Shown here in pieces: positions 1 through 64,000 of a stretch of DNA of 64,000 nt. The translations under genes were made by a program, and so were the position numbers. The stretch comes from Acidilobaceae archaeon (lineage in GTDB: Archaea > Thermoproteota > Thermoprotei_A > Sulfolobales > Acidilobaceae), in contig JALTZJ010000017.1 of the NCBI GenBank assembly GCA_027046245.1, forward strand, positions 1-64,000, given 5' to 3'. The notes below the pieces were generated by a model. That model did no database searches. It was not told where the DNA came from and was given only the letters and a program-made list of their open reading frames with translations. Within the stretch, counting starts at the first letter, position 1. Every line of letters begins with the position of its first letter.

Positions 1-1625
1 AGCGGCTCTACTTTCCCGAGTTTTTGTCCTGGTTGTAGGGGTTTGTCTAGCCACTCGTCCCATATAGCTTCATGTACGCTTCCCTGGTAGCCTAGCATCT
101 CCCACAGTCTTTGGGCGGCGTCTGGCATGAAGGGAGCTAGCAGGTGTGCTAGGGTTTTTGCGAGATTTGCTGCTGCGTAGAGGCTCGCCTTAGCCTCTTC
201 CGGCTCTTCCTTCATTAGCTTCCATGGCTGCCTGTCGTTTAGATACTTGTTGCCGAGGCGTGCAACCTCTAGTATTTCGTCTGTTGCTCTCTTTATCCTT
301 ATTGAGTCGAGTTCCTCAATGGCTTTCCAAGCGGTTTTTGCGGCGTCTTCGAGTAGTTTCTTCTCGGGCTCGGGTAGCTCTTGGAGGTCTACTTCTGGTA
401 TCTTGGAGTCTAGTCTCTTGTCTATGAAGCTTAGTACTCTGTGCACGAAGTTTCCTATGTCGTCGTTTAGCTCGCTATTGATTATCCTGTAGAATTCTGT
501 CCACGTGAAATTCTGATCCCTGGTTTCTGGCCTGAGTCTCGCGAGCACCCAGCGCCAGTAGTCTGCTGGTGCTATCTCTAGCGCCTCATCTATCCATACC
601 CCGATTCTCTCTCTCTTGCTGAACTTCTTCCCCTCGTACATGAGGTACTCTGTGGCGCTTATCCTCCAGGGTAGCACGTAGGGGTCCCCGCTGGCTAGGA
701 AGAGTGCTGGCAGTATGATCGCGTGGAACGGGATATTGTCTTTGCCTATGAAGTACACTGTCCGGGTCTCACTGTTCCACCAGTACTGCTTCCACTTCTC
801 CTCATCTCCCTCTCTATGTATGAAGTATTCCTTGGTGGCGCTTACGTAGCCCAGGAGCGCGTCGAACCAGACATAAATGGTCTTGCCTTCTGCACCTTCA
901 AAGGGAGCGGGTATCCCCCAGCTCGTATCCCTAGTGATGCTTCTAGGCTTTAGCCCCTGCTTAACCCAGGCAACACTATAATTCTTAACATTATCAGGCA
1001 ACTCCTCGTGGTTAACAAGCCACTCTAGCAGCCTCTCCTGGACCCTTCTGAGGTCTATGAACCAGTGCCTGCTAGTCTTCAATACAGGCTTAGAACCGCA
1101 GATTGCGCAGCGCGGATCTATCAACTCCGTTGGGTGGAGTAGGCGACCACATTTATCGCATTGATCACCTCTAGCAGCCTCGTAGCCACAATAAGGGCAC
1201 TTCCCCACTACAAACCTGTCTGGGAGGAATATATTATCGTTCTCACAGTACGGTAGAACCTCGTCCTGCGGGAATATGTAGCCGTTGGCTTCGAGCTTCT
1301 TCATGAACTCTATAACGAACCCCTTATGCACCGGGCTCTCAGTCCTACTATAATTATCGAAGCTTATCCTCCACTCCCTCCACATGCTTACATCATACTC
1401 ATGAACCTGATCAGTTAGCTCCCTAGGATGTACTCCGAGCTTCCTTGCTTCAAGCTCTATGGGCGTTCCGTGCTCGTCGCTGCCGCTAACAAAGACAACG
1501 TCGTGGCCCCGAAGCCTTAGGTAACGAGCGTAGAAGTCAGCGCTTAGGATGCTTCCTATCAGGTTGCCTAGATGAGGAACCGTGTTTACATATGGCCATG
1601 CACTGGTAACAACGTACCTAGCCAC
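1..1625 (-). CDS. metG: Methionyl-tRNA synthetase (5' part; C-terminus beyond window)
   Basis: Charges tRNA-Met with methionine in the cytoplasm. About 541 codons lie in the window and the C-terminal part runs off the left edge. The class I HIGH-type signature reads PHLGNLIG about 18 residues from the start. The KMSKS loop reads KFSKRERIG (near position 620). Between them a zinc-knuckle insert shows CPYCG, CDKCG and CAICG cysteine pairs (about 1090-1200). The GTG at 1625 gives the usual family N-terminus [14 protein letters not shown]. It is the last in-window gene of a leftward group after map, DUF1512 and a small membrane protein. The identification is secure; whether a C-terminal tRNA-binding domain is fused cannot be seen. 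Confidence 0.95.
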
Positions 1626-1696
1626 TACCCGGGCACCCAAAGTGGTTTATAGTTCAGGCGGGCCCGAGGAGTCTTAAACTCTCTAAGCCCCATGCC

Positions 1697-2026
1697 TCAG
1701 GGGAGGAAGCCCTTACTTTTAGGCTTCTCCGGCTCCTCGGCATAGATACCTACTATATAGCCGGGCTGTCCGCCGCAGTCACCCTCGACTAGTTTACCGA
1801 CGTAATCTCCCTCGCGGTACTCTCTGGTAACCCTCTTAGCCCCCTCCTCGCCACCACTGCATTCAACCACCGTATAGAACTTCCTCTCACCCACCTGCCT
1901 CTGCATGCCCCTAGCCTCCGCCATGTGCCTGAGTACAAGTATCAGAGTCAGTACAACCATTACTATGAAGAGGAGACCTTGAAGCCATTCCAGGCTAGCC
2001 GGGCTCACCGGCACCCCGCCTGCCAC
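1697..2026 (-). CDS. Small single-span membrane protein of unknown function
   Basis: 109 residues. One hydrophobic helix spans about residues 14-32 (LQGLLFIVMVVLTLILVL). A soluble tail follows, with two cysteines (ECSGG, DCGG) and a short basic C-terminus. The tail ends in a compact region rich in V, Y and G that could be a small beta domain. The GTG start lies 6 nt after the stop of the DUF1512 gene, so the two are very likely cotranscribed; both are membrane anchored and may act together (inference). I recognise no family. It is judged real from its operon position and composition. Confidence 0.6.
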   Translation of the reverse strand: MAGGVPVSPASLEWLQGLLFIVMVVLTLILVLRHMAEARGMQRQVGERKFYTVVECSGGEEGAKRVTREYREGDYVGKLVEGDCGGQPGYIVGIYAEEPEKPKSKGFLP

Positions 2027-2032
2027 CCCCCT

Positions 2033-3157
2033 CTATTGCCCGACTCCCGCTGTGTTGCCTACTCCTATTACAACTACCGTGTCACCCGGCCTCGTCTCTT
2101 TCCTAATAATGTCCTTCACCCTTTCCACAGCCTTCTCCACGCCCTGGAATATCTTCTTATTCATAGCTAGTATTGCCTCTTCCATAGACATCTTAACTAT
2201 GACGGCTCTAAGCGGTATTCCGTGCTCGGCCGCTATCCTCTCGAATCGTATCTTCTCGGGGCCGATGTCTCCTATTGCTGCTCCCACACCCTCTGCAATG
2301 CTTCCTGTCTCCTCGCCTTCCAGCTTAAGCGCTGCATCCACAGTTATCATGAGGCCAGGCCTTCTACCCTCCTCTATCAGCTTTTTCACTACCTTCTCCG
2401 TTGCTGCGCCCGGCTTGCCTACAGTGCTCATCGGGCCCTCCGCTTTTACCAGGACAAGCCTCCTACCTTCGAAGTCTACTTCGGCGGCGACGGTTTCATC
2501 GTCTACACGCTCCCAGCGGGCCCCAGGGCCTGCTAGGCGGAGCGCTACTATGGGGCCTGCAGCATCGCCTATAGGGACTCCCTTGAGGAAATCGTTTAGC
2601 GCCTTCCTATATGTGTCGGCGATCTTCATTATCATTGGCATAAGGAGTTGTAGCTGCATTATGAGTATCCAGTTCCTGGTCTTCTCGCCCGTGATTAGCA
2701 GGTGTCGTACAATCTTGTAAATGAGGTTTAGTGCTCCCGCTATTTCTGCTGCTGTCTCTGCCTTACTCCTCGCTACTAGGTCGGCGTCTGGCAGTGCCAT
2801 TTCGAATTCCTCCTTGAACCTCCTTCTCCTCACATTTATTAGATGGTCGAGCCTCTTTATTATGTCGACTGGCTCTATGTCTACAGGCATTATCACGAAG
2901 AAGTCTAGTATCCTTGATAGGAGTGACTCCGGGTTCTTGGCTCCATTCGCCACCATATAGTCCAGGGTTTTCTTACGGGCCTCCTCTGCCATGCCCTGGA
3001 GCACTACTAGCTTGGCTCTTATGTCGCGGCTCCACATATATATCTGTATCCTCTGATTTAAGCCCATGAAGAGTGCTATGAAGATTAGCAGAAGCAGCAG
3101 CTGGCTTATCGCTTGGATCCAGTCTGCTAGTCCCGCGCCCGGGGCATGCTCCGTCAC
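2033..3157 (-). CDS. DUF1512 family membrane-anchored protein
   Basis: 374 residues, matching the archaeal DUF1512 family in length and layout. A single N-terminal transmembrane helix (about residues 16-34, rich in L, I and F) is followed by a charged helical region. Then comes a C-terminal alpha/beta domain containing GMxxxVDAALKLEGEETG-like and VVVIGVGNTAGVGQ segments. The function of the family is unknown. The GTG start (MTEHAPGAG) follows the map gene on the same strand by about 60 nt, and the small membrane gene follows it by 6 nt. The family assignment is from memory of its pattern. Confidence 0.75.
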   Translation of the reverse strand: MTEHAPGAGLADWIQAISQLLLLLIFIALFMGLNQRIQIYMWSRDIRAKLVVLQGMAEEARKKTLDYMVANGAKNPESLLSRILDFFVIMPVDIEPVDIIKRLDHLINVRRRRFKEEFEMALPDADLVARSKAETAAEIAGALNLIYKIVRHLLITGEKTRNWILIMQLQLLMPMIMKIADTYRKALNDFLKGVPIGDAAGPIVALRLAGPGARWERVDDETVAAEVDFEGRRLVLVKAEGPMSTVGKPGAATEKVVKKLIEEGRRPGLMITVDAALKLEGEETGSIAEGVGAAIGDIGPEKIRFERIAAEHGIPLRAVIVKMSMEEAILAMNKKIFQGVEKAVERVKDIIRKETRPGDTVVVIGVGNTAGVGQ

Positions 3158-3219
3158 TAGCGGACACCCAGTTCCCAGGATATCATTTCGGCTGGGCAGC
3201 GAGGCCCTTTCAAACCTTA

Positions 3220-4134
3220 TTATTCCTCCAGAGTCACCACGTATACCCTATCCCTTGAGACGTAGAAGGTGTGCTCGTACTGGGCTACCATCCCCTTGCC
3301 CGCCTCGATTAGAACTGGATAGCCGTGGAGCAGGCCCTTTACAGTTAACCCCCTGGCAGCAGTTTCCAGCTTATCCACAGGCATCACGTCAGTTAGCCAC
3401 CTGAGAGTAAATGGTAGAGTCTTGAATCTCTCGACCACCGCAGATAGCAGCTTCTCCTCCTCACTAGTTAAGGGAGTCTTAGGCTTTCTACCAGTGTAGG
3501 CGTAGATATTCACCGTTGACGCCTCCCTGACGAAGCCCCTCCCATTGGTGACGAATGGCTCTACAGCAACTGTAAGGCCCGGGGTTAAGCGGTGGAGCCA
3601 CGCCGTTCTATCTGCATGATTAGGCACCACTAGGCCGGCATGGATGCGGTATCTATCTATGCTGTGGCCTGAGAGGTTACGCACAGGCTTGAACCCCCTA
3701 CGCTTGACTGTGACCTCGATGGTCCTTCCTATGTCGTAGAGCCTCATGCCTGGCTTGAGGATCTTAGTGACAGCCTCTAGCGCCTCGCGGGCTGCCTCGG
3801 CGAGGCTGCTCCACCTATCGCCTACCACTACGGTGAGCGCGGTATCTGCAATGTAGCCCTCAACAGAGGCTCCGACGTCTACCTTGACAAGGCCCTCATC
3901 GGGGATTATGCAGTCGTCTCGCAGGCCTGGCGTGTAGTGAGCTGCTACCTCGTTAATAGATATATTGCAGGGGAAGGCTGGCTGCGCTCCCAGCCTCCTA
4001 GTCTCGTCTTCAAGGTACTCGCAGATCCTCCTACAAGACTCTCCAGGCTTAACGATCGACGGAGCAAGATCCCTTACCTTCGCGGCTACCGAGCCAGCCT
4101 TTAACAGGTCCTCCGGCGGCTCCCCCGCGGCCAC
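3220..4134 (-). CDS. map: Methionine aminopeptidase, type II
   Basis: Removes the initiator methionine from nascent proteins. At 304 residues it has the normal archaeal type II length. The five metal ligands of the pita-bread fold are visible: D86 (KVDVGAS), D97 (IADTALT), H157 (SGHSID), E192 (AVEPFV) and E287 (AQYEHTFYV). H66 (AAHYTP) fits the substrate-side histidine. The long helical insert of type II enzymes lies around residues 220-270. The GTG start gives MAAGEPPEDL. It heads the leftward map-DUF1512-small membrane-metG group and is divergent from the UPF0173 gene. Confidence 0.95.
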   Translation of the reverse strand: MAAGEPPEDLLKAGSVAAKVRDLAPSIVKPGESCRRICEYLEDETRRLGAQPAFPCNISINEVAAHYTPGLRDDCIIPDEGLVKVDVGASVEGYIADTALTVVVGDRWSSLAEAAREALEAVTKILKPGMRLYDIGRTIEVTVKRRGFKPVRNLSGHSIDRYRIHAGLVVPNHADRTAWLHRLTPGLTVAVEPFVTNGRGFVREASTVNIYAYTGRKPKTPLTSEEEKLLSAVVERFKTLPFTLRWLTDVMPVDKLETAARGLTVKGLLHGYPVLIEAGKGMVAQYEHTFYVSRDRVYVVTLEE

Positions 4135-4231
4135 TCTATTTCAGCCCTCCAGGCGCCCGTTAAGAGTAGAGACCCGCTAAACCTTAAAGAGACCCGTAGG
4201 GGACTATGACGTACTATGAGGTGGAAGGAGA

Positions 4232-4960
4232 GTGGCGGTCCTCACGTACTTCGGCCACGCAGCCTTCCAGCTAGAGGTCGGCGGTGTGAAGATCCTGATT
4301 GACCCGTGGCTCAGCAACCCTAAGAGCCCCGTGAAGCCTGATGACGTTAAGGACGTGAAACTAATAGTCGTGAGTCACAGCCACTTCGACCATGTAGGGG
4401 ATACCGTAGCCATAGCTAAGAACAACCCTGGCGCCAAGATCCTAGCTGTCTACGAGGTTGCAGACATGATAGCGGAGAGTCTGGCAAAGGAGCTGGGCGT
4501 AAGTAAAGATGATCTATTCAACGAGAACAGGATCATAGGCGCCAACATAGGAGGCCCCGTGAAACTAGATGATCTCAAACTGAAGGTAGCCTTCACCTCG
4601 GCTACTCATAGCGGAGTAGGGGTAGCTGCAGGCATTGTATTGATAACAGAGGACGGAACCTTCTACCACGCAGGCGATACCGGCGTGACCATGGACATGA
4701 GGCTTATCGGGGAGATCTACAAGCCCGACGTAGCGATGCTACCCATAGGAGGCCACTTTACCATGGATCCCGTAGAAGCCGCCAAGGCCGTCGAGCTAGT
4801 GAGGCCAAAGGTGGCGATACCAATGCACTACGGCACATTCCCCCTACTCTACGGCGACCCCGAGGAGTTCAAGAAGCTAGTAGAGGATAAGTGCCTGCCA
4901 ACCAGAGTGGACATACTAAAGCCCGGCGAGAGCAAAGAGTACAACTTCAAGAAGCAGTAA
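4232..4960 (+). CDS. UPF0173 metal-dependent hydrolase (UlaG-like metallo-beta-lactamase fold)
   Basis: 242 residues. The zinc motif is SHSHFDHVGD (HxHxDH) near residue 51. Later metal ligands fall in ATHSG, HAGDTG and the C-terminal IPMHYGTFP, as in UlaG-like MBL hydrolases of the UPF0173 group. The physiological substrate is unknown. The GTG at 4232 is preceded by a strong GGTGGAAGGAG ribosome site. A TATA-like CTTAAAG lies near 4181-4187 in the divergent promoter region shared with map. It appears monocistronic. Confidence 0.88.
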   Translation: MAVLTYFGHAAFQLEVGGVKILIDPWLSNPKSPVKPDDVKDVKLIVVSHSHFDHVGDTVAIAKNNPGAKILAVYEVADMIAESLAKELGVSKDDLFNENRIIGANIGGPVKLDDLKLKVAFTSATHSGVGVAAGIVLITEDGTFYHAGDTGVTMDMRLIGEIYKPDVAMLPIGGHFTMDPVEAAKAVELVRPKVAIPMHYGTFPLLYGDPEEFKKLVEDKCLPTRVDILKPGESKEYNFKKQ

Positions 4961-5042
4961 AGAAGAACAACCCTACATACACTGGGCCTGGCGAGGGAGC
5001 AGCCTTCCCCTCCCCCTTCCCAGTCTCCCCCCGGTGACCCAG

Positions 5043-5051
5043 TTTATTTTA
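5043..5051 (+). promoter_or_regulatory. TATA box for abce1
   Basis: TTTATTTTA in an otherwise G+C-rich gap. It lies about 60 nt before the ATG of abce1, leaving room for transcription to start near 5075 and for the GGGGTGG ribosome site. No other TATA-like sequence is present in the gap. Confidence 0.5.
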
Positions 5052-5109
5052 GTGTTTAACGCCGCCGGGGGTCAACGCTTCTCCCTCCCTAGGGGGTGGC
5101 CTCACTGCT

Positions 5110-6945
5110 ATGAGCGAGTTGAAGGCTAGGCTAGCAGTCATTGATTACGAGACGTGTAAGCCTAAGAAGTGTAGCTATGAGTGTATTAGTGTTTGCCCGG
5201 TAAATAAGACTGGGAGAGCTGTAGCCATAGAGGCTGATATGGCTAGGAGGGGCAAGCCAGTTATATATGAGGATGCGTGTATAGGCTGTGGCCTATGCGT
5301 CAAGGCTTGCCCCTTCGACGCGATATTCATTGTTAACCTGCCTAGGGAGCTTGAGGAGGAGGCTGTCCACCGTTATGGAGTCAATGGCTTCAAGCTCTAC
5401 CGGCTCCCGGTGCCTAAGGAGGGCAAGGTCGTTGGGCTTCTGGGTAAGAATGGTACCGGGAAGACTACGGCCTTGAGGATTCTGGCTGGGGAGGTTAAGC
5501 CGAACCTGGGCGTGGTGGAGGGTGAGGAGCCTGGATGGGACGAGGTTCTGAGAAGGTTCCGCGGCAGCGAGCTCCACCTGTACTTTAAGAGGCTCCTGAA
5601 TAAGGAGTTGAGGGTTGCTCATAAGATTCAGTATGTCGAGCTTGTGCCTAGACGGGTTAAGGGTAGGGTGAAGGATCTCCTGGCTAGGGCTGACGAGAAG
5701 GGAGTAGCCCTCGACCTGGCCAGGGAGGTTGGCCTGGATAAGGTGTTCGACCGCGATGTGAGGCAGCTAAGCGGGGGCGAGCTGCAGAAGCTACTCATAG
5801 TAGCTACTCTCAGCAAGGACGCTAACGTCTACGTTTTCGACGAGCCCAGCAGCTATCTTGATGTGAGGGAGAGGATTAGGATGGCCAAGCTTATAAGCCG
5901 CACCGCCAGTCCCGGACGCTACGTCCTAGTAGTTGAGCATGACCTAGCAGTGCTGGACTACCTGAGCGATGTTGTCCACATAATATACGGCGAGCCCGGG
6001 GTCTATGGCATTGTTTCGAAGCCATACGCAACTAAGGCCGGTATCAACCGGTTCCTCGAAGGTTACCTGCCTGCAGAGAACATCAGGCTGAGGAAGGAGC
6101 CTATAAAGTTCCGCAAGCACGTGGAGGGTGAGGCTCCTCAGCAGGTTGCAGGCAGCCAGAAGCCTCCGAGGCCGGTAGCCGGGTGGACTAGGCTCCTGGT
6201 AAAGCTTGACGGCTTCACGCTGGAGGCTGAAGAGGGCACTGCCTACCAGGGTGAGGTAATAGGTATCGCTGGCCCCAATGGAATCGGTAAGACTACGTTC
6301 GTCAAGACACTGGCAGGCGTGTTGAAGCCCGTCGAGGGCTCGGTGTATGCGTATGGCGAGTTGACAGTAAGCTATAAGCCCCAGTACATAAGCCCGGAGA
6401 GCCTGCCCGACACCACGGTCTTCGAGCTGCTTAGGGCTGTGAACCCCGAGAGTGTTGCACCCGGGAGCTGGCTCTACTTGGAGCTAGTGAAGAAGCTGAG
6501 GCTCGACAGGCTCTTCGACAGGAGAGTCAGGACTCTAAGCGGGGGCGAGCTGCAGAAGGTCGCTGTGGCCGCTGCGCTAAGCAAGGAGGCGGACATCTAC
6601 TTGCTGGACGAGCCCAGCGCCTACCTGGACGTGGAGGAGAGGGTGAGCATTGCAAGGGTGATTAGGAGATTAATAGAGGTGAGGGAATCAACGGCCTTTG
6701 TAGTAGAGCACGACCTCATGCTCCTGGACTATGTCAGCGACAGGATAATACTCGTGACAGGCGAGCCCGGAGTGAGAGGCCACGTGAACACGCCGCAGCC
6801 GGTATGGAGGGGAATGAACGCCCTCCTCATGGAGCTCGGGGTTACTGTTAGGAAGGATGATGAAACTGGGAGGCCGAGGATAAACAAGGAAGGTAGTTAC
6901 CTTGACAGGATGCAGAAGGCGCGCCGCTTATACTATGCGGCCTAA
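5110..6945 (+). CDS. abce1: Ribosome recycling ATPase ABCE1/Rli1
   Basis: Splits 70S ribosomes after termination and contributes to initiation. It has 611 residues. The N-terminal ferredoxin-like domain carries two [4Fe-4S] sets: C16, C21, C25, C29 and C57, C60, C63, C67. Two ABC ATPase domains follow, with Walker A at GKNGTGKTT (112-120) and GPNGIGKTT (388-396). LSGGELQK signatures and Walker B motifs ending VFDEPSSYLD and LLDEPSAYLD are seen in each, and a hinge is at the C-terminus. The ATG has its own promoter and it stands alone. The length and all motifs are typical. Confidence 0.97.
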   Translation: MSELKARLAVIDYETCKPKKCSYECISVCPVNKTGRAVAIEADMARRGKPVIYEDACIGCGLCVKACPFDAIFIVNLPRELEEEAVHRYGVNGFKLYRLPVPKEGKVVGLLGKNGTGKTTALRILAGEVKPNLGVVEGEEPGWDEVLRRFRGSELHLYFKRLLNKELRVAHKIQYVELVPRRVKGRVKDLLARADEKGVALDLAREVGLDKVFDRDVRQLSGGELQKLLIVATLSKDANVYVFDEPSSYLDVRERIRMAKLISRTASPGRYVLVVEHDLAVLDYLSDVVHIIYGEPGVYGIVSKPYATKAGINRFLEGYLPAENIRLRKEPIKFRKHVEGEAPQQVAGSQKPPRPVAGWTRLLVKLDGFTLEAEEGTAYQGEVIGIAGPNGIGKTTFVKTLAGVLKPVEGSVYAYGELTVSYKPQYISPESLPDTTVFELLRAVNPESVAPGSWLYLELVKKLRLDRLFDRRVRTLSGGELQKVAVAAALSKEADIYLLDEPSAYLDVEERVSIARVIRRLIEVRESTAFVVEHDLMLLDYVSDRIILVTGEPGVRGHVNTPQPVWRGMNALLMELGVTVRKDDETGRPRINKEGSYLDRMQKARRLYYAA

Positions 6946-6990
6946 CCCGGCCCCTCTCTCCACGCTGATACACGCTACGCTATGCAGGTG

Positions 6991-7551
6991 CTAGAGGTGC
7001 TCTCCCTTCCTGCTTAAAGGAACCACGCTGACGCTCCTCTCAGCCACGTTAACGTCGAGCACGGCATCTATACGCGCTATTCCCCTCCAGGCTGTCCCCG
7101 CTAGGAGCGCCTTTTCTAGGAAGGAGCCGTCTACGAGCAACACTCCACCTCTCTTGTATGCCTCCACAGGTATGGGAGGCCTATAATAGCTGGGAGCCGC
7201 CACTGCGAATACATCGCTAAACCTGCTATACTTCAACGCCTTCCCTATTATCCTCCCTTCCAAGTAGTGCTCCGCGACCATTAACGCCCTCGGGGCAACG
7301 TAACCCGTCTCCACCTCAACTATGACAGTGCCCCAGGGGCTCTCAGCGTAGACGTCGGCCACGAGGCCTCCAGGCAGGGGCTCCTCAAGGCTTACATCAT
7401 AGCCGCGGCCCTCAAGCCATGAAGCCACTATTTCTTGAATGAGCCTGTGATACCGGGATACCGAGCCTCCCCTGGGCCGCGGCGGCGACAACACAGCCCC
7501 AGTGTAGAATCTCTTGCGCAGACTACGGGAAAACCTGTTCCGCCTGCTCAA
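6991..7551 (-). CDS. Uncharacterised protein with PD-(D/E)xK nuclease-like core
   Basis: 186 residues with a basic N-terminus (SRRNRFSRSLRKRF). Residues about 33-75 read as helix, then strand with Asp, then strand with Glu: RLIQEIVASWLEGRGYDV, ADVYAES, GTVIVEVETG. This is the order of the PD-(D/E)xK fold, as in Holliday junction resolvases, but the last lysine position holds Glu (EVE). A later segment, FAVAAPSYYRPP, resembles the post-core strand of that fold. The nuclease assignment is inference; activity is doubtful without the lysine. It lies convergent with abce1 and divergent from fbp. Confidence 0.6.
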   Translation of the reverse strand: MSRRNRFSRSLRKRFYTGAVLSPPRPRGGSVSRYHRLIQEIVASWLEGRGYDVSLEEPLPGGLVADVYAESPWGTVIVEVETGYVAPRALMVAEHYLEGRIIGKALKYSRFSDVFAVAAPSYYRPPIPVEAYKRGGVLLVDGSFLEKALLAGTAWRGIARIDAVLDVNVAERSVSVVPLSRKGEHL

Positions 7552-7598
7552 CCAGCCCCACTATAATTGGATGACGTGAATTGTAATACGCTGAGAAG

Positions 7599-7603
7599 TT
7601 TAA
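7599..7603 (+). promoter_or_regulatory. Possible TATA element of the FBP aldolase/phosphatase gene
   Basis: AGTTTAAGG lies about 45 nt before the ATG at 7644. The spacing allows a start site near 7625 and a GGCTGGTGAG ribosome site upstream of the ATG. Confidence 0.35.
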
Positions 7604-7643
7604 GGCCTCAGGCCGCGACGCAATTGTTAACGGCTGGTGAGTA

Positions 7644-8813
7644 ATGGCTGAGGGTAGACGCACCACTATTAGCGTTATCAAGGCGGATATAGGCAGCCTC
7701 GCCGGCCATCACAGAGTCCACCCCGATACTATACTGGCGGCTAGCCGTGTCCTCGGGGAGGCCAGGAAGAAGGGGCTGATAAAGAGCTTCTACATAGCAA
7801 ATGCTGGCGACGACCTAGTACTCATAATGACTCACTTCAAGGGGGTAGACAGCCCGGAGATCCACGAGCTAGCGTGGAACGCCTTCAAGGAGGCTACTAG
7901 GGTGGCTAAGGAGCTAGGCCTCTACGCCGCAGGGCAAGACCTCCTAAGCGATGCCTTCAGCGGTAACGTGAGGGGTCTGGGCCCTGGAGTCGCGGAGATG
8001 GAGTTCGTGGAGAGGCCGAGCGAGCCTATAGTAGTATTCGCTGCTGACAAGACCGAGCCGGGAGCCTTCAACCTACCGCTATTCAGGATATTCGCTGACC
8101 CCTTCAACACTGCGGGCCTGGTGATAGATCCGCGGCTCCACGACGGCTTCATATTCGAGATACTAGACGTCTATGAAGGTAAAGCCGTGGAGATGAAGGC
8201 CCCCGAAGAGATGTACGACATCCTAGCATTAATCGGGACCCCAGGCCGCTACGTGATAAAGAGGGTCTTCAGGAAGAGGGATCGAGAGATAGCCGCTGTC
8301 GTGAGCAGCGAGAGGCTGAGCCTCATAGCGGGCCGCTACGTCGGCAAAGACGACCCGGTTATGATAGTGAGAGCCCAGAGCGGGTTCCCTGCTGTAGGCG
8401 AGGTTCTTGAGCCCTTCAGCTTCCCTCACCTCGTTGCCGGCTGGATGAGGGGCAGCCACCACGGTCCATTGATGCCGGTAGGCCTAAAGGATAGTAAGGT
8501 GACTAGGTTCGACGGGCCGCCTAGAGTGATAGCCCTAGGCTTCCAGATCAAGAACGGCGAGCTAATAGGACCCGCTGATCTATTCGACGACCCCGCATTC
8601 GACGAGACTAGGAGGACCGCACAGTTCATAACCGATTACATGAGGAGGCACGGCCCCTTCATGCCCCACAGGCTCGGCCCCGAGGAGATGGAGTACACCA
8701 CCCTACCGGACGTGCTGAAGAAGCTTGAAGAGAGGTTCAGGCCCGTGGAGATGGGCTACAAGCCTAAGGTTAAGCACCACGAGCACGCCGGCGAGGAGGA
8801 GATACATGATTAG
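7644..8813 (+). CDS. fbp: Fructose-1,6-bisphosphate aldolase/phosphatase (bifunctional, type V)
   Basis: The archaeal gluconeogenic enzyme that condenses DHAP and GAP and then dephosphorylates FBP. It has 389 residues, the usual size. The N-terminal metal site KADIGSLAGHHRVHPD is present. YVGKDDP (Y232 to P238) holds the tyrosine, the Schiff-base lysine K235 and the metal-binding aspartates of the bifunctional active site. The ATG start follows GGCTGGTGAG. Its 3' end overlaps the convergent trm5 stop by 4 bp. Its presence supports growth with gluconeogenesis through this enzyme rather than a bacterial FBPase. Confidence 0.96.
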   Translation: MAEGRRTTISVIKADIGSLAGHHRVHPDTILAASRVLGEARKKGLIKSFYIANAGDDLVLIMTHFKGVDSPEIHELAWNAFKEATRVAKELGLYAAGQDLLSDAFSGNVRGLGPGVAEMEFVERPSEPIVVFAADKTEPGAFNLPLFRIFADPFNTAGLVIDPRLHDGFIFEILDVYEGKAVEMKAPEEMYDILALIGTPGRYVIKRVFRKRDREIAAVVSSERLSLIAGRYVGKDDPVMIVRAQSGFPAVGEVLEPFSFPHLVAGWMRGSHHGPLMPVGLKDSKVTRFDGPPRVIALGFQIKNGELIGPADLFDDPAFDETRRTAQFITDYMRRHGPFMPHRLGPEEMEYTTLPDVLKKLEERFRPVEMGYKPKVKHHEHAGEEEIHD

Positions 8814-9862
8814 CCATGCTTTTTATCCACCAGGTCGACCGCGTACACCGCTTCCCCAGGCCCGTAGGAGAGCACCTCCCTACACCCTTCAACCTCGACA
8901 CGACGGCAACAACTCGCGAAGGCCTCTAGAGCCTCGTCCACGGCTTCTCCACAGCTTATGGTTAGCGTGTAGTAGTGTATAACCGCTCCGCCGGGGCTTG
9001 CCAGCCTGCAGGCCGGGCCGGCGAAGAGCCTGGACCTCGTCGGATGATTCATTATTATCCTAGTGAACACTGGCTCCAGTATCTCTGGCAGCACCATGCT
9101 GTCAGCCCTAGCGGCTACAGCCTCCCCCAGGAGCCTCCTCTTATTCCTCGCTATGTTCCTTGCCGCTAGTACTGCTGCATAGGGGTTTAGATCCACCGCC
9201 AGTACACGGGCTCTGCGTATTGCTGCAATATGCACTGTAAAGCCTCCTACGCCGCTGAACATGTCAAGTACTTTCTCGCCGTGACTCGTGGACTCTGCTA
9301 CCCGGCGGTGCTCGAAGGCAAGCCTGGGGTTGAAGTAGACCCTAGCTATGTCTACCTCGAACTCTAGTCCGTGCTCCCTATGCACTGTACTAGTCCTCTT
9401 CTCGCCTGCCAGGTGAATTAGCCTCTGCACCCTCAGGTCCCCGCTTGTAGACATCTTGAGAAATGCAGCCTTCACTCTGGGCTGCTCCTCTATCAGCGCC
9501 TTTGCGGCCTCCCTATAGTCGTCGGGGGAGAGGCCGAGACGAGGGGTGTAGCTGAACACAGCTATGTCGCCTATCAGGCTGTAGCCCCTGAGGGGGAGCC
9601 CTCTACCCCTGAGCCCGCCAGGCCTCCTCTTCTCCTCGAAACCTACATCGCATTCCTCCGCCTCTACTCCAGCGCCTCTAAGGGCCTCCACAGCTCTGGC
9701 CGCGTCGATAACCGGGAATGCAACTTTGCGGCCGAGCCTTGCCGCCTTGTAGCCTGGAGCAGCTAGTCCAAGCGCTTTCAGGATCCTCCTGGCCTCCTCG
9801 GCCCTCCTAGGATCTACCGCCACGCAGCCCGGCTTGCCCGGTTCTTCGGTAGCCACGTTCAT
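8810..9862 (-). CDS. trm5: tRNA (guanine37-N1)-methyltransferase, Trm5 family
   Basis: Makes m1G37 in tRNA; in archaea this is the first step to wyosine when G37 sits in tRNA-Phe. About 350 residues with an N-terminal D1-like domain, a linker containing SLIGDIAVFSY, and a class I SAM fold (DMFSGVGGFTVHIA, AVDLNPYAA). The catalytic region reads IIMNHPTRSR where family members usually have NLP, a substitution that could mark a subtype. The ATG at 9862 is chosen; a GTG at 9886 would add 8 residues and sit 2 nt from the divergent gene. taw1, the next wyosine enzyme, is at 32692. Confidence 0.88.
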   Translation of the reverse strand: MNVATEEPGKPGCVAVDPRRAEEARRILKALGLAAPGYKAARLGRKVAFPVIDAARAVEALRGAGVEAEECDVGFEEKRRPGGLRGRGLPLRGYSLIGDIAVFSYTPRLGLSPDDYREAAKALIEEQPRVKAAFLKMSTSGDLRVQRLIHLAGEKRTSTVHREHGLEFEVDIARVYFNPRLAFEHRRVAESTSHGEKVLDMFSGVGGFTVHIAAIRRARVLAVDLNPYAAVLAARNIARNKRRLLGEAVAARADSMVLPEILEPVFTRIIMNHPTRSRLFAGPACRLASPGGAVIHYYTLTISCGEAVDEALEAFASCCRRVEVEGCREVLSYGPGEAVYAVDLVDKKHG

Positions 9863-9933
9863 CCGCCCGCTAAACCCGCTGTACACCCGTGAGAGGGGAT
9901 CAATGGAGGTGGGTCCTGCTGGCTACCCGCACT

Positions 9934-11025
9934 ATGAAGGCTGCAGTCCTTAGGGAGTACCTAGCCCCTTTGAGTATAGAGGATGTTGAGGCCCCCAGGG
10001 TTAAGGGGGAGAACGACGTAGTTGTAAGGGTTGCTGGTAGCGGTGTGTGCCACACAGATGTACACGTATGGCGGGGCGAGGCTGAGGCTGTCCTAGGAGT
10101 TAGGCCTCCCTTGATACTTGGCCACGAGCCCAGCGGCTTCATCGAGGAAGCGGGTGAGGGCGTGCCTGAGTGGGTAAAGCCCGGGGCTCCTGTCCTGGTA
10201 TGCGCCAGCGGGTACTGCAGGAGGGAGGATAAGTACACCCTAGCAGGCCTTCACCAGCTCTGCGACGAGCCAGCTTGGCCGGGGTTGAGCGAGACTCCCG
10301 GCAGCTATGCAGAGTACCTCTACGTGCCACACTATAAACTGCTCATACCCGGTGAAGGCCTAGAAGACCTCGCTGCTGCCAGCCTACTTACCGATGCAGG
10401 GGTTACGGCCTACCGCGCAGTCAAGACTGCCTCTACGAGAGTCGAGCCGGGCGACTCAGTGCTAGTAGTGGGGCTGGGCGGCGTCGGCCTTTTCGCCCTC
10501 CAGCTAGCCAGAGTAGTGTTAAACGCCGACGTAACCGGCGTCGATATTAGTAGCGAGAAGGTGGAATTCGCGGCAAAGATATTCAAGCCGGGGCCAGGAG
10601 ATCACCTAGTCAACGCCTCAGAAGTCGGAGATATAGAGAGCGAGTTAAGAGGCGCTTCTCGAGGTAGGGGCTTCAAGGCGATAATAGATCTAGTGGGCAG
10701 CCAGGAGACTATGGAGGCCTACCTGCCCCTCCTAGCTAAGAGGGGTATCTACGTGGTGGTCGGCCTAGGTAGCCCCTTCGGCCCTCCCCTACCGGCTCTA
10801 GACTTGATACTAGGCGAGCGCCTCATAGCCGGCGTCCTATGGGGAACCTGCACTGACGTAGCGGAGCTGGCGGAACTCGCCAGGAGAGGGCTAGTAGATT
10901 ATAGGAGTATAGTCACGAGGAGGATTCCCTTGGAGGAGGCCAGTGAGGCTATTGAAAGGCTTGACCGAGGAGAGGTGGTGGGGAGGCAGGTTATAGACTT
11001 CACCCGCTACCCAGCACGCTCCTAG
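9934..11025 (+). CDS. Zinc-dependent medium-chain alcohol dehydrogenase
   Basis: NAD(P)-dependent oxidoreductase of the MDR superfamily; likely interconverts an alcohol and an aldehyde or ketone. The catalytic zinc region shows SGVCHTDVH and ILGHEPSG, with Asp in LTDAGVTAYRAV where many members have Cys. The structural zinc lobe is reduced to CASGYC and HQLC, so that metal may be lost or altered. The Rossmann motif is GLGGVGLFALQLAR. The ATG at 9934 (MKAAVLREY) matches the family start; an in-frame GTG at 9889 is possible. It overlaps the convergent SCP2 gene by 26 bp. The substrate cannot be told. Confidence 0.88.
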   Translation: MKAAVLREYLAPLSIEDVEAPRVKGENDVVVRVAGSGVCHTDVHVWRGEAEAVLGVRPPLILGHEPSGFIEEAGEGVPEWVKPGAPVLVCASGYCRREDKYTLAGLHQLCDEPAWPGLSETPGSYAEYLYVPHYKLLIPGEGLEDLAAASLLTDAGVTAYRAVKTASTRVEPGDSVLVVGLGGVGLFALQLARVVLNADVTGVDISSEKVEFAAKIFKPGPGDHLVNASEVGDIESELRGASRGRGFKAIIDLVGSQETMEAYLPLLAKRGIYVVVGLGSPFGPPLPALDLILGERLIAGVLWGTCTDVAELAELARRGLVDYRSIVTRRIPLEEASEAIERLDRGEVVGRQVIDFTRYPARS

Positions 11026-11395
11026 CGACCCTCACTATCTCAGTCGCCGCCATACTATACCTTGCAAGCGTCGTGTAACTCCCCTTCTCAAGTTTTATCT
11101 TCCTAGAAAGTATGGCCCTGATAGGGTGCAAGTCGCCATGTATGACGCTAAGCCACACATCCCTCGGCGCGGAGAGCACGTAATCTGCTGTGGCTTGAGA
11201 AGCGTCGTCGAACCACTTAACACCCCTGCACTCACCCTCGTGCAGATCTAGTATGAACCCAGGGCCTCCCTCGACCTTGAATAGTATAGGCCACCTCCAC
11301 CCCCTCGCATACCTCTTATACTCCCCGCTCTCGTTGAGACCCTTGCAGAGAGCCTCAGCGAACTCTCTAGAAGGGAACTCCATGACTAGAATCAC
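11000..11395 (-). CDS. SCP2 sterol-carrier-like domain protein
   Basis: 131 residues. The pattern fits the SCP-2 fold: an N-terminal helix, a beta sheet with WPILFKVEGGPGFILDLHEGE, then SAPRDVWLSVIHGDLHPIRAIL and a C-terminal amphipathic helix beginning KLEKGSYTTLARY. Such proteins bind hydrophobic ligands in a tunnel; archaeal members have no known ligand. It stands 61 nt upstream, in the same direction, of the leftward flavoprotein gene. Its 3' end overlaps the alcohol dehydrogenase by 26 bp. Family by pattern recognition. Confidence 0.65.
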   Translation of the reverse strand: MILVMEFPSREFAEALCKGLNESGEYKRYARGWRWPILFKVEGGPGFILDLHEGECRGVKWFDDASQATADYVLSAPRDVWLSVIHGDLHPIRAILSRKIKLEKGSYTTLARYSMAATEIVRVARSVLGSG

Positions 11396-11456
11396 CCTGC
11401 ACCCCTGAAGGTGGACCTCGAGGCCCGCTACCAGGTCTGTGCCGTTTCAGGGTTTT

Positions 11457-12506
11457 TCATAATCGCATGCCGCAGAACTCATTATCTTTAAACCCCAGTG
11501 CTTTGAGCACCTCGACCGCTAGCGCGGGTGCGGCCGTCAGCCCGGGACTCTCTATACCTATCAGGTGCACAGCCCTCAAGCCGGGAGTATACTGTGTAGT
11601 CAATATGAAGTCTCTCTTCCTAGCCACCGTTCTTACTCCTCTCACCTCGGCTACTTGCCTCTCCGGGGGCTCAGATAGAAGCCTGAAGTAACGCCTCCAC
11701 AGGCCACCCTTAGGGCTTCCCCAGCTGGGTCCTGCTAGGAGCCTGCCGTCTAGCTGCGGGATCAAGGCGCCCCCCTTCCCAGGGCCCGGCCTGGGGAAGG
11801 GAGCTATGATTGATTCGAGGCTTGGCCCGCTGTAGAGCTTCATAATACCCCCTATTAGGTCTACTTTGTAGCTGCCTGCTCCGGAGGCTTCCGCGAGGCG
11901 TGCAGCCCCCTCCCCGGCAGCGTTTACCGCTATACTGTACCCCTCTTCCAGCGTGCCGTCGCCGAACTGCAGCCCTCTAGGGGTTATTCTAGATACCGTG
12001 CCCTTGAGTATTTGCGAGCCCGTACTACCTATAGCCTCTACAAGCGTCTTCAACAGCTCCCGCGAATCAACTACCCCGTATCCGTCTACCATGACTGCTC
12101 TTCTTGTTAAGCGAGTCAAGGCTGGCTCCAGTTTGAGGGCCTGGCTACGGCTTAGTATTTTTACCGTGGCATGTGGCGCCAGCGCCTTCAACGCGGCGCC
12201 CAGCACCGGCAGCATGGCTTCCTCGATCGGCGTAAGAGCTGGTATGATCAGCCTGGTTTCCATTATGGTGTATCCTAGCCTCTCCGCGCATATCCTGTGA
12301 AGCCGTGCACCAGCCCGTGCGAGTCTCCTCCTGTTCCTGCCAGGCGGCGGCTGCACTACATGAAGCACGTTAGCGTTCCTCGTCGAGGCTCCAGCTCCGG
12401 GTTCAACGGCTTCATATACTACAACTTCATAGCCCAGCCCTGCTAGCGCTAGGGCGGTGTATAGGCCTACAACGCCGGCGCCTACTACTGATGCTCTGAG
12501 AGGCAA
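11457..12506 (-). CDS. FAD-dependent oxidoreductase of the DAO / GlpA-like family
   Basis: 349 residues. The N-terminal FAD motif is SVVGAGVVGLYTALALA, followed by GAGASTRNANVLH, a DAO-family flavin contact. A C-terminal FAD loop contains HLIGIESPGLTAAPALA. The closest functions are L-2-hydroxyglutarate or glycerol-3-phosphate dehydrogenases. It lacks the C-terminal extension of bacterial GlpA/GlpD, like short crenarchaeal G3P dehydrogenases. It is last in an overlapping trio with an FGGY kinase and an AGPS/GlcD-like flavoprotein (22-bp overlap), so oxidation of glycerol 3-phosphate to DHAP is the favoured role (inference). Confidence 0.82.
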   Translation of the reverse strand: MPLRASVVGAGVVGLYTALALAGLGYEVVVYEAVEPGAGASTRNANVLHVVQPPPGRNRRRLARAGARLHRICAERLGYTIMETRLIIPALTPIEEAMLPVLGAALKALAPHATVKILSRSQALKLEPALTRLTRRAVMVDGYGVVDSRELLKTLVEAIGSTGSQILKGTVSRITPRGLQFGDGTLEEGYSIAVNAAGEGAARLAEASGAGSYKVDLIGGIMKLYSGPSLESIIAPFPRPGPGKGGALIPQLDGRLLAGPSWGSPKGGLWRRYFRLLSEPPERQVAEVRGVRTVARKRDFILTTQYTPGLRAVHLIGIESPGLTAAPALAVEVLKALGFKDNEFCGMRL

Positions 12507-13930
12507 TTTAAGCCCCCGCAGTAGCGCCTCAACGGCGAGCCCCTGAAGACGCCCTTAGGGTCAAGCGCTTCTGCCAGCCTGCATAGGGCTTCAAGGGAGT
12601 CCTTGGAAGCTAGAGCTGCCCATCTAACTTTCATCCTGCCTACGCCGTGGTGGTGGGTTATGGCTGCCCCCAGACTAGTCGCCTTCTCCATAACCCCGCG
12701 CCATGCCGAGGCGAGGGGTCCAAGGCTCTCGGCGACGACTATTATGTAGAGGGCCCCGCCTCCCGGGTAGAAGTGACCTGCATGGGCCATAGCGGCTACT
12801 ACTCCACTAGTCCCATCCAAGGTCTTCAATGCCTCTTTCCACAGCCTCGGCAGCACGTTCCATGTGGCTGCTAGATCGATGGTATCTACTACTAGCCCGG
12901 CGGATGCAAGGGCTTCAAGATGCTCCGAGTACCTCCCCCTTTCTCTCAGAAACCTCTCAACTAGCGAGTCGCTAGCCCTCCTGCCCCCTAGGGTTGATGC
13001 TAGGCGTCCTGCAGCGTCAGCGAGAGACTCTGCTGCTTGAGCGTCTATAGCGTAGTACTGGTAGACTAGCACAGCTGAATCCACGCCCAGCATGACGCTC
13101 GCTTCCCTCTCATCGAAAACCCTAAGGAGCGCTGGGGGAGACCATTGTATCAGCTCTCTGGCGACGCTGAGAGCTGCTTCGATCGAGTCGAACTTGTACG
13201 CTCCAGCAGCGACCCCGCCTGGAGAGCGCCTAAGTTTCACTCCTACTTTGATCACAGCTCCAAGGGCGCCCTCGGCTCCTAGCACGGCTGCGGGGTGGAG
13301 GGGAGCCTCTACCCCTCGAGGGCTCCTAGGCGAGCCAATCCTGTACATACGGCCCCCGCCATACACCAGGTCTACGTAGAGTATCGCGTCCTCAATATTA
13401 CCGTATCCCGGCTGTAGCCAGCCGGAGGCGAGCGTCTGCGTAGCGCCTCCAATACTAGCAAGTTTAATGCTCTGAGGCCTCAAGGGCAGTATAAGCCCGT
13501 GCTTCGAGGCCTCGAGATCTATGCTTTCAAGTGTAGCCCCGGCGCCAGCCTCCACTAGCTGAGCATCTGCGTCTACCCTTACCTCGTTTATGCCGCTGAG
13601 ATCTAGAATAGCACAGTCGGGCGGCGGCAGCGACGCCCCTAGGACGCCAGAGCCCCTACCCCAGGGATGGAGACACGCTGCCTCAGCCTCTGCAGCCCTC
13701 ACAGCCTCGACTACCTCTTCGGGGCCACGCGGCTTTACCACTATGTAGCATGGGAGCCTCGCCCCGCCGGCTAGTAGCCTGGCGGTGAAAGGCCAGAAGT
13801 CTAGAGGAGGCTCTCTAGGGTCAGCGAGCCCTCCGAGTCTAGGCTCTACAGCGAGGACTCTATCTTCTCCAAGAGCCTCGGTAAGGCGTCGTAGAAGCTT
13901 GCGGGTTCCCCCTTTAGGACAGCTATCCAA
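12485..13930 (-). CDS. FAD-linked oxidase, GlcD / alkyl-DHAP-synthase type
   Basis: 481 residues. The FAD-binding type 4 (PCMH) domain shows IVVKPRGPEEVVEAV, WGRGSG and LVEAGAGATLESID, then GYGNIEDAIL and GAEGALGAVIKVGV. The C-terminal half ends with ITHHHGVGRMKVRW, the His-rich motif of alkyl-DHAP synthases and some 2-hydroxyacid oxidases. It is the middle gene of the kinase/flavoprotein trio, with its 5' end overlapping the kinase by 85 bp. It could oxidise a 2-hydroxyacid or act on a glycerol-phosphate derivative; the substrate is open. Confidence 0.8.
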   Translation of the reverse strand: MDSCPKGGTRKLLRRLTEALGEDRVLAVEPRLGGLADPREPPLDFWPFTARLLAGGARLPCYIVVKPRGPEEVVEAVRAAEAEAACLHPWGRGSGVLGASLPPPDCAILDLSGINEVRVDADAQLVEAGAGATLESIDLEASKHGLILPLRPQSIKLASIGGATQTLASGWLQPGYGNIEDAILYVDLVYGGGRMYRIGSPRSPRGVEAPLHPAAVLGAEGALGAVIKVGVKLRRSPGGVAAGAYKFDSIEAALSVARELIQWSPPALLRVFDEREASVMLGVDSAVLVYQYYAIDAQAAESLADAAGRLASTLGGRRASDSLVERFLRERGRYSEHLEALASAGLVVDTIDLAATWNVLPRLWKEALKTLDGTSGVVAAMAHAGHFYPGGGALYIIVVAESLGPLASAWRGVMEKATSLGAAITHHHGVGRMKVRWAALASKDSLEALCRLAEALDPKGVFRGSPLRRYCGGLNCLSEHQ

Positions 13931-15279
13931 TCCTGCAGGACACCTCCAAGACCGTCCCCCTCATATGTAGCTCCTGTATCGCCCGGGGTGAATTGCTTCA
14001 CATCTCTGATGCTCAGGTCTCCCAGGGCAAGCCCCGCTAGGAGTGCAGCGCCGAGGGCGCCCGCCTCGACGCCGTGAAGGGCCTCTATTGTGGCGCCGCT
14101 GAGCCTTGCAGCAGCTTCAAGGAGCCAAGACGCCCTGGAGGCGCCTCCTACTGCGCGGAACCTTTTGATCCCCGTGACGCGTATGACATCCTCTATCACC
14201 GCTGAGAGGCCCGCGATGAGGCCTCCTATCATGGCGCATATTAGCCCCCTAGACCCTGGGGGGCCCGGTGTGGGCTTCAGCAGGGCTCTCGGCGGCCATG
14301 GCTTCACAGGGGCGCCTGGCAGGTAGGGCAGCATAATTCCTGTCTCCCTGAAGGGGCAGCCGCCGCGGGCTATCTCCTCTAGCTCCTCGTATCCCCCGGC
14401 AAGAGCAGCGGCGTCCCTGAGAGTCACCCCCAATCCGGGCCCCATGGCTTCTATGCAGCCCGTGTATCCTGTTGACGCTGCTAGGCACGGCACCGGTATA
14501 GCTAGGCTAGAAGAAGCCGCCCTCCAGGGGTTAGCTGCTGCCTGAGCGAAGAATCCGGTGCCTAGTACTAGTGATGCGCAGCCCCCGCCTAGACAGCCTG
14601 AGCCCAGGAAAGCGGCTTGCTGATCAGCTACTAGCCCAGCAATACTTACACCCTCATACTCTCCTATCACCTCGTCATGCAACACGAGGCTGGGAGCCTC
14701 TCCACTATAGCCTAGAAGCCTGTAGAGCACCGACCTCTTGCCGGTTAACGGGTTAAAGGCTCCCAGCAGGCCAGCGTTGACCGGCTCAGTAACGTATCTA
14801 CCCGTGATCCCTTCAGCGATGAGGGCATCAGCGCTCCAGACCCTCCAGCCCCGCCTCCTAGATGACTCCACGAGAAGGAGGGGGAGGGGGCTCAAGGGCG
14901 ACGAGTACCTGCGCAGAAGAGGAAGCTTAGATATAACGCGCATAAGGGGGCGCTCGAAAGCCCCCCTCCACGCACTAGCCCTCACGGAATAATCGAGCCA
15001 TAGAGTGACGACTCCGATCTCCTCGAGGCCTGGCAGCCACGAGGCAATGCTAGCCCTGTAGACAGCAACGCCAATACCTCTAGCGCCCATACCCACAGCT
15101 TTTCCGGCAAGGAAATGAGCCAGTTCGATGAGGCGAGAACCGTTATGGAAGGCCCCTGATAATCCAAGCTCTAAGGGGGAAGCTGTAACGAAGCGCGCCT
15201 CCACGGTGAAGTCTTCCCTGAATAACAGCAGTCTAGAACTTGTAGTTCCGATGTCGAGACCCGCATACAGCGATTGCAT
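13846..15279 (-). CDS. FGGY-family carbohydrate kinase, probably glycerol-kinase-like
   Basis: 477 residues. The N-terminal phosphate motif is YAGLDIGTTSSRLLLF. The GlpK-like stretch IAGLVADQQAAFLGSGC and the adenosine motif FRAVGGASRASWLLEAAARL are visible. The length matches GlpK-type FGGY kinases, but the sugar-binding region is divergent, so xylulose or another polyol is possible. The ATG at 15279 is the first gene of the trio, after a 367-bp gap. Together with the two flavoproteins it suggests phosphorylation of glycerol followed by oxidation. Confidence 0.82.
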   Translation of the reverse strand: MQSLYAGLDIGTTSSRLLLFREDFTVEARFVTASPLELGLSGAFHNGSRLIELAHFLAGKAVGMGARGIGVAVYRASIASWLPGLEEIGVVTLWLDYSVRASAWRGAFERPLMRVISKLPLLRRYSSPLSPLPLLLVESSRRRGWRVWSADALIAEGITGRYVTEPVNAGLLGAFNPLTGKRSVLYRLLGYSGEAPSLVLHDEVIGEYEGVSIAGLVADQQAAFLGSGCLGGGCASLVLGTGFFAQAAANPWRAASSSLAIPVPCLAASTGYTGCIEAMGPGLGVTLRDAAALAGGYEELEEIARGGCPFRETGIMLPYLPGAPVKPWPPRALLKPTPGPPGSRGLICAMIGGLIAGLSAVIEDVIRVTGIKRFRAVGGASRASWLLEAAARLSGATIEALHGVEAGALGAALLAGLALGDLSIRDVKQFTPGDTGATYEGDGLGGVLQDWIAVLKGEPASFYDALPRLLEKIESSL

Positions 15280-15646
15280 CCATCACCTCTACCTCCATGC
15301 ACCCCCTCCAGGGAAAAGAGGAACTGCTCCGCACCCAGCTAAACCGGGCAGCCCCCAGGGATAAAACGCTAATGAGTAGCGCCAAGTTCCCCCGGAGAGC
15401 CTTTCCCCGTCAGGTATACCAGGATTTAGGATCTTGTAAACGCTGGGTGCAGCATGCACGTTCATAGCAGCCTCGGCTCGAGATAAGTTGTGAAGCCTTG
15501 GAACCACCTGTGTCCTCTCGACAGCAGCTTGACCCTACGTGATTCCCCTGCTCTGAATCCACGGGTATGTGACTGCTTGCTGTTATAGCTCTGCCCTTTC
15601 CTCTCGCTGAGAGTTGAATAATGCGTGTGGAGGGGGCGGTGGCCTC
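15280..15646. other. Gene-free divergent region between the kinase trio and nadK
   Basis: 367 bp with no convincing gene. A GTTATAGC element near 15582-15589 could be the TATA box of nadK, placing its start near 15610. The leftward kinase promoter must also lie here but no clear TATA stands out. Short open frames here have unnatural composition and are not called. Confidence 0.4.
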
Positions 15647-16489
15647 GTGGGCGGCGATGTTGGATTAGTCGTTAAGCGTGGCAGCGAGATTGCCGAGGGT
15701 ATTGCAGTTAGGCTTGCTAGGCGTGCTGAACGGGAGGGTTATAAGGTTTATGTAGAGGTTAGTAGCGAGCCTGAGCTTCTCCCGGATAATCCTAGGTTTA
15801 ATATTGAGGAGTGGAGCCCCGATCGAGTAGTAGTGGTTGGTGGTGATGGCACGCTTCTCCGGACGTTCATGAGGCTTGGAGAGGGCGTTGACCCTCTCTT
15901 TATGGCGGTTAAAGCTGGTAAGCGCGGGTTCCTCTTGGATGTTGAGAGGTATGAGGCCGAGGAGAGGCTTGTGGACTTCCTGCAAGGTAATTACCGCGTG
16001 TTCGTCTATCCACGTTATAGGGCGTACATTCAGGGAGAGCCTAAGGAGTGCTTATTCAATGATGCCGCGCTAGTCGCTATAAAAGCTAAGCTCGTCAGGC
16101 TCAACGTCTTGATTAATGGCGATCCTGCCATGAGTATTGATGGGGATGGCGTTGTGGTTTCGACTACCGCCGGCAGCACTGCTTATAGCCTGAGTGCGGG
16201 GGGCCCTATTGTGGATCCTGGTCTTGAGGTTCTCGTGGTTACTCCTTTGAACCCTGTCCAGCTCCACTTGAGGCCTATCGTGCTACCCGATAATGCTAGT
16301 GTCGATATCGAGGTTAAGTTCAATAGTAATCCTGTCCACGTTAGCATAGACGGTCAGGCAGGCTACGACGTCGACCCTGGGTCCATGGTTTCTATTAGGA
16401 AGTGCGGCAGGCCTATTAGGATAGCTAGGTTCAGGTGGTGGGAGAACTACTATGAGAGGCTCTACACGAGGCTCCTCACCTACTGGTAG
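15647..16489 (+). CDS. nadK: NAD kinase
   Basis: Phosphorylates NAD to NADP using ATP or polyphosphate. Two hallmark motifs are present: VVGGDGTLLRTF and the beta-rich domain motif STTAGSTAYSLSAGGPI. The C-terminal beta region includes VSIDGQAGYDVDPG. The GTG at 15647 has GGAGGGGG 10 nt upstream and gives about 280 residues; an ATG at 15614 would add 11 glycine-rich residues and is less likely. The stop overlaps the next gene by 38 bp. Confidence 0.92.
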   Translation: MGGDVGLVVKRGSEIAEGIAVRLARRAEREGYKVYVEVSSEPELLPDNPRFNIEEWSPDRVVVVGGDGTLLRTFMRLGEGVDPLFMAVKAGKRGFLLDVERYEAEERLVDFLQGNYRVFVYPRYRAYIQGEPKECLFNDAALVAIKAKLVRLNVLINGDPAMSIDGDGVVVSTTAGSTAYSLSAGGPIVDPGLEVLVVTPLNPVQLHLRPIVLPDNASVDIEVKFNSNPVHVSIDGQAGYDVDPGSMVSIRKCGRPIRIARFRWWENYYERLYTRLLTYW

Positions 16490-16895
16490 CGGCGCCCCTG
16501 TTATAGTGCTTGATACCGGTGCTCTGCTGACGTGGGCTGCCCTCTCTATGAACGCCAAGCTCGTAACCGCGAAGGGCGTGCTCGACGAGGTTAGGGACGA
16601 GAGGAGCCGCATGGGGCTTGACTTCCTGTTGTCTAGCGGTAAGCTAGAGGTAGTAGAGCCTGGTGGCGAGGGCCTGAAGGCGGCCTTGAGGGTAGCTAGG
16701 CGAGCGGGCGTAGCTGGCAGATTAAGCAGGGTCGACCTTGAGGTGCTAGCCGTTGCACTGGAGTTGGCGGAGGGCGAAGCGAGGGTTGCAGTGGCTACGG
16801 ATGATAACGCCCTTGCTAGGGCCGCGTCTTCCGCGGGCCTCGAGGTCTATAGGATAAGGTATAGGGGTGCCGGGAGGCTGCGTGGAAAGGGCTAG
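16452..16895 (+). CDS. PIN-domain protein, Nob1-like without the zinc ribbon
   Basis: 147 residues. The PIN core acidic residues appear in VIVLDTGALL, GVLDEVRDERSR, LSRVDLEVLAVALEL and VAVATDDNALA. This order and wording match Nob1, the nuclease that matures the 16S rRNA 3' end. The usual Nob1 C-terminal zinc ribbon is absent: the chain ends in a basic YRGAGRLRGKG tail. It may be the catalytic part of a reduced Nob1 or a distinct PIN protein. The ATG at 16452 lies inside nadK; starting at the GTG at 16506 would cut into the first strand. Its 3' end overlaps the convergent methylase by 4 bp. Confidence 0.75.
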   Translation: MRGSTRGSSPTGSGAPVIVLDTGALLTWAALSMNAKLVTAKGVLDEVRDERSRMGLDFLLSSGKLEVVEPGGEGLKAALRVARRAGVAGRLSRVDLEVLAVALELAEGEARVAVATDDNALARAASSAGLEVYRIRYRGAGRLRGKG

Positions 16896-18112
16896 CTGCG
16901 CGTCTTCTCTAGCAGCGTTATGAAGAAGCCCGTTACAGGGGCCTTGTGTGGCTCGAATCTGACGCCGATGCCATTCCACCTGGCTTTGCGGGGCTTCACG
17001 CCCCACTCGCTGACGTGGAGTAGCCTGAATCCTAGCTCTTCTAGGGCTCTAATTGCCTGTGCCTCGTTTTCTACGCTTGTAAGGGTGCATGTGCTGTATG
17101 ATAGTATGCCTCCCGGCTTTAGTAGCTTAGCCGCCTCCGCGATGAAGCCCCACTGGTATCTGGCTAGCTTCACGGCGTCCGCCATAGACTTGTTGTCGAA
17201 GACCTTGGGTATCACACCTAGATTAGTGCATGGTGGATCTATTATGACTGCGTCTACCCTGCCCTCTAGCCCGGGATATAACCTTGTTAACCTGCGGCTA
17301 TCTCCAGCCACTACCTCAACCCATGTAATGCCTAGCCTCTCCAGGTTTTCCTTTAGTTTACCTGTTTTACTGGGCCTGTCCACTGCTACTATCCTTGCCT
17401 TCGGGCCGGTTAGCTGGGCTACGTGGCTTACTTTCCCTCCAGGAGCCGCAGTCATATCCACTATTGTCCAGCCGGGCTTGGGGTCTAGCACCCTAGCTAC
17501 GTGCATACTTGCTATGCTCTGCCCATAGAATAGCCCTTCCTTCCTCCCCGGTAGATCGCCGGTCCGGGGAGCGCGCCAGAGGGGCTTCGTGACGCGGACT
17601 GCAAGGCCTCGCCTCCTGTTTATTATCTCTGTGTGGCTCATTACTGCTATGCCGCCTCCTACAGGGGTTCCGTCGGGGGCTACAATTACTACCTCGTCGC
17701 CTGGCTCCACTGAGTCAGCATCTATTACTCCTGGAGCGTAGAGGTCGCTCCCCATTAGCACAGACTCTGCCGCTATCTTATCACTTACAACCTTCTTGCC
17801 CTTCAACTCCCATTCGAGGGGGCCCTCTACTGGGTGCCATAGAGCCTCTGGAATGTCCTCGTCTACCTTGAACTCGTAACCTGATTCCTCGAGTATAGTC
17901 AGCATCTCTTCTACGCTGATCTTGATGGTGTTGACACGTATGTAGAGTCGCCGCGGCGGTCTAGTCAGACTCTTAAGCAGGCTGCAGAGGGGGCCGCTGC
18001 TGGCTTCTAGGTCCTCCGATAGGCCAGCGTCGTACCTTAGCTTGGTGCCGCATAGGCCCTTAAGGGAGGCGGTCAACCCATTGACCCCACATCCCTTGCC
18101 GCCCGGGGGCAT
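16892..18112 (-). CDS. RNA cytosine-C5 methyltransferase with PUA domain (NSUN6-like)
   Basis: 406 residues of the Nol1/Nop2/Sun family. A PUA domain is inserted at about residues 106-175 (KVVSDKIAAESVLMGSDLYA, PGDEVVIVAPDG). The SAM domain follows with VDMTAAPGGKVSH. The two catalytic cysteines are C295 (DPPCTNLG) and C342 (YSTCTL). The inserted PUA arrangement is that of human NSUN6 and its archaeal relatives, which make m5C72 in tRNA acceptor stems. The ATG at 18112 is used; a TTG 12 codons later is possible. Confidence 0.88.
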   Translation of the reverse strand: MPPGGKGCGVNGLTASLKGLCGTKLRYDAGLSEDLEASSGPLCSLLKSLTRPPRRLYIRVNTIKISVEEMLTILEESGYEFKVDEDIPEALWHPVEGPLEWELKGKKVVSDKIAAESVLMGSDLYAPGVIDADSVEPGDEVVIVAPDGTPVGGGIAVMSHTEIINRRRGLAVRVTKPLWRAPRTGDLPGRKEGLFYGQSIASMHVARVLDPKPGWTIVDMTAAPGGKVSHVAQLTGPKARIVAVDRPSKTGKLKENLERLGITWVEVVAGDSRRLTRLYPGLEGRVDAVIIDPPCTNLGVIPKVFDNKSMADAVKLARYQWGFIAEAAKLLKPGGILSYSTCTLTSVENEAQAIRALEELGFRLLHVSEWGVKPRKARWNGIGVRFEPHKAPVTGFFITLLEKTRS

Positions 18113-18175
18113 GAGGCTTTTAGGAGCATCACCCTCCGGGCGGCTTCAGCCTATGTCGGCCCTTTCATCCCGCCC

Positions 18176-18181
18176 TTTATA
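18176..18181 (-). promoter_or_regulatory. TATA box of the NSUN6-like gene
   Basis: On the minus strand this reads TATAAA within TGTATAAAGG. It is placed to start transcription near 18150, about 40 nt before the ATG at 18112. On the plus strand the same site reads TTTATA, 18-24 nt before the folded element that begins at 18196. Confidence 0.5.
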
Positions 18182-18195
18182 CATAGGAATTGGGA

Positions 18196-18290
18196 GCGGC
18201 GGCTCGTAAAACCCCGACTTCCCCACACATGCCCCCCCGTCTTCACCCTTGGGGGCCTTCGGTCTTGCCGGGTTTTCTCATCGCCGCCGC
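18196..18290. ncRNA. Candidate structured RNA between NSUN6-like and ligase genes
   Basis: An 8-bp perfect closing stem (18196-18203 with 18283-18290) is followed by an asymmetric loop. A second 7-bp perfect stem (18208-18214 with 18270-18276) and an inner 6-bp stem (18231-18236 with 18251-18256) lie inside it. On the minus strand the loop reads GCGATGA opposite ACGA, close to a box C / box D kink-turn, with inner CCGA and GTGAAGA. TATA-like sequences stand about 25-30 nt outside both ends, so the strand is uncertain. It matches no RNA I know. Confidence 0.45.
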
Positions 18291-18360
18291 GTAGATAGAG
18301 TTTCACCCGCTATAGGCTAATATAGTGGTAGATGGGCTTGAGGAGGGGTGCTAATCCCCC

Positions 18361-20181
18361 TTGGCCGACTTAGAATTTAGTGTTGTGGCAGAGGCTTTCG
18401 AGGCTATGGAGCGCATTACTTCTAGGACGCAGCTGACTCTGCTACTTGCTAGGCTCTTCAAACGAACGCCTGTCGATGTAATAGACAAGGTAGTGTACAT
18501 GATCCAGGGGAGGCTAGCCCCCGACTGGAAGGGCCTCCCCGAGCTAGGCGTGGGGGAGAAGCTACTTGTAAAAGCGATCAGCCTTGCTTATAAGGTGAGC
18601 GAGTCTAGGGTGGAGAGCCTTTACAAGAGTCTGGGCGACCTTGGGCTCGTGGCGGAAAGACTTGCTAGAGAGTACAGGAGTAAGGCTAGGCGTTCAACAG
18701 GTCTAATGGCGTTCATGGAGGGCGGCGAGACTAAGCTGACGGTATCTAGGGTCTATGATACCCTCCTTCGGGTAGCCTTCGCCCAGGGAGAGGGGAGCAG
18801 AGACATAAAGCTTAAACTAATAGCTGGGCTCCTGACCGACGCCGATCCCAGGGAGGCAAAGTACATCGTCCGCTTTATAGAGGGGAGGCTCAGGCTTGGC
18901 GTGGGCGATGCTACCGTGCTCGACGCCCTGGCGCTCGCCTTCGGCGGAGGGGCTCACGCTAGGCCAGTGATAGAGAGGGCCTACAATCTCAGGGCCGATC
19001 TGGGTCATATAGCTAGGATAGTAGCTAGTCTAGGCATCGACGCGCTTAGGGGCGTGGAACCCGAGGTCGGGATCCCCATTAGGCCTATGCTTGCCGAGAG
19101 GGGTAAGGATCCTGCTGAGATACTGAGGAAAGTTGGCGGGAAGGCTCTAGTAGAGTATAAGTATGATGGTGAGAGGGCTCAAATCCATAAGGATGGCGAC
19201 AACATCATAATCTTCTCTAGGCGCCTGGAGAACATAACCAGGATGTACCCCGACGTTGTTGAGATGGCTAGGAAGGGTATCAAAGCTGGGAAAGCCATTG
19301 TAGAGGGTGAGATAGTGGCTGTTGACCCGGAGACGGGAGAGCTAAGGCCCTTCCAGGAGCTCATGCGCAGGAAGAGGAAGCACGATATCCACAAGGCCAT
19401 GAGAGAGGTGCCAGTCCACGTCTACTTATTCGATGCTCTTCTCAGAGACAGCGAAGACCTCACAAGCAAGATACTCCCGGAAAGGCGGAAAGCCCTGGAG
19501 GACATGATAGTGGAAAGCGAGGAGTGGAGGATGGCTGAGAGCATAGTAACCGGCGACCCGGAGGAGCTGTGGAGTTTCTTCCTCAAGGCCATAGAGGACG
19601 GCGCTGAAGGCGTCATGGTTAAGGCTATACATAGGGAGAGCGTCTACACCGCTGGCGTCAGGGGTTGGCTCTGGGTCAAGCTCAAGAGGGATTACAAGAG
19701 CGAGATGATCGACACCGTTGACCTGGTAGTCGTTGGCGCCTTCTACGGGAGGGGCAAGAGGGGCGGTAAGTTGAGCAGTCTCCTCATGGCAGCGTATGAC
19801 CCGGAGAGGGACATGTTCCCCACCGTATGCAAAGTAGCTACAGGCTTCACCGACGAAGAGCTTGACAGGATGAATGATATGCTGAAGCCCTACATAATAC
19901 CGAGGAGGCATCCGAGGGTTGATTCTAAGATGGAGCCTGATGTCTGGGTAGAGCCTGCGCTGGTGGCCGAGATCCTTGGAGCAGAGTTGACGCTAAGCCC
20001 CATGCATACATGCTGTCTCGGAGCAGTAAGGCCGGGAGTCGGGATTAGCATAAGATTCCCGCGCTTCATAAGGTGGAGGGACGACAAGAGGCCTGAAGAC
20101 GCTACTACCACGCACGAGCTTCTAGAGATGTACAGGAGGCAGCTGAGGAGGATTGAGGAGGCGGCGCCAACGGAGGCGTAA
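18361..20181 (+). CDS. lig: ATP-dependent DNA ligase (archaeal replicative type)
   Basis: Seals nicks in replication and repair. At 606 residues it has the standard archaeal length. The N-terminal DNA-binding domain (1-235) precedes the adenylation domain with motif [13 protein letters not shown] (catalytic K267). The motif VEGEIVAVD and the motif V region EGVMVKAIH followed by WVKLKRDY are seen, then an OB domain. The TTG start follows GAGGAGGGGTG. It is the first gene of a long rightward operon and overlaps rnp4 by 29 bp. Confidence 0.96.
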
Positions 20182-20590
20182 ACCCAGCGATCCCCTGCTA
20201 TCAGAAGCCCTTCGACTCGTAGACTTCGCATTCCAGCTAGCCAGGGAGGGTAGATACGAGGAGGCTAGAAGAGTAGTAGGGCAGGCGATAGAGGCCGCTA
20301 AGAGCGGCAGATACAGGTTGCCGAGGAGAGTTAAGCGTTGGATCTGCAAAAACTGCGGCGTGCCCCTTGTGCCGGGGGTTACTGCGAGGGTTAGGATTAG
20401 GAGTCAAGGCCGCTTCTCCTACGTAACGGTTACCTGCCTCCTCTGCGGCTGGATACATAGGAGGCCGTACAAGGTGGGCTTCAATGGAGGGGAGCGTGAG
20501 GGAGCGGGTGAAGAGGGCTCACCATGGGAGCCCGGACGTGATCATAGGGAAGAAGGGAGTAACCGAGGAGGTGCTGCGAGAGATAGATAG
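20153..20590 (+). CDS. rnp4: RNase P protein component 4 (Rpp21/Rpr2)
   Basis: Subunit of RNase P, which trims tRNA 5' leaders. It has 145 residues. A basic N-terminus (RRRRQRRRK) leads into a helical hairpin ([20 protein letters not shown]), then a zinc ribbon with CKNCG and CLLCG cysteine pairs, the pattern of Rpp21. The last ~35 residues (from [11 protein letters not shown]) are low complexity and overlap the next gene by 107 bp, so the functional protein probably ends near the zinc ribbon. Confidence 0.9.
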
Positions 20591-20768
20591 GCGGCTAGAG
20601 CTGCAGGAGGTTGTTAAGGTTAAGATGCTGAAAACCGCTATAGTTGCCGAGGAAGGCGCCGATAGGCGAGGCCTGGCGAGGCTCATAGCCGAGAGGCTTG
20701 GTGCACGCCTAATGGGTGTCAGGGGCAGGACCTTTGTATTGTATAGGCCGCGTAGGGGGAAGCGCTAG
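20484..20768 (+). CDS. CRM (YhbY-like) RNA-binding protein
   Basis: 94 residues consisting of one CRS1-YhbY domain. The GxxG-type RNA-binding loop is [16 protein letters not shown], followed by the strand VKVKMLK and the end GARLMGVRGRTFVLYRP. Bacterial YhbY binds pre-50S particles; the archaeal protein probably aids ribosome assembly or tRNA/RNase P RNA handling, fitting its place beside rnp4. The ATG lies inside rnp4 (107-bp overlap), which suggests translational coupling. Confidence 0.88.
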   Translation: MEGSVRERVKRAHHGSPDVIIGKKGVTEEVLREIDRRLELQEVVKVKMLKTAIVAEEGADRRGLARLIAERLGARLMGVRGRTFVLYRPRRGKR

Positions 20769-20823
20769 CCACGCTTAAAACTCCCAGCAGCCGAACCCTG
20801 TAAGCCCCGGGTGGAGTCTAGGC

Positions 20824-21288
20824 ATGGTCAACGCGCTTGAAGTGCCCGCGGATACGCTGATAAAGAAGGTGGCTGAAAAGCTTAAGAAGGAGTACCAGGA
20901 CCACGTGAAGCCGCCTGTCTGGGCCTTCTTCTCCAAGACGGGAGTCCACAAGGAGAGGCCACCGGAGGATCCCGACTGGTGGTACATTAGAGCCGCCAGC
21001 ATGCTGAGGAAGATGTACAAGAGCGGCGAACCCATAGGAATAGAGACGTTCAGGGTAATCTATGGGGGCCGCCAGAACCGGGGCTCCGCTCCAGAGCATT
21101 TCAGGAAGGGAAGCGGCAGCATCGCGAGAAAGATACTACAGCAGCTAGAAGCCGCGGGCCTAGTAAGGAAGATCCCTGGTAAGGGGAGAGTGTTGACCCC
21201 CGAGGGCAGGAGCCTCCTAGACCGGGCAGCCAAGGAGATAATGGAGGAGCTAGTAAAGGAGAGACCCGAACTGGAGAGGTACCTATAG
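20824..21288 (+). CDS. rps19e: Ribosomal protein S19e
   Basis: Small-subunit protein shared by archaea and eukaryotes. 154 residues, with the typical PPVWAFFSKTGVHKERPP, WWYIRAASMLRKMY, RPEHF-like APEHFRKGSGSIARKILQQL and GLVRKIPGKGRVLTPEG segments. The ATG at 20824 has a TATA-like CTTAAAAC about 50 nt upstream, so it may start its own transcript within the operon. Confidence 0.97.
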   Translation: MVNALEVPADTLIKKVAEKLKKEYQDHVKPPVWAFFSKTGVHKERPPEDPDWWYIRAASMLRKMYKSGEPIGIETFRVIYGGRQNRGSAPEHFRKGSGSIARKILQQLEAAGLVRKIPGKGRVLTPEGRSLLDRAAKEIMEELVKERPELERYL

Positions 21289-21427
21289 CGCCTCCATACC
21301 CCTTAGTCCTCCTACCCTACTCTATACGGTTGAGCACTAGCCAGGCATTAAGGCCTCGAGAACGATCCATACTTGATTCACTGTTGTTTCCGCGAGCAGC
21401 TTGCAGTGACCTGTTTGCCGGCCCAGT

Positions 21428-21435
21428 CTTTATAC
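21428..21435 (+). promoter_or_regulatory. TATA box upstream of the PDCD5-like gene
   Basis: CTTTATAC lies 40 nt before the chosen GTG at 21475. It predicts a start near 21458 and supports the downstream start codon rather than one further upstream at 21373. Confidence 0.45.
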
Positions 21436-21474
21436 TCCTTCTCGGAATCTATTGTCTCCCTTGGTGGCTTGGCT

Positions 21475-21822
21475 GTGGCGTTTGACGAGGACAGGGAGCT
21501 TGAGGAGATAAGGCGGAGAAAGCTCATGGAGCTGCAGAGGCAACTCGAGGAGGAGCAGAGGAGAAAAGAGCTTGAGGCCCAGATGGAGGCGCAGCGCGAA
21601 GCGCTACTCAGAAGGCTTCTCACGGCAAAGGCTAGGGAGAGGCTTAGTAATCTAAAGCTGATAAGGCCGGATCTCGCCAGGGCAGCGGAAGACGCGATTA
21701 TACAACTGGTTCAGGCTGGCAGGCTAGCGCCCCCCGTCAGCGACAGCGTCGTCGTACAGATACTAGAAGAGCTTGACAGGAGTAGTAGGCGTGAGTTCAA
21801 TATTAGGATAAAGCGTAGATAG
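21475..21822 (+). CDS. DNA-binding protein of the PDCD5 family
   Basis: 115 residues. A long charged N-terminal helix (DRELEEIRRRKLMELQRQLE) is followed by the three-helix PDCD5 core with ERLSNLKLIRPDLARAAEDA and the end KRR. Archaeal members bind nucleic acid and sit by ribosomal protein genes; their exact job is unsettled. The GTG at 21475 gives the family start VAFDEDRELEEI. It sits between rps19e and rpl39e, the common archaeal order. Confidence 0.92.
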   Translation: MAFDEDRELEEIRRRKLMELQRQLEEEQRRKELEAQMEAQREALLRRLLTAKARERLSNLKLIRPDLARAAEDAIIQLVQAGRLAPPVSDSVVVQILEELDRSSRREFNIRIKRR

Positions 21823-21939
21823 CGGTAGTGCACCATGCCATCCTCTCTACTCTGCGTATGCTAGTTGTTTGGCTGGCGCGGTGAATGAGTCACCGTTAAT
21901 AGGCTCAAGGAGTGGTAGGGGTCTGAGGGTGGCTGGGGA

Positions 21940-22095
21940 GTGGCCAGGTTCAAACACGTCGCTAGGAAGCTGAGGCTTGCACATGCAACCAAGAGTAACA
22001 GCCCTGTCCCTGTCTGGGTCGTGATTAAGACTAACAGGAGGATTAGGTTTAATGTTAGGAGGAGGCATTGGAGGGTGAGCAAGCTTAAGGTCTAG
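21940..22095 (+). CDS. rpl39e: Ribosomal protein L39e
   Basis: A 51-residue, very basic protein that lines the exit tunnel of the large subunit. The sequence starts VARFKHVARKLRLAHATK and has the family ending RRRHWRVSKLKV, with VWVVIKTNRRIRFN between. The GTG at 21940 follows GGCTGGGGAG. Stop at 22093-22095, 35 nt before the L31e start. Confidence 0.95.
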   Translation: MARFKHVARKLRLAHATKSNSPVPVWVVIKTNRRIRFNVRRRHWRVSKLKV

Positions 22096-22130
22096 CGTTG
22101 CCGGCTTCCCTGTGGAGGGGTGGATTTAGG

Positions 22131-22460
22131 ATGCCAAGCGAAGGCACCTGGGTCTACGTGGTCAATCTTGGTAGGGTGTATTGGGGTAGGCGTAGTAACA
22201 GGGCTGACCGAGCTGTGAGGCTGATAAGAAGGTTCGTTTCTAGGCACACGAAAGCCGATATAGTAAAGATAATGAATGACGTGAACGAGTATGTGTGGAG
22301 CAGGAGCAGAGAGAAGCCTCCTAGACGCGTCAAGATAATCGTGAGCATTAGGGAGGAGGAGAATGAGGAGGGTGAGAAGGTTAGGGTCGCCGTGGTTAGA
22401 CTCGCTGGGCCCAAGCTCAGGCCTGGCAAGTACGAGCCGGCTCGCCAGGCCGGCAGCTAG
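22131..22460 (+). CDS. rpl31e: Ribosomal protein L31e
   Basis: Large-subunit protein near the exit tunnel. 109 residues, with VYVVNLGRVYWGRRSNRADR and AVRLIRRFVSRHTKADIVKI, as in the family. The ATG at 22131 (MPSEGTW) follows GTGGAGGGGTGG. An upstream in-frame start at 22098 is unlikely because it would lie before that ribosome site. Confidence 0.96.
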   Translation: MPSEGTWVYVVNLGRVYWGRRSNRADRAVRLIRRFVSRHTKADIVKIMNDVNEYVWSRSREKPPRRVKIIVSIREEENEEGEKVRVAVVRLAGPKLRPGKYEPARQAGS

Positions 22461-22465
22461 TAGGG

Positions 22466-22471
22466 TATAAA
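22466..22471 (+). promoter_or_regulatory. TATA box upstream of aif6
   Basis: TATAAA directly after the L31e stop and about 100 nt before the aIF6 ATG, marking an internal promoter of the translation operon. Confidence 0.45.
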
Positions 22472-22566
22472 CCTTTTGAGGCGCTCGCGATAGCAACTCA
22501 ATGACTCCAATAATCCCCTTTACTCTCTACGTTACAATGAGGCCCCGTGGATGTGTATGAGGTGCC

Positions 22567-23298
22567 ATGCTGGTGGAGGGAGAGGCGTCGGCTGGGGGCG
22601 TTGCAGGGAGCGGCCCCCGGTTTGAAGTTTACAAGTTGAATCTTTTCGGCAACCCTAACATAGGGGTTTACATGCTTGCTACTGACAAGTACGTTATTGT
22701 GTCTGAGGGCATCACTAGGGAGGAGGAGGAGGTTATAGAGTCGGTGTTGAGGCCCAGGGTTCTCTTGAAGGCTACGGTGCTGGGTACCAGGCTAGTAGGT
22801 GTTCTCCTGGCTGGTAACAGTAATGGGCTTCTGCTCCCTGGGGGTGCCGAGGAGGAGGTGCCGTTATTCGAGAAGGAGCTGGGTGTCGCGGTGGGGGTGT
22901 TGCCTTCCCGGCACAACGCTGTGGGTAATATAATTGTCGCTAATGACAAGGCTGGCCTTGCTCATCCTGGGCTTGAGGATCAAGCACTGAAGGCTGCCTC
23001 GGAGATCTTGGGGGTAGAGCTTCACCGCCGCGATATAGCCGGGGTAACAACGGTGGGTAGCGCTATAGTGGTCACTAATCGGGGAGCCGTTGTTCATCCC
23101 GACGCTAGTGATGAAGAGATCGAGGAGCTTAGCAGAATATTTGGAGTTCCCGTGGAACCCGGCACCGTGAACTTCGGAATGGAGCTGGTAAGGACTGGGC
23201 TGGTGGCTAACAGTTATGGGGCCCTGGTTGGCGAAGAGACGTCGGGGCCCGAGATAGCAAGGATCCAGACTGCCCTGGGTGGGGGTGTGCGTGGATGA
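22567..23298 (+). CDS. eif6: Translation initiation factor 6 (aIF6)
   Basis: Binds the 50S subunit and blocks premature joining with 30S. 243 residues with the five-fold pseudo-repeat of the family: [64 protein letters not shown] and [18 protein letters not shown]. It carries an unusual ~16-residue Gly/Ala-rich leader before [10 protein letters not shown]. The ATG follows GAGGTGCC. Overlaps the L18a start by 4 bp (ATGA). Confidence 0.96.
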
Positions 23299-23561
23299 GC
23301 GATGTCAAGGTTTACCTGGTTGAGGGTAGGATGCTCCTGAGCCACGACAAGTTCCCCGAGTGGAGGAAATTCGCTATCTACGTGAGAGCGCTGAAACCAG
23401 AGCATGCATTGGAGCGGGTGTATAGCGAGCTGGGTAGCAGGCACAAGCTGAGGAGGCGCCACATAAAGATTGAGAGTGTCCGGGAAGTCCCCGTCGAGGC
23501 TGTAGAGGACATTTACATACAGAGGCTTTCCCAGCTCGATAGGTGGGTGAAGACGGTTTGA
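23295..23561 (+). CDS. rplX: Ribosomal protein L18a (LX / L20a)
   Basis: 88 residues. The pattern [36 protein letters not shown] and [18 protein letters not shown] is that of archaeal LX. Translation is coupled to aIF6 through an ATGA overlap. It is followed by prefoldin alpha with a TTGA overlap. Confidence 0.94.
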
Positions 23562-24010
23562 GCGGCGGCCAGGAGCAGAGGATACAACCCGAGGTACTAC
23601 TCGCCCAGCTACAGGCTCTGAGGGACCGGTTGAACCAGTTACAGGCGTACGGGGCTCAGCTAGAGCAGCTACTCGCCAGCCTTAGAGCCGCTATAGCGGG
23701 GGTTGAATCGCTGAGCGAGGAGACCGAGATCATGACACCACTAGATCCCAATATGAATGCGTTCGCTAGGGTCAAGGTTGCTAGTAGCAAAGTGGCCGTG
23801 GGGATAGGGCGAGGGATCTACGTGGCCCTCAATAAGGAGAATGCCTTGGAACTTCTTAGACGTCGCGAGTTAGAGTACATGGAGGCTATCAACAAGGTTA
23901 AGTCTGAGATTGAGAAGCTTAGCAAGGCCTATGCACAGCTGGCTCAGGAGCTTGAGGCTCTGCAGCAGTCCGCAGTGCAGCGCGGCGGAGGGCGGGGAGG
24001 GGAGGCATAG
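23558..24010 (+). CDS. pfdA: Prefoldin subunit alpha
   Basis: Subunit of the hexameric jellyfish chaperone that hands unfolded protein to the thermosome. About 150 residues: two long coiled coils (PEVLLAQLQALRDRLNQLQA at the start, MEAINKVKSEIEKLSKAYAQ at the end) flank a beta hairpin region with MTPLDPNMNAFARVKV and VGIGRGIYVAL. The TTG at 23558 overlaps the L18a stop and has GGTGGGTGA 8 nt upstream; a GTG at 23543 is the alternative. Confidence 0.93.
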   Translation: MSGGQEQRIQPEVLLAQLQALRDRLNQLQAYGAQLEQLLASLRAAIAGVESLSEETEIMTPLDPNMNAFARVKVASSKVAVGIGRGIYVALNKENALELLRRRELEYMEAINKVKSEIEKLSKAYAQLAQELEALQQSAVQRGGGRGGEA

Positions 24011-24016
24011 CACGCG

Positions 24017-24943
24017 TTGTTCGGCAAGATAAGGGACGCGCTCAAGAAAGCCACTGAGACGATAAAGCGGAGTGTCGAGGAGCAGGTAGCGTATAGGACC
24101 CTAGGAGAAGGAGACGTAGATCCGGTGCTCGACGAGCTGTTGATCGATCTCGTAGAGGCTGATGTCGCATATGATACAGCCGAGAGGATAATTAAGGGGC
24201 TGCGCGAGCGCCTGGTAGGCGCTAGGGTTAGGCGCGGCGAGGATGTAGGTAAGATAGTTAGATCTGCGCTGAGGGATACGCTCCTCTCTATACTGGGTAG
24301 AGAGGCTCCTGACATTGTTGAGCTGGCACGTGAGTCCTGCAAAAAGGGTAAGCCTCTAGTGGTTCTCTTCCTAGGCGTCAACGGTACCGGCAAGACAACG
24401 TCGATAGCGAAGGTAGCGAAGCTCCTCAAGGATCACGGCTTGACGCCTGTAATAGCAGCCGCAGATACCTTTAGGGCTGGTGCTCAGGAGCAGCTAGCCG
24501 TTCATGCTGAAAGGCTAGGCGTGCCTATAATAAAGGGCAAGTATGGGGCTGACCCGGCTAGCGTAGCATACGACGCCGTAAGCTACGCCAAGGCGAGAGG
24601 CTTCTGCGTCGTACTAGTAGATACAGCGGGTAGAATGCACGTGGACTCCGATCTCATGGCTGAACTCAGGAAGATAGTTCGAGTCGTAAAGCCAGACCTA
24701 AAGATACTCGTCGTCGACAGCCTAACAGGTAACGATGCGGTAGAACAAGCTAAACGCTTTGACGAGGCAGTAGGGGTCGATGCCATAATAGTGACTAAGG
24801 TTGATGCAGACGTTAAGGGAGGAACCCTGGTTAGCGTTGCAGACGCTACAGGGAAGCCTATAATATTCCTTGGCGTCGGCCAGAGATACGATGACCTCCA
24901 GAAATTCAAGCCCGAGGAGGCCGTCGAGAAACTCTTATCCTAG
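24017..24943 (+). CDS. ftsY: Signal recognition particle receptor FtsY
   Basis: The membrane-side GTPase that docks SRP-ribosome complexes for protein export. 308 residues with the N domain (1-95) and the G domain: GVNGTGKTTSIAK, AADTFRAGAQEQL, DTAGRMHVD, TKVDADVKGG and FLGVGQRYDDLQKF. The acidic bacterial A domain is absent, as usual in archaea. The TTG start gives MFGKIRDALKK. It is the last gene of the rightward operon. Confidence 0.96.
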   Translation: MFGKIRDALKKATETIKRSVEEQVAYRTLGEGDVDPVLDELLIDLVEADVAYDTAERIIKGLRERLVGARVRRGEDVGKIVRSALRDTLLSILGREAPDIVELARESCKKGKPLVVLFLGVNGTGKTTSIAKVAKLLKDHGLTPVIAAADTFRAGAQEQLAVHAERLGVPIIKGKYGADPASVAYDAVSYAKARGFCVVLVDTAGRMHVDSDLMAELRKIVRVVKPDLKILVVDSLTGNDAVEQAKRFDEAVGVDAIIVTKVDADVKGGTLVSVADATGKPIIFLGVGQRYDDLQKFKPEEAVEKLLS

Positions 24944-25011
24944 TAATAAAGCTCCCCTCAAAACCTCAATAGAAGTCTAATGGCGGGATGAGGAGTTTGC
25001 CGAGTACGTAG

Positions 25012-25027
25012 CCCCCTTTAACGGGGG
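25012..25027. terminator. Hairpin between convergent ftsY and GfcR-like genes
   Basis: CCCCC (25012-25016) and GGGGG (25023-25027) with loop TTTAAC lie between two convergent stops. It is palindromic, so it could act for both directions. Archaeal termination usually depends on T tracts, which are missing here, so the role is uncertain. Confidence 0.3.
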
Positions 25028-25069
25028 GATGCCTGGTGGTGACCTCTCCGACCGCCCCTCTCCTCGTAC

Positions 25070-25807
25070 TCATCCTATTTCGAGTATGGCCTTCGTTCTT
25101 GGTAGTTTTTTCCACTCGCTCCCCATGCCGACCGCTACTATAACGCTCGCCACTTTGTAGCCATTCGTTTCTAGTGCTTCCGCTAGGCTTCTTAGCGTGG
25201 CTCCGTGTATTGTGAAGTCGTCGACTATAAGCGCTGTTGGCTCGCTGCAGCACCTTCTCCCGCGGGGTAGGCTTAGGTCGTCCTTCCTTATGTAGTAGTA
25301 CTCGACCGTCACTGGATCCCTTAGCACTCTAGCCTCTATATGGTTGGGTTCTAATGGTTTTTGCTTTCTAGCTACTACTAGCTTCTTTCTTGATACCATT
25401 GCTACGCTTGTCGCGAAGCTTATGCCTCCAGCCTCAGGGGCTACTACGTAGTCGAAGCAGCCGCCTGTCTCTGCCATGACGTACTCGCCTAGGAGTAGAA
25501 GCAGGTTGGGGTCTCCGAGGGCGCTTTTAATGTTGAAGTAGCCGTTCTCAAGGCTGTTTGATTCCATCACGTTTCTCATTATCCTAGCTACTACCTCCTT
25601 CCTGAGGAGGCTCTCTAGGATTTTAGATGCATTGGGGCTCGTAGGCAGTATCAGGCCGCGATAGTACCTGCTCAGTATACTAGGTGCTATCCCTGTTATC
25701 CTGCTGAGTTCGTTTAAGCTTAGATAGGCGTGGGCAGCCGCTAGCAGGTTTACCGCTTTATAGCTTATCTCCCTCTCGGTGACGCCTGAGTTGCAGGTTC
25801 TACTCAT
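25070..25807 (-). CDS. HTH-phosphoribosyltransferase regulator (GfcR/PyrE-like)
   Basis: 245 residues. An N-terminal helix-turn-helix (LSLNELSRITGIAPSILSRY) is joined to a phosphoribosyltransferase fold with DYVVAPEAGGISFATSVAMV and the PRPP loop ALIVDDFTIHGATL. Halophile GfcR, built the same way, activates sugar catabolism genes; this is a crenarchaeal relative. The signal and target genes here are unknown. It is divergent from the unknown-XPB pair with about 165 bp between. Confidence 0.85.
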   Translation of the reverse strand: MSRTCNSGVTEREISYKAVNLLAAAHAYLSLNELSRITGIAPSILSRYYRGLILPTSPNASKILESLLRKEVVARIMRNVMESNSLENGYFNIKSALGDPNLLLLLGEYVMAETGGCFDYVVAPEAGGISFATSVAMVSRKKLVVARKQKPLEPNHIEARVLRDPVTVEYYYIRKDDLSLPRGRRCCSEPTALIVDDFTIHGATLRSLAEALETNGYKVASVIVAVGMGSEWKKLPRTKAILEIG

Positions 25808-25972
25808 AGCCGGACAACACCCCTCGACCAGCCCTCCTTCTAAGGTTTAATGCAAGATCCTCCCAGCCCGCGACCCATGTATTCATATACGCCTGTGTAA
25901 GACTAATTAAAGGGAGTGTCGGTGACCGATTCAAGCAGGATTTAGCCTTGACCTGTTAAGAGAATAGCCTAC

Positions 25973-26446
25973 ATGGAGGTGGGCCCGGCGGTGAAGGGAG
26001 TGTTAAGCGATGACCCCGGCGACCGCTTGGGGGGTGAATGGGAACCCACGCATGGAGCCGGGCCCTGCCTGTGGGAGGCAGGAATTCTCGACGCTGAATC
26101 CTCTGCATGGATAGCTGCTGTAGTAGAGTCTAGAGGGTATCCCGGCCTAGACGTGCTAGTCCATGAAGCCGGCGACGTCGAGGTATATGTTAGAATTTTT
26201 AGTGGGCCCGAGTGCCCGGAGCTTGCAGAGTTAAGGGCCAGGTTCTGCGAGGGCGCCGAGGCTGGCAAGGCCTTCCAGGCCGTTGACTGGCCCGAGGTTT
26301 CGAGGGCAGTGGTGGAGGGGGGCTGTCTTGAGATAGTAGTACCGGCTGATCCCTTGTTTAGGGTGAAGGAGGCCTTAAGGAAGCTCGGGCTCACGCCGCC
26401 TTTAAAGGCCCGGGCCTATAGGCCGGTGGAGAGGATTGACGAGTAA
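25973..26446 (+). CDS. Uncharacterised protein upstream of XPB
   Basis: 157 residues, acidic, with two halves of similar size. It contains VEVYVRIFSGPECPELAEL and, near the end, CLEIVVPADPLFRVKEALRKL, but no motif I recognise. It is not Bax1, the XPB partner of other crenarchaea, which is much larger. Its stop overlaps the XPB TTG start by 11 bp, so the two are translated together and it may be an XPB cofactor (inference). The start may lie further in, since the first ~25 residues are low in hydrophobics. Confidence 0.6.
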   Translation: MEVGPAVKGVLSDDPGDRLGGEWEPTHGAGPCLWEAGILDAESSAWIAAVVESRGYPGLDVLVHEAGDVEVYVRIFSGPECPELAELRARFCEGAEAGKAFQAVDWPEVSRAVVEGGCLEIVVPADPLFRVKEALRKLGLTPPLKARAYRPVERIDE

Positions 26447-28058
26447 CATTACATTTAGAGTCAAGGGGTGGCTTGGCAACGACGAGTTCAGGGAGCTACT
26501 CAGGATAGCTGATTATCTCGGTAGTGATAGAGGTTATAGGGTGTTTAGGCTAAACCCGGCGAAGCTCCGCTCCGAGGGTCTTAGCCTAAGCGACGTCGCC
26601 GAGATCCTGCGTGGCGTGAAGGGCGTAGACCCCAGGGATGTGGAGGCTATTGAGCGTCTAGCGGAGGAGCTGTCAACAGTGACCATAGAGCTAGGTGGAG
26701 ATGGACATCTCTACGTGAGCAGTCGAGCCTACCTTAAGGAGATGCTCCGCGAGGCTGGCTTCATGCTTCCTTATGACAGGGATAGGAGGGCGTACAAGGC
26801 CCTTCCCATGCTTTACGGCGACCTCGTGGACTTGTTTACACGTAGGGGGTTCCGGGTCGAGGATAAGGTGTTCCCTGCCAATGTACACCTGCTACCCAGG
26901 CAGTTATCCTTCAAGGGGCAGCTCAGGGACTACCAGGAAGAGGCCCTCAAGGCGTGGGAAGAGAAGGGCAGGCGCGGTGTCATAGCATTACCTACTGGAG
27001 CGGGGAAGACCGTTGTAGCTATAGCAGCTATGGCTAGGCTCAACACCTGGACTCTTATAGTGGTCTACACTCGGGATCACGTGAAGCAGTGGATAAACGC
27101 TATACGCCGCTTTACTGATGCAGAGGGGCTCGTTGGAGCCTACTATGGTGAGGAAAAGAGGCTGGCACCCATAACTGTCGCTACCTATCAGACCGCTTAC
27201 AGGAGAATACGCGAGCTTGCCCGTTACTTCAAGTTCCTGGTGTTCGACGAGGCTCACCACATCCCGGCGGATAAATTCAAGGAGATAGCCCAGTGGAGCC
27301 CTGCACCATATAGACTTGGCCTCTCGGCGACGCCTGAGAGAGAGGATGGAAGACACGAGGAGATATTCAGGGTAGTAGGCCCCGTGGTTTACACTATCGA
27401 CCCTGGCGAGTTAAGCAGGAGAGGCTACCTGGCCCCCTTCGTAGTCAGGCGGGTCAAGGTCGAGCTGGGCAGGGATGAGAAGAAGAGGTATGACGAGCTG
27501 AGGAGGCGTTTCCAGGCCCTTGCTAGGGGCAGAAGCTTTGATGAGCTGTTAGCGGCTGCCAAGCAGGGCGATGAGGCCGCTGTAGAAGCTCTCCGTATAC
27601 ATGCTCAGATGCGAGAGATAATCCAGGGGAGCGAGGCTAAGCTGAAGGAGGTGGAGAGAATTGTTAAGGAGGAGCTAGCTCGGGGCTCCAAGATAATCGT
27701 GTTTACCCAGTACAAGTCTCAGGCCGAGGAGATAGCCAGGCGCGTCGGCGGCTTGCTACTCCACGGCAGCCTGGACAAGCGGCTCAGGGATGCGGTCTTG
27801 GAGAAGTTCCGCCGCTTGAAGAGCGGCGTGCTAGTGGTTACCACTGTTGGCGACGAGGGCCTCGATATACCTGATGCTAACGTCGGCGTGCTGGTTTCAG
27901 GTACTGGGAGTAGACGGCAGTTTGTTCAGAGGCTTGGACGCCTGCTTAGACCCTCCCCGGACGGGGGTAAGAAGAGGGCTATCCTCTATGAGGTAGTTGC
28001 TGCTGGGACTAGCGAGGAGTATCAGAGCAGGAAAAGGAGGGGGCTGGCTATTTCCTGA
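26436..28058 (+). CDS. xpb: XPB-family DNA repair helicase
   Basis: 540 residues. An N-terminal damage-recognition-like region (1-165) precedes two RecA domains: Walker [19 protein letters not shown] box [21 protein letters not shown], then [28 protein letters not shown] and [12 protein letters not shown]. Archaeal XPB is a 3'-5' helicase that in other crenarchaea works with the nuclease Bax1; no bax1 gene lies next to it here. The TTG at 26436 has GGTGGAGAGG upstream. It overlaps the convergent sucD stop by 11 bp. Confidence 0.92.
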
Positions 28059-28926
28059 GCTGCTCCCTTAGGAGCCTTGGCACGTCGAAGGGCGTCTCTG
28101 CTACTGGCACGCCTACAGACTCCAGCGCCTTCCTCTTGCTCTCGTATGTTCCAGCGCCCATCATTATTATTGCGCCCGCGTGGCCCATTCTCTTTCCTGG
28201 AGGCGCTGTTCTGCCAGCTATATAGGCCACTACGGGCTTCGTGAACTCGCCTCTCCTTATCATCTCGGCGGCTCTTTCCTCCATGTCTCCCCCTATCTCT
28301 CCTATCAATACGAGGGCCTCGGTGTCTGGATCTTCCTCGTAGAGCTTCATCGCCTCGGTGAATGTGAGGCCGACTATTGGATCCCCTCCTATCCCTATGA
28401 CCGTTGACTGTCCTAGGCCCTGTTCGCCTAGGAGGGCGCTTATCTCGTAGGTCAATGTGCCGCTTCTACTTACTACGCCGATCTTGCCCGGCTTGAATAT
28501 GTGGCCTGGCATTATTCCTACCTTTGCTTTGCCGGGGCTTATAATGCCGGGGCAGTTTGGCCCTATTATCACTGTTCCCTTCTTTTTAGCATAGTTCACG
28601 AACTTCATGGTATCATGTACTGGTATACCCTCGGTTATAACTACTACTAGCTTAAGGCCGGCATCTATAGCCTCGTATACCGCGTCGGGGGCGAATCTAG
28701 CAGGCACGAATATTATGCTGGTGTTAGCCTCCGGATGTTTTCTCACGGCCTCCTCCACGCTGTCATAGACTGGGACTCCGTGGACCTCGCTCCCGCCCTT
28801 GCCGGGGGTGACGCCTGCCACGACTTTGGTTCCGTATTCTAGCATGAGCTTCGTGTGGAAGCTGCCCTCCCTACCGGTTATACCCTGAACGATTACTCTA
28901 GCACTCTCATCCAGGAGGACTACCAT
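28048..28926 (-). CDS. sucD: Succinyl-CoA synthetase, alpha subunit
   Basis: Together with SucC interconverts succinyl-CoA and succinate with ATP/GDP phosphorylation. 292 residues: CoA-binding N domain with [16 protein letters not shown], then [21 protein letters not shown] and the phospho-histidine site [11 protein letters not shown]. Lies 36 nt after sucC on the same strand. In crenarchaea the pair serves the TCA cycle or the 3-hydroxypropionate/dicarboxylate-4-hydroxybutyrate routes, which cannot be told apart here. Confidence 0.96.
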
Positions 28927-28962
28927 TCATGCACACCTCCACTCATTCCCCGGGGGTCAAGT

Positions 28963-30099
28963 CTAGAGGCTCAGCACCTTCTTCACGGCCTCAATGGGAT
29001 CAGTATAGGCGTGGATCCCTGCCTCCTCTAGTATCCTGCGCCCCTCTTCCTCTCTGGTGCCCCTCAGCCTCACGACTAGAGGTTTCTTCAGGCCCTTCTC
29101 CTTGACTGCTTCCACCACGCCCTTGGCCACCTCGTCGCCGCGGGTTATACCGCCGAATATGTTCATGAATATCCTGTCGGCTTTGGGGAAGTCTAGTAGA
29201 AAGCCTACCGCCTTTTTGACTAGCTCGGCCCTAGCGCCGCCGCCTATGTCGAGGAAGTTAGCAGGCTTCCCACCGAAGCTGTATACCAGGTCCATGGTCG
29301 CCATTGTGAGGCCAGCACCGTTACCTATGATGCCAACGTTCCCGTCTAGCTCGACGAATGGCAACCCTATCTGCCTAGCCTTTACCTCCCACTCTGTGTA
29401 CTCGCCGGCCTGCTCCACCCTCCTCTTCTCTATTATCTCCTTATGCCTGAAGAGGGCGTTATCGTCTACTATTATCCTAGCGTCGAGAGGTAGTACCTCG
29501 TCTCCGACTACGGCTAGCGGGTTACTCTCTACCAGGTCGGCGTCCAGCTCCTCAAAGATGGAGTATAGGGTCTGAAGGAATGAGGCGAAGCTTATGAGTA
29601 GCTTGCCTGATAGGCCTAGAGCCTTGCCTACTCTGCGTGCTTCAAACCCTCTAAGCCCTAGGAATGGATCCACGTGGAGCCTCACTATGCTCTCCGGCTT
29701 CTCTTTAGCTATCTCCTCTATATCGACGCCGCCGAAGCGGCTGGCGAGCACGACCGGCTTCCTCTCACTCCTGTCAATAGTTATCGCTGCATAGAGCTCT
29801 GCCTCGTGCTCCACAGCCTTCTCAATCAGCAGGGCGCCAGGAAGGACACCCTTTATAGGCTTCCTGAAGAGTTCTTCAGCTACCCTGACAGCCTCTTCCA
29901 CGCTCTTCACTAGCTTTATACCGCCAGCCTTACCCCTACCCGCTACAAGCACCTGACTCTTCACCACCAAGGGAGGCTCGAGCCCCGCCTCGCGGATCTT
30001 GGCAGCCACATCGTCGCCCGGGAAGACTAGAACCGACGGGGGCACCTTGACGCCTCTAGCAGCGAGTATCTCCTTAGCCTCGAACTCGAACAACTTCAA
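28963..30099 (-). CDS. sucC: Succinyl-CoA synthetase, beta subunit
   Basis: ATP-grasp subunit of about 378 residues. Starts LKLFEFEAKEILAARGVKVP and shows KSQVLVAGRGKAGGIKL, the DLVESNPLAV metal motif and the NIFGGITRGDEVAKG phosphohistidine-contact loop. The TTG at 30099 has GAGGGGTG 8-9 nt upstream and gives the family start; a GTG at 30111 lies inside that ribosome site. First gene of the sucCD pair, with a clear TATA box 60 nt upstream. Confidence 0.96.
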   Translation of the reverse strand: MKLFEFEAKEILAARGVKVPPSVLVFPGDDVAAKIREAGLEPPLVVKSQVLVAGRGKAGGIKLVKSVEEAVRVAEELFRKPIKGVLPGALLIEKAVEHEAELYAAITIDRSERKPVVLASRFGGVDIEEIAKEKPESIVRLHVDPFLGLRGFEARRVGKALGLSGKLLISFASFLQTLYSIFEELDADLVESNPLAVVGDEVLPLDARIIVDDNALFRHKEIIEKRRVEQAGEYTEWEVKARQIGLPFVELDGNVGIIGNGAGLTMATMDLVYSFGGKPANFLDIGGGARAELVKKAVGFLLDFPKADRIFMNIFGGITRGDEVAKGVVEAVKEKGLKKPLVVRLRGTREEEGRRILEEAGIHAYTDPIEAVKKVLSL

Positions 30100-30156
30100 C
30101 CCGCAAAACACCCCTCACAACACGACGCTCCTATCAAGCCAACGCTGCAGGGAGCG

Positions 30157-30162
30157 TTTATA
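30157..30162 (-). promoter_or_regulatory. TATA box of sucCD
   Basis: On the minus strand this reads TATAAA (in TGTATAAACGC). It is placed to start transcription near 30132, about 33 nt before the sucC start codon. Confidence 0.6.
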
Positions 30163-30188
30163 CAGTAATCCACAGTTCCAGGGCAATA

Positions 30189-30209
30189 CACGGTCACACT
30201 AAAACCGTG
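30189..30209. repeat. Inverted repeat CACGGT / ACCGTG
   Basis: CACGGT at 30189-30194 and ACCGTG at 30204-30209, a perfect 6-bp palindrome with a 9-nt A-rich centre (CACACTAAA). It lies between the sucCD promoter and the folded element at 30235. It could be an operator or a small hairpin. Confidence 0.35.
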
Positions 30210-30234
30210 AAACACGAGTTCAACAGTAAACCTC

Positions 30235-30365
30235 GGGGGAGGCGGCGGGGGATGGGGTGCCGTGTAAGGGGCCTCAGCCGGGGCCCTCTCGCACTAAGGG
30301 AATCTTCCCCCGGCGATGGGCTGCGCTGATTCCCGGGTTACGGGCCTACCCCGACCGCCTCCCCC
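30235..30365 (+). ncRNA. Candidate structured RNA upstream of an unknown gene
   Basis: An 11-bp perfect closing stem pairs 30235-30245 with 30355-30365 and is extended by a second G/C stem (30246-30250 with 30349-30353). Inside are a hairpin around 30267-30287 and a 7-bp perfect hairpin, 30298-30304 (GGGAATC) with 30328-30334 (GATTCCC). Its upper part contains CGATG opposite CTGA, a kink-turn-like pair. It lacks the signatures of 5S, SRP or RNase P RNA. The plus strand is preferred because of the GATG/CTGA pair and an A-rich stretch 30 nt upstream. Confidence 0.45.
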
Positions 30366-30441
30366 ATTTACGATGATGAAGAGTTTGTTGCGCGGAGTCG
30401 TTATTCCCTCTTAGACCTGGACCAGTTAGGGTAGTGGAGGT

Positions 30442-30996
30442 GTGCTTCGGGGGATGCCGAGGGTTGATAGGGGGAGTTACGCTGTCGATGTATCTAGAGT
30501 GTTGAGGCTTAGCAGAAGTGATAGGAAGCTCCTAGTGGAGTGGGCTCTTTCTGAGGGGGTCCTCCTGGTGACAGAGCCTGCGGTTGTCAGTGTTGAGGGG
30601 GCCCGGGGCGCGCTTCTCGTGGCATTGGGTGTTGGTAGCCTTGTTTCAGCTGAAAGGCCTCCGGTCGGTGATGCTATGGTGCTTGCAAGGCCTGAGTGGA
30701 TTGACGGCTGCCGTGTAGGAAGCCGTGATCCCAGAGTTGTGAGTGTAACGGATAGTGATGGCGTTAGTGGACTCGTTACTATAATCGATCACAGGGATCC
30801 CGTTGCACGCTTGATCAATGGAGTTGAAGGGGTCGTCGCGACTGGGGCCCCCAGCCCTGGACCCCTATCAGTCGCCATGCTAGACGGCTTGACCGCCGTT
30901 GAGCTTCTAGAGGATGGCGGGTACAAGCTGTGGCTCATCGACGGAGAGGCTCTGGAGAGGGCTGAGTATATCGCTCCCCTGGCGTCTTCATGCTAA
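30442..30996 (+). CDS. Uncharacterised protein
   Basis: 184 residues of alternating strands and short helices. Segments include LLVEWALSEGVLLVTEPAVVSVEG, GLVTIIDHRDPVARLINGV and VELLEDGGYKLWLIDGEAL. No catalytic motif is evident. The GTG at 30442 directly follows GGAGGT; an ATG at 30454 has better spacing. It stands alone, after the folded element at 30235-30365 and before a stable hairpin. I do not recognise the family. Confidence 0.55.
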   Translation: MLRGMPRVDRGSYAVDVSRVLRLSRSDRKLLVEWALSEGVLLVTEPAVVSVEGARGALLVALGVGSLVSAERPPVGDAMVLARPEWIDGCRVGSRDPRVVSVTDSDGVSGLVTIIDHRDPVARLINGVEGVVATGAPSPGPLSVAMLDGLTAVELLEDGGYKLWLIDGEALERAEYIAPLASSC

Positions 30997-31033
30997 GCTT
31001 AATTGGGGGCTGTGACTGGGCTACCCTACCCCG

Positions 31034-31064
31034 AGGCCCCTCCCGGCTGGATGGAGAGGGGCCT
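31034..31064. terminator. Stable 9-bp hairpin downstream of the unknown gene
   Basis: AGGCCCCTC (31034-31042) pairs perfectly with GAGGGGCCT (31056-31064) around a 13-nt loop, followed by TTGAGG. It is placed 38 nt after the stop at 30996. It could end transcription or form part of a small RNA. Confidence 0.3.
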
Positions 31065-31127
31065 TTGAGGATCACCGACCATTAGCGAGCCCCCACATTA
31101 TTCGCGTAGGGGAGGTGCTGCTCTGGG

Positions 31128-31445
31128 TTGGATAATGAGTTGAAGCTTAGAAGGCTCCCCGGTAAACGAGAGTTAGCGGCTCTCCTCCTCCTCTGGCGCG
31201 CTGGCCCCGATATGAATCTCGAAGAAGCCTTGTGGCTCCTAAGAGAGGAACTATGCGTCACTAAGAGGACTGCGCGCAGCATAATTAAGAGGCTTAGAAA
31301 GCTAGGGCTAGCGGAGATCTACCGCGAGGAGGGAGAGCTGAGGGTAAGAGTTAGGGATCCCTGCGAAGCCCTCGTAGCTGTGGCCGAAGGCTACCGTAAG
31401 GGGAGATTGAATAGGTGCAGGCTGCCCGGCGTCGGCAGCCGATGA
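31128..31445 (+). CDS. Winged-helix DNA-binding protein
   Basis: 105 residues. The fold reads as helix, helix (LEEALWLLREELCVTKRTAR), recognition helix (SIIKRLRKLGLAEIYREEG) and a wing (ELRVRVRD), then a short helical tail. Likely a small transcription regulator; the target is unknown. The TTG start follows GGGGAGGTG. The stop codon TGA at 31443 lies inside box C of the C/D sRNA that follows, so the sRNA may be cut from this transcript. Confidence 0.68.
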   Translation: MDNELKLRRLPGKRELAALLLLWRAGPDMNLEEALWLLREELCVTKRTARSIIKRLRKLGLAEIYREEGELRVRVRDPCEALVAVAEGYRKGRLNRCRLPGVGSR

Positions 31446-31516
31446 TGAGGGCCGTACTCACCGACCCCCTCTATCGAGTAAAGGGGGATGCGGTAGCCTT
31501 TAAGTCCTGAGGCCCT
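31437..31516 (+). ncRNA. Box C/D guide sRNA with two 16S rRNA guides
   Basis: Box C ATGATGA (31442-31448), 12 nt, box D' CCGA (31461-31464), box C'-like GGGATGC (31485-31491), box D CTGA (31507-31510). A short closing stem is formed by GCC and GGC. The 12-nt D' guide is complementary to GAGUACGGCC, conserved in 16S rRNA helix 27. The D guide is complementary to ACUUAAAGG, which lies a little downstream in archaeal 16S rRNA. Two matches to neighbouring conserved sites make a chance pattern unlikely. It should direct 2'-O-methylation of the U opposite the fifth guide base in each. Confidence 0.75.
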
Positions 31517-31654
31517 CTCCCTCAAGGATTCACTCCTCTACTTCATCCTACTTAGCAGCGGGTTTCACGCGTGTTAAACACTTAGGGGTCGGTGCTGCTT
31601 TGAGTGTAGTGTTAGGAGCTTGTGCCGCGTGAAGGGAGGGGGTGTAAGGGCGGT

Positions 31655-32671
31655 ATGCCTTTGAGGCTTGGCATAGCTAGGGCCCCCAGGGTTCCTAAGG
31701 GCGAGGAGTACGATGTAGTCATTATCGGTGGTGGCCCTGCTGGTATGAGCGCCGCCGTGTATACTACTCGGTTCCTTATGAGTACACTAGTCGTCACCAA
31801 AGATATAGGGGGACAGCTAAATCTAACTAATTATGTTGACGATTATCCTCCTCTCGGTAAGATAGAGGCTAGCAAGCTTGCCAACATGTTCAAGGATCAC
31901 GCTGAGATGTTCGGCGCTAAGATAGTTACTGGTGTTTCGGTTGAAAACGTTGAGAAAGTGGATGGGGATTGGTTTAGGGTCACAGGCAGCAGGGGCCTCG
32001 ACGTTAAGGCGCGAACCGTGATTATCGCTGTTGGCAGCGAGAGGAGGAAGCTCGGTGTTCCTGGAGAGAGGGAGCTTGCAGGTAGAGGTGTGAGCTATTG
32101 TAGCGTGTGCGACGCGCCCCTCTTTAAGGGTAAGGATGCCGTTGTAGTTGTTGGCGGCGGTGACGCTGCATTCGAGGGCGCTATACTTCTCAGCGGCTAC
32201 GTTAAGAAGGTGTACCTAGTTCATAGGAGGAAACAGTTCAGGGCTAAACCGTTCTTCGTCGAGGAGGCCAAGTCGAAGCCCAACATAGAGTTCATACTTG
32301 ACAGTGTCGTAACGGAGATCAAAGGTAAGGACAGAGTTGAAGCAGTGGTAGTAAGGAATAAGGTTACCGGTGAGACTAGAGAGCTAAAGGTTGACGGTAT
32401 ATTCATAGAGATAGGTAACGAGCCCCCCAAGGAGCTGTTCAAGAGGATAGGCCTCGAGACCGACGAGGCAGGACATATAAAGGTTGACGAGTGGATGAGG
32501 ACCAATATACCAGGCGTGTTCGCCGCTGGCGACTGCACGACGCTATGGCCCGCCTTCCGCCAGGTTATAACTGCCGCCGCGATGGGCAGCGTAGCCGCTT
32601 ACTCGGCGTATAACCACTTGATAGAGAAGGGTTATTACAAACCTAAGCCTTTAACAGAGTTAAGGGAGTGA
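31655..32671 (+). CDS. trxB: Thioredoxin reductase
   Basis: Flavoprotein that passes electrons from NAD(P)H to thioredoxin or protein disulfide oxidoreductase. FAD motif VVIIGGGPAGMSAAVYT, redox disulfide SYCSVCDAP, NAD(P) motif VVVVGGGDAAFEGAI and the C-terminal FAD motif GVFAAGDCTT are all present. The ATG at 31655 gives 338 residues and follows GGGAGGGGGTG; a GTG at 31622 is less likely. It lies 20 nt before taw1. Confidence 0.95.
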   Translation: MPLRLGIARAPRVPKGEEYDVVIIGGGPAGMSAAVYTTRFLMSTLVVTKDIGGQLNLTNYVDDYPPLGKIEASKLANMFKDHAEMFGAKIVTGVSVENVEKVDGDWFRVTGSRGLDVKARTVIIAVGSERRKLGVPGERELAGRGVSYCSVCDAPLFKGKDAVVVVGGGDAAFEGAILLSGYVKKVYLVHRRKQFRAKPFFVEEAKSKPNIEFILDSVVTEIKGKDRVEAVVVRNKVTGETRELKVDGIFIEIGNEPPKELFKRIGLETDEAGHIKVDEWMRTNIPGVFAAGDCTTLWPAFRQVITAAAMGSVAAYSAYNHLIEKGYYKPKPLTELRE

Positions 32672-32691
32672 GGTCTAAGGGGTAGCCTGCC

Positions 32692-33771
32692 TTGGCGATT
32701 AGGATGAAGAACCTGCCCGAAGGCCTCCCAGAGAAATGGCTGCCAATGGTAGAGCGCATGGTAAAGCAGCGCTACCACTTCGCTGGCAGGCACACTGTGG
32801 TGAAGAAGTGCTATTGGACTCACAAGGCCCTCGTGGAGGACAGGCACTGCTACAAGTGTAAGTTTTACGGTATAGAGAGCCACCGCGATATACAGATGAG
32901 CCCTGCAGCCTTCTGGTGCTGGAATGCCTGTCTACACTGCTGGAGGATCAGACCCCAGGATCTAGGTCTCGACCTCGACGAGACGCGGATACCTGAGGAG
33001 ATACTCGATGACCCCAAACAGCTTGTAGACGAGTTGATACGCGTGCATAGGAAGCTAGTAAGCGGGTATAAGGGGCACCCGAAGGTTGACGAGAAGAAGT
33101 TCTGGGAGGCCTGGAACCCTGTACACGTGACGCTCAGCCTGACAGGCGAGCCGACCCTCTATCCGAGGCTCGGCGAGCTGCTCAGAGAGATACATAGGAG
33201 AGGCATGACGAGCTTCCTGGTGACAAGGGCCGTTAGGCCCGATATACTTGCTAACCTCGAGGAGGAGCCAAGCCAGCTATACGTAAGCATAGAGGCCTGG
33301 GATAAGAAGAGCTACAACTTCTTCACTAGGCCCCTAGTGCCTAGAGCATGGGAGCTCACACTGGAGACACTAGAGCTTATGCCCAGCTTCAGTAGCCCAA
33401 CGGTACTCAGGATAACCCTAGTAAAGGGCTTCAATGACACCGATGAGGCTCTACAGGGCTTCGCTAAGCTGATAGAATTGTCGCAGCCCACCTACATAGA
33501 GATAAAGAGTTACATGTGGGTCGGCGCCAGCAGGATGAGGCTCAGCAAGGCCAACATGGCCGAGCACGAGTACGTGAGGAAGGTCGGCCTACGGCTAGGC
33601 GAGCTGACGGGCTACCCGTTACTAGGCGAGAGCAAGGCAAGCAGAGTGGTACTGCTGAGCAGGCTCGAGAAGCCTATACGCCTCGGCAAGGGATGCCCCG
33701 AGGGCCTGAACACGCCCGAGCCGGAGACCGGCGAGTACGATGCAATGTACGACCCCGATGTAATGCCGTAA
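32692..33771 (+). CDS. taw1: 4-demethylwyosine synthase (Taw1/TYW1), radical SAM
   Basis: Adds two carbons from pyruvate to m1G37 of tRNA-Phe to form the tricyclic base imG-14. 359 residues. The radical SAM cluster motif is C76xxxC80xxC83 (CWNACLHC). Further cysteines C40, C53 and C56 suit the second iron-sulfur cluster of the family. SLTGEPTLYPRLGEL and SIEAWDKKSYNFFTRP are typical. The bacterial-like flavodoxin domain of eukaryotic TYW1 is absent, as in archaea. The TTG start is 20 nt after trxB. Acts after Trm5 (8810-9862). Confidence 0.95.
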   Translation: MAIRMKNLPEGLPEKWLPMVERMVKQRYHFAGRHTVVKKCYWTHKALVEDRHCYKCKFYGIESHRDIQMSPAAFWCWNACLHCWRIRPQDLGLDLDETRIPEEILDDPKQLVDELIRVHRKLVSGYKGHPKVDEKKFWEAWNPVHVTLSLTGEPTLYPRLGELLREIHRRGMTSFLVTRAVRPDILANLEEEPSQLYVSIEAWDKKSYNFFTRPLVPRAWELTLETLELMPSFSSPTVLRITLVKGFNDTDEALQGFAKLIELSQPTYIEIKSYMWVGASRMRLSKANMAEHEYVRKVGLRLGELTGYPLLGESKASRVVLLSRLEKPIRLGKGCPEGLNTPEPETGEYDAMYDPDVMP

Positions 33772-33987
33772 ACCCCCTAAGCCCTCTGAGACCCCCTTCA
33801 ATCCCGACTCAATATCCGCTCTCGGCTCCCCTCTCCTAGTAACACGGGCGCCTGTGAGGAGCAACCTCGTCCCCGACCTGGCATATCGTGGCATGAGGAG
33901 TGCGCCGGAATCCGAGGCGCCCCTTGCTGATTTAAGGCTTTCCTCTAGAACTCTTCAAGGCTGTCCACTTATAGACTAGATAGCTGG

Positions 33988-34701
33988 GTGCATGGTGCTG
34001 TGGTGTGGAGTCTGAGGCTAAGTAGGGGAGGCGAGCCAGTCCGCCCTGAGGAGTTAACTCTTGATGATGGGAGGGTGCTAGTTGAGATAGCTAGGAGAAG
34101 CGTTGAGTTGTACCTTGAGGGGCGCCGCTTCGCCCCACCCGAGGACTTACCTGAGAAGCTTCTAAGGCCTGGGGCCGCTTTTGTAACTATCGAGTCCGTG
34201 GTGCGTAGAGGGCCAGGGGAGACTGGGTATGAGTTGAGGGGGTGCATAGGCTCTGTAAGGCCCGTAGAGCCCCTAGCAGTCACGGTAGCTAATGTCGCCG
34301 TGGAGGCCGCGTTCGCCGACCCTAGGTTCCCTCCCCTCGAAAAAAAGGAACTCGACCGAGTAGTCTTTGAGGTCACGGTTCTTGGGCCCTTGGAAGAGCT
34401 GCCCAGAGATCCTGCTGAGAGGGCTGAATCCGTCAAGATAGGCTTGCACGGGCTCTACGTCGAGGCTCCTCCTCGAGCAGGCCTCCTACTGCCCCAGGTG
34501 CCGGTTGATGAAGGCTGGGACCCCATGACGTTCCTCAGCTGGGCCTGCATCAAGGCAGGTTTAAAGCCTACATGCTGGTACGAGCCCTGGGTCAGAATCT
34601 ATAGATACACCGCAAGGATATTCCGGGAGAGGGAGCCCAAGGGCGAGGTATACGAGCGGAATCTTCTCGCTGAGGCGAGGGATAAGGGATTGCTACATTA
34701 G
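33988..34701 (+). CDS. AMMECR1-domain protein
   Basis: 237 residues. The conserved LRGCIGSVRP signature is present, with AAFADPRFPPLEKKEL before the sheet region and WDPMTFLSWACIKAGLKPTCW near the end, as in archaeal AMMECR1 proteins. The domain is thought to bind a nucleic acid or small ligand; no reaction is established. It appears monocistronic with a TATA-like CTTATAG near 33969. Confidence 0.9.
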   Translation: MHGAVVWSLRLSRGGEPVRPEELTLDDGRVLVEIARRSVELYLEGRRFAPPEDLPEKLLRPGAAFVTIESVVRRGPGETGYELRGCIGSVRPVEPLAVTVANVAVEAAFADPRFPPLEKKELDRVVFEVTVLGPLEELPRDPAERAESVKIGLHGLYVEAPPRAGLLLPQVPVDEGWDPMTFLSWACIKAGLKPTCWYEPWVRIYRYTARIFREREPKGEVYERNLLAEARDKGLLH

Positions 34702-34864
34702 CGTTAATTCCCTGTAAGATGGTTTCTCGTTAAACTATCTAGGTGCCGACCTCACCTCTACACTCCTAATTATTCCTTGCCTCTCACCATCCCATTAATA
34801 GTAGGCATCGGGAAAGGCCTCCGCTCCCAGGAGTATGTGATGGGAGTTGGGGGGTGAATGAGGA

Positions 34865-35998
34865 TTGCCGGGCGATACTGCGTCTAGGAAGCTCGAGCAT
34901 CTCCGCATGGTCGCGAGGTCTGGCGTTGAGAGTAGGGAGGCTACGTTGCTTGAATACGTTAGGATTGTTCATAGGGCTGCTCCGCAGCTAGATCTAGAGG
35001 ATGTTAGGCTTGACATCGAATTCTGTGGTGGGAGGCTTCGTGCTCCTCTGATGATTACTGGTATGACTGGTGGGCATCCTGATGTTGCTTGGGTTAATGC
35101 GGAGCTTGCTAGGGTTGCTGAGGAGCTGGGTATTGCTCTTGGGGTTGGTAGTCAGAGGGCTGCTATTGAGAAGCCTGAGCTTGAGGATACGTTTAGGGTT
35201 GCTAGGAAGGCTGCTCCTGGGGCCTTTATAGTTGCTAATCTTGGGGCGCCGCAGCTAAGCCTGGGTTATGGCGTGGATGAGGTGGAGAGGGCTGTATCGA
35301 TGATTGAGGCCGACGCTGTGGCTATTCATTTTAATCCTGGTCAGGAGGCTTTCCAGGACGAGGGTGATCCCTACTTCTCTGGCGTCGTGGAGAGGATTGC
35401 TGAGATAGTTGATAGGGTGGGAGTCCCGGTTATAGTGAAGGAGGTTGGCACTGGGCTTTCCCGTGAAGTAGTAGCGGAGCTTCATGCTATTGGCGTTAGG
35501 TGCTTTGACGTTGCTGGGCTAGGGGGTACTAATTGGATTAAGATTGAGGTCTTGAGGAGTAGGGAGCGTCATGGTGAGGCCTTGAAGCCTGCGGGCCCGC
35601 TTCAGGATTACTGGGGTAACCCTACCGCTATCGCTGTCATGGAGGCTCGTGTTGCTGCTCCTGAGGCGTATATAGTTGGAAGCGGGGGTGTTAGGAACGG
35701 GCTTGACGCGGCTAAGGTTATTGCTTTGGGTGCAGACGTTGCTGGTCTTGCTCTTCCGGCGCTCAGGGCCTTGATGAGCGGTGGCCGCGACGGTGTTAAG
35801 CGGCTCTTGGAGTCTATTATCTATCAGGTCAAGGTTGCTGCTTTCCTTGCTGGAGAGCCCTGGGTTTTGGGTCTTTGGCGTGCTCCCCTGATTGTGTGGG
35901 GTAGGCTCTTCTGGGAGGCCGAAGAGAGGGGTATCAATGTTAAAGAATACATCAATATTAGGAGGTTAGAGGCCCTCGCGCATAGGCTGGGGGTGTAG
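34865..35998 (+). CDS. fni: Isopentenyl-diphosphate isomerase, type 2 (FMN)
   Basis: Interconverts IPP and DMAPP for isoprenoid lipid synthesis, using reduced FMN. 377 residues with a TIM barrel: LMITGMTGGHPDVA, GVGSQRAAIE, AVAIHFNPGQEAFQDEGD, VIVKEVGTGLSRE, VAGLGGTNWIKIE and GSGGVRNGLDAAK. The TTG at 34865 is 8 nt after GGGGGGTGA. An ATG at 34858 is out of frame. The GGPP synthase gene begins 9 nt after its stop. Confidence 0.95.
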   Translation: MPGDTASRKLEHLRMVARSGVESREATLLEYVRIVHRAAPQLDLEDVRLDIEFCGGRLRAPLMITGMTGGHPDVAWVNAELARVAEELGIALGVGSQRAAIEKPELEDTFRVARKAAPGAFIVANLGAPQLSLGYGVDEVERAVSMIEADAVAIHFNPGQEAFQDEGDPYFSGVVERIAEIVDRVGVPVIVKEVGTGLSREVVAELHAIGVRCFDVAGLGGTNWIKIEVLRSRERHGEALKPAGPLQDYWGNPTAIAVMEARVAAPEAYIVGSGGVRNGLDAAKVIALGADVAGLALPALRALMSGGRDGVKRLLESIIYQVKVAAFLAGEPWVLGLWRAPLIVWGRLFWEAEERGINVKEYINIRRLEALAHRLGV

Positions 35999-36006
35999 AT
36001 GGGGAC

Positions 36007-37026
36007 ATGCCCTGGGAGAGGCTGACCTCTGAGGCGTTAAAGTATGCTAGGGTAGTGGACCATTATGTCTATGACTCTCTCGGGATCAGCCCTGACAGGC
36101 TCAGGGAGTCTAGTCTCCACCTCTTCAGGGCTGGGGGTAAGAGGGTTAGGCCGCTGATAGCGTTCCTAACGGCTAGGATGCTTGGCGGCGTTGAGGCCGA
36201 GTCCCGTGCGGTTCCCCTTGCTAGCTCTATAGAAGTTGCTCATACTTTCACGCTTATACACGACGATATTATGGATCAGGATGACTATAGGAGGGGTGTG
36301 CCCACGGTTCATAAGAGCTACGGCGTTGACTGGGCTATCCTGGCTGGCGACCTCCTCCATGCTCTTGCTTATAAGATGGTTACTGAGAGCGTCGAGCGGG
36401 GCCTCACGGTTGAGGGGGTCTACAGGGCTCTAAGGGCTCTGAGCGTCGCGGCGGTAAACGTGAGCAGGGGCCAGGCTTATGATATGCAGTTCGAGGAAAC
36501 CTGGGATGTCACTCCCCAGGATTACCTTGACATGGTTAGACTAAAGACTGGAGCATTGATGGAGGCAGCTGCCAGGATGGGTGCGGTAGCGGCGGGGGCC
36601 GGCTACGAGGTCGAGGCCCTTATGGGCGAGTACGGCGTGTTCGTGGGCGTAGCATTTCAGATAAGGGATGACATACTGGGCATTTACGGTGATCCAAAGG
36701 TTACAGGGAAGCCTGTATACAATGATTTGAGGCGGGGCAAGAAGACGATACTAGTCCTTAAAGCGCTCGAGGTCTTGGCCAGGGAGAAGGGGGCTGAGGC
36801 GGCGGAGGAGTTCAAGAGCATGGTAGGCCCTCAGGCTTCCGAGGAAGAACTGCGGAGAGCAGCCGAGATTATCCAGGAAACGGGTGCTCTCAGCTATGCT
36901 GAAAAGCTCGCAAAGAGTTATAGTGAGAGGGCACGCAGGATTCTGGCAAAGCTGCCTGCTGTTGACGAGGAGGCCAGGAGCCTTCTCGACGAGCTTGCCG
37001 TGTTCGTCGTTGAGAGGGAGAAGTAG
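36007..37026 (+). CDS. Polyprenyl (geranylgeranyl-type) diphosphate synthase
   Basis: Builds the C20 or longer chain for archaeal membrane ethers. 339 residues. First aspartate-rich motif LIHDDIMDQDDYRRG, second QIRDDILGIYGD, with GGKRVRPL and GDLLHALAYKMV between. The chain length cannot be fixed from sequence alone, but short-chain GGPP synthase is usual beside fni in archaea. Translation is probably coupled to fni (9-nt gap). Confidence 0.94.
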   Translation: MPWERLTSEALKYARVVDHYVYDSLGISPDRLRESSLHLFRAGGKRVRPLIAFLTARMLGGVEAESRAVPLASSIEVAHTFTLIHDDIMDQDDYRRGVPTVHKSYGVDWAILAGDLLHALAYKMVTESVERGLTVEGVYRALRALSVAAVNVSRGQAYDMQFEETWDVTPQDYLDMVRLKTGALMEAAARMGAVAAGAGYEVEALMGEYGVFVGVAFQIRDDILGIYGDPKVTGKPVYNDLRRGKKTILVLKALEVLAREKGAEAAEEFKSMVGPQASEEELRRAAEIIQETGALSYAEKLAKSYSERARRILAKLPAVDEEARSLLDELAVFVVEREK

Positions 37027-37060
37027 TGGCTGAGTCGGAAGTGGAGAGGGAGGCCCGGTA

Positions 37061-37582
37061 TTGAGCATTGGTGAAGAGTATAGGCCTGAGGACTACAGGT
37101 TCCCCGAGCTCTACATAGAAGGTTGGAGCGGCCCTAAAGAGATAGAGGTAGACCCGGAACACCGTGTCTACAGGAGGAGGCCTAAGGGCTCAGGGATAAG
37201 GATGGGGCTAGCCCCCTACGAGCAGGCACTACCCCAAGTCCTAGACCTCGTAGAGGCAACGCCGAAACGGGCCGCAGCCATTATAATACCGTGGGAGAAG
37301 GGCAGGGCACTGCTACTCTTGCCCGGTGACAGGCTTGAATTCATAGAGGCGCGAGGCAGCCAAGTTAACTTCGTCAGCCTTGAAGGTAGAAGGGTGAGGG
37401 AGAGGAGCGTCCTAGCGTATATCTTAACTGGCAAAGGTGAGACTAGAACCCTGAGGGCAGGCACCGAGGGTACGGTCGCGCTCATAGCCTGGATGCCGGG
37501 GGAGGATGCAGACCGCTACATATACGTCATAGTAAGGGAGCCCCGCTGGCTAAAGCCGGAGGAGCGGGAGACGCAAGAATAG
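37061..37582 (+). CDS. Uncharacterised protein downstream of GGPP synthase
   Basis: 173 residues. The N-terminal third is charged and proline-rich (EEYRPEDYRFPELYIEG); the rest reads as a beta-rich domain (AAAIIIPWEKGRALLLLPGD, FVSLEGRRVRERSVLAYIL, TVALIAWMPGEDADRYIYVI). It follows the prenyl synthase by 34 nt with GGAGAGGGAGG before its TTG start, so it is likely part of that operon. No family recognised. Confidence 0.6.
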   Translation: MSIGEEYRPEDYRFPELYIEGWSGPKEIEVDPEHRVYRRRPKGSGIRMGLAPYEQALPQVLDLVEATPKRAAAIIIPWEKGRALLLLPGDRLEFIEARGSQVNFVSLEGRRVRERSVLAYILTGKGETRTLRAGTEGTVALIAWMPGEDADRYIYVIVREPRWLKPEERETQE

Positions 37583-37998
37583 CGCTCCTCTCCGGCGGCA
37601 AGGACTCGCTTTACGTGGCGATACAGCACTAGCCCCCAGACCTAGGCCTAGTCCTACTCCACGAATTCCTCAGGTCCAGCCCCCACCTAGTAAACCTCAA
37701 ACACACTCTAAAAACCCTCACACTCACTGGGATCCCCGCGGCAGTGACAAGACTCCCCAAGGGCAGAGAGACGATTGCCACAATAGAATTATTGAGAGGA
37801 CTTGGCGTCACAGAGCTAGTAGCGGAGGACGTCTACATAGAGAACCACCTACACTATATGGAGAGGGTGGCGTCAGAAGCCGGAGCCAGGCTGAGAGGAG
37901 CCTCTAATGGGCGCGGACCCCGAGGAGCTAAACTACATAGGATCATAAAGTCAGGGGTTAACCCCGAGGCCCAGCGTGGCCGAACACATACACACTAG
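37576..37998 (+). pseudogene. Decayed PP-loop ATPase of the Dph6 (diphthine-ammonia ligase) type
   Basis: The ATP-pyrophosphatase signature is intact: RIALLSGGKDSLYVAIQH. It is then broken by an in-frame TAG at 37630-37632. The same frame resumes with GLVLLHEFLRSSPHLVNL, RGLGVTELVAEDVYIENHL and YMERVASEAGARLR. A shift is then needed to read EPLMGADPEEL, matching the family EPLWGxDPEEL, and another shift to read RIIKSGVNP. No ATG, GTG or TTG precedes the motif in frame. A stop, two frameshifts and a missing start indicate an inactive gene; the family C-terminal part is shortened or lost. Confidence 0.8.
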
Positions 37999-38060
37999 AG
38001 GCTACCATAGTGCTCAGGCTAAAGTAGCCGGGAAACTCCCGAAGCTCTACTAGAGAATAG

Positions 38061-38143
38061 GGAGCAGTGATGAGTGGTGACGGCTGCGAGCCCCCAAGGA
38101 ATAATGAGGGGGCTGTGAGCATATGTCACCCTCGCTGAGCCCC
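38061..38143 (+). ncRNA. Weak box C/D-like element with hairpin
   Basis: Box C GTGATGA (38067-38073), box C'-like ATAATGA (38101-38107) and box D CTGA (38135-38138), with short flanking complementarity (GGAGC and GCCCC region). The C' to D distance is longer than normal. A 7-bp hairpin AGCCCCC/GGGGGCT (38089-38095 with 38108-38114) competes. No rRNA match was recognised. It lies between the dph6-like pseudogene and tRNA-Arg. Confidence 0.25.
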
Positions 38144-38206
38144 TCCCCTAAACACTTGAACCCTTAAACCCTCTAGGAGTCCTCATGATTCACGCACAGG
38201 GAGAAG

Positions 38207-38284
38207 GGGCCCGTAGCTCAGCCAGGATAGAGCGTCGGCCTGCGGAGCCGAAGGTCCCGGGTTCAAATCCCGGCGGGCCCGCCA
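38207..38284 (+). tRNA. tRNA-Arg (anticodon GCG)
   Basis: Full cloverleaf: acceptor GGGCCCG with CGGGCCC, D stem GCTC/GAGC, anticodon stem TCGGC/GCCGA, loop CTGCGGA (anticodon GCG, reads CGC), T arm CCGGG-TTCAAAT-CCCGG. Discriminator G is followed by an encoded CCA (38282-38284). No intron. The 3' half, from the anticodon stem on, is partly repeated at 39242-39275, which marks it as an integration site. Confidence 0.97.
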
Positions 38285-38427
38285 CCAGACCCCACAAAAT
38301 CATCACAAAGTTATGTGTAAGATATATCTGTATATATCTGTATCCGAGACCGCGGAACGAAGCCATAGCCCTTCGCAGGATTGATAATCGCTTAGGTATC
38401 TATTTAGTAGGCATTAATTTCTGTGTG

Positions 38428-38899
38428 TTAGGGGATTACTTTTAGCCACGGTAGTCGTTTGAAGTCCTAGTCGAAGGTTGCGATCACGCTTATACTGTAG
38501 TGTTTGCATGTTGCCGCTATTAAGGCGTCATTTGGTAGGAGCCCGTGTTTGGTTGCTATATTGCTGGCTTCTCTGACTACCTCAAGGGTTATGGGAAGGT
38601 ATACAAGTTTATTTTCCCGCTGGAGCCCGCCTAAGAAAGCCTTGGAGTATCGTGTAACCCTCAAGTATATCGCGGTCAAGCATAGCTATCTTAGATTTCA
38701 TGTCATAGAACTTGTATTGGCCATACTTATCAGTATATAGTAGCTTCAGGATGTTGAAGGCTACTTCACTATAAACTATAGAGTTAACTGTTAGGCGTTG
38801 AGCCCCTTCTATAATACCTCTAGCCTGGAGGTCCCCGGTTAGATAGTGTAGTATAGCGCTACTATCGAGAAATATGGCCTCGCTCGGAGATGTGTTCAT
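38428..38899 (-). pseudogene. vapC: VapC-type PIN toxin, broken by a frameshift and a stop
   Basis: First part in one frame: EAIFLDSSAILHYLTGD and NSIVYSEVAFNILK (PIN acidic residues D and E). The second part is in another frame: LPITLEVVREASNIA and HGLLPNDALIAATCKHYSI, ending VIATFD. The shift falls within about 38609-38680. After VIATFD comes an in-frame TAG (38467-38469), then DFKRLPWLKVIP, the expected C-terminus, then TAA (38428-38430). TAG probably replaced GAG (Glu). The ATG start overlaps the antitoxin gene by 38 bp, the usual VapBC layout. Confidence 0.85.
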
Positions 38900-39083
38900 A
38901 GTACTCCTCCTCTTTTATAAATTCCGACTCTTTCACCTTCACTATGCCGAAGAACCTCCTCAACCCGCTCTTACCTGAGACCTCCCTAACTTCCAGAATA
39001 ACCTCTACACCATCCTCCAGCTCAAGGGGCTCTAGTGGCTTGAGTATGCCCCTCTCATATCTTGCCCTAACTACCTTAGACAA
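38862..39083 (-). CDS. Antitoxin of the DUF104 / AF2212-like family
   Basis: 73 residues. KVVRARYERGILKPLEPLEL followed by EDGVEVILEV is the hallmark of DUF104 antitoxins that pair with PIN toxins in archaea. The C-terminal tail (EFIKEEEYYEHISERG) would bind the toxin. TTG start. The gene is intact although its partner VapC is broken, so it may be maintained only by chance or may control other PIN toxins (inference). Confidence 0.85.
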   Translation of the reverse strand: MSKVVRARYERGILKPLEPLELEDGVEVILEVREVSGKSGLRRFFGIVKVKESEFIKEEEYYEHISERGHISR

Positions 39084-39432
39084 TGCAGATCCCTATGACG
39101 TATAGAGGACTTGTAGCCTCTAAGGTTTTATCCTTTTAGATGTTGCACTATTATCAATAGTAAACCTCCTATATGCTTATCATGCTGGAGTAGACGTTGC
39201 ATCACGCTATGCACTCATGCAACATGGGTTCTTATAGCTTGGGCCTGCGGAGCCGAAGGTCCAGGGTTCAAATTCAGGCAGTTAGGAGGAGTAGAGGCAT
39301 AGGTTTTAGCGCGGTTAGCTTCGGCGTCGCCTGATAATGTGTCTCGTCCCACCTTCCCTGCCTGGAGGCCGGGGTTTCCTGTTTAGGGCTACCCGCGGTT
39401 TCCTCACCGGCGGTGTTTCCCCCTCTATCCCT
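39084..39432. other. Gene-free stretch around the attachment remnant
   Basis: 349 bp without a gene. Besides the tRNA fragment it holds an inverted repeat TGTTGCA (39141-39147) / TGCAACA (39218-39224), just left of the fragment. To the right, 39370-39420 has three short GTTTCC-like repeats, too irregular to be a CRISPR. Confidence 0.45.
39242..39275 (+). repeat. Partial tRNA-Arg copy (attachment-site remnant)
   Basis: 34 bp matching tRNA-Arg positions 38237-38270 with two mismatches (the first 21 bases are identical). It begins at the anticodon stem and runs into the T arm, then diverges, so it cannot form a tRNA. Same orientation as the tRNA, 1005 bp downstream. Confidence 0.8.
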
Positions 39433-39720
39433 CTATACTATGTCTAGCCCGAAGTCTAGTAGTACTTTCTTTAGTCTGCGTAGCTCTCTTAGTAGATCTA
39501 GGCCTTTCCTTGTTATTGTTGCTGTCCTAGTCTTGGGGTTGGTGCCAGCCTCTCTTACTTCTACTAGTCCCTTCTCTTCTAGGCTTTGGAGGATGGGGGC
39601 TAGTCTGTCGTAGGGTAGATTAGCATATGTTGCTAGTCTTGTTGGTGGCATGGGGCCTTCCTCTGCTAGCGCTTCTAGTATATCCATTACTATTTCTATG
39701 CGGCTTCTCCTTCTCGGCAC
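39433..39720 (-). CDS. Winged-helix transcription regulator
   Basis: 95 residues. SRIEIVMDILEALAEEGPMP leads to the helix-turn-helix PTRLATYANLPYDRLAPILQ and recognition helix, a wing (LVEVREAGTNPKTRTATIT) and a C-terminal helix that probably dimerises. It resembles small crenarchaeal ArnR/PadR-like regulators. Last gene of the leftward Met/His-rich export cluster, 6 nt after the membrane protein gene, so a role as its local regulator is likely (inference). Confidence 0.8.
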   Translation of the reverse strand: MPRRRSRIEIVMDILEALAEEGPMPPTRLATYANLPYDRLAPILQSLEEKGLVEVREAGTNPKTRTATITRKGLDLLRELRRLKKVLLDFGLDIV

Positions 39721-39726
39721 TGGCCA

Positions 39727-40272
39727 TCACTTCCCCCGGGCGGGTCTGGGCGTGTATGCTATGGAGAGGCTGATAGCTGCCGCTGCTCTGAGGGTTTCCC
39801 CTGCTACTAGCAGTATCGCTGATTCTGGTGCTGGTATTAGGAGGAGGCTTGCAAGGCGGGTGGTGTGTCCTATAGCGTAGAGTGTGCTGGCGATGCGAGC
39901 TGCTCCACGGAATGCTAATGCGCCTCCTAGGCTTGCAGCTAGTGCTGCGGCGTCTGCCGTTGCTGGGAGGAATGCGAGGGGTAGCGATGCCATCACGGCA
40001 CTCTTTCCGGTTTTAACTAGTTCTAGGATTATGAGTCCCGCCGCCGTGAAGGCTGCTGAAGCGATGTAGAGGGTGAAGGCCTCTCTATCAGGAGCTAGGG
40101 GGGCTAGTCCTGCTGCTAAGTGGCCTATTGATAGGGCTGTGAAAGCCGCTGCGGGGTCCCGCGGCGAGTCTAGGATCCTAGCGAGCCTTGTTATCTGCAG
40201 TGCTATGTAGGCCAGTGTAGCTGCCGCCGCTAGGTTTACTAGGAGTAGAAGGGCCTCTAGGGCTCCTGCCAC
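39727..40272 (-). CDS. Multi-pass membrane protein of unknown function
   Basis: About 181 residues, nearly all hydrophobic, with five or six predicted membrane helices (for example LEALLLLVNLAAAATLAYIA, AFTLYIASAAFTAAGLIILE, SLPLAFLPATADAAALAASL). The GTG at 40272 has GGAGG just upstream and overlaps the preceding gene by 16 bp; an ATG at 40350 would give a polar, Trp-rich leader and is less likely. No transporter motif recognised. Clustered with two Met/His-rich exported proteins. Confidence 0.6.
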   Translation of the reverse strand: MAGALEALLLLVNLAAAATLAYIALQITRLARILDSPRDPAAAFTALSIGHLAAGLAPLAPDREAFTLYIASAAFTAAGLIILELVKTGKSAVMASLPLAFLPATADAAALAASLGGALAFRGAARIASTLYAIGHTTRLASLLLIPAPESAILLVAGETLRAAAAISLSIAYTPRPARGK

Positions 40273-40850
40273 CAGCCTCCACCCCGGCCCGGCATATCCG
40301 GCATGCCATGCCCGGGTCCATGACCGCCCCAGCGTGGCATACCCTCCCATTCATCGAGGGGGTCTGCATAAGCTAGCACCACGTTCTCTCCGCCGACTTT
40401 CAATGATAGCTTGTAGGCAACAAGGATCTGCACCCGGCCGAGACCGGGCATGAAGGCCTCCGCCGGTCTACCCTCGGCCGAGACGTAGCTGGCCTTTGAT
40501 AGTAGCTGCATTACTTGCATGGGATGAAGCTGCTGTTCTCCGCCTTCTACGATCCACACACCGGGAGCTGGCATCAACACGTAACCTGAAACCTCGACAA
40601 TACTCATGTGCATATGACTGGCTACAAGCCGTGGCTCACCCTCTACCTTAATGTAGCCCAGCTCGTAAGTGCTCCGCGACACTGCCTTCGCCAGGCCCCT
40701 TAGAGGAGTATCTATCTGCTCCCCTGTCAGAGGGGCTGCTACATCGTATGCTGGCGGCTCCTCTTCTGGGTAGACGGCGTAAGCCGCCATTGTTATCGAC
40801 AGTGCTATTCCTAGAACAATAAGCGATATAATGGAAAGTCTTTGCATCAT
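40257..40850 (-). CDS. Exported or anchored protein with Met/His/Gly-rich tail
   Basis: About 197 residues. An N-terminal signal or anchor helix (LSIISLIVLGIALSITMAAY) is followed by an outer domain. SHMHMSIVEVSG and LHPMQVMQLLSKAS contain paired Met and His. The C-terminus is rich in G, H, M and W (RWGGHGPGHGMPDMPGRGG). The ATG at 40850 follows GAGG. The HPMxVMxxL motif recurs in the upstream neighbour, suggesting related domains. Met/His-rich outer proteins often bind copper or silver; that role is inference. Confidence 0.6.
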   Translation of the reverse strand: MMQRLSIISLIVLGIALSITMAAYAVYPEEEPPAYDVAAPLTGEQIDTPLRGLAKAVSRSTYELGYIKVEGEPRLVASHMHMSIVEVSGYVLMPAPGVWIVEGGEQQLHPMQVMQLLSKASYVSAEGRPAEAFMPGLGRVQILVAYKLSLKVGGENVVLAYADPLDEWEGMPRWGGHGPGHGMPDMPGRGGGWWQEP

Positions 40851-41016
40851 AGTACCTCGACTCCCCCTTCTACACCCACAGAGGCCACCCACCTACTCTA
40901 CTCTTTCCCCTTCCTTTTCCCTGTTTGCATACTGCTATCCTTCATATCTGCAAAGGCGACTCTGTAACAGTAAAATAATATTGAAATAAAATGAGGGATT
41001 TAATTAATGAATGCGT

Positions 41017-41793
41017 TTAGCCGTGGCTGCGGCCGCGGCGTCTCTCGTCGCCCCTATGATCTTCTCCGGGCTGCGGGCTTCCCATGTCATCGCTGCCTTG
41101 CGGTTCATGGTCTTCACCCATTACGGTGTCTTCCATTAGGCTGCTCATCACTAGCATTGGGTGCTTGTACTCCTTGCCGTCAACTATTAATCCTAGCATT
41201 ACTGTCTCCATACCACTCATTTCATCCTCGTGGCCTCCGCGGCTCATATACCCGTAGCCCATGCCATCCATTCCTTCGCCTTCACCGTGGCCCGTCATAT
41301 CGTCCATCGGCATCTCGGCTGCTAGCACCGTTACCTCCGTGCCCTCCTCTAGGCTAGCGGCTATCCATGGGCCGAAGACTAGTGCTCCTGTCTCTGAGTC
41401 AACGTAGACTCCTATCACTTTCACCGCTATAGTCTCGCCCTCGCTAGTCTCTACTAGTAGCTCCATGCCCTGGGCGTCGAAGCCCGCTACAATGCCGTTA
41501 ATCTCAACGATATCAATCTCTTCGATCATACCGTCCTCCATCCAGCAGCCTCCTGGGCCTCCTCCCATGCCAAAGCCGGGGCCTCCCTGGAAGGGGCCTA
41601 CTCCCATTCCGCTACCCATGCCGCGGCCCATGCCCTGGGGCCCCTGAGCCGCTGGAGCTCCTGGAGACGCTAGTGGCTCCTCGCCTCCGTGGCCTGCGCC
41701 TGCGAGGGCGTATACCGCTCCTATCGCGACGAGTGCTGCCACCACGAAGGCGGCAACACCTATTAAGGTATTACTTGAGGGCATCTTACTCAT
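41017..41793 (-). CDS. Exported Met/Gly/Asp/His-rich protein
   Basis: 258 residues. N-terminal membrane/signal helix (LIGVAAFVVAALVAIGAVYA), a Gly/Met-rich linker (GRGMGSGMGVGPFQGG), then a small beta domain (VEINGIVAGFDAQGMELLV, EGTEVTVLAAEMPM). A second Met/His/Asp-rich stretch follows (MDDMTGHGEGEGMDGMGYG), then KEYKHPMLVMSSLMEDTVMG and a charged tail. HPMxVMxxL is shared with the next gene. Possible metal buffer at the cell surface (inference). First gene of the leftward cluster. Confidence 0.6.
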   Translation of the reverse strand: MSKMPSSNTLIGVAAFVVAALVAIGAVYALAGAGHGGEEPLASPGAPAAQGPQGMGRGMGSGMGVGPFQGGPGFGMGGGPGGCWMEDGMIEEIDIVEINGIVAGFDAQGMELLVETSEGETIAVKVIGVYVDSETGALVFGPWIAASLEEGTEVTVLAAEMPMDDMTGHGEGEGMDGMGYGYMSRGGHEDEMSGMETVMLGLIVDGKEYKHPMLVMSSLMEDTVMGEDHEPQGSDDMGSPQPGEDHRGDERRRGRSHG

Positions 41794-41850
41794 CCCCTCC
41801 CGCTGATCTCCAAGTATGAAAGGAGGTGTAACCCCGTTAATAGGGGAGAC

Positions 41851-42519
41851 TCACAATTCGTGAGTGCCGCGGGAGAGTAAGCTGATAGTGCTTCTAAGGT
41901 TTCCAGCCTCTTTGTCTAGCGTCGTCTCGGGCCCATGACCTGGTAGCAGTAAGCTGCCTGTGGGAGCTTCTCTTAGGAGCCTCTCAATGCTCCATGCCAG
42001 CATAGTGGGAGAACCGCCGGGTATGTCGCTCCTCCCAACACCGCCTTTGAAGACTAGGTCTCCCGTGAATATGATACCCCTACCCCTATCTATGTAAATC
42101 AAGTGATCGGGACTATGACCAGGAGTATACATTGCTTCTAGGGAAGCTCTACCCACCTCCACAATAGAACCGTCACTCAAGGGTAAGCTAACATTGAACT
42201 CTTCTACCTTGGCATCGATGCCCATGCTTCTAGCCCAGGAGGCGAATCTAACAGCCCAAGAAGCTGCCTCAGGATGGCCTCCAATAGGGTAGCCTGCTGC
42301 TTGTAGACAAGGAACCCCGGCAACATGGTCGAAATGGCCATGGGTTATAAGCACTATACCATCACGACAGTCTAGATCCTGTATCGTCTTCCACACGGTA
42401 CTGCAATCTCCAGGATCCACCACTATGCACTTACCGCTACCGGCATCCACAACGTAAGTGTTTACTGTTAGTTCGCCTACCGTTAGACGCCATACACCGC
42501 CAACTACTTCCGCTAGCAA
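41851..42519 (-). CDS. Metallo-beta-lactamase-fold hydrolase (glyoxalase II-like)
   Basis: 222 residues. The zinc motif is THGHFDHVAG (H60, H62, D64, H65). Further ligands are in YTPGHSPDH, FTGDLVF and LLPGHGPET, the order of glyoxalase II and persulfide-dioxygenase relatives. It is shorter than true glyoxalase II, which has a C-terminal helical domain, so a general thioester or phosphoester hydrolase is possible. The TTG start is in an A/T-rich context. Confidence 0.88.
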   Translation of the reverse strand: MLAEVVGGVWRLTVGELTVNTYVVDAGSGKCIVVDPGDCSTVWKTIQDLDCRDGIVLITHGHFDHVAGVPCLQAAGYPIGGHPEAASWAVRFASWARSMGIDAKVEEFNVSLPLSDGSIVEVGRASLEAMYTPGHSPDHLIYIDRGRGIIFTGDLVFKGGVGRSDIPGGSPTMLAWSIERLLREAPTGSLLLPGHGPETTLDKEAGNLRSTISLLSRGTHEL

Positions 42520-42669
42520 ATTTAAGTCCCCCCGAAGAGTCGCTCCACGCTACACTGCTACCCTTACTTAGAGAGGGAGGAAGATGATGAATTAGCTCTC
42601 TGTCACACGATTAACTTTAATGGTGACTTCAAGTGAATCCCTATTTTTACTGCGCGATCTCGGGGGTCG

Positions 42670-42745
42670 ACCCGGTGATGAAGGACTGCGAACCGACCAA
42701 GGGTTACTCCCTGAAGGGATGAGGATGGCGTCCTAGGCTGAGGGG
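42670..42745 (+). ncRNA. Candidate box C/D sRNA
   Basis: Box C GTGATGA (42675-42681); D'-like CCGA (42693-42696) 11 nt later; C'-like GGGATGA (42716-42722); box D CTGA (42738-42741); CCC/GGG closing stem with one bulged G, the same layout as the sRNA at 31437. A TATTTTTA element lies about 25 nt upstream (42641-42648). I could not match the guides to rRNA. A second CTGA at 42711 may be the true D'; its guide matches GGAGUAAC of 23S rRNA over 8 nt only. Confidence 0.5.
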
Positions 42746-42747
42746 GA

Positions 42748-44184
42748 TTATGTGACCCCCTTGACTTTAGCCTTTGCTATGCCTGTCATTGTTGTCGGGT
42801 CTTCCGAGAATAGCGCTAGTGCTGCTGGCGCTCCTTTTTCTATGCGGCCTAACACCGAAGCCGGGCCCCCGCTTGCGTGGGCCGCTGTGAGTGTGTAGGC
42901 CTGGAGGGCCTCGCGGGGCCTCAGGTTTTCGCTTTCCGGGCAGAGACCCGGGTTTCCGCAGAGTCCTACTGCTGCTCTTAAGGTCTCGATTGGGTCGAAC
43001 GGTTCTACTGGCGCGTCAGTGGATAGTGCTAGCCTTGCTCCCCTTAGCATCATGCTCCTGTATCTGTAGCTCCAATCTATGCGGCTGCCTAGCCTCTTGC
43101 CACGCCACCAGTCGCTAACTCTGAAGCGGGGCTGCGCAGCGACCCATAGGCTCTGGGCGCCTAGCTTCTCTACCTGGCTTGGGCTGGCTATGCTTGCATG
43201 CTCGATCCTAAGCCATGATGGCTCTCCTAGGAGCCTGTGGGCTTCGAGCACCTCTTCCAGAGCCGCGTCTCCTATAGCGTGGACTGCCACTCTCAGGCCG
43301 TGGCCTACCGCTTCCACCGCTTCTGCGGCTATCGACTTCTTATCCATTAATAGCTTCCCCTTGTTGCCTGGATCGTCGCTGTAGTCCGTGGTTAGCGCTG
43401 CTGTGCGTGCCCCAAGGCTTCCGTCGGCGAACAGCTTTACCCCGACTACTCGCCACTCTAGGCCTCCAAAGCCTGCTAGAAGCCTCCATTCACTATGGGA
43501 GGCGTAGCAGGCAACCCTGAATCCTAGTCTGCCCTTGTCTTCGAGCTTCTTGAGCGCCCTTACTTCTCGAGCGGTGCATGCCATACTAGAAGCCCCGTAT
43601 ATGCCGTGTGACTTTAGGGCTCGCAGAGCCGCATCTACTAGCTCCACGGGATCCATGGTATCCTTTAGCCTCTCTAAGACGTAGTATGCTGCGTCTTCGT
43701 ATAGTAGGCCCCTCTCGCGGTCTACGAGTTCTGGGTGCCTTTCCCAGGGTCTAGTCGTCTCAAGAGCTCTAGTGTTTGCTACAGCCATGTGGCCACAAAC
43801 TCTTACAGCCACGGCCGGCCTATCGCTCACATACTTGTCGAGGTAACTCCTCTCGAGAAGCACTTCCTCGATGAACTCTTCCTGGTTCCAGCCTCTCCCC
43901 AGGGCTACAGGCCCCTCGGCTCTAGCAAGCCTGGCTGCTACCTCCTCGGGGCTAGACGCTCCCCTTAGATCCACAGTTGACATCGCCATGCCTAGACCCT
44001 CTAAATGCAGGTGAGCGTCTACTACGCCTGGAGTTAGGTACCCGTCAAGCCTTACTCTCGGCACCCCGCGGAAGCGAGACTCGGGCCCCACGCCAGAGAT
44101 TCTGCCCTCCTCTACTAGGACAGCATCTCCTAACGCATCACCATTATAGTCTATAACAGCTGTTGCTACGTATAGTCTACGCAC
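42748..44184 (-). CDS. Amidohydrolase, YtcJ-like (amidohydrolase family 3)
   Basis: 478 residues. The N-terminal beta sandwich is followed by YLTPGVVDAHLHLEG (metal HxH), WNQEEFIEEVLLERSYLD, VKLFADGSLGARTAALTTDY, AVHAIGDAALEEVL, RIEHAS and LALSTDAPVEPFDP. This set is typical of YtcJ-type enzymes that hydrolyse amides or ring C-N bonds; the substrate is unknown. The start overlaps the frameshifted threonine dehydratase by 19 bp, so the two are linked in one transcript. Confidence 0.88.
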   Translation of the reverse strand: MRRLYVATAVIDYNGDALGDAVLVEEGRISGVGPESRFRGVPRVRLDGYLTPGVVDAHLHLEGLGMAMSTVDLRGASSPEEVAARLARAEGPVALGRGWNQEEFIEEVLLERSYLDKYVSDRPAVAVRVCGHMAVANTRALETTRPWERHPELVDRERGLLYEDAAYYVLERLKDTMDPVELVDAALRALKSHGIYGASSMACTAREVRALKKLEDKGRLGFRVACYASHSEWRLLAGFGGLEWRVVGVKLFADGSLGARTAALTTDYSDDPGNKGKLLMDKKSIAAEAVEAVGHGLRVAVHAIGDAALEEVLEAHRLLGEPSWLRIEHASIASPSQVEKLGAQSLWVAAQPRFRVSDWWRGKRLGSRIDWSYRYRSMMLRGARLALSTDAPVEPFDPIETLRAAVGLCGNPGLCPESENLRPREALQAYTLTAAHASGGPASVLGRIEKGAPAALALFSEDPTTMTGIAKAKVKGVT

Positions 44185-45171
44185 CCCTTAACACCCCTCT
44201 CCATAGCCATGAGAAGGGTATCCCGGCTTACATTGCCCCCCGTAATTACTAGTGCCACGGTGCCTCCCTGCAGTTTTTCCTTGAGCTTGAGAGCGCCTGC
44301 TAGTGAGGCAGCCGCGCTGGCCTCAGCAACGAACCCGGCCCTCATTAGGAGGCACATGGCATCGATAATCTCATCGTCGCTGACTAGTATCATGCCTGAC
44401 GCGCCCCTCCTAGCTTATGCCAAGAGTTAGTGGGTGAGCTGAGGTGCTAGCTAGCCCCTCGGCTACCGTCTCAGCGCGACCCGTAGATACTGTCTCGCCG
44501 CGTAGCCATGACTGGTAGAAGCTCTGCGCCCCCTCAGCCTGCACGCCATAAACCCTGGCACCCGTGATCTCTGAGTGGACGATCACGGCCCCGGCTAGGC
44601 CTCCACCCGAGCCTACAGGCACCACTACAGAGGTTACACCAGGCTCTTCGCCAGCTATCTCTAGGTGGAGTGTCGCAGCCCCCGCTATTATCTCTGGAGA
44701 CCCGGCGGGGTGAAGAAAAATCATGCCCCTCTCCCGAGCTATTCTCTCAGCTTCAAGTATGGCCTCGCGCGTGGTCGAGCCGAAGAGGACGACCCGTGTT
44801 CCCAGGCCCTTGACAGCTTCTTCCTTCTCCTTAGGAGCATCGCGTGGCATAACAACAACGGCTTCACCGCCCACTATTGAGGCTGCGTATGCGACTCCTA
44901 ATGCATGGTTACCGGTGCTAACCGTTACAACTCCTCGACTCGCAACCTCGTCCCTATGTGACAACACGAAGTTCAGGGCCCCTCTAACCTTGAAGCTGCC
45001 TGTTACCTGGAGATTCTCAAGCTTGAGAAGCACTCTAGCGTCTATTAGCTTAGAGAGTAGACGGCTCTCAACAAGGGGGGTTCGCTTCACGTAGGATCCA
45101 ATCCTGGCCTTCGCTAAGAATACGTCAAGCAGCGACACATTGTCTAGGGAAGAAGACATTGCATAGCCCAC
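44166..45171 (-). pseudogene. ilvA: Threonine dehydratase with a one-base frameshift
   Basis: PLP enzyme that deaminates threonine (or serine). The first frame (45171 to 44410) carries the PLP lysine in VTGSFKVRGALNF, STGNHALGVAYA, the phosphate-binding VPVGSGGGLAGA and EGLASTSAHPLTLGI. It then meets a TAG. Deleting one A in ATAAGC near 44414-44418 restores ARRGASGMILVSDDEIIDAM and the C-terminal half VAEASAAASLAGALKL and VITGGNVSRD. All other residues look conserved, so the damage is a recent mutation, a recoding site, or a sequencing error. Confidence 0.85.
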
Positions 45172-45316
45172 CAGTTTAATAATGTTGCTGAGAGCGCCGA
45201 GAGGGAATATAGAAGAGAGCGGTCCTTTGTGAAGCCTGAGCAGGGCATCCCACTAGTAGCACTAGTCGCCATTGTTAATAGTTAGGTATTAATGAATAGG
45301 CGGTCTCTCCCCTATT

Positions 45317-47674
45317 TTATTCTTTTAGGCTAGCTATTATGTCGAGTCTCCTGATTGCGATGAATGCTGCAATTACGCCTATTATGAACGCTACTGCTAG
45401 GGGCACTATGATTTGAGGTCCTACTCCTTCTATTAGGAGGCCTAGCCTGGGTTCTACGTAGCCTAGTGCTAGTGCTGTCCTTCTTGATAGTACATCTAGT
45501 AATATAATTGCAGCTGGGATTGATAGGCCTAGTGAAATAAGCGCGCTTACGAGCACCGTTAGAGCAGGCGATGTGAGTAACTCTAGCTTCTTTATGCCCA
45601 GACTGTAGAGTACTGCGATCTCCTTGCTCCGTGAGTATATGTCTGCGATTAGTACACCCGATGCTGCAAGCCCTGCTATTAATGCTGCTATACCCGTGAC
45701 TACGGTGAGGACGCCTTCAACCACGACTCTGAATGATTCGAGTCCTTCTACTACGTCACTCCTAGTTACGTATTCTGCGTCGAGAGGCCAGTTTCTCTCA
45801 AGGAGTGAAACCGCTCTCCTCCCATACTCGTCCGGATCAACCCCCTCCTTTAGGTCTACTCTAAGCACTGCTGCTGAACCACCAGGCTGGGAGCCCGTTA
45901 GTTTTTCGTAGTCGCTCTGAGTCACTATAGCTAGGAATCCATTCGCGTCTCTAGATAGGGTTAATCCCACTATAGTGAAGTCTCCCTCGCCTGCTGTTCC
46001 CTTCAGGTGAACCCTATCTCCTACCCCTACGCCTAGTAGACCTGCTACCGAGACGCTGAGAACCGCTTCACCTGGTGCTTCAGGGTAGCGGCCCTCGCTG
46101 AGGGGGTAAGCTAGCCATGGGTCTCCCTCGAGGAATGCCGTGACCCTGCTAAACTCTCCTAGGCCGAAGAGGCCGACCAGGTCCCTCTGTGCATGTATTA
46201 GGTACAACTCCTCCTGACCTGTGAGAACGCTTCTTAGGGCGCCTATCACGTCTACCTCCATCCCGGGAGCCATGCTAACAGCGTAGACTATCACGTCCGT
46301 ACCTACAGTATCCCTGTAGAAGTCCGTTACTTCGCTTAGGCCCGCAGAGAGGCCTGCCCCTGCGATCGCTACCGCGAAGGCAACGGCGACTGCAAGTGCA
46401 GTGCCGGCCAGCCGCCACGGCCTTGAGAGGGGCTCCCTCAGGTGGAGTGACAGCCTCGCGCTGGGGAGTGGCACGACTATCCTTGAAGCACCGGTGAGGC
46501 CCACGAAGCTGAGAGCCCTCAGCGGGTCTACCCTAGCAGCTATGAGGCCCGGCACCAGACTAGCCAGCATTACTACGGCGAACGCGACCAACGCGCTCTT
46601 AGCAGTCTCAAGGGGGTAGGGCTGGAAGGGCGCTAGCTGGAAGAGGCGCTCAGCAAAGTCGCTACCCCCCATTATGAAACGCTCCAATATGAACCTGGCT
46701 AGCGGCGGTGCTAGTACTGCTCCCAACAAGGCCCCTATCGCCGCCCTGACTAGCCACGGGACTATGTAAAGTAGAGCTACATGGAGTGATGGAGCACCCT
46801 GAGCCTTCAGAGCAGCTATAATCCTAGCTTCCCTTACCACCTGGGCTGAGCCCACTGCTACGGGGATAGCTGCAGCTATTCCTAGTGTTGCTAGGCTTAG
46901 AGTTGTTAACAGGTTCATGGCGCTCTGGAGGAACACTATTACCGGGTTCTCTCCGGGCTTGTTCACGAATATGAAGGCGACATGGTAGCCTGCGGCCCTG
47001 AGTCGATCAACTGATTCCTCTGCAATACTGTCTATGAGGCGAGGATCATCCTCTTCAGCTGTTATACCAAGTACTATTATATTGTCTCCTACTATATCCT
47101 GCATGTCATTGCTACTCAATACTAGGGAGTACTGTAGTCCGCCTAGATGGGCGTATCCCTCCGCGACGCCAACTATCCTTAGCTTCATTGTTACCGGTCT
47201 TCCCTCTGGGGTGAATGCTCTCAAATCGACGGTGTCGCCTATTCCTAGCCCTAGCCCCTCCCCTGGAGGGCCGCTGAGAGAGCGGTAGTAGACAGCCTCG
47301 CCGGGGGCTGAGGGTAGCCTGCCTTCTATCCTGAGTGCAGCTAGCCTCTCAAGCTCCTCGGGGGCCACGAGGGATACCATAACGCCATTACCGTCTACCT
47401 CTACTATGCCGAACCATATGCTCCAAGACCTGACGCTTGCAACGCCCGGGATCTCCTCAACGAGTCTGTCTGCTTCCTCATCGAATAGGCCTCCTAAGAG
47501 TACGTGGCCGAAGTGCTCCTTCATCTGAATATAAACTTGGTAAGCCATGTTCTCGCTGAGTACAACCATGCTGCCGTGGAACGCTACGGTCAACGCTATT
47601 ATAACTACTAGAAACAGAGTCTCAAGCTTCCTAAGCTTCACACTCCTTAAAGCGCCCCGGAGAATCACGCTCAA
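45317..47674 (-). CDS. ABC transporter permease, MacB/FtsX (LolE-like) family
   Basis: 785 residues. The first helix lies near residues 20-40 (LFLVVIIALTVAFHGSMVVL), then a large outer domain of about 210 residues and three helices (about 250-385). A second permease half follows, with another outer domain (about 440-640) and three C-terminal helices ending ISLGLSIPAAIILL and VPLAVAFIIGVIAAFIA. Two fused FtsX-type halves fit mechanotransmission-type exporters of lipids, peptides or proteins. Overlaps the ATPase gene by 4 bp. Confidence 0.87.
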   Translation of the reverse strand: MSVILRGALRSVKLRKLETLFLVVIIALTVAFHGSMVVLSENMAYQVYIQMKEHFGHVLLGGLFDEEADRLVEEIPGVASVRSWSIWFGIVEVDGNGVMVSLVAPEELERLAALRIEGRLPSAPGEAVYYRSLSGPPGEGLGLGIGDTVDLRAFTPEGRPVTMKLRIVGVAEGYAHLGGLQYSLVLSSNDMQDIVGDNIIVLGITAEEDDPRLIDSIAEESVDRLRAAGYHVAFIFVNKPGENPVIVFLQSAMNLLTTLSLATLGIAAAIPVAVGSAQVVREARIIAALKAQGAPSLHVALLYIVPWLVRAAIGALLGAVLAPPLARFILERFIMGGSDFAERLFQLAPFQPYPLETAKSALVAFAVVMLASLVPGLIAARVDPLRALSFVGLTGASRIVVPLPSARLSLHLREPLSRPWRLAGTALAVAVAFAVAIAGAGLSAGLSEVTDFYRDTVGTDVIVYAVSMAPGMEVDVIGALRSVLTGQEELYLIHAQRDLVGLFGLGEFSRVTAFLEGDPWLAYPLSEGRYPEAPGEAVLSVSVAGLLGVGVGDRVHLKGTAGEGDFTIVGLTLSRDANGFLAIVTQSDYEKLTGSQPGGSAAVLRVDLKEGVDPDEYGRRAVSLLERNWPLDAEYVTRSDVVEGLESFRVVVEGVLTVVTGIAALIAGLAASGVLIADIYSRSKEIAVLYSLGIKKLELLTSPALTVLVSALISLGLSIPAAIILLDVLSRRTALALGYVEPRLGLLIEGVGPQIIVPLAVAFIIGVIAAFIAIRRLDIIASLKE

Positions 47675-48351
47675 CCCTCGACCACCCTGCCATCACTGAG
47701 CCTCACAATCCTATCAGCAGCCTCGGCTACCTCAAGATCGTGCGTCGTAAAGATAACAGTCTTGCCCTTCCTGCTGGCCTCTCGCAGGAGAGACACTACC
47801 CGCCACTTATTCTCGCTATCAAGATTAGCAGTGGGCTCGTCAGCCAAGAGAAGCGGTGGATCAGCAGCAAGCGCCCTGGCAATGGCTACCCGCTGCTGCT
47901 CGCCGCCACTCAACTCTGCAGGCAGCCTACCCGCCTTACCCTCTAAACCAACGAATCCTAGGAGATCAAGGGCGTGCTTCCGCCTCTCCCCTCGTGGCAC
48001 CCCAGCGAGCTCCATGGGAAGAACCACGTTCTCCAAGGCCGTAAGAACAGGAACTAAATGTAAGAACTGAAACACTATACCCACGTTCCTTCTACGCCAG
48101 GCAGCCCTAGCAGACTCACCCATGCTACTGACCTCGACATCGCCGACGATTACCCTACCCTTATCGGGCACGTCAAGACCTGCAATCAGGTGTATTAAGG
48201 TGCTCTTTCCACTACCACTAGGTCCCACGATAGCAGCGAACTCTCCTCTATCGAAGCTCAGCGAGACGCCACGTAGCGCCGGCTGAACAACCCTCCCGAC
48301 CTTATAAGACTTCCAGACGTCCTCGACCACGACGAACGACAACAAACGCAC
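47671..48351 (-). CDS. ABC transporter ATPase, MacB/LolD type
   Basis: About 226 residues: Walker A VGPSGSGKSTLIHLIAGLD, Q loop VFQFLHLVPVLTALENV, signature LSGGEQQRVAIARALA, Walker B LLLADEPTANLD and switch THDLEVAEAA. The PTANLD box is characteristic of LolD/MacB/FtsE ATPases. The GTG at 48351 is chosen because longer versions begin with a Cys/Gly-rich, unlikely leader. Partner of the FtsX-type permease downstream. Confidence 0.9.
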   Translation of the reverse strand: MRLLSFVVVEDVWKSYKVGRVVQPALRGVSLSFDRGEFAAIVGPSGSGKSTLIHLIAGLDVPDKGRVIVGDVEVSSMGESARAAWRRRNVGIVFQFLHLVPVLTALENVVLPMELAGVPRGERRKHALDLLGFVGLEGKAGRLPAELSGGEQQRVAIARALAADPPLLLADEPTANLDSENKWRVVSLLREASRKGKTVIFTTHDLEVAEAADRIVRLSDGRVVEG

Positions 48352-48556
48352 CCCACGAGGCCACCTATACCTAGAACAAACGCTAAGACACACCGGGATT
48401 AGACTCTTACACCCTCCTCCACCCCCGGAGCGCCAAGGTTTACACACAACTAACAAATACCAAAAATACATATATTTTTTATTTTTAATTTCTACAGAAC
48501 CGATAATCTTTAATACCGATAAATCCTAAAATAAAACAACGCGAAAAGAGGAAAAG

Positions 48557-49093
48557 GTGAACATGGAAATGAATATATCGAGAATCGGAATATCACCAGT
48601 AATAGCCACAGTAATCATAGTAGCAGTTGCAATAGCAATCAGCATAGCAGTAGCAGGATGGATCATGGGTCTTTGGGGTGGCTTCGGCCAGACCGAGAGC
48701 CTCAAAATATTCCCGGACAGTTATGCTGCAGATGACGGAACAGATGGATACATTGTTCTACATCTTCAAAATGTTGGAGGCAGCCCTGCTCAAATTTACA
48801 AGATAGAAGTTGCGGGTTACGCCATTACAGATCAATCTGGCACGGTAATCTACGTCGATCCAACTGATCCAACAGCACCAATTAATCCAAACGATCTACC
48901 CACATTAACGCCTAATAACTCCCTTCCATATACAATAAATTCAGGCGAAGAGATATACATGGTAGTCAAAGTGATTGATCCCAATGGAAATCCTGTTAAT
49001 TTCGCTAGCGGTGTCGCATACACCGTTACAATCTACACGGCAGCAGGAAACGTTTACACAGCAACCGTATACGGAAAAGGTACAGTACAGTAA
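48557..49093 (+). CDS. Type IV pilin (archaellin-like N-terminus), copy 1
   Basis: 178 residues. A short positive leader ends RIG, a class III signal for the PibD peptidase, followed by ISPVIATVIIVAVAIAISI, the hydrophobic filament helix. The outer domain begins NVGGSPAQIYKIEVAG and ends VAYTVTIYTAAGNVYTATVY. Codons are A/T-ending, unlike copies 2 and 3, except for a 41-bp stretch (48665-48705) identical to them. An A/T-rich promoter lies upstream (TCTTTAATAC near 48508). Builds adhesive surface filaments. Confidence 0.9.
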   Translation: MNMEMNISRIGISPVIATVIIVAVAIAISIAVAGWIMGLWGGFGQTESLKIFPDSYAADDGTDGYIVLHLQNVGGSPAQIYKIEVAGYAITDQSGTVIYVDPTDPTAPINPNDLPTLTPNNSLPYTINSGEEIYMVVKVIDPNGNPVNFASGVAYTVTIYTAAGNVYTATVYGKGTVQ

Positions 49094-49366
49094 TCTACAA
49101 CTGGTGCAGATGGAGGCTGGTATCGAATAAACATATATTATTAACCTCAATAATTATTTATACTTATAAAAACTTAGGAAAACTCCGTCTTTTAATATAA
49201 AAATCCTGAGAAAAATAAGGCAAATTAGCTTAAATTGTTTACCTAAATATATCATAAGTATATAAAGAAGGAACTAGGTGACGATATTAGCAAAAACTAT
49301 TATAGTGCTCATAGATGCTAACTAGATGAATTAAAATAAAATAACATGCCTTACTTTTATGCCCTT
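49094..49366. other. A/T-rich intergenic region between convergent pilin genes
   Basis: 273 bp, strongly A/T-rich with several short A and T runs (for example TTTATACTTATAAAAA near 49158). These suit termination of both convergent pilin transcripts. No gene seen. Confidence 0.4.
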
Positions 49367-49435
49367 TTACTTGCCGTAGACTGTGGTGGTATAGACGTTA
49401 CCAGCCTCAGTATAGATCGTCACAGTATAGGCAAC
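49366..49435 (-). repeat. 70-bp identical block, pilin 3' ends
   Basis: Identical to 50561-50630, base for base, including third codon positions and the stop. It codes for the last pilin strand, VAYTVTIYTEAGNVYTTTVY, and the following residues. Confidence 0.9.
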
Positions 49436-49822
49436 ACCACTTGCCACATCAATTGTACCGGCTGCGTTAACTATTACTGCTAGTTTGGCGCCTGGATCCA
49501 CCGTTACTGTAGTCTGGCCCGTTAGATCAGCTGCGCCGTCTAGGTTAGTGTCTACATCGAATGTTGTAAATGACTCACCGGCGATCTCCATCTTGTAGAT
49601 TTGTGCTGGACTGCCTCCGACATTCTGCACTATAATGTAGAATGTATCTGTATTTGCATCTGCATAGCTGTCGGGGAAGGTCTTGAGGCTCTCGGTCTGG
49701 CCGAAGCCACCCCAAAGACCCATCAGCCAGCCAGCCACAGCAATGCTAATAGCTATAGCCACAGCAACGATAATCACAGTCGCAATCACAGGCGAAATAC
49801 CCTTCCTCTGTGCGATTATCAA
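49367..49822 (-). CDS. Type IV pilin, copy 2
   Basis: 151 residues from the TTG at 49822 (AGAGGT about 9 nt upstream); an upstream GTG would add an implausible leader. Processing site AQRKG before ISPVIATVIIVAVAIAISI. The outer domain has NVGGSPAQIYKMEIAG, a variable centre (FDVDTNLDGAADLTGQTTV) and the family end VAYTVTIYTEAGNVYTTTVY. The first 143 bp of the body (49665-49807) and last 70 bp (49366-49435) are identical in DNA to copy 3. Confidence 0.9.
   Translation of the reverse strand: MIIAQRKGISPVIATVIIVAVAIAISIAVAGWLMGLWGGFGQTESLKTFPDSYADANTDTFYIIVQNVGGSPAQIYKMEIAGESFTTFDVDTNLDGAADLTGQTTVTVDPGAKLAVIVNAAGTIDVASGVAYTVTIYTEAGNVYTTTVYGK
49665..49807 (-). repeat. 143-bp identical block, pilin 5' parts
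   Basis: Identical to 50860-51002. Codes for the pilin signal end, the hydrophobic helix and the segment to about SLKTFPDSY. A 41-bp part of it is also identical in copy 1 (48665-48705, opposite strand). Confidence 0.9.
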
Positions 49823-49966
49823 GGGCGATCTACCTCTCGTCACTACAAGTATTATAGAGAAATAGTGTATATATAGCTTGTTAGTGGTTTCGCTTGACCC
49901 ACTCACGAAAAACTGCTATGTTTTAGTTTTCCCTTGCTTCGTTAATTTACTATTTCCGGGGTAAAA

Positions 49967-50443
49967 GTGGGAGAAGGCGCCGCCCCCGAAAGAGAGATTG
50001 AAATTAAGGAAACAGTCTCGCGTTGGGTGGCATTTCACGCGTGGGGTCATGAAAACGTGCTAGCCACGCACCGTTCAACCTTCGAGATAACCCGTGATGA
50101 CTATCTTACTCCACGCGGCGACTGCATCATTGCTATACGGAGCCCTCTTGCGGCAGCTCACCTACCAGAATGGTTTAAGCGTGATGCCAGAAGCAAGGAA
50201 TCTATTATAATCGCGATTTTGTGCGCTGAAGGGATCTGCGATTCTGTAGTAGGCCGTGGCAGCGCTAATCTCACTTTCAGCGATGAACGTCGTATGGTGT
50301 TCAGGCGTAGCACCTTCGTAGCTGGCGACACAGTTATGATCCGAGCTAGTAAGGCTGCTAGGCATCTAAGGCGTGACCTAGTTGAGGCGCTGAAGAGAGG
50401 TGTGAGACTTACGGTCATGCTGTCTGCGATAAGGATAAGTTAA
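49967..50443 (+). CDS. DUF371 family protein
   Basis: 158 residues. FHAWGHENVLATHRSTFEITRD is the DUF371 signature (here in two parts: FHAWGHENVLATHR and STFEITRDDYLTPRGDCI). The rest is a conserved alpha/beta domain with LCAEGICDSVVGRGSANLTF. Function unknown; widespread in archaea. GTG start. It sits on the opposite strand between pilin copies 2 and 3, so the pilin genes flank rather than include it. Confidence 0.85.
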   Translation: MGEGAAPEREIEIKETVSRWVAFHAWGHENVLATHRSTFEITRDDYLTPRGDCIIAIRSPLAAAHLPEWFKRDARSKESIIIAILCAEGICDSVVGRGSANLTFSDERRMVFRRSTFVAGDTVMIRASKAARHLRRDLVEALKRGVRLTVMLSAIRIS

Positions 50444-50560
50444 AACCAGCCGTATAAAAATCTTAGCTAAACAGTAAACCGGTAAATAGTATTAATTAAA
50501 AGTAAAAATTAGGAAAGAAAATGATAGCGACTTGACCGTCTAGTTTGTTTAGTACGCGGC

Positions 50561-50630
50561 TTTACTTGCCGTAGACTGTGGTGGTATAGACGTTACCAGC
50601 CTCAGTATAGATCGTCACAGTATAGGCAAC
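50561..50630 (-). repeat. 70-bp identical block, partner of 49366-49435
   Basis: Second copy of the pilin 3'-end block; identical over 70 bp, and diverges immediately on both sides. Confidence 0.9.
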
Positions 50631-51011
50631 GCCTGCTGCAGCGTTAACACCCGTAGGTAGCGGCACTGTTATTGTGGCCTCTCCTCCTGGATCGAGCGTT
50701 ATTATACCGTTGGTCGTGTCTACCGTTACGCCTGTGCCAGTAGCGGTCGCTAAAGTTAGGTCTGCAGGTACACCGCTGATTTCTATCTTGTAGATCTGGG
50801 CTGGGCTTCCACCCACGTTCTGCACGTGCAGTACTAGGTTCCCGTTTGCTACGTCAACGTAGCTGTCGGGGAAGGTCTTGAGGCTCTCGGTCTGGCCGAA
50901 GCCACCCCAAAGACCCATCAGCCAGCCAGCCACAGCAATGCTAATAGCTATAGCCACAGCAACGATAATCACAGTCGCAATCACAGGCGAAATACCCTTC
51001 CTGGCTATCAT
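50562..51011 (-). CDS. Type IV pilin, copy 3
   Basis: 149 residues, ATG start, leader MIARKG followed by ISPVIATVIIVAVAIAISI. The centre differs completely from copy 2 (ADLTLATATGTGVTVDTTNG, TITVPLPTGVNAA) while both ends are identical at DNA level. Upstream, CTATAAG on the minus strand near 51080 would place the transcript start about 50 nt before the ATG. Confidence 0.92.
   Translation of the reverse strand: MIARKGISPVIATVIIVAVAIAISIAVAGWLMGLWGGFGQTESLKTFPDSYVDVANGNLVLHVQNVGGSPAQIYKIEISGVPADLTLATATGTGVTVDTTNGIITLDPGGEATITVPLPTGVNAAAGVAYTVTIYTEAGNVYTTTVYGK
50860..51002 (-). repeat. 143-bp identical block, partner of 49665-49807
   Basis: Second copy of the pilin 5' block; identical over 143 bp, flanked by unrelated sequence. 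Confidence 0.9.
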
Positions 51012-51326
51012 CTCTCATCCACCTCTTCTCTATTGTAGCCCTTACAGGCCCGATAGACGAATTATAGGTATGAGGGGTACTTATAGATTTCTCTAGCTCT
51101 GAAAATGGGTCTGCAACCCGTTTTTAATTAAGTAGATGAAGCCAAGGAACTCTGTTTAATTGGCTAACTAATGTGTATTGTCGCTACTAGTTTTTGCCGA
51201 AACACGCCTCGCCATTTTAAACTAGTTTAATTATATTAATAATGTCAATGTATAATCCGTGTTGGGCTGCATAGACTATCGCCCTGATTTTCTCCTTTTC
51301 CCGTACTATGTGGGGTGTGGCGTTAA
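51012..51326. other. A/T-rich divergent region between pilin 3 and the M28 peptidase
   Basis: 315 bp without a gene. Holds the pilin promoter (TATA-like near 51080, minus strand) and several A/T stretches (TTTTTAATTAAG near 51121, TTTAATTATATTAATAATG near 51226) that may serve the rightward peptidase gene. Confidence 0.4.
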
Positions 51327-52892
51327 TTGCGTGTAGTTGAGAGCAACGCTGTTCATGAACTAGCTATTCGTCTCTGGAGCGAGCTTGGCGGATCTTCGGG
51401 TCACTGCGTAGCTGGCGGATCCTGCTGGAGGGTTGTTAGAGACTTTATAGAGTCTACTCTTGAATTAAGTATTGATGTTGTCCAGGTTCCGGTGGAGTCG
51501 TGGCGTGGCAAGGCTCATCTAGATCCTTCTCCTGCCTGGAGTGTGGCTCTCCCGCTTCAGCTTAGCGGCCACGTCGAGGGCGCTCCCGTATGGCTTGAAG
51601 GCGATCCTAGCGAGCCTTCCGCGTGGCTTGGGGGCGGCTATAAAGGCAGGGTAGTAGTTGCTAGGTTTCCCGAGAGCCCTGATGACTTGAAGGCTGCAGC
51701 GCTTTTAGCGGCTGATAACGGGGCCTCTGCCCTCATCCTTGAGTCTCCTGTGCCTCGCATTATTGTGGGCACTGGTTTTTGGGGGTATAGTTTCCATGCT
51801 GGTGCTCCTATGCCTTTGCCTGTGGTAGTGGTGCCTGAGGGATACGCTAGCTCTGCGCTTCGTGCTGGCAGAGTATCTGTAACTGTCGAGGCTAGCCTCG
51901 AGGATAACATAGACTATGTTTTGGTGGCGGTTGACGGCGATCCCAGCGTCTTCTACGGTGCACACCACGATTCCTGGTTCCACGGCTTCAGCGATAACGT
52001 ACTAGGCATTATCCAGGCGGCTTCAGCTTTCAGTCAGGCCTCCTATCGCGGTAGAGGCGCGGGCCTTCTCGTCTTCCCGGCTGAGGAGCATGGAGCCCCC
52101 GGAGCTGCTTCCTGGTATTGGGCGTGGGGCAGCAGATACTATGCAAGGCTCCTCGAAGCCTCGGAGCGCGAACCCGTCTATGTTAACTTCGATGTAGCTG
52201 GTGTCGATGGCTGCCTTAAGGTTAGCGGCGCCCCGCAACTCCTAGGGTCTCTCAACGGGATAGGACTGGGTAGCAGGCCGTGGGAGTGTCCAGAGTGCGA
52301 TAGCATGAGCCTCGCTATGGCTGGCCTCGCTACTGTAAGCCTGCACAGCCTATGGTGCAATGGAGTCCGCAGAATATATCACACACCGCTTGACACTCCC
52401 GATGCCGTGCCTAGGGATACCGCTGCCCTGGCTGTTGAAGCTGCTCTAAAGGCCTCGCTTAGCAAGCCCGAATGGAGCCGCTTCCAGCGTCTACTAGAGG
52501 AAGTACTGGGTAAGGGCCCGCTACTGGCACGGCACATGCTATACAGGATCCTCTCTATAGCTACCCGCGTGGGGTGGCCCAGCCTCTACCGTGAGCTGGC
52601 GCGGCGCTTCCTAAAGCCCGTGCACCTGGGCAGCTATAGGTACGACACGGGAGATCTGGAGGCCCTCTGGTTCCCTAGCGTAGAGGCGTATAAGAGAGTG
52701 CTCCGCAGCTTAGAAGAGGGGAGGCCTCCTCTCGAGGTCTGGATCTCCGGGGAAGAGAGGCTCCTCTACGTAACAGGCTACACTCCGAAGGGCTCCTTAG
52801 CCAGACGAGAATCCCTGGCTAGCCAGTTCGAAGCCAATGCCAGAAGGGATCTAGAGGAACTAGATGAAATGGCACGCAACCTCATATCTTAG
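51327..52892 (+). CDS. M28-family metallopeptidase (aminopeptidase-like)
   Basis: 521 residues. A PA-like inserted domain (about 95-195) precedes the zinc peptidase core: GAHHDSWFHGFSDNV (H, D), PAEEHGAPGAASW (EE), NFDVAGVD, CDSMSLAMAG and IYHTPLDT (last His). No signal peptide is seen, so it probably acts in the cytoplasm on peptides. The C-terminal 150 residues are helical, resembling a dimerisation domain. TTG start with a weak ribosome site; the true N-terminus could be a few residues away. Confidence 0.86.
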   Translation: MRVVESNAVHELAIRLWSELGGSSGHCVAGGSCWRVVRDFIESTLELSIDVVQVPVESWRGKAHLDPSPAWSVALPLQLSGHVEGAPVWLEGDPSEPSAWLGGGYKGRVVVARFPESPDDLKAAALLAADNGASALILESPVPRIIVGTGFWGYSFHAGAPMPLPVVVVPEGYASSALRAGRVSVTVEASLEDNIDYVLVAVDGDPSVFYGAHHDSWFHGFSDNVLGIIQAASAFSQASYRGRGAGLLVFPAEEHGAPGAASWYWAWGSRYYARLLEASEREPVYVNFDVAGVDGCLKVSGAPQLLGSLNGIGLGSRPWECPECDSMSLAMAGLATVSLHSLWCNGVRRIYHTPLDTPDAVPRDTAALAVEAALKASLSKPEWSRFQRLLEEVLGKGPLLARHMLYRILSIATRVGWPSLYRELARRFLKPVHLGSYRYDTGDLEALWFPSVEAYKRVLRSLEEGRPPLEVWISGEERLLYVTGYTPKGSLARRESLASQFEANARRDLEELDEMARNLIS

Positions 52893-52896
52893 CCCT

Positions 52897-54222
52897 TTAG
52901 CTCCCTCTTTGAGGGCTATCTACTACCGCTACTGTCACGCTATTCAAGTTACTCCCCGTCGGCCCGGTCTCTATAATCGTTCCTAGCTCCTTAAGAATAG
53001 TGTATGCATCGTGTCTAGCTAGGTAGATCCACGGCTTTAGGCCCCTCTCTATGGCTTCACTGATTAGGGCTGGCCAGGCGTAGCCGCCAGCTGCAGGGCT
53101 GTTGCCATCTATTCCGTCCGTGTCCACGCTTGCAAATGCCACTCTGGCTTCCGGCCCTGCCAGCCTATAAGCGGCTAAGGCTGCTGCTAGGGCTAGCTCG
53201 AGGTTTCTCCCACCTATTCCTCCCTTACCGGCCACCCTTACCGTGGCCTCTCCTCCCGCTAGTATGACCGCAGGCGGCTCTATAGGTACTCCGCGGTTCA
53301 GTGCATCTACCGCTATTCCCGCTAGGAATCTGGCAACCTCGGAGGCTTCACCGTCTAGCATGCTAGTGAGTATCATGCTCCGGTATCCTAGCTCTCTGGC
53401 TTCTCTAGCTATGCCTCGTAGCACATCTATGTTGGCTGCCGCCAAGGTGTTTACCAGCCTCTCCTCGGGTATCACACCCGGTTTTGGAGTGTCAGGGATT
53501 AAGCCTTTGACACCTTTATAAATAGCCTCTATGATGCTTCTTGGCATCTCCCCTGTTAGACCCCACCTCTCTAGTACGGCAAGTGCATCTGTGAACGTGG
53601 TTGGGTCGGGCACCGTGGGGCCGCTAGCTATAACATCTAGCCTGTCGCCAGGAACGTCACTAACATAAACCCCTACGACCCGGGCTGGCTGAGCGTGGAG
53701 GGCTAGCCTGCCCCCCTTGACTAGGCTCAGATGCTTCCTCACAGTATTGACCTCGTCTATCGAGGCCCCGCTATTAACTAGGAGCCTATAAGCCTCCCTG
53801 AGGTCCTCTAAGGTTATCCCCGCTAGGGGTTTCTCTGCCGCGGCGCTACCGCCTCCGCTAATCAAGGCCAGTAGGAGCTTCCTGCTCCGAGCCTGCTCTG
53901 CCCATTCAAGTAGCGCTTCTCCCGCCTTCAGGCTGCCCTCGTCGGGAAGAGGATGACCCCCTAGTATTACTTCAAGGCCTTGAACTCTATGAGAGGGATA
54001 GCCCCTCGGAACGGCTATAACGCCGCCCTCGGGTTCTACGCAATCGAGCGCAGTACTCGCCATTGCAGGTGCTGCTTTGCCTATAGCTACTACTATTGCC
54101 CTTGAGCCACATATGTTCAGTCCGCGTAGCACCCTTATTACGTGGCTCTCGACCCTTGAATGCTCTAGGGCCTTTACCGCTAGGAGCCTTGCAGCTTCCC
54201 ATGGCTCCAAGACGACAGTCAC
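52897..54222 (-). CDS. Glycerate 2-kinase (GckA/MOFRL type)
   Basis: Phosphorylates D-glycerate to 2-phosphoglycerate, as in the non-phosphorylative Entner-Doudoroff route. 441 residues: AIVVAIGKAAPAMA, GGHPLPDEGSLKAGEAL, ALISGGGSAAAEKP, DEVNTVRKHLSLVKGG, SDVPGDRLDVIASGPTVPDP and the C-terminal MOFRL region with GGEATVRVAGKGGIGGRNLE and SVDTDGIDGNSPAAGG. Convergent with the M28 gene (5-nt gap). Confidence 0.94.
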   Translation of the reverse strand: MTVVLEPWEAARLLAVKALEHSRVESHVIRVLRGLNICGSRAIVVAIGKAAPAMASTALDCVEPEGGVIAVPRGYPSHRVQGLEVILGGHPLPDEGSLKAGEALLEWAEQARSRKLLLALISGGGSAAAEKPLAGITLEDLREAYRLLVNSGASIDEVNTVRKHLSLVKGGRLALHAQPARVVGVYVSDVPGDRLDVIASGPTVPDPTTFTDALAVLERWGLTGEMPRSIIEAIYKGVKGLIPDTPKPGVIPEERLVNTLAAANIDVLRGIAREARELGYRSMILTSMLDGEASEVARFLAGIAVDALNRGVPIEPPAVILAGGEATVRVAGKGGIGGRNLELALAAALAAYRLAGPEARVAFASVDTDGIDGNSPAAGGYAWPALISEAIERGLKPWIYLARHDAYTILKELGTIIETGPTGSNLNSVTVAVVDSPQRGS

Positions 54223-54378
54223 CGGTATTTAATGCCGGCTCACGGGCCCCGCCGGAGCCCGATACTTATTCTTTTAACGGATACCCGTAAAATACGTGCC
54301 TCGTGATTGCCTCTACCTTATGAGTCCCGGCCTGCCGCCCTCCTTTCGCTCAGGAGCTTCTAGTGGGGTGTAGACACG

Positions 54379-56154
54379 GTGGGAGTAGCTAGGGTTACAG
54401 CTCTAACGGGTCTAATACTCCTGCTACTGGCTCCTATGACGCCGTTCGCCCCTGAAGCCTACGCTGGCCCCATGGTGAAGGTACTTGTAACTTTCGACCC
54501 GACAGTGTTCAAGGAGAGCGTCATCGCGGAGCTGGGCGGTAGTGTTACTTACCGCAGTAAGCTTGCAAATATCCTAGCAGCTGAGATACCACAAGAGGCA
54601 GTAGCTGCTCTAAGCCAGGCTCCTGGTGTAATCCGAGTTAGCATCGACTCCGAGGCTACGGCCAGCGATACCGTGCCTTGGGGTGTTAGTTATGTAGATG
54701 CTCCCACCGTGTGGAACACCACGGGAGTTACAGGTTTTATTGATATAAACGGTGACGGCGTTGGCGATATAGAGGTCGCCGTTATAGATACCGGCGTAGA
54801 CCCTAATCATCCTGACCTAGCAGATAACGTCTCATGGTGTGTCTCTACGATAGGTGGTGCCTTATCCTCGGCCTGTACCGATGGAAACGGTCATGGGACT
54901 CACGTAGCTGGAACTATTGCGGCGCTGCTCAACGGCGTGGGCGTAGTTGGGGTAGCCCCTACTGTGGAGATATATGCTATAAAGGCTCTAGACGATCAGG
55001 GAAGCGGTAGCTTCTCGGATATAATAGCTGCTATAGAGGCGGCCGTGATAGGCCCTGACGGCGTACTAGACGCTGATGGTGACGGCATAGTAGTTGGTGA
55101 TCCTGACGACGACGCGGCGGAGGTCATAAATATGAGTCTCGGCGGGCCTAGCGCCCCGCCGGAGCTACAAAGCATCATCCAGCAGGTCTACAGTCTTGGG
55201 GTGGTGGTGGTAGCGGCTGCAGGCAACGAGGGCGCTACCCAGCCAGCCTACCCTGCAAGGTACCCAGAGGTAATCGCCGTAGGCGCTATAGACAGCAGCG
55301 AGAGAGTACCCTGGTGGAGTAACGACTACCCTGAAGTTGCTGCACCAGGCGTCGACGTACTGAGCACCCTGCCAGGCGGCCAGTACGGGGCTATGAGCGG
55401 CACAAGCATGGCGTCACCCCACATAGCCGCTATAGCAGCACTAGTACAAGCTGCTAGAGCAGCCGCCGGCCTACCCCTACTACCGCCAGGCACCTTCGAT
55501 GATATGACTAATACCACAGTGAGAGGCGTGCTACACCTAGCCGCTAAGGATCTCGGCCCGGCAGGATACGATAGGTTCACAGGCTACGGCGCAGTAATCG
55601 CGAGCCAAGCAGTCGAACTAGCGTTAAGGCAGATGCAGAGAGTGGAGCTAGTAACGAACGGCGGCTTCGACAGCGATGCCAGCGGCTGGAGCTTCTATCC
55701 GGGAGACTTCATTGACTACGCTGCGTACAGGAGCAACGCTGCTAACGCGAGCGGTGTAATAGAGATTAGCGGTGATGTGCCGTCGTGGCAGGGCAGTGTA
55801 AGGGACTACGCATTCATAGGCCAGACTATAAACGTGCCGTCGACGGCCTCCGGAACCGGAACTATAGAAGTAACATTCTACTTTGACTCGGCTAGAGGGG
55901 ATCTTAGCCTAGTAGTAGCGATCTACGACACTGCTAACAACAGCTTTGTATGGTATGATATAATAGCGGTAGATCCCGCGGACTATGGCCAGTGGCTAGT
56001 AGCCTCAATCACAGTCCCCGCAGACACTATAGGCCAAATCGCTGGCGGCAGTTACCTCTTCCTAGTGGGCTTAAGACTCGACACCTATACCCTGTGGAGC
56101 GGTGACTGGGCGCTAATGTACGTAGACAGCGTTTCATTCACGGTAAACGCGTAA
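54379..56154 (+). CDS. Secreted subtilisin-like serine protease (S8)
   Basis: 591 residues. Signal peptide about 1-29 (LTGLILLLLAPMTPFAPEAY), a short I9-like propeptide (VLVTFDPTVFKESVIAELGG), then the catalytic domain with D137 (AVIDTGVDPNHP), H172 (NGHGTHVAGT) and S343 (SGTSMASPH). Acidic GDG-rich loops (INGDGVGD, DADGDGIVVGDPDDD) are likely calcium sites. A C-terminal beta-sandwich of about 160 residues begins VELVTNGGFDSDASGW and may bind carbohydrate or the S-layer. Own promoter region upstream; GTG start. Confidence 0.95.
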   Translation: MGVARVTALTGLILLLLAPMTPFAPEAYAGPMVKVLVTFDPTVFKESVIAELGGSVTYRSKLANILAAEIPQEAVAALSQAPGVIRVSIDSEATASDTVPWGVSYVDAPTVWNTTGVTGFIDINGDGVGDIEVAVIDTGVDPNHPDLADNVSWCVSTIGGALSSACTDGNGHGTHVAGTIAALLNGVGVVGVAPTVEIYAIKALDDQGSGSFSDIIAAIEAAVIGPDGVLDADGDGIVVGDPDDDAAEVINMSLGGPSAPPELQSIIQQVYSLGVVVVAAAGNEGATQPAYPARYPEVIAVGAIDSSERVPWWSNDYPEVAAPGVDVLSTLPGGQYGAMSGTSMASPHIAAIAALVQAARAAAGLPLLPPGTFDDMTNTTVRGVLHLAAKDLGPAGYDRFTGYGAVIASQAVELALRQMQRVELVTNGGFDSDASGWSFYPGDFIDYAAYRSNAANASGVIEISGDVPSWQGSVRDYAFIGQTINVPSTASGTGTIEVTFYFDSARGDLSLVVAIYDTANNSFVWYDIIAVDPADYGQWLVASITVPADTIGQIAGGSYLFLVGLRLDTYTLWSGDWALMYVDSVSFTVNA

Positions 56155-56363
56155 ATAAAACAGATAAACCACGAACCACAGGCATCTTTTCCCCTCATAG
56201 TTTTTAATAATGAATAACAGTATCTTTATTACTTATTGTACCGATACAAAACCTGCTACGCAAGCGACTCTACGCAATACACATAGATTGAATATGGGGA
56301 GTACGGCTCTGACCCCTCTTCAATCCCCAGCTTTACCTCACTTATTCTAACAGGATACACCGC

Positions 56364-58301
56364 TTGAAGGCGCCGATGGCAGGACACTGGGTTGTGAGGG
56401 GGGTTGAGGCCGTAGATGTGGAGCCTCCTGTCAGGGGGGGCTCGTGGCTAGTAGGATGGCCTTTACTACCGCTAGAGCCGCCTAGCAGCGCTCCCGGTAA
56501 AATAATTACTTGGAGCCTACTGTCGTACCTTGCCTTTAAAGTCGCTGGTACCGCTGCTAGCAGTGAGGACTCTGCTGCTGAGATGATAGCTTCTCTGAGG
56601 CGTTATAGGGCTAGAGCTGAGAGGGCTCTATCTAGGCTTTATCCGGTAAGGGGTCATCGTTTATGGGTGAATCTTGGTAGGTGTCCTGAGGGCGGGGTTG
56701 CCCCTATAATTAGGAGCCCCAGGATTAGGTTGCCTGGTGGAGGCGTCTATGGCGTCACAGTAGATTACTACAATGATGACGTTGTTGTTAGCATGTCTCC
56801 AGGCTCGGACGGCGTTACAACCGTTGAGGGAGGCCGTTTAAGGTGCCCGGGTGGCAGGCTTGTCCCCCTCCATACAGTTGAATTCGCTGGCAGACAAATT
56901 GTAGTAGTTGTTGACGGGTCCGGCTCGGTTCACAAGCCCGACATAGATGAAGAGAGGGCTGTAGAGATCGGTGCTCAGAGCTATTCTAGGGGGGTGCCAC
57001 AGCTTGAGGCTCTGGGCTTCCTGCCGGGTGCACCTAGAGGAGGGCTTTCATGGCTCTCGCGGAGAGGAGTCAAACGACTTCACGAGGTTTACCCGCCTAG
57101 GGCTGCATTATCCGCGGCCTTCTCCCTAGCTACTGCTAGAGGGCCGGCCGAGCTGCTAGCTGCTCTCCTATTCTCTGCCGCAGCCTCACCGTGGACTAGA
57201 TACGGGCCTGACGGCTTCTTCCTGTCGCTGCAGAGGGCGAGACCCGACAGCGACGTCTACTGGGAGCTAGATCCGCTGAGTTCTGAAGGCCTCCTAGGGG
57301 CTATCGATTTTGTAGCGGTTCTAGCCGCATCATGGGTCGCCGTGGATCATGCTCCACACGTTATCTACGCTTCACCTCTAGACCCGGAGGCAGCATACGA
57401 GTACCTTGTAGCTGCTTTGCCTAGACCTGATGGAGTAGATCGTGCAGTACTCGCCGAGGAGATTGCTGCCCACTGGGCGCCTCCAAGCCTAGAGCCTCCT
57501 CGCTGGGATGGTAGCAATTTAGAGGCAGCTACTATCCTGGCGCCAGATAATGTAGTAGTTGGAGAGGAGCCGGGTAGCGAGGGGGTAGCTAGAGGTTTAA
57601 CCAGTCTTCTACCCGAGGGCTATAGAATAGTTGGTGTCGAGGCTCTCACAGCATACGGCCCCCGGGCTTCATGGGTTCATGCTGAGAGGTCTAGTGGAGG
57701 GCCTGGAGTGTTGAACGCTTACACTGTCGAGGAAGCAAGGATTGCTGGCAGAAATGCAGCCCTCGAGGCTGCCCGTCAGGGAGTTAACCCGGGTAGAGCG
57801 CTAGATCTCGGAGCATCCAAGGCATTAGCTATAATAACAGGTAAATGGCCTCTCAAGCGACCCGACGGGTCTCGAGTTGCTGTTAAGAGTCTACTAGCGG
57901 TTTCTGTGGAGGGAGCCCTTGTGGGGCTTGCAGAGGCCTACACTGGCGACACTCTCGACGCGCCTTCAAGATTCTACTTGACGCTACGCCTCCTCGGCCC
58001 GCTGCCTCGTAGCGATGCAGAGCTGCTTGCCCTCGCTTCTGGGGAGACATTAGCGAGGCTTAGACCACTCATAGTAGAAGAGCATGGCAGCATCGTTGCG
58101 CCTCGTTCTCTTCTCTCTGTGAATCCTGAGGAGACTATTGTAGGTAGGCTGGCGGCAGCGCTTCGAGGAGGTGGCGTCGACAAGACTCTATGTAGGTTAG
58201 CGGAGACACTATCCGAGGCTCCCTTAGACTCTGCAGAGAGGCGAAGTCTAGCCGGCCTTATTGCCAGGTGCAGGGGAGTCTCAATGGAGAAGTGGATTTG
58301 A
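56364..58301 (+). CDS. DUF1156-like protein, apparently without methylase motifs
   Basis: 645 residues. YRARAERALSRLYPVRGHRL leads to CPEGGVAPIIRSPRI and, 50 residues on, GRLRCPGGRLVPLH. This follows the DUF1156 order (CPxCG, PLLRSPW, CPxCG), but each pair keeps one Cys (C107, C161). DIDEERAVEIGAQS and the C-terminal DAPSRFYLTLRLLG also fit. The N-terminal SAM half of DUF1156 is missing, and the place of the catalytic DPPY reads ASPLDPE. It is therefore probably a non-catalytic relative. The DUF499-type ATPase follows by 69 nt; DUF499-DUF1156 pairs are known from defence islands. Identification is from memory of the family pattern. Confidence 0.6.
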   Translation: MKAPMAGHWVVRGVEAVDVEPPVRGGSWLVGWPLLPLEPPSSAPGKIITWSLLSYLAFKVAGTAASSEDSAAEMIASLRRYRARAERALSRLYPVRGHRLWVNLGRCPEGGVAPIIRSPRIRLPGGGVYGVTVDYYNDDVVVSMSPGSDGVTTVEGGRLRCPGGRLVPLHTVEFAGRQIVVVVDGSGSVHKPDIDEERAVEIGAQSYSRGVPQLEALGFLPGAPRGGLSWLSRRGVKRLHEVYPPRAALSAAFSLATARGPAELLAALLFSAAASPWTRYGPDGFFLSLQRARPDSDVYWELDPLSSEGLLGAIDFVAVLAASWVAVDHAPHVIYASPLDPEAAYEYLVAALPRPDGVDRAVLAEEIAAHWAPPSLEPPRWDGSNLEAATILAPDNVVVGEEPGSEGVARGLTSLLPEGYRIVGVEALTAYGPRASWVHAERSSGGPGVLNAYTVEEARIAGRNAALEAARQGVNPGRALDLGASKALAIITGKWPLKRPDGSRVAVKSLLAVSVEGALVGLAEAYTGDTLDAPSRFYLTLRLLGPLPRSDAELLALASGETLARLRPLIVEEHGSIVAPRSLLSVNPEETIVGRLAAALRGGGVDKTLCRLAETLSEAPLDSAERRSLAGLIARCRGVSMEKWI

Positions 58302-58370
58302 ACACTGCGGTACCCCCCTTAGCCTCGCGTTGCTCACCCATATTTGATTAACTTGGGGTGCTAGGCTGGA

Positions 58371-61178
58371 GTGAATACTGCATGGCGTCCTTGGAAGGCT
58401 CCCTTTTCGGCTCCCGATTTCAGGCTTTTGCTAGACAGGGTTGTCAACTGCAGGGATTGCACCGAGAGTGATGCACGCGCCTTTTTCGCCTCTACGGCGC
58501 CTACAAGAGGTCTTACGAGCCTCCTCTCATCCGTCTATGAAGGCCTTCAGGGTAGGCTGGATAAGAGGGTATTCCTCGTCAAAGCTGGTAGAGGATGGGG
58601 TAAGACTCACGCCCTTTCTGCTGTGTTTCACGCCGCCAAGAGCGGCATTGTACCTTCTGCCCCCGAAGCCTTGCATTCTACTCTAAGGGTTGCATCAAGG
58701 ACTAAAACGGCTGTAGCTCATCTAGACGGCTCCTCTACCGGGTACCGCGATATACTCAGGGATTACGGGTTGCCTTCATCGTGGAGTCTAATAGCAGTGC
58801 GCCTTGCAGAGTCGGCGGGCATCAAACTGACCTTCAGCCCCAGGGGGCCTCCCCCGGGTGCTAGGGAGTTGTCGTCGCTGCTTGAGGCTGCGTCAAGGCG
58901 GGGCTTTAGACCCTTAATTATTATAGATGACGCTGACAGGTATCTCGATGGAGTTGAATCCGCTGCTCAGGATGCTGGAGGCGAGGAGGCTTCTAGGCTT
59001 AGACGGGAAGCTCAGCACTTCTTAGCTTTCATATCCTCTCTATCGGAAGCCGTCTCCAGCGTTAGACATGCCGCTCTTCTGGTTTCGGTGACTAGTGGGT
59101 CGGCCTCTGCAGGAAGAGTTGTAGAAGCTCTAGGCGAGCATCATTTTGCTACTCCTCCCGTTGAACCAGATGAGATCGGAGATCTTCTCGTAGCTAGGCT
59201 AGTCGAGTCCATTAATCCCGCGGCTGCTGCCCCCGTAGTTAAATCCTATAGAGACGCTTATCGAGAATGGGAGGTAACAGTTGAAGAGCTAGAGAAGAGC
59301 TACCCGCTACACCCTCTCCTCGTAGAGGCCTTAACCGCTTTAGTCTCGGGGAGCCCGAGTCATAGAGGCGCCGCATCGGCTCTGAGTATAGCATGGAGAG
59401 CTGTAATAAGAGCCTCCAACCGTGGAGATGGCAGAGATTATGTTCTACCCGGAGATTTAGATGCCAGGGATCCAGGCGACCTAGAAGTAATCCTACCGCG
59501 AGGCTCAGGAGGCCTTGAAGGGTTGAGGGCTGCTGTTCAAAGGGATACAAGCGTACTAGCTAGAATCGATAATGCATTGGAGCGAGAGGGCCTTCCTCCA
59601 TTAGCGTCTGGTATATATGCTCATCTCCTCCTATGGAGTGCTGCTGGCAAGGCTCTACACGAGATTAAGGTAGCTGTGGGCTCTGCTTCACCCGTTAGAG
59701 GAGTAGATCTTAACGGAGCACTCGCAGTTGTTCGTAAGCTCAGCGAAGAAGCTATTCACATACATGAAGAAGCTATAGCGGGAGGCAGAGGTTACATAGT
59801 AAAGGCGCGCGTGAACATAGGAGTCCTTGTTAGGCGCGAGGCTCGTAGGCTCCTAGAAGAGGGGACAGCCAGCGAGCATGCGAGGGAAACTCTAGCGCGT
59901 ATAGTCGGCAGGCTGGACGCTCCTATCGAGGTGCTCCTGTGGCCTGAGGGGCCTCCTAAGGGTGGATGGCCTGTGAAGCTAGTCATTTTAGGCCCTTCAG
60001 GGCCCAGTGTGTCTGAGGTCTTCGAGTCAGCTAAGCCTTGGGTTAACACGCTCGTGGTGCTCAAACCCGAGGAGCGCAAACTGGAGGAGGCATTAAATGC
60101 TGCTGCATCCATTCTAGCTATAAGAGAGTTACTTAACCGCGGGGATTTAACCGGCGACGACGCTGAAGAGGCGTCCAGGCTCGCTTCTCAAGTTGAAGAG
60201 CGCTTTAAGGAGTCACTGGCACTGGCTTACAGCAGGGCGTATTACCCTGCGCCTCACGGTATCGGCGAAGCTATGCTAGGGGTCGAGAGGATCCTTCATT
60301 CGGGGCTTTGGAACGCTGTTAAGGATGCACTAGTTAGGAGCGGCAAGTTAGCCTATGACAGGGTAGAGCCGTTAATAGCTGAGAGGCTCTTGTCGTCGAG
60401 GGGCGAAGCTTCCGTTAAAGAGCTTATAGAGGTATTTGCTAGGGATCCCTCCCTTCCCGTGGTTCTTGACCCGTCTCACGGTGTTAGAGCGGCCCTGCGC
60501 TTCCTCATAGCCTCGGGTAGAGCCGCTCTGGCTGATGCAGAGGAACCCTGCGGCACCGATCCGGGAGAGCTTGTTGACGAGGCAATTGTTCTCTCCTGCA
60601 GTGAAGCCGTAGCTAGAGGTTTTTGCATTCCAGAGGGAGGAGCATGCCGTGTACCTGAAAAGATGTACACGCGAAAGGCTACGCAGCACCATGAAGACAG
60701 TGTGAAAAGCCGTGCTCGTGCAGAGACTAGTTCGCCTGTTATAAAGAGAATTAAATCACCTATGTCGAGGCTAGCCGCCGATTTCGCCGGTATACTTAAA
60801 GGCTATACGGTGGAATCACTTAAGTTCGCACTGCGAGGCTCGGGGATTCAGGGTGTTGCAGCGGTAAGAGCTCTTCTCGAAGGTGTCAATGCACTAGGTG
60901 CTAGGATAGTCGAGGTGAGAGTTAGGCTTGAGGTAAACAGCGGAAGAACTGCTAGTGGTGTTTTAGAGATCTGGGGCTCTCCTGAAGGCGTCTCCGAGAT
61001 TCTCAGAGGCGCAAGGGCCCTTGGGGATGCAGCACTAGTAGAGGCCTTGGTTTACGCTGAAGGCATAAACACTGATGCAGATGACATCGTGAATTCCCTT
61101 GCTCGCTCGCCGCTTCGCGTGTTCAAGGCGCTCCAGGTGGAGGTGGAGGCTAGGCTCTCCCCTTCTCCATCTTCCTAG
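58371..61178 (+). CDS. Large DUF499-type AAA+ ATPase
   Basis: 935 residues. Walker [11 protein letters not shown] (71-80), Walker [14 protein letters not shown] (181-193) and [11 protein letters not shown] (311-321), the DUF499 landmark after the ATPase core. Long helical middle (400-740), then a short Cys-containing region ([20 protein letters not shown]) and a C-terminal alpha/beta domain ([14 protein letters not shown]). DUF499 ATPases accompany DUF1156 methylases in archaeal defence-type loci. GTG start. Overlaps the convergent cbf5 stop by 29 bp. No nuclease or methylase motif is seen in it. Confidence 0.75.
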
Positions 61179-62277
61179 TCTTGGTCTTCCACGCTTTGGG
61201 GTAGATGCCGGGCTCCATCACTATCCTCTGGGGTTTAACAGCTATCCCTCTCTCAGCCTCTAACACTTCATTCCACGACATTTCAGCCTTTCCTAAACCT
61301 ACTAGTTCTCCCTTGAGAGTGAGCAGAGCTACAAGGTCGCCACGATTAAAGCCCTCCTCTACTGCTGCAACGCCTGGAGCCGCCAGCTGGGCCCCGTGTA
61401 TCACGCTCTCGACTGCAGTATCTCTCAGCACCACCTTAGGTATATGACATATACTGAATTCCCCGGGAAGGACGTGTTTCCTAATTAGATCGTCCTTGCC
61501 CTCTTCCCTCAGCCTTATCAAGGCCATTGCTAGGTCGTGCATCCTTGTTAACACCTTGTCCTCGTGGAATGGGCCTGTCCTTATTCTTCTCAGCTCCCTC
61601 ATATGGGCTCCGACGCCCAGCACCAAGCCTACGTCCCAGCACAGCTTTCGCATGTATGTTCCGGCCTCGCAGTCCACTCTAAGCAGAGCATATCTGCCAT
61701 CATACTCTATCAACTCTATATCGTAGATCTTCCTGGTTCTCAACTGCCTCTTCACACTGCTTCTTAGCGGAGGCCTCTGGTATATCTCACCCACGAACAT
61801 CTCGAGAGCCTCTCTAAGCCTGTCCTCGTCGACCGGCCGGTGTAGCTGCATAACGCACATATACTCCTTGCTTGAATGCATCACCGTCCCTATTATTCTA
61901 GTCATCCTCTCCAGGGCAACGGGCAGCACACCAGTGACCTTAGGGTGTCCCCGCGCCCCCCCAAGGATTCAAGCGGGAAGGCGCTCTAGGGTACCCCCGT
62001 GCCCCGCCCTGGAGAGGTTCATCATCCTCTTTATCCAAGCTACTACCTCGTGGCTCGTGGGCCCCGGAGGCTTGTCAAGGCTAATTACTCCATACCTAAT
62101 ATAAACGTCTAAAGGCCTTCTCCAGGGAATCCAGCCGTAGCTTGGATCCGTGGGCTCCTCGTACTTATAGTGTATCCTGGCATCATTGCCGCATATACCT
62201 TTGACTGCCTCTATGAACTTCTTGCCCTCACTTGTAGCATCATACTCTGCATCCAAGGTGCAACGCCACCCCCTCAT
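61150..62277 (-). CDS. cbf5: rRNA pseudouridine synthase Cbf5 (dyskerin), intron-containing
   Basis: Catalytic subunit of H/ACA RNPs. Exon 1 is 62277-61986, exon 2 is 61946-61150, joined over a 39-nt intron to give 362 residues. Exon 1 ends [18 protein letters not shown], then RAGHGGTL. The joined reading is [18 protein letters not shown], with catalytic D98 encoded across the junction. Exon 2 carries [21 protein letters not shown]-like [14 protein letters not shown] and a PUA domain. The first ~30 residues ([18 protein letters not shown]) are an unusual extension. The TATA at 62299 puts the transcript start beside the ATG; a TTG at 62256 is an alternative. Confidence 0.93.
61947..61985 (-). 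other. Archaeal pre-mRNA intron in cbf5 (bulge-helix-bulge)
   Basis: 39 nt from AGCGCC to GGGGAC on the minus strand. Folding: exon CCCT pairs with intron GGGG (4 bp). The 3-nt bulge AGA on the 5' side and ACA on the 3' side each carry a cut after the second base. The inner stem GCGCC/GGCGC lies within the intron. The joined sequence CTAG|ACCC restores CTA GAC CCT. The intron contains an in-frame TGA, so unspliced message yields only a 102-residue fragment. The tRNA splicing endonuclease is the expected enzyme. Confidence 0.9.
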
Positions 62278-62548
62278 TACCCCAGCAGCAGAGGCGGGTT
62301 AAATTAAACTAGAAGACCGCGATCAAGCCTAGAATGCCCTGCAAAGAGCATAGTATCATGGGCCTAGTATCCAAAGCCCGCCGAATCAAGCATTTTCCCT
62401 CTTCTAGTTGTGTTAGAAGGGAGACACTAGGAGTCAGGGGATCTAGGATAGGAGAAAGTCTAAGATATGCGTCTCAAAGATTAATATTAAATAATGGGAG
62501 ATTCTGCTCTATCTTTGACTTATTACTTGTTGTAGCCATGTTTTAGGT
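62278..62548. other. Gap inside the L14e-cbf5 operon
   Basis: 271 bp without a convincing gene, unusual in an otherwise tight operon. Contains the cbf5 TATA-like TTTAATTTAA (minus strand, 62299-62308) and an A/T-rich stretch near 62478-62495. Nothing else is identified. Confidence 0.4.
62299..62308 (-). promoter_or_regulatory. TATA box of cbf5
   Basis: On the minus strand this reads TTTAATTTAA, about 22 nt before the ATG at 62277. It predicts a leaderless or nearly leaderless mRNA. Confidence 0.5.
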
Positions 62549-62857
62549 TCACTTTACTAGTGTGAAGGGCGATAGCGGGGGTATCTTGACTTGTTCTCTC
62601 ATGAAGCCTTCTAGTCCTGCATCCTTTATTGCCTTTAGTACTTCCTCGTCGCTTGCTCCCTTGCTTATCTCTACCTTCTTATCTAGTACCTCTATATGGT
62701 CTATGTTAGCCCTTCTTCTTCTGACGCCTGATAGACTCTTAGGCCCAGTTATTAGGACGAAGTCGTCATCTATTATATCAACTATCACGCATTTCCTGCC
62801 AGCTTCTCTACCCCTGACTTTTACACAGATCCTGCCGACCTCTATTACCTTGGCCAT
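62549..62857 (-). CDS. rpl14e: Ribosomal protein L14e
   Basis: 102 residues. KVIEVGRICVKVRGREAGRK and CVIVDIIDDDFVLITGP fit the KOW-like N-terminus of the family, then SGVRRRRANIDHIEVLDKKV. TTG/ATG start MAKVIEVG. Placed between cmk and cbf5, the usual archaeal order. Confidence 0.95.
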   Translation of the reverse strand: MAKVIEVGRICVKVRGREAGRKCVIVDIIDDDFVLITGPKSLSGVRRRRANIDHIEVLDKKVEISKGASDEEVLKAIKDAGLEGFMREQVKIPPLSPFTLVK

Positions 62858-62903
62858 CCCTCAGTGCACCCCCAGCGGCGCATGGGTCGGCTCGTGGGGG
62901 TTA

Positions 62904-63485
62904 TTAGTCTTGCATCCGCTCCTGAACCCTTCTCATCGCCCCTTCAAGTATTATCCTGTATGTTTCTTCTACCGAGTACACGCTGGTGTCTACAACTACG
63001 TGGAAGATACTGGTATCCCTTATATCTACTCCGTATAGTCTTGAGAATCTCTCCCACTGGCTTGCCTCTCTCTCTGCTGCCTCGTAGAGTGCATCCTCTA
63101 GTGATACCCCGTCTCTGGCGGCTATCCTCTCAGCTCTGATCCAGAGGGGCGCCTTCACGTATACCAGGTAGTCTGCATGTGTCCAGGCGATCCATGCTGC
63201 TAAGTGGCTGTCTATAACCACGCCACCTTTACTAGCTTCATCTAGGGTCGCGCGGTCAATCCTTAGATCTATGCTTGGATCCTCCTCGGCTAACCTGCTC
63301 AGTTCTACGAGGCTAACACCAAGATCCGAGGCTATTCGACGAAATATAGCTCCGGTGCTGAAGAGCCGGAGTCCAAGATCCTTTGCTAGGCGCCTGGCAT
63401 AAGTGCTCTTGCCGCTGCCCGGAGGCCCGCTCACTATAACTACTGGCCCTCTACGATTTGCTCGAATATCAGCTCCGCCAGGCAA
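62904..63485 (-). CDS. cmk: Cytidylate kinase
   Basis: Phosphorylates CMP and dCMP. About 193 residues: P-loop [63 protein letters not shown] and a C-terminal lid region. The start overlaps the L34e 3' end; the TTG at 63485 has GGGGTG about 11 nt upstream and is preferred over the TTG at 63494. Confidence 0.93.
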
Positions 63486-63712
63486 GTCGAGCAAAGCACC
63501 CCGCCATAGGGCCTATCAGGCCGCTTAGCAGTCTTACTCAACTTCCTGAGCCCGCTAGGCCTCTCCCTCGGAACGCCTCCAAGGGGTCGCCCGCACCTGG
63601 CGCAGCGAGCGGGTCCCGGCTTTCTCTTTTCGAAGTGAATAACTACTCTGCCTCCGGGAGTCCTCCTGATAACACTCCTCCAGCTTCTAGTCCTATACAT
63701 AGGCCTTACCAT
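63440..63712 (-). CDS. rpl34e: Ribosomal protein L34e
   Basis: 90 residues, basic. Starts [20 protein letters not shown], with zinc-type cysteines CARCGRPL and CSTCLAEL and the [20 protein letters not shown] segment of the family. ATG at 63712. Lies 98 nt after the EMC3-like gene and overlaps cmk by about 46 bp. Confidence 0.95.
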
Positions 63713-63810
63713 AGCTTACACCACCCCTTATCTCACGGGCGCGCCCATACCCCTTCACTACTCGCGATTAACCCGCTCTGTCCTTCTAGGGCTAAAAATG
63801 GTGCAGCCGT

Positions 63811-64000
63811 CTATGTAAACATCTCGCGGAAGAGTAGTGCACCGTAGAGGAAGCTGAGGAAATGGAGGTAGTAGCCCGGCATTACAGGTGATCCCTCCAC
63901 TACTACGGTCAACGGCGGCAGATGGAAGGGCACTACTGCGTACGGAACTACTGCTAGGACAAGGGCACCTGCGAGCGTGTAGATTAGCATGAGGAGGCCG
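63811..64000 (-). CDS. EMC3/DUF106-family membrane protein (3' end only)
   Basis: The last 62 residues are in the window; the rest lies beyond the right edge. It reads LIYTLAGALVLAVVPYAVVP, then FHLPPLTVVVEGSPVMPGYY and FLSFLYGALLFREMFT before the TAG at 63811. This is the last membrane helices of the archaeal EMC3/Oxa1-like insertase. Support is the pattern plus the conserved gene order adk-EMC3-L34e-cmk-L14e-cbf5. Confidence 0.75.
   Translation of the reverse strand, partial: GLLMLIYTLAGALVLAVVPYAVVPFHLPPLTVVVEGSPVMPGYYLHFLSFLYGALLFREMFT

Follow-up and report, generated by a model that had tools for sequence, protein, structure and literature searches.

Pilin genes with shared ends and diverged centres in an Acidilobaceae archaeon: probable gene conversion between two old paralogues

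Two archaeal type IV pilin genes (A and B) of an Acidilobaceae archaeon share end blocks that are practically identical even at silent sites, and the central parts of the same genes are diverged. The genes lie in the 64,000-nucleotide stretch of DNA that was analysed (here called the window). A preliminary description of this DNA had proposed recombination with borders at the conserved ends, and this is borne out by the silent-site identity and by the conflict between the trees of the ends and of the centres. Gene conversion of the end blocks between two old paralogues fits the data best, and we assign to it a probability of about 0.78.

The pilin genes and their shared blocks

All three pilins encoded at the locus carry the prepilin signature, i.e., G/ISPV (the slash marks the start of the mature pilin) at most two positions past a basic residue and followed by a hydrophobic helix. 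The class III signal, with K/R-G before this helix, is present in B (MIARKG/ISPVIATVII) and in A (Table 1). Pilin C, which is located beside A and was absent from the preliminary description, is 77-78% similar to them in its N-terminal DNA. The Pilin_N Pfam model matches at the right position with sub-threshold scores (16.8-21.9 bits; curated cut-off 25.2). This cut-off marks the limit of detection by the model and is not a biological hallmark of the family; the fold and the signal support membership in the archaeal type IV pilins. In the AlphaFold model of B, a helix of 29 residues precedes the strands, and the best Foldseek matches are the archaeal type IV pili 8fk7, 8q30, 6w8x, 6nav and 6w8u (E 4e-6, TM 0.5-0.6); the helix and Ig-like beta-sandwich fold of these pili is thus seen in B. 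In this model, the helix and the first strand make up the N-block, the C-block consists of the final two strands (E129-136, E141-148), and the centre is the remaining globular domain.

Both A and B possess a full open reading frame, a plausible TATA box and a Shine-Dalgarno-like motif (read by eye), and both are probably expressed. Contig C59 of this genome (G000:C59) carries genes for homologues of the assembly ATPase and of the platform protein (T2SSE/T2SSF; PilB/PilC-like), which are homologous to the corresponding pair of genome G034; two remoter pilin-like open reading frames are present on contigs C12 and C26. The DUF371 gene is also found near a pilin gene in the complete genomes G002 and G004 of the same genus, where the pilin beside it is non-orthologous to those of the window. 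Three genomes of the genus thus have DUF371 (49967-50443) near a pilin, although these pilins are not orthologous; the pilin site is conserved and its genes turn over.

Table 1. Features of the pilin locus (positions in the window)
Feature	Position	Strand	Remarks
Pilin C	48557..49093	+	third paralogue, with divergent ends
Pilin A	49367..49822	-	TTG start; class III signal MIIAQRKG/ISPV; archaeal T4P pilin; Pilin_N PF07790 E 3e-4, below curated cut-off; upstream GAGAGGT motif
C-block of A	49366..49438	-	last beta-hairpin and stop codon; 72/73 vs B
Centre of A	49439..49664	-	globular domain, 226 bp; nearest to pilins of G011
N-block of A	49665..49807	-	membrane/core helix and first strand; identical to N-block of B
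TATA-like element 5' of A	49866..49876	-	putative, by eye from sequence
DUF371 gene	49967..50443	+	between pilins A and B; Pfam PF04027 E 3e-48
Pilin B	50562..51011	-	ATG start; MIARKG/ISPV; archaeal T4P pilin; AF2 pLDDT 83, Foldseek archaeal T4P
C-block of B	50561..50633	-	72/73 vs A
Centre of B	50634..50859	-	globular domain, 226 bp; orthologous to G034 pilin (80% aa)
N-block of B	50860..51002	-	identical to N-block of A
TATA-like element 5' of B	51078..51088	-	putative, by eye from sequence

As described previously, the N-blocks (49665-49807 and 50860-51002) agree in 143 of 143 bp and the C-blocks (49366-49435 and 50561-50630) in 70 of 70 bp, or in 72 of 73 bp once extended; these numbers come from a 73-contig, 76%-complete draft genome, in which collapse of near-identical repeats by the assembler could turn a few differences into none. 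The identity begins at the mature pilin start (RKG/ISPV) and ends just past the stop codon, and the alignment register is constant at 1195 bp. When the codon columns of A and B were shuffled 20,000 times, the longest identical run was at most 69 bp (143 bp observed). The centres, which had been regarded as unrelated, are diverged homologues of the same length: about one third of their residues are equal, and a stretch of 55 bp (49576-49630 and 50771-50825, region QNVGGSPAQIYK) has 80% identity. No alignment is obtained between the flanks of A and those of B, which makes a recent whole-gene duplication unlikely.

Silent sites and conflicting trees

At four-fold sites, A and B are identical in 26 of 26 cases in the N-block and in 14 of 15 in the C-block (40/41 for the ends), and in 7-8 of 14-15 in the centre (ends vs centre, p 3.5e-5). 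Pilin C shares 45 of 48 N-block residues with A and B, yet just 7 of 24 four-fold sites with either of them. Similarly, the B orthologue of G034, which belongs to another genus and is 84% identical overall at the amino acid level, shares 7 of 25 four-fold sites in the N-block (p about 1e-8 for the contrast with the A-B pair). Pilin C and the G034 orthologue thus keep the protein but not the silent sites, so the identity of the A and B ends is not accounted for by constraint on the protein, on codon choice or on the DNA.

In the tree of the ends, A joins B, and the grouping of B with its G034 orthologue is rejected (AU p 0.0004). In the tree of the centres, B joins the G034 orthologue, and the grouping of A with B is rejected (AU p 0.018 for protein, 0.0018 for DNA). 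The paralogues are therefore closer at silent sites than the orthologues, and the trees conflict along the gene, as is characteristic of gene conversion or concerted evolution. The two possible directions of this conversion, from A to B and from B to A, are not separated by the trees (AU p 0.11-0.14 for the alternatives). The B centre is 80% identical to the G034 pilin in amino acids, with saturated silent sites. As this centre is conserved in another genus, the exposed domain of B has not been swapped recently here, and the recent change concerns the ends.

Related pilins in other genomes of the order

Recombination at pilin centres can be observed between sister species, in whose collinear DNA the N-block is as similar as the rest of the genome, unlike the centre. 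The G002 and G004 genomes are 84-89% identical in nucleotides over about 15 kb, and their alignment breaks at the pilin centre and C-terminus; for the pilin at this syntenic locus, the N-block has 94% nucleotide and the centre 32% amino acid identity. The same pattern is seen for G111 and G112, with the C-block retained. In the G105/G107 pair, four-fold identity is 0.85 in the flanking genes, 0.81 in the N-block, 11/27 in the centre and C-block (p 2e-7 vs flanks) and 58/117 (0.50) in the next gene (p 3e-17 vs flanks). The silent sites differ as well, so divergent DNA has replaced the original sequence here, and fast protein evolution alone is not the explanation. The left border of the replacement is the junction of N-block and globular domain (FYPDSY), the same place as in A and B.

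The gene directly 3' of the pilin in the G105/G107 pair (L163 2140-3345; L164 9745-10917) codes for a multi-pass membrane protein that matches no Pfam family, and its replacement accompanied that of the centre. Furthermore, the open reading frame of a MATE-like transporter is intact in G105 (L163 4684-5285) and split by an inverted segment in G107 (L164 7475-8326), which may be a real inversion or a misassembly. This inversion (L163:4684-5285) was rejected as a pilin event, since it affects the transporter and not the pilin.

Such replacements favour the proposal that the whole gene was copied and its exposed centre then replaced through recombination in both end blocks, giving surface variants; the centres were truly replaced in G105/G107 and in G002/G004, and the borders coincide with the arms. 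However, for A and B this sequence of events appears unlikely. Their flanks fail to align, contrary to a recent copy, the B centre is common to another genus, and neither a donor nor a silent cassette was found. Searches of the 76%-complete genome with the whole region and with each end block revealed no silent pilin cassettes, for which the preliminary description had proposed to look elsewhere in the genome, and no further copies of either end block; DNA matches other than A, B and C were at chance level. The swap of exposed domains between cassettes that had been suggested for this pair is hence not supported, given the orthology of the B centre and the lack of a silent copy in this draft.

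Related pilins were detected in 101 of 214 genomes of the order (E 1e-12), and the genomes surveyed were chosen for carrying several pilins, so that the counts below give no frequency of the pattern. The arrangement seen in A and B is also found in other genera. N-blocks that are almost identical within one genome and have diverged centres are present in G066 (143/144, centre 66% aa), G082 (139/144), G123 (110/111) and G011 (137/144), and C-blocks of this kind in G016 (68/69) and G087 (69/69). The three highest within-genome silent identities, the window pair among them, lie above the values of each of the 77 between-genome pairs whose N-blocks are conserved to the same degree. When the ends were tested against the centre, which is a stricter comparison, three of the 38 within-genome pairs passed the Bonferroni correction, namely the window pair and those of G066 and G011. 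Between-genome pairs had a weaker trend (33 of 227 at p<0.05), perhaps partly because of weak codon alignment in the centres, which is a feature of centres with low identity.

Several further arrangements were observed in these genomes. In G066 (L174, 7000-15100), as compared with G067 (L175), the segment between inverted pilin copies is inverted; exact inverted pilin repeats of 122 bp could have mediated this inversion, which would exchange pilin halves. The pilin inversion of Moraxella is a comparable case. A programmed inversion was rejected for A and B, which have the same orientation and between which a crossover would delete DUF371. In G082:C41 (L107, 1054-3618), four pilin genes are arranged in tandem on one strand, with more pilin-like open reading frames nearby, and G053:C1:924000-938000 (L056, 3946-4763) contains a pilin copy with a frameshift and stops beside intact pilins, possibly a degenerate copy. 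The last ~20 bases of G011:C76 (L038), inside a pilin C-block, appear to translate as CLLYTSPS, which we take to be a Nextera transposase adapter left untrimmed in the public assembly.

The recurrence of the pattern also bears on the possibility of an assembly artefact, by which bubble removal or repeat collapse would have made diverged end blocks identical. The genome is a 73-contig draft, a 143-bp repeat is near short-read length, and both G011 pilin contigs terminate inside or at the C-block. Nevertheless, we consider such an artefact improbable: collapse is unlikely to mask about 30 silent differences, the same pattern occurs with a few residual differences in G066, G082 and G011 and more weakly in the single-contig G095, and two pilin genes of identical sequence are frequent in the genomes of Sulfolobus islandicus (PMC7217056). 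That strong selection on DNA or protein holds the ends identical without recombination, as the very conserved N-block protein throughout the family might suggest, can practically be dismissed, being already contradicted by the silent-site comparison: C and the G034 orthologue of B retain the protein yet differ at about 70% of four-fold sites, and the median four-fold identity between genomes is 0.50.

Mechanism and biological meaning

According to the gene conversion explanation, A and B would be two old, separately promoted paralogues of a major archaeal type IV pilin. Homologous recombination would recently have copied the N-terminal and C-terminal blocks between them, with DUF371 kept in between, and the diverged centres, too dissimilar to pair, would have been left unchanged. 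Conversion is presumably the exact event behind the ends. Both pilins may feed one assembly machine (PilB/PilC-like, contig C59), for which the helical ends would have to be nearly identical, and the centres may be kept different by selection linked to surface binding or virus receptors. The same conserved arms would also permit replacement of the centre by foreign DNA, as between sister species. One process could then account for both situations: recombination would act where pilins are alike (ends) and halt where they are not (centres), homogenising the ends within a genome and making the centres exchangeable with imported DNA.

Comparable arrangements are known from other systems. Haloferax volcanii possesses several major adhesion pilins, PilA1-6, in which the H-domain at the N-terminus is almost fully conserved and the rest differs, and each of which can form pili (PMC4371748). 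However, this was described at the protein level and in another phylum, whereas the A and B ends are identical at silent sites and have the C-terminal hairpin in common as well. In S. islandicus, PilA1 and PilA2, which are needed for SSV and SIRV infection, are a crenarchaeal pilin pair located close together, often as two identical genes (PMC7217056); there, whole genes on opposite strands are alike, whereas A and B are identical at the ends only and lie on one strand. Neisseria pilE/pilS likewise has a pilin with a conserved N-terminus and recombination via conserved segments. In contrast to that system, no silent promoterless donors accompany A and B in the 76%-complete genome, both copies look expressible from their sequence, and programmed or high-frequency switching is unsupported. 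In bacterial flagellin (H antigens of E. coli and Salmonella), the conserved ends provide the homology for replacing the exposed hypervariable central region (PMC7018530), although the protein is unrelated, and the exchange takes place between strains, like that in our sister-species pairs rather than that between A and B. In UpsA of Sulfolobales, a poorly conserved pilin stretch sets partner specificity (PMC7064770); this is a short region of one UV-induced pilin, and the accessible part of the source reports no homogenisation of the ends. For gene conversion among archaeal pilins, no report was found in the open-access papers searched (most subscription papers lie outside this scope).

The modular view of these pilins is right: the ends are kept alike and the exposed centre varies. 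What the preliminary description called cassette-like variation stands as far as this modular pilin with a variable exposed centre is concerned; a programmed switching of cassettes lacks support. For A and B, antigenic or virus-receptor variation is plausible, because archaeal pili are known as virus receptors. Likewise, selection on the exposed domains is plausible, because pili serve as receptors for SSRV1 and PFV2 (PMC7347861), pilins are needed by SSV and SIRV, and the UpsA stretch determines partner specificity. No viral contigs carrying the pilin were found. Furthermore, Aeropyrum pernix possesses Ced pili for DNA import (PMC9905601).

As a tentative and rather speculative extension, hyperthermophilic Desulfurococcales might maintain a pool of globular pilin domains that recombine, in which identical end blocks serve as homology arms, the centres are passed between paralogues and also, through DNA import, from species to species, and pilus-binding viruses are the driver. 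If so, archaea would have their own equivalent of the variation known from flagellin and gonococcal pilin, one that works without silent cassettes. If the gene conversion explanation is right, archaeal pili would diversify as modules, with the assembly ends kept alike by recombination and the exposed domain diversifying or being exchanged. Considering the roles of pili as virus receptors (PMC7347861, PMC7217056) and in partner recognition (UpsA, PMC7064770), this would provide a concrete, testable route to host-range change in archaea.
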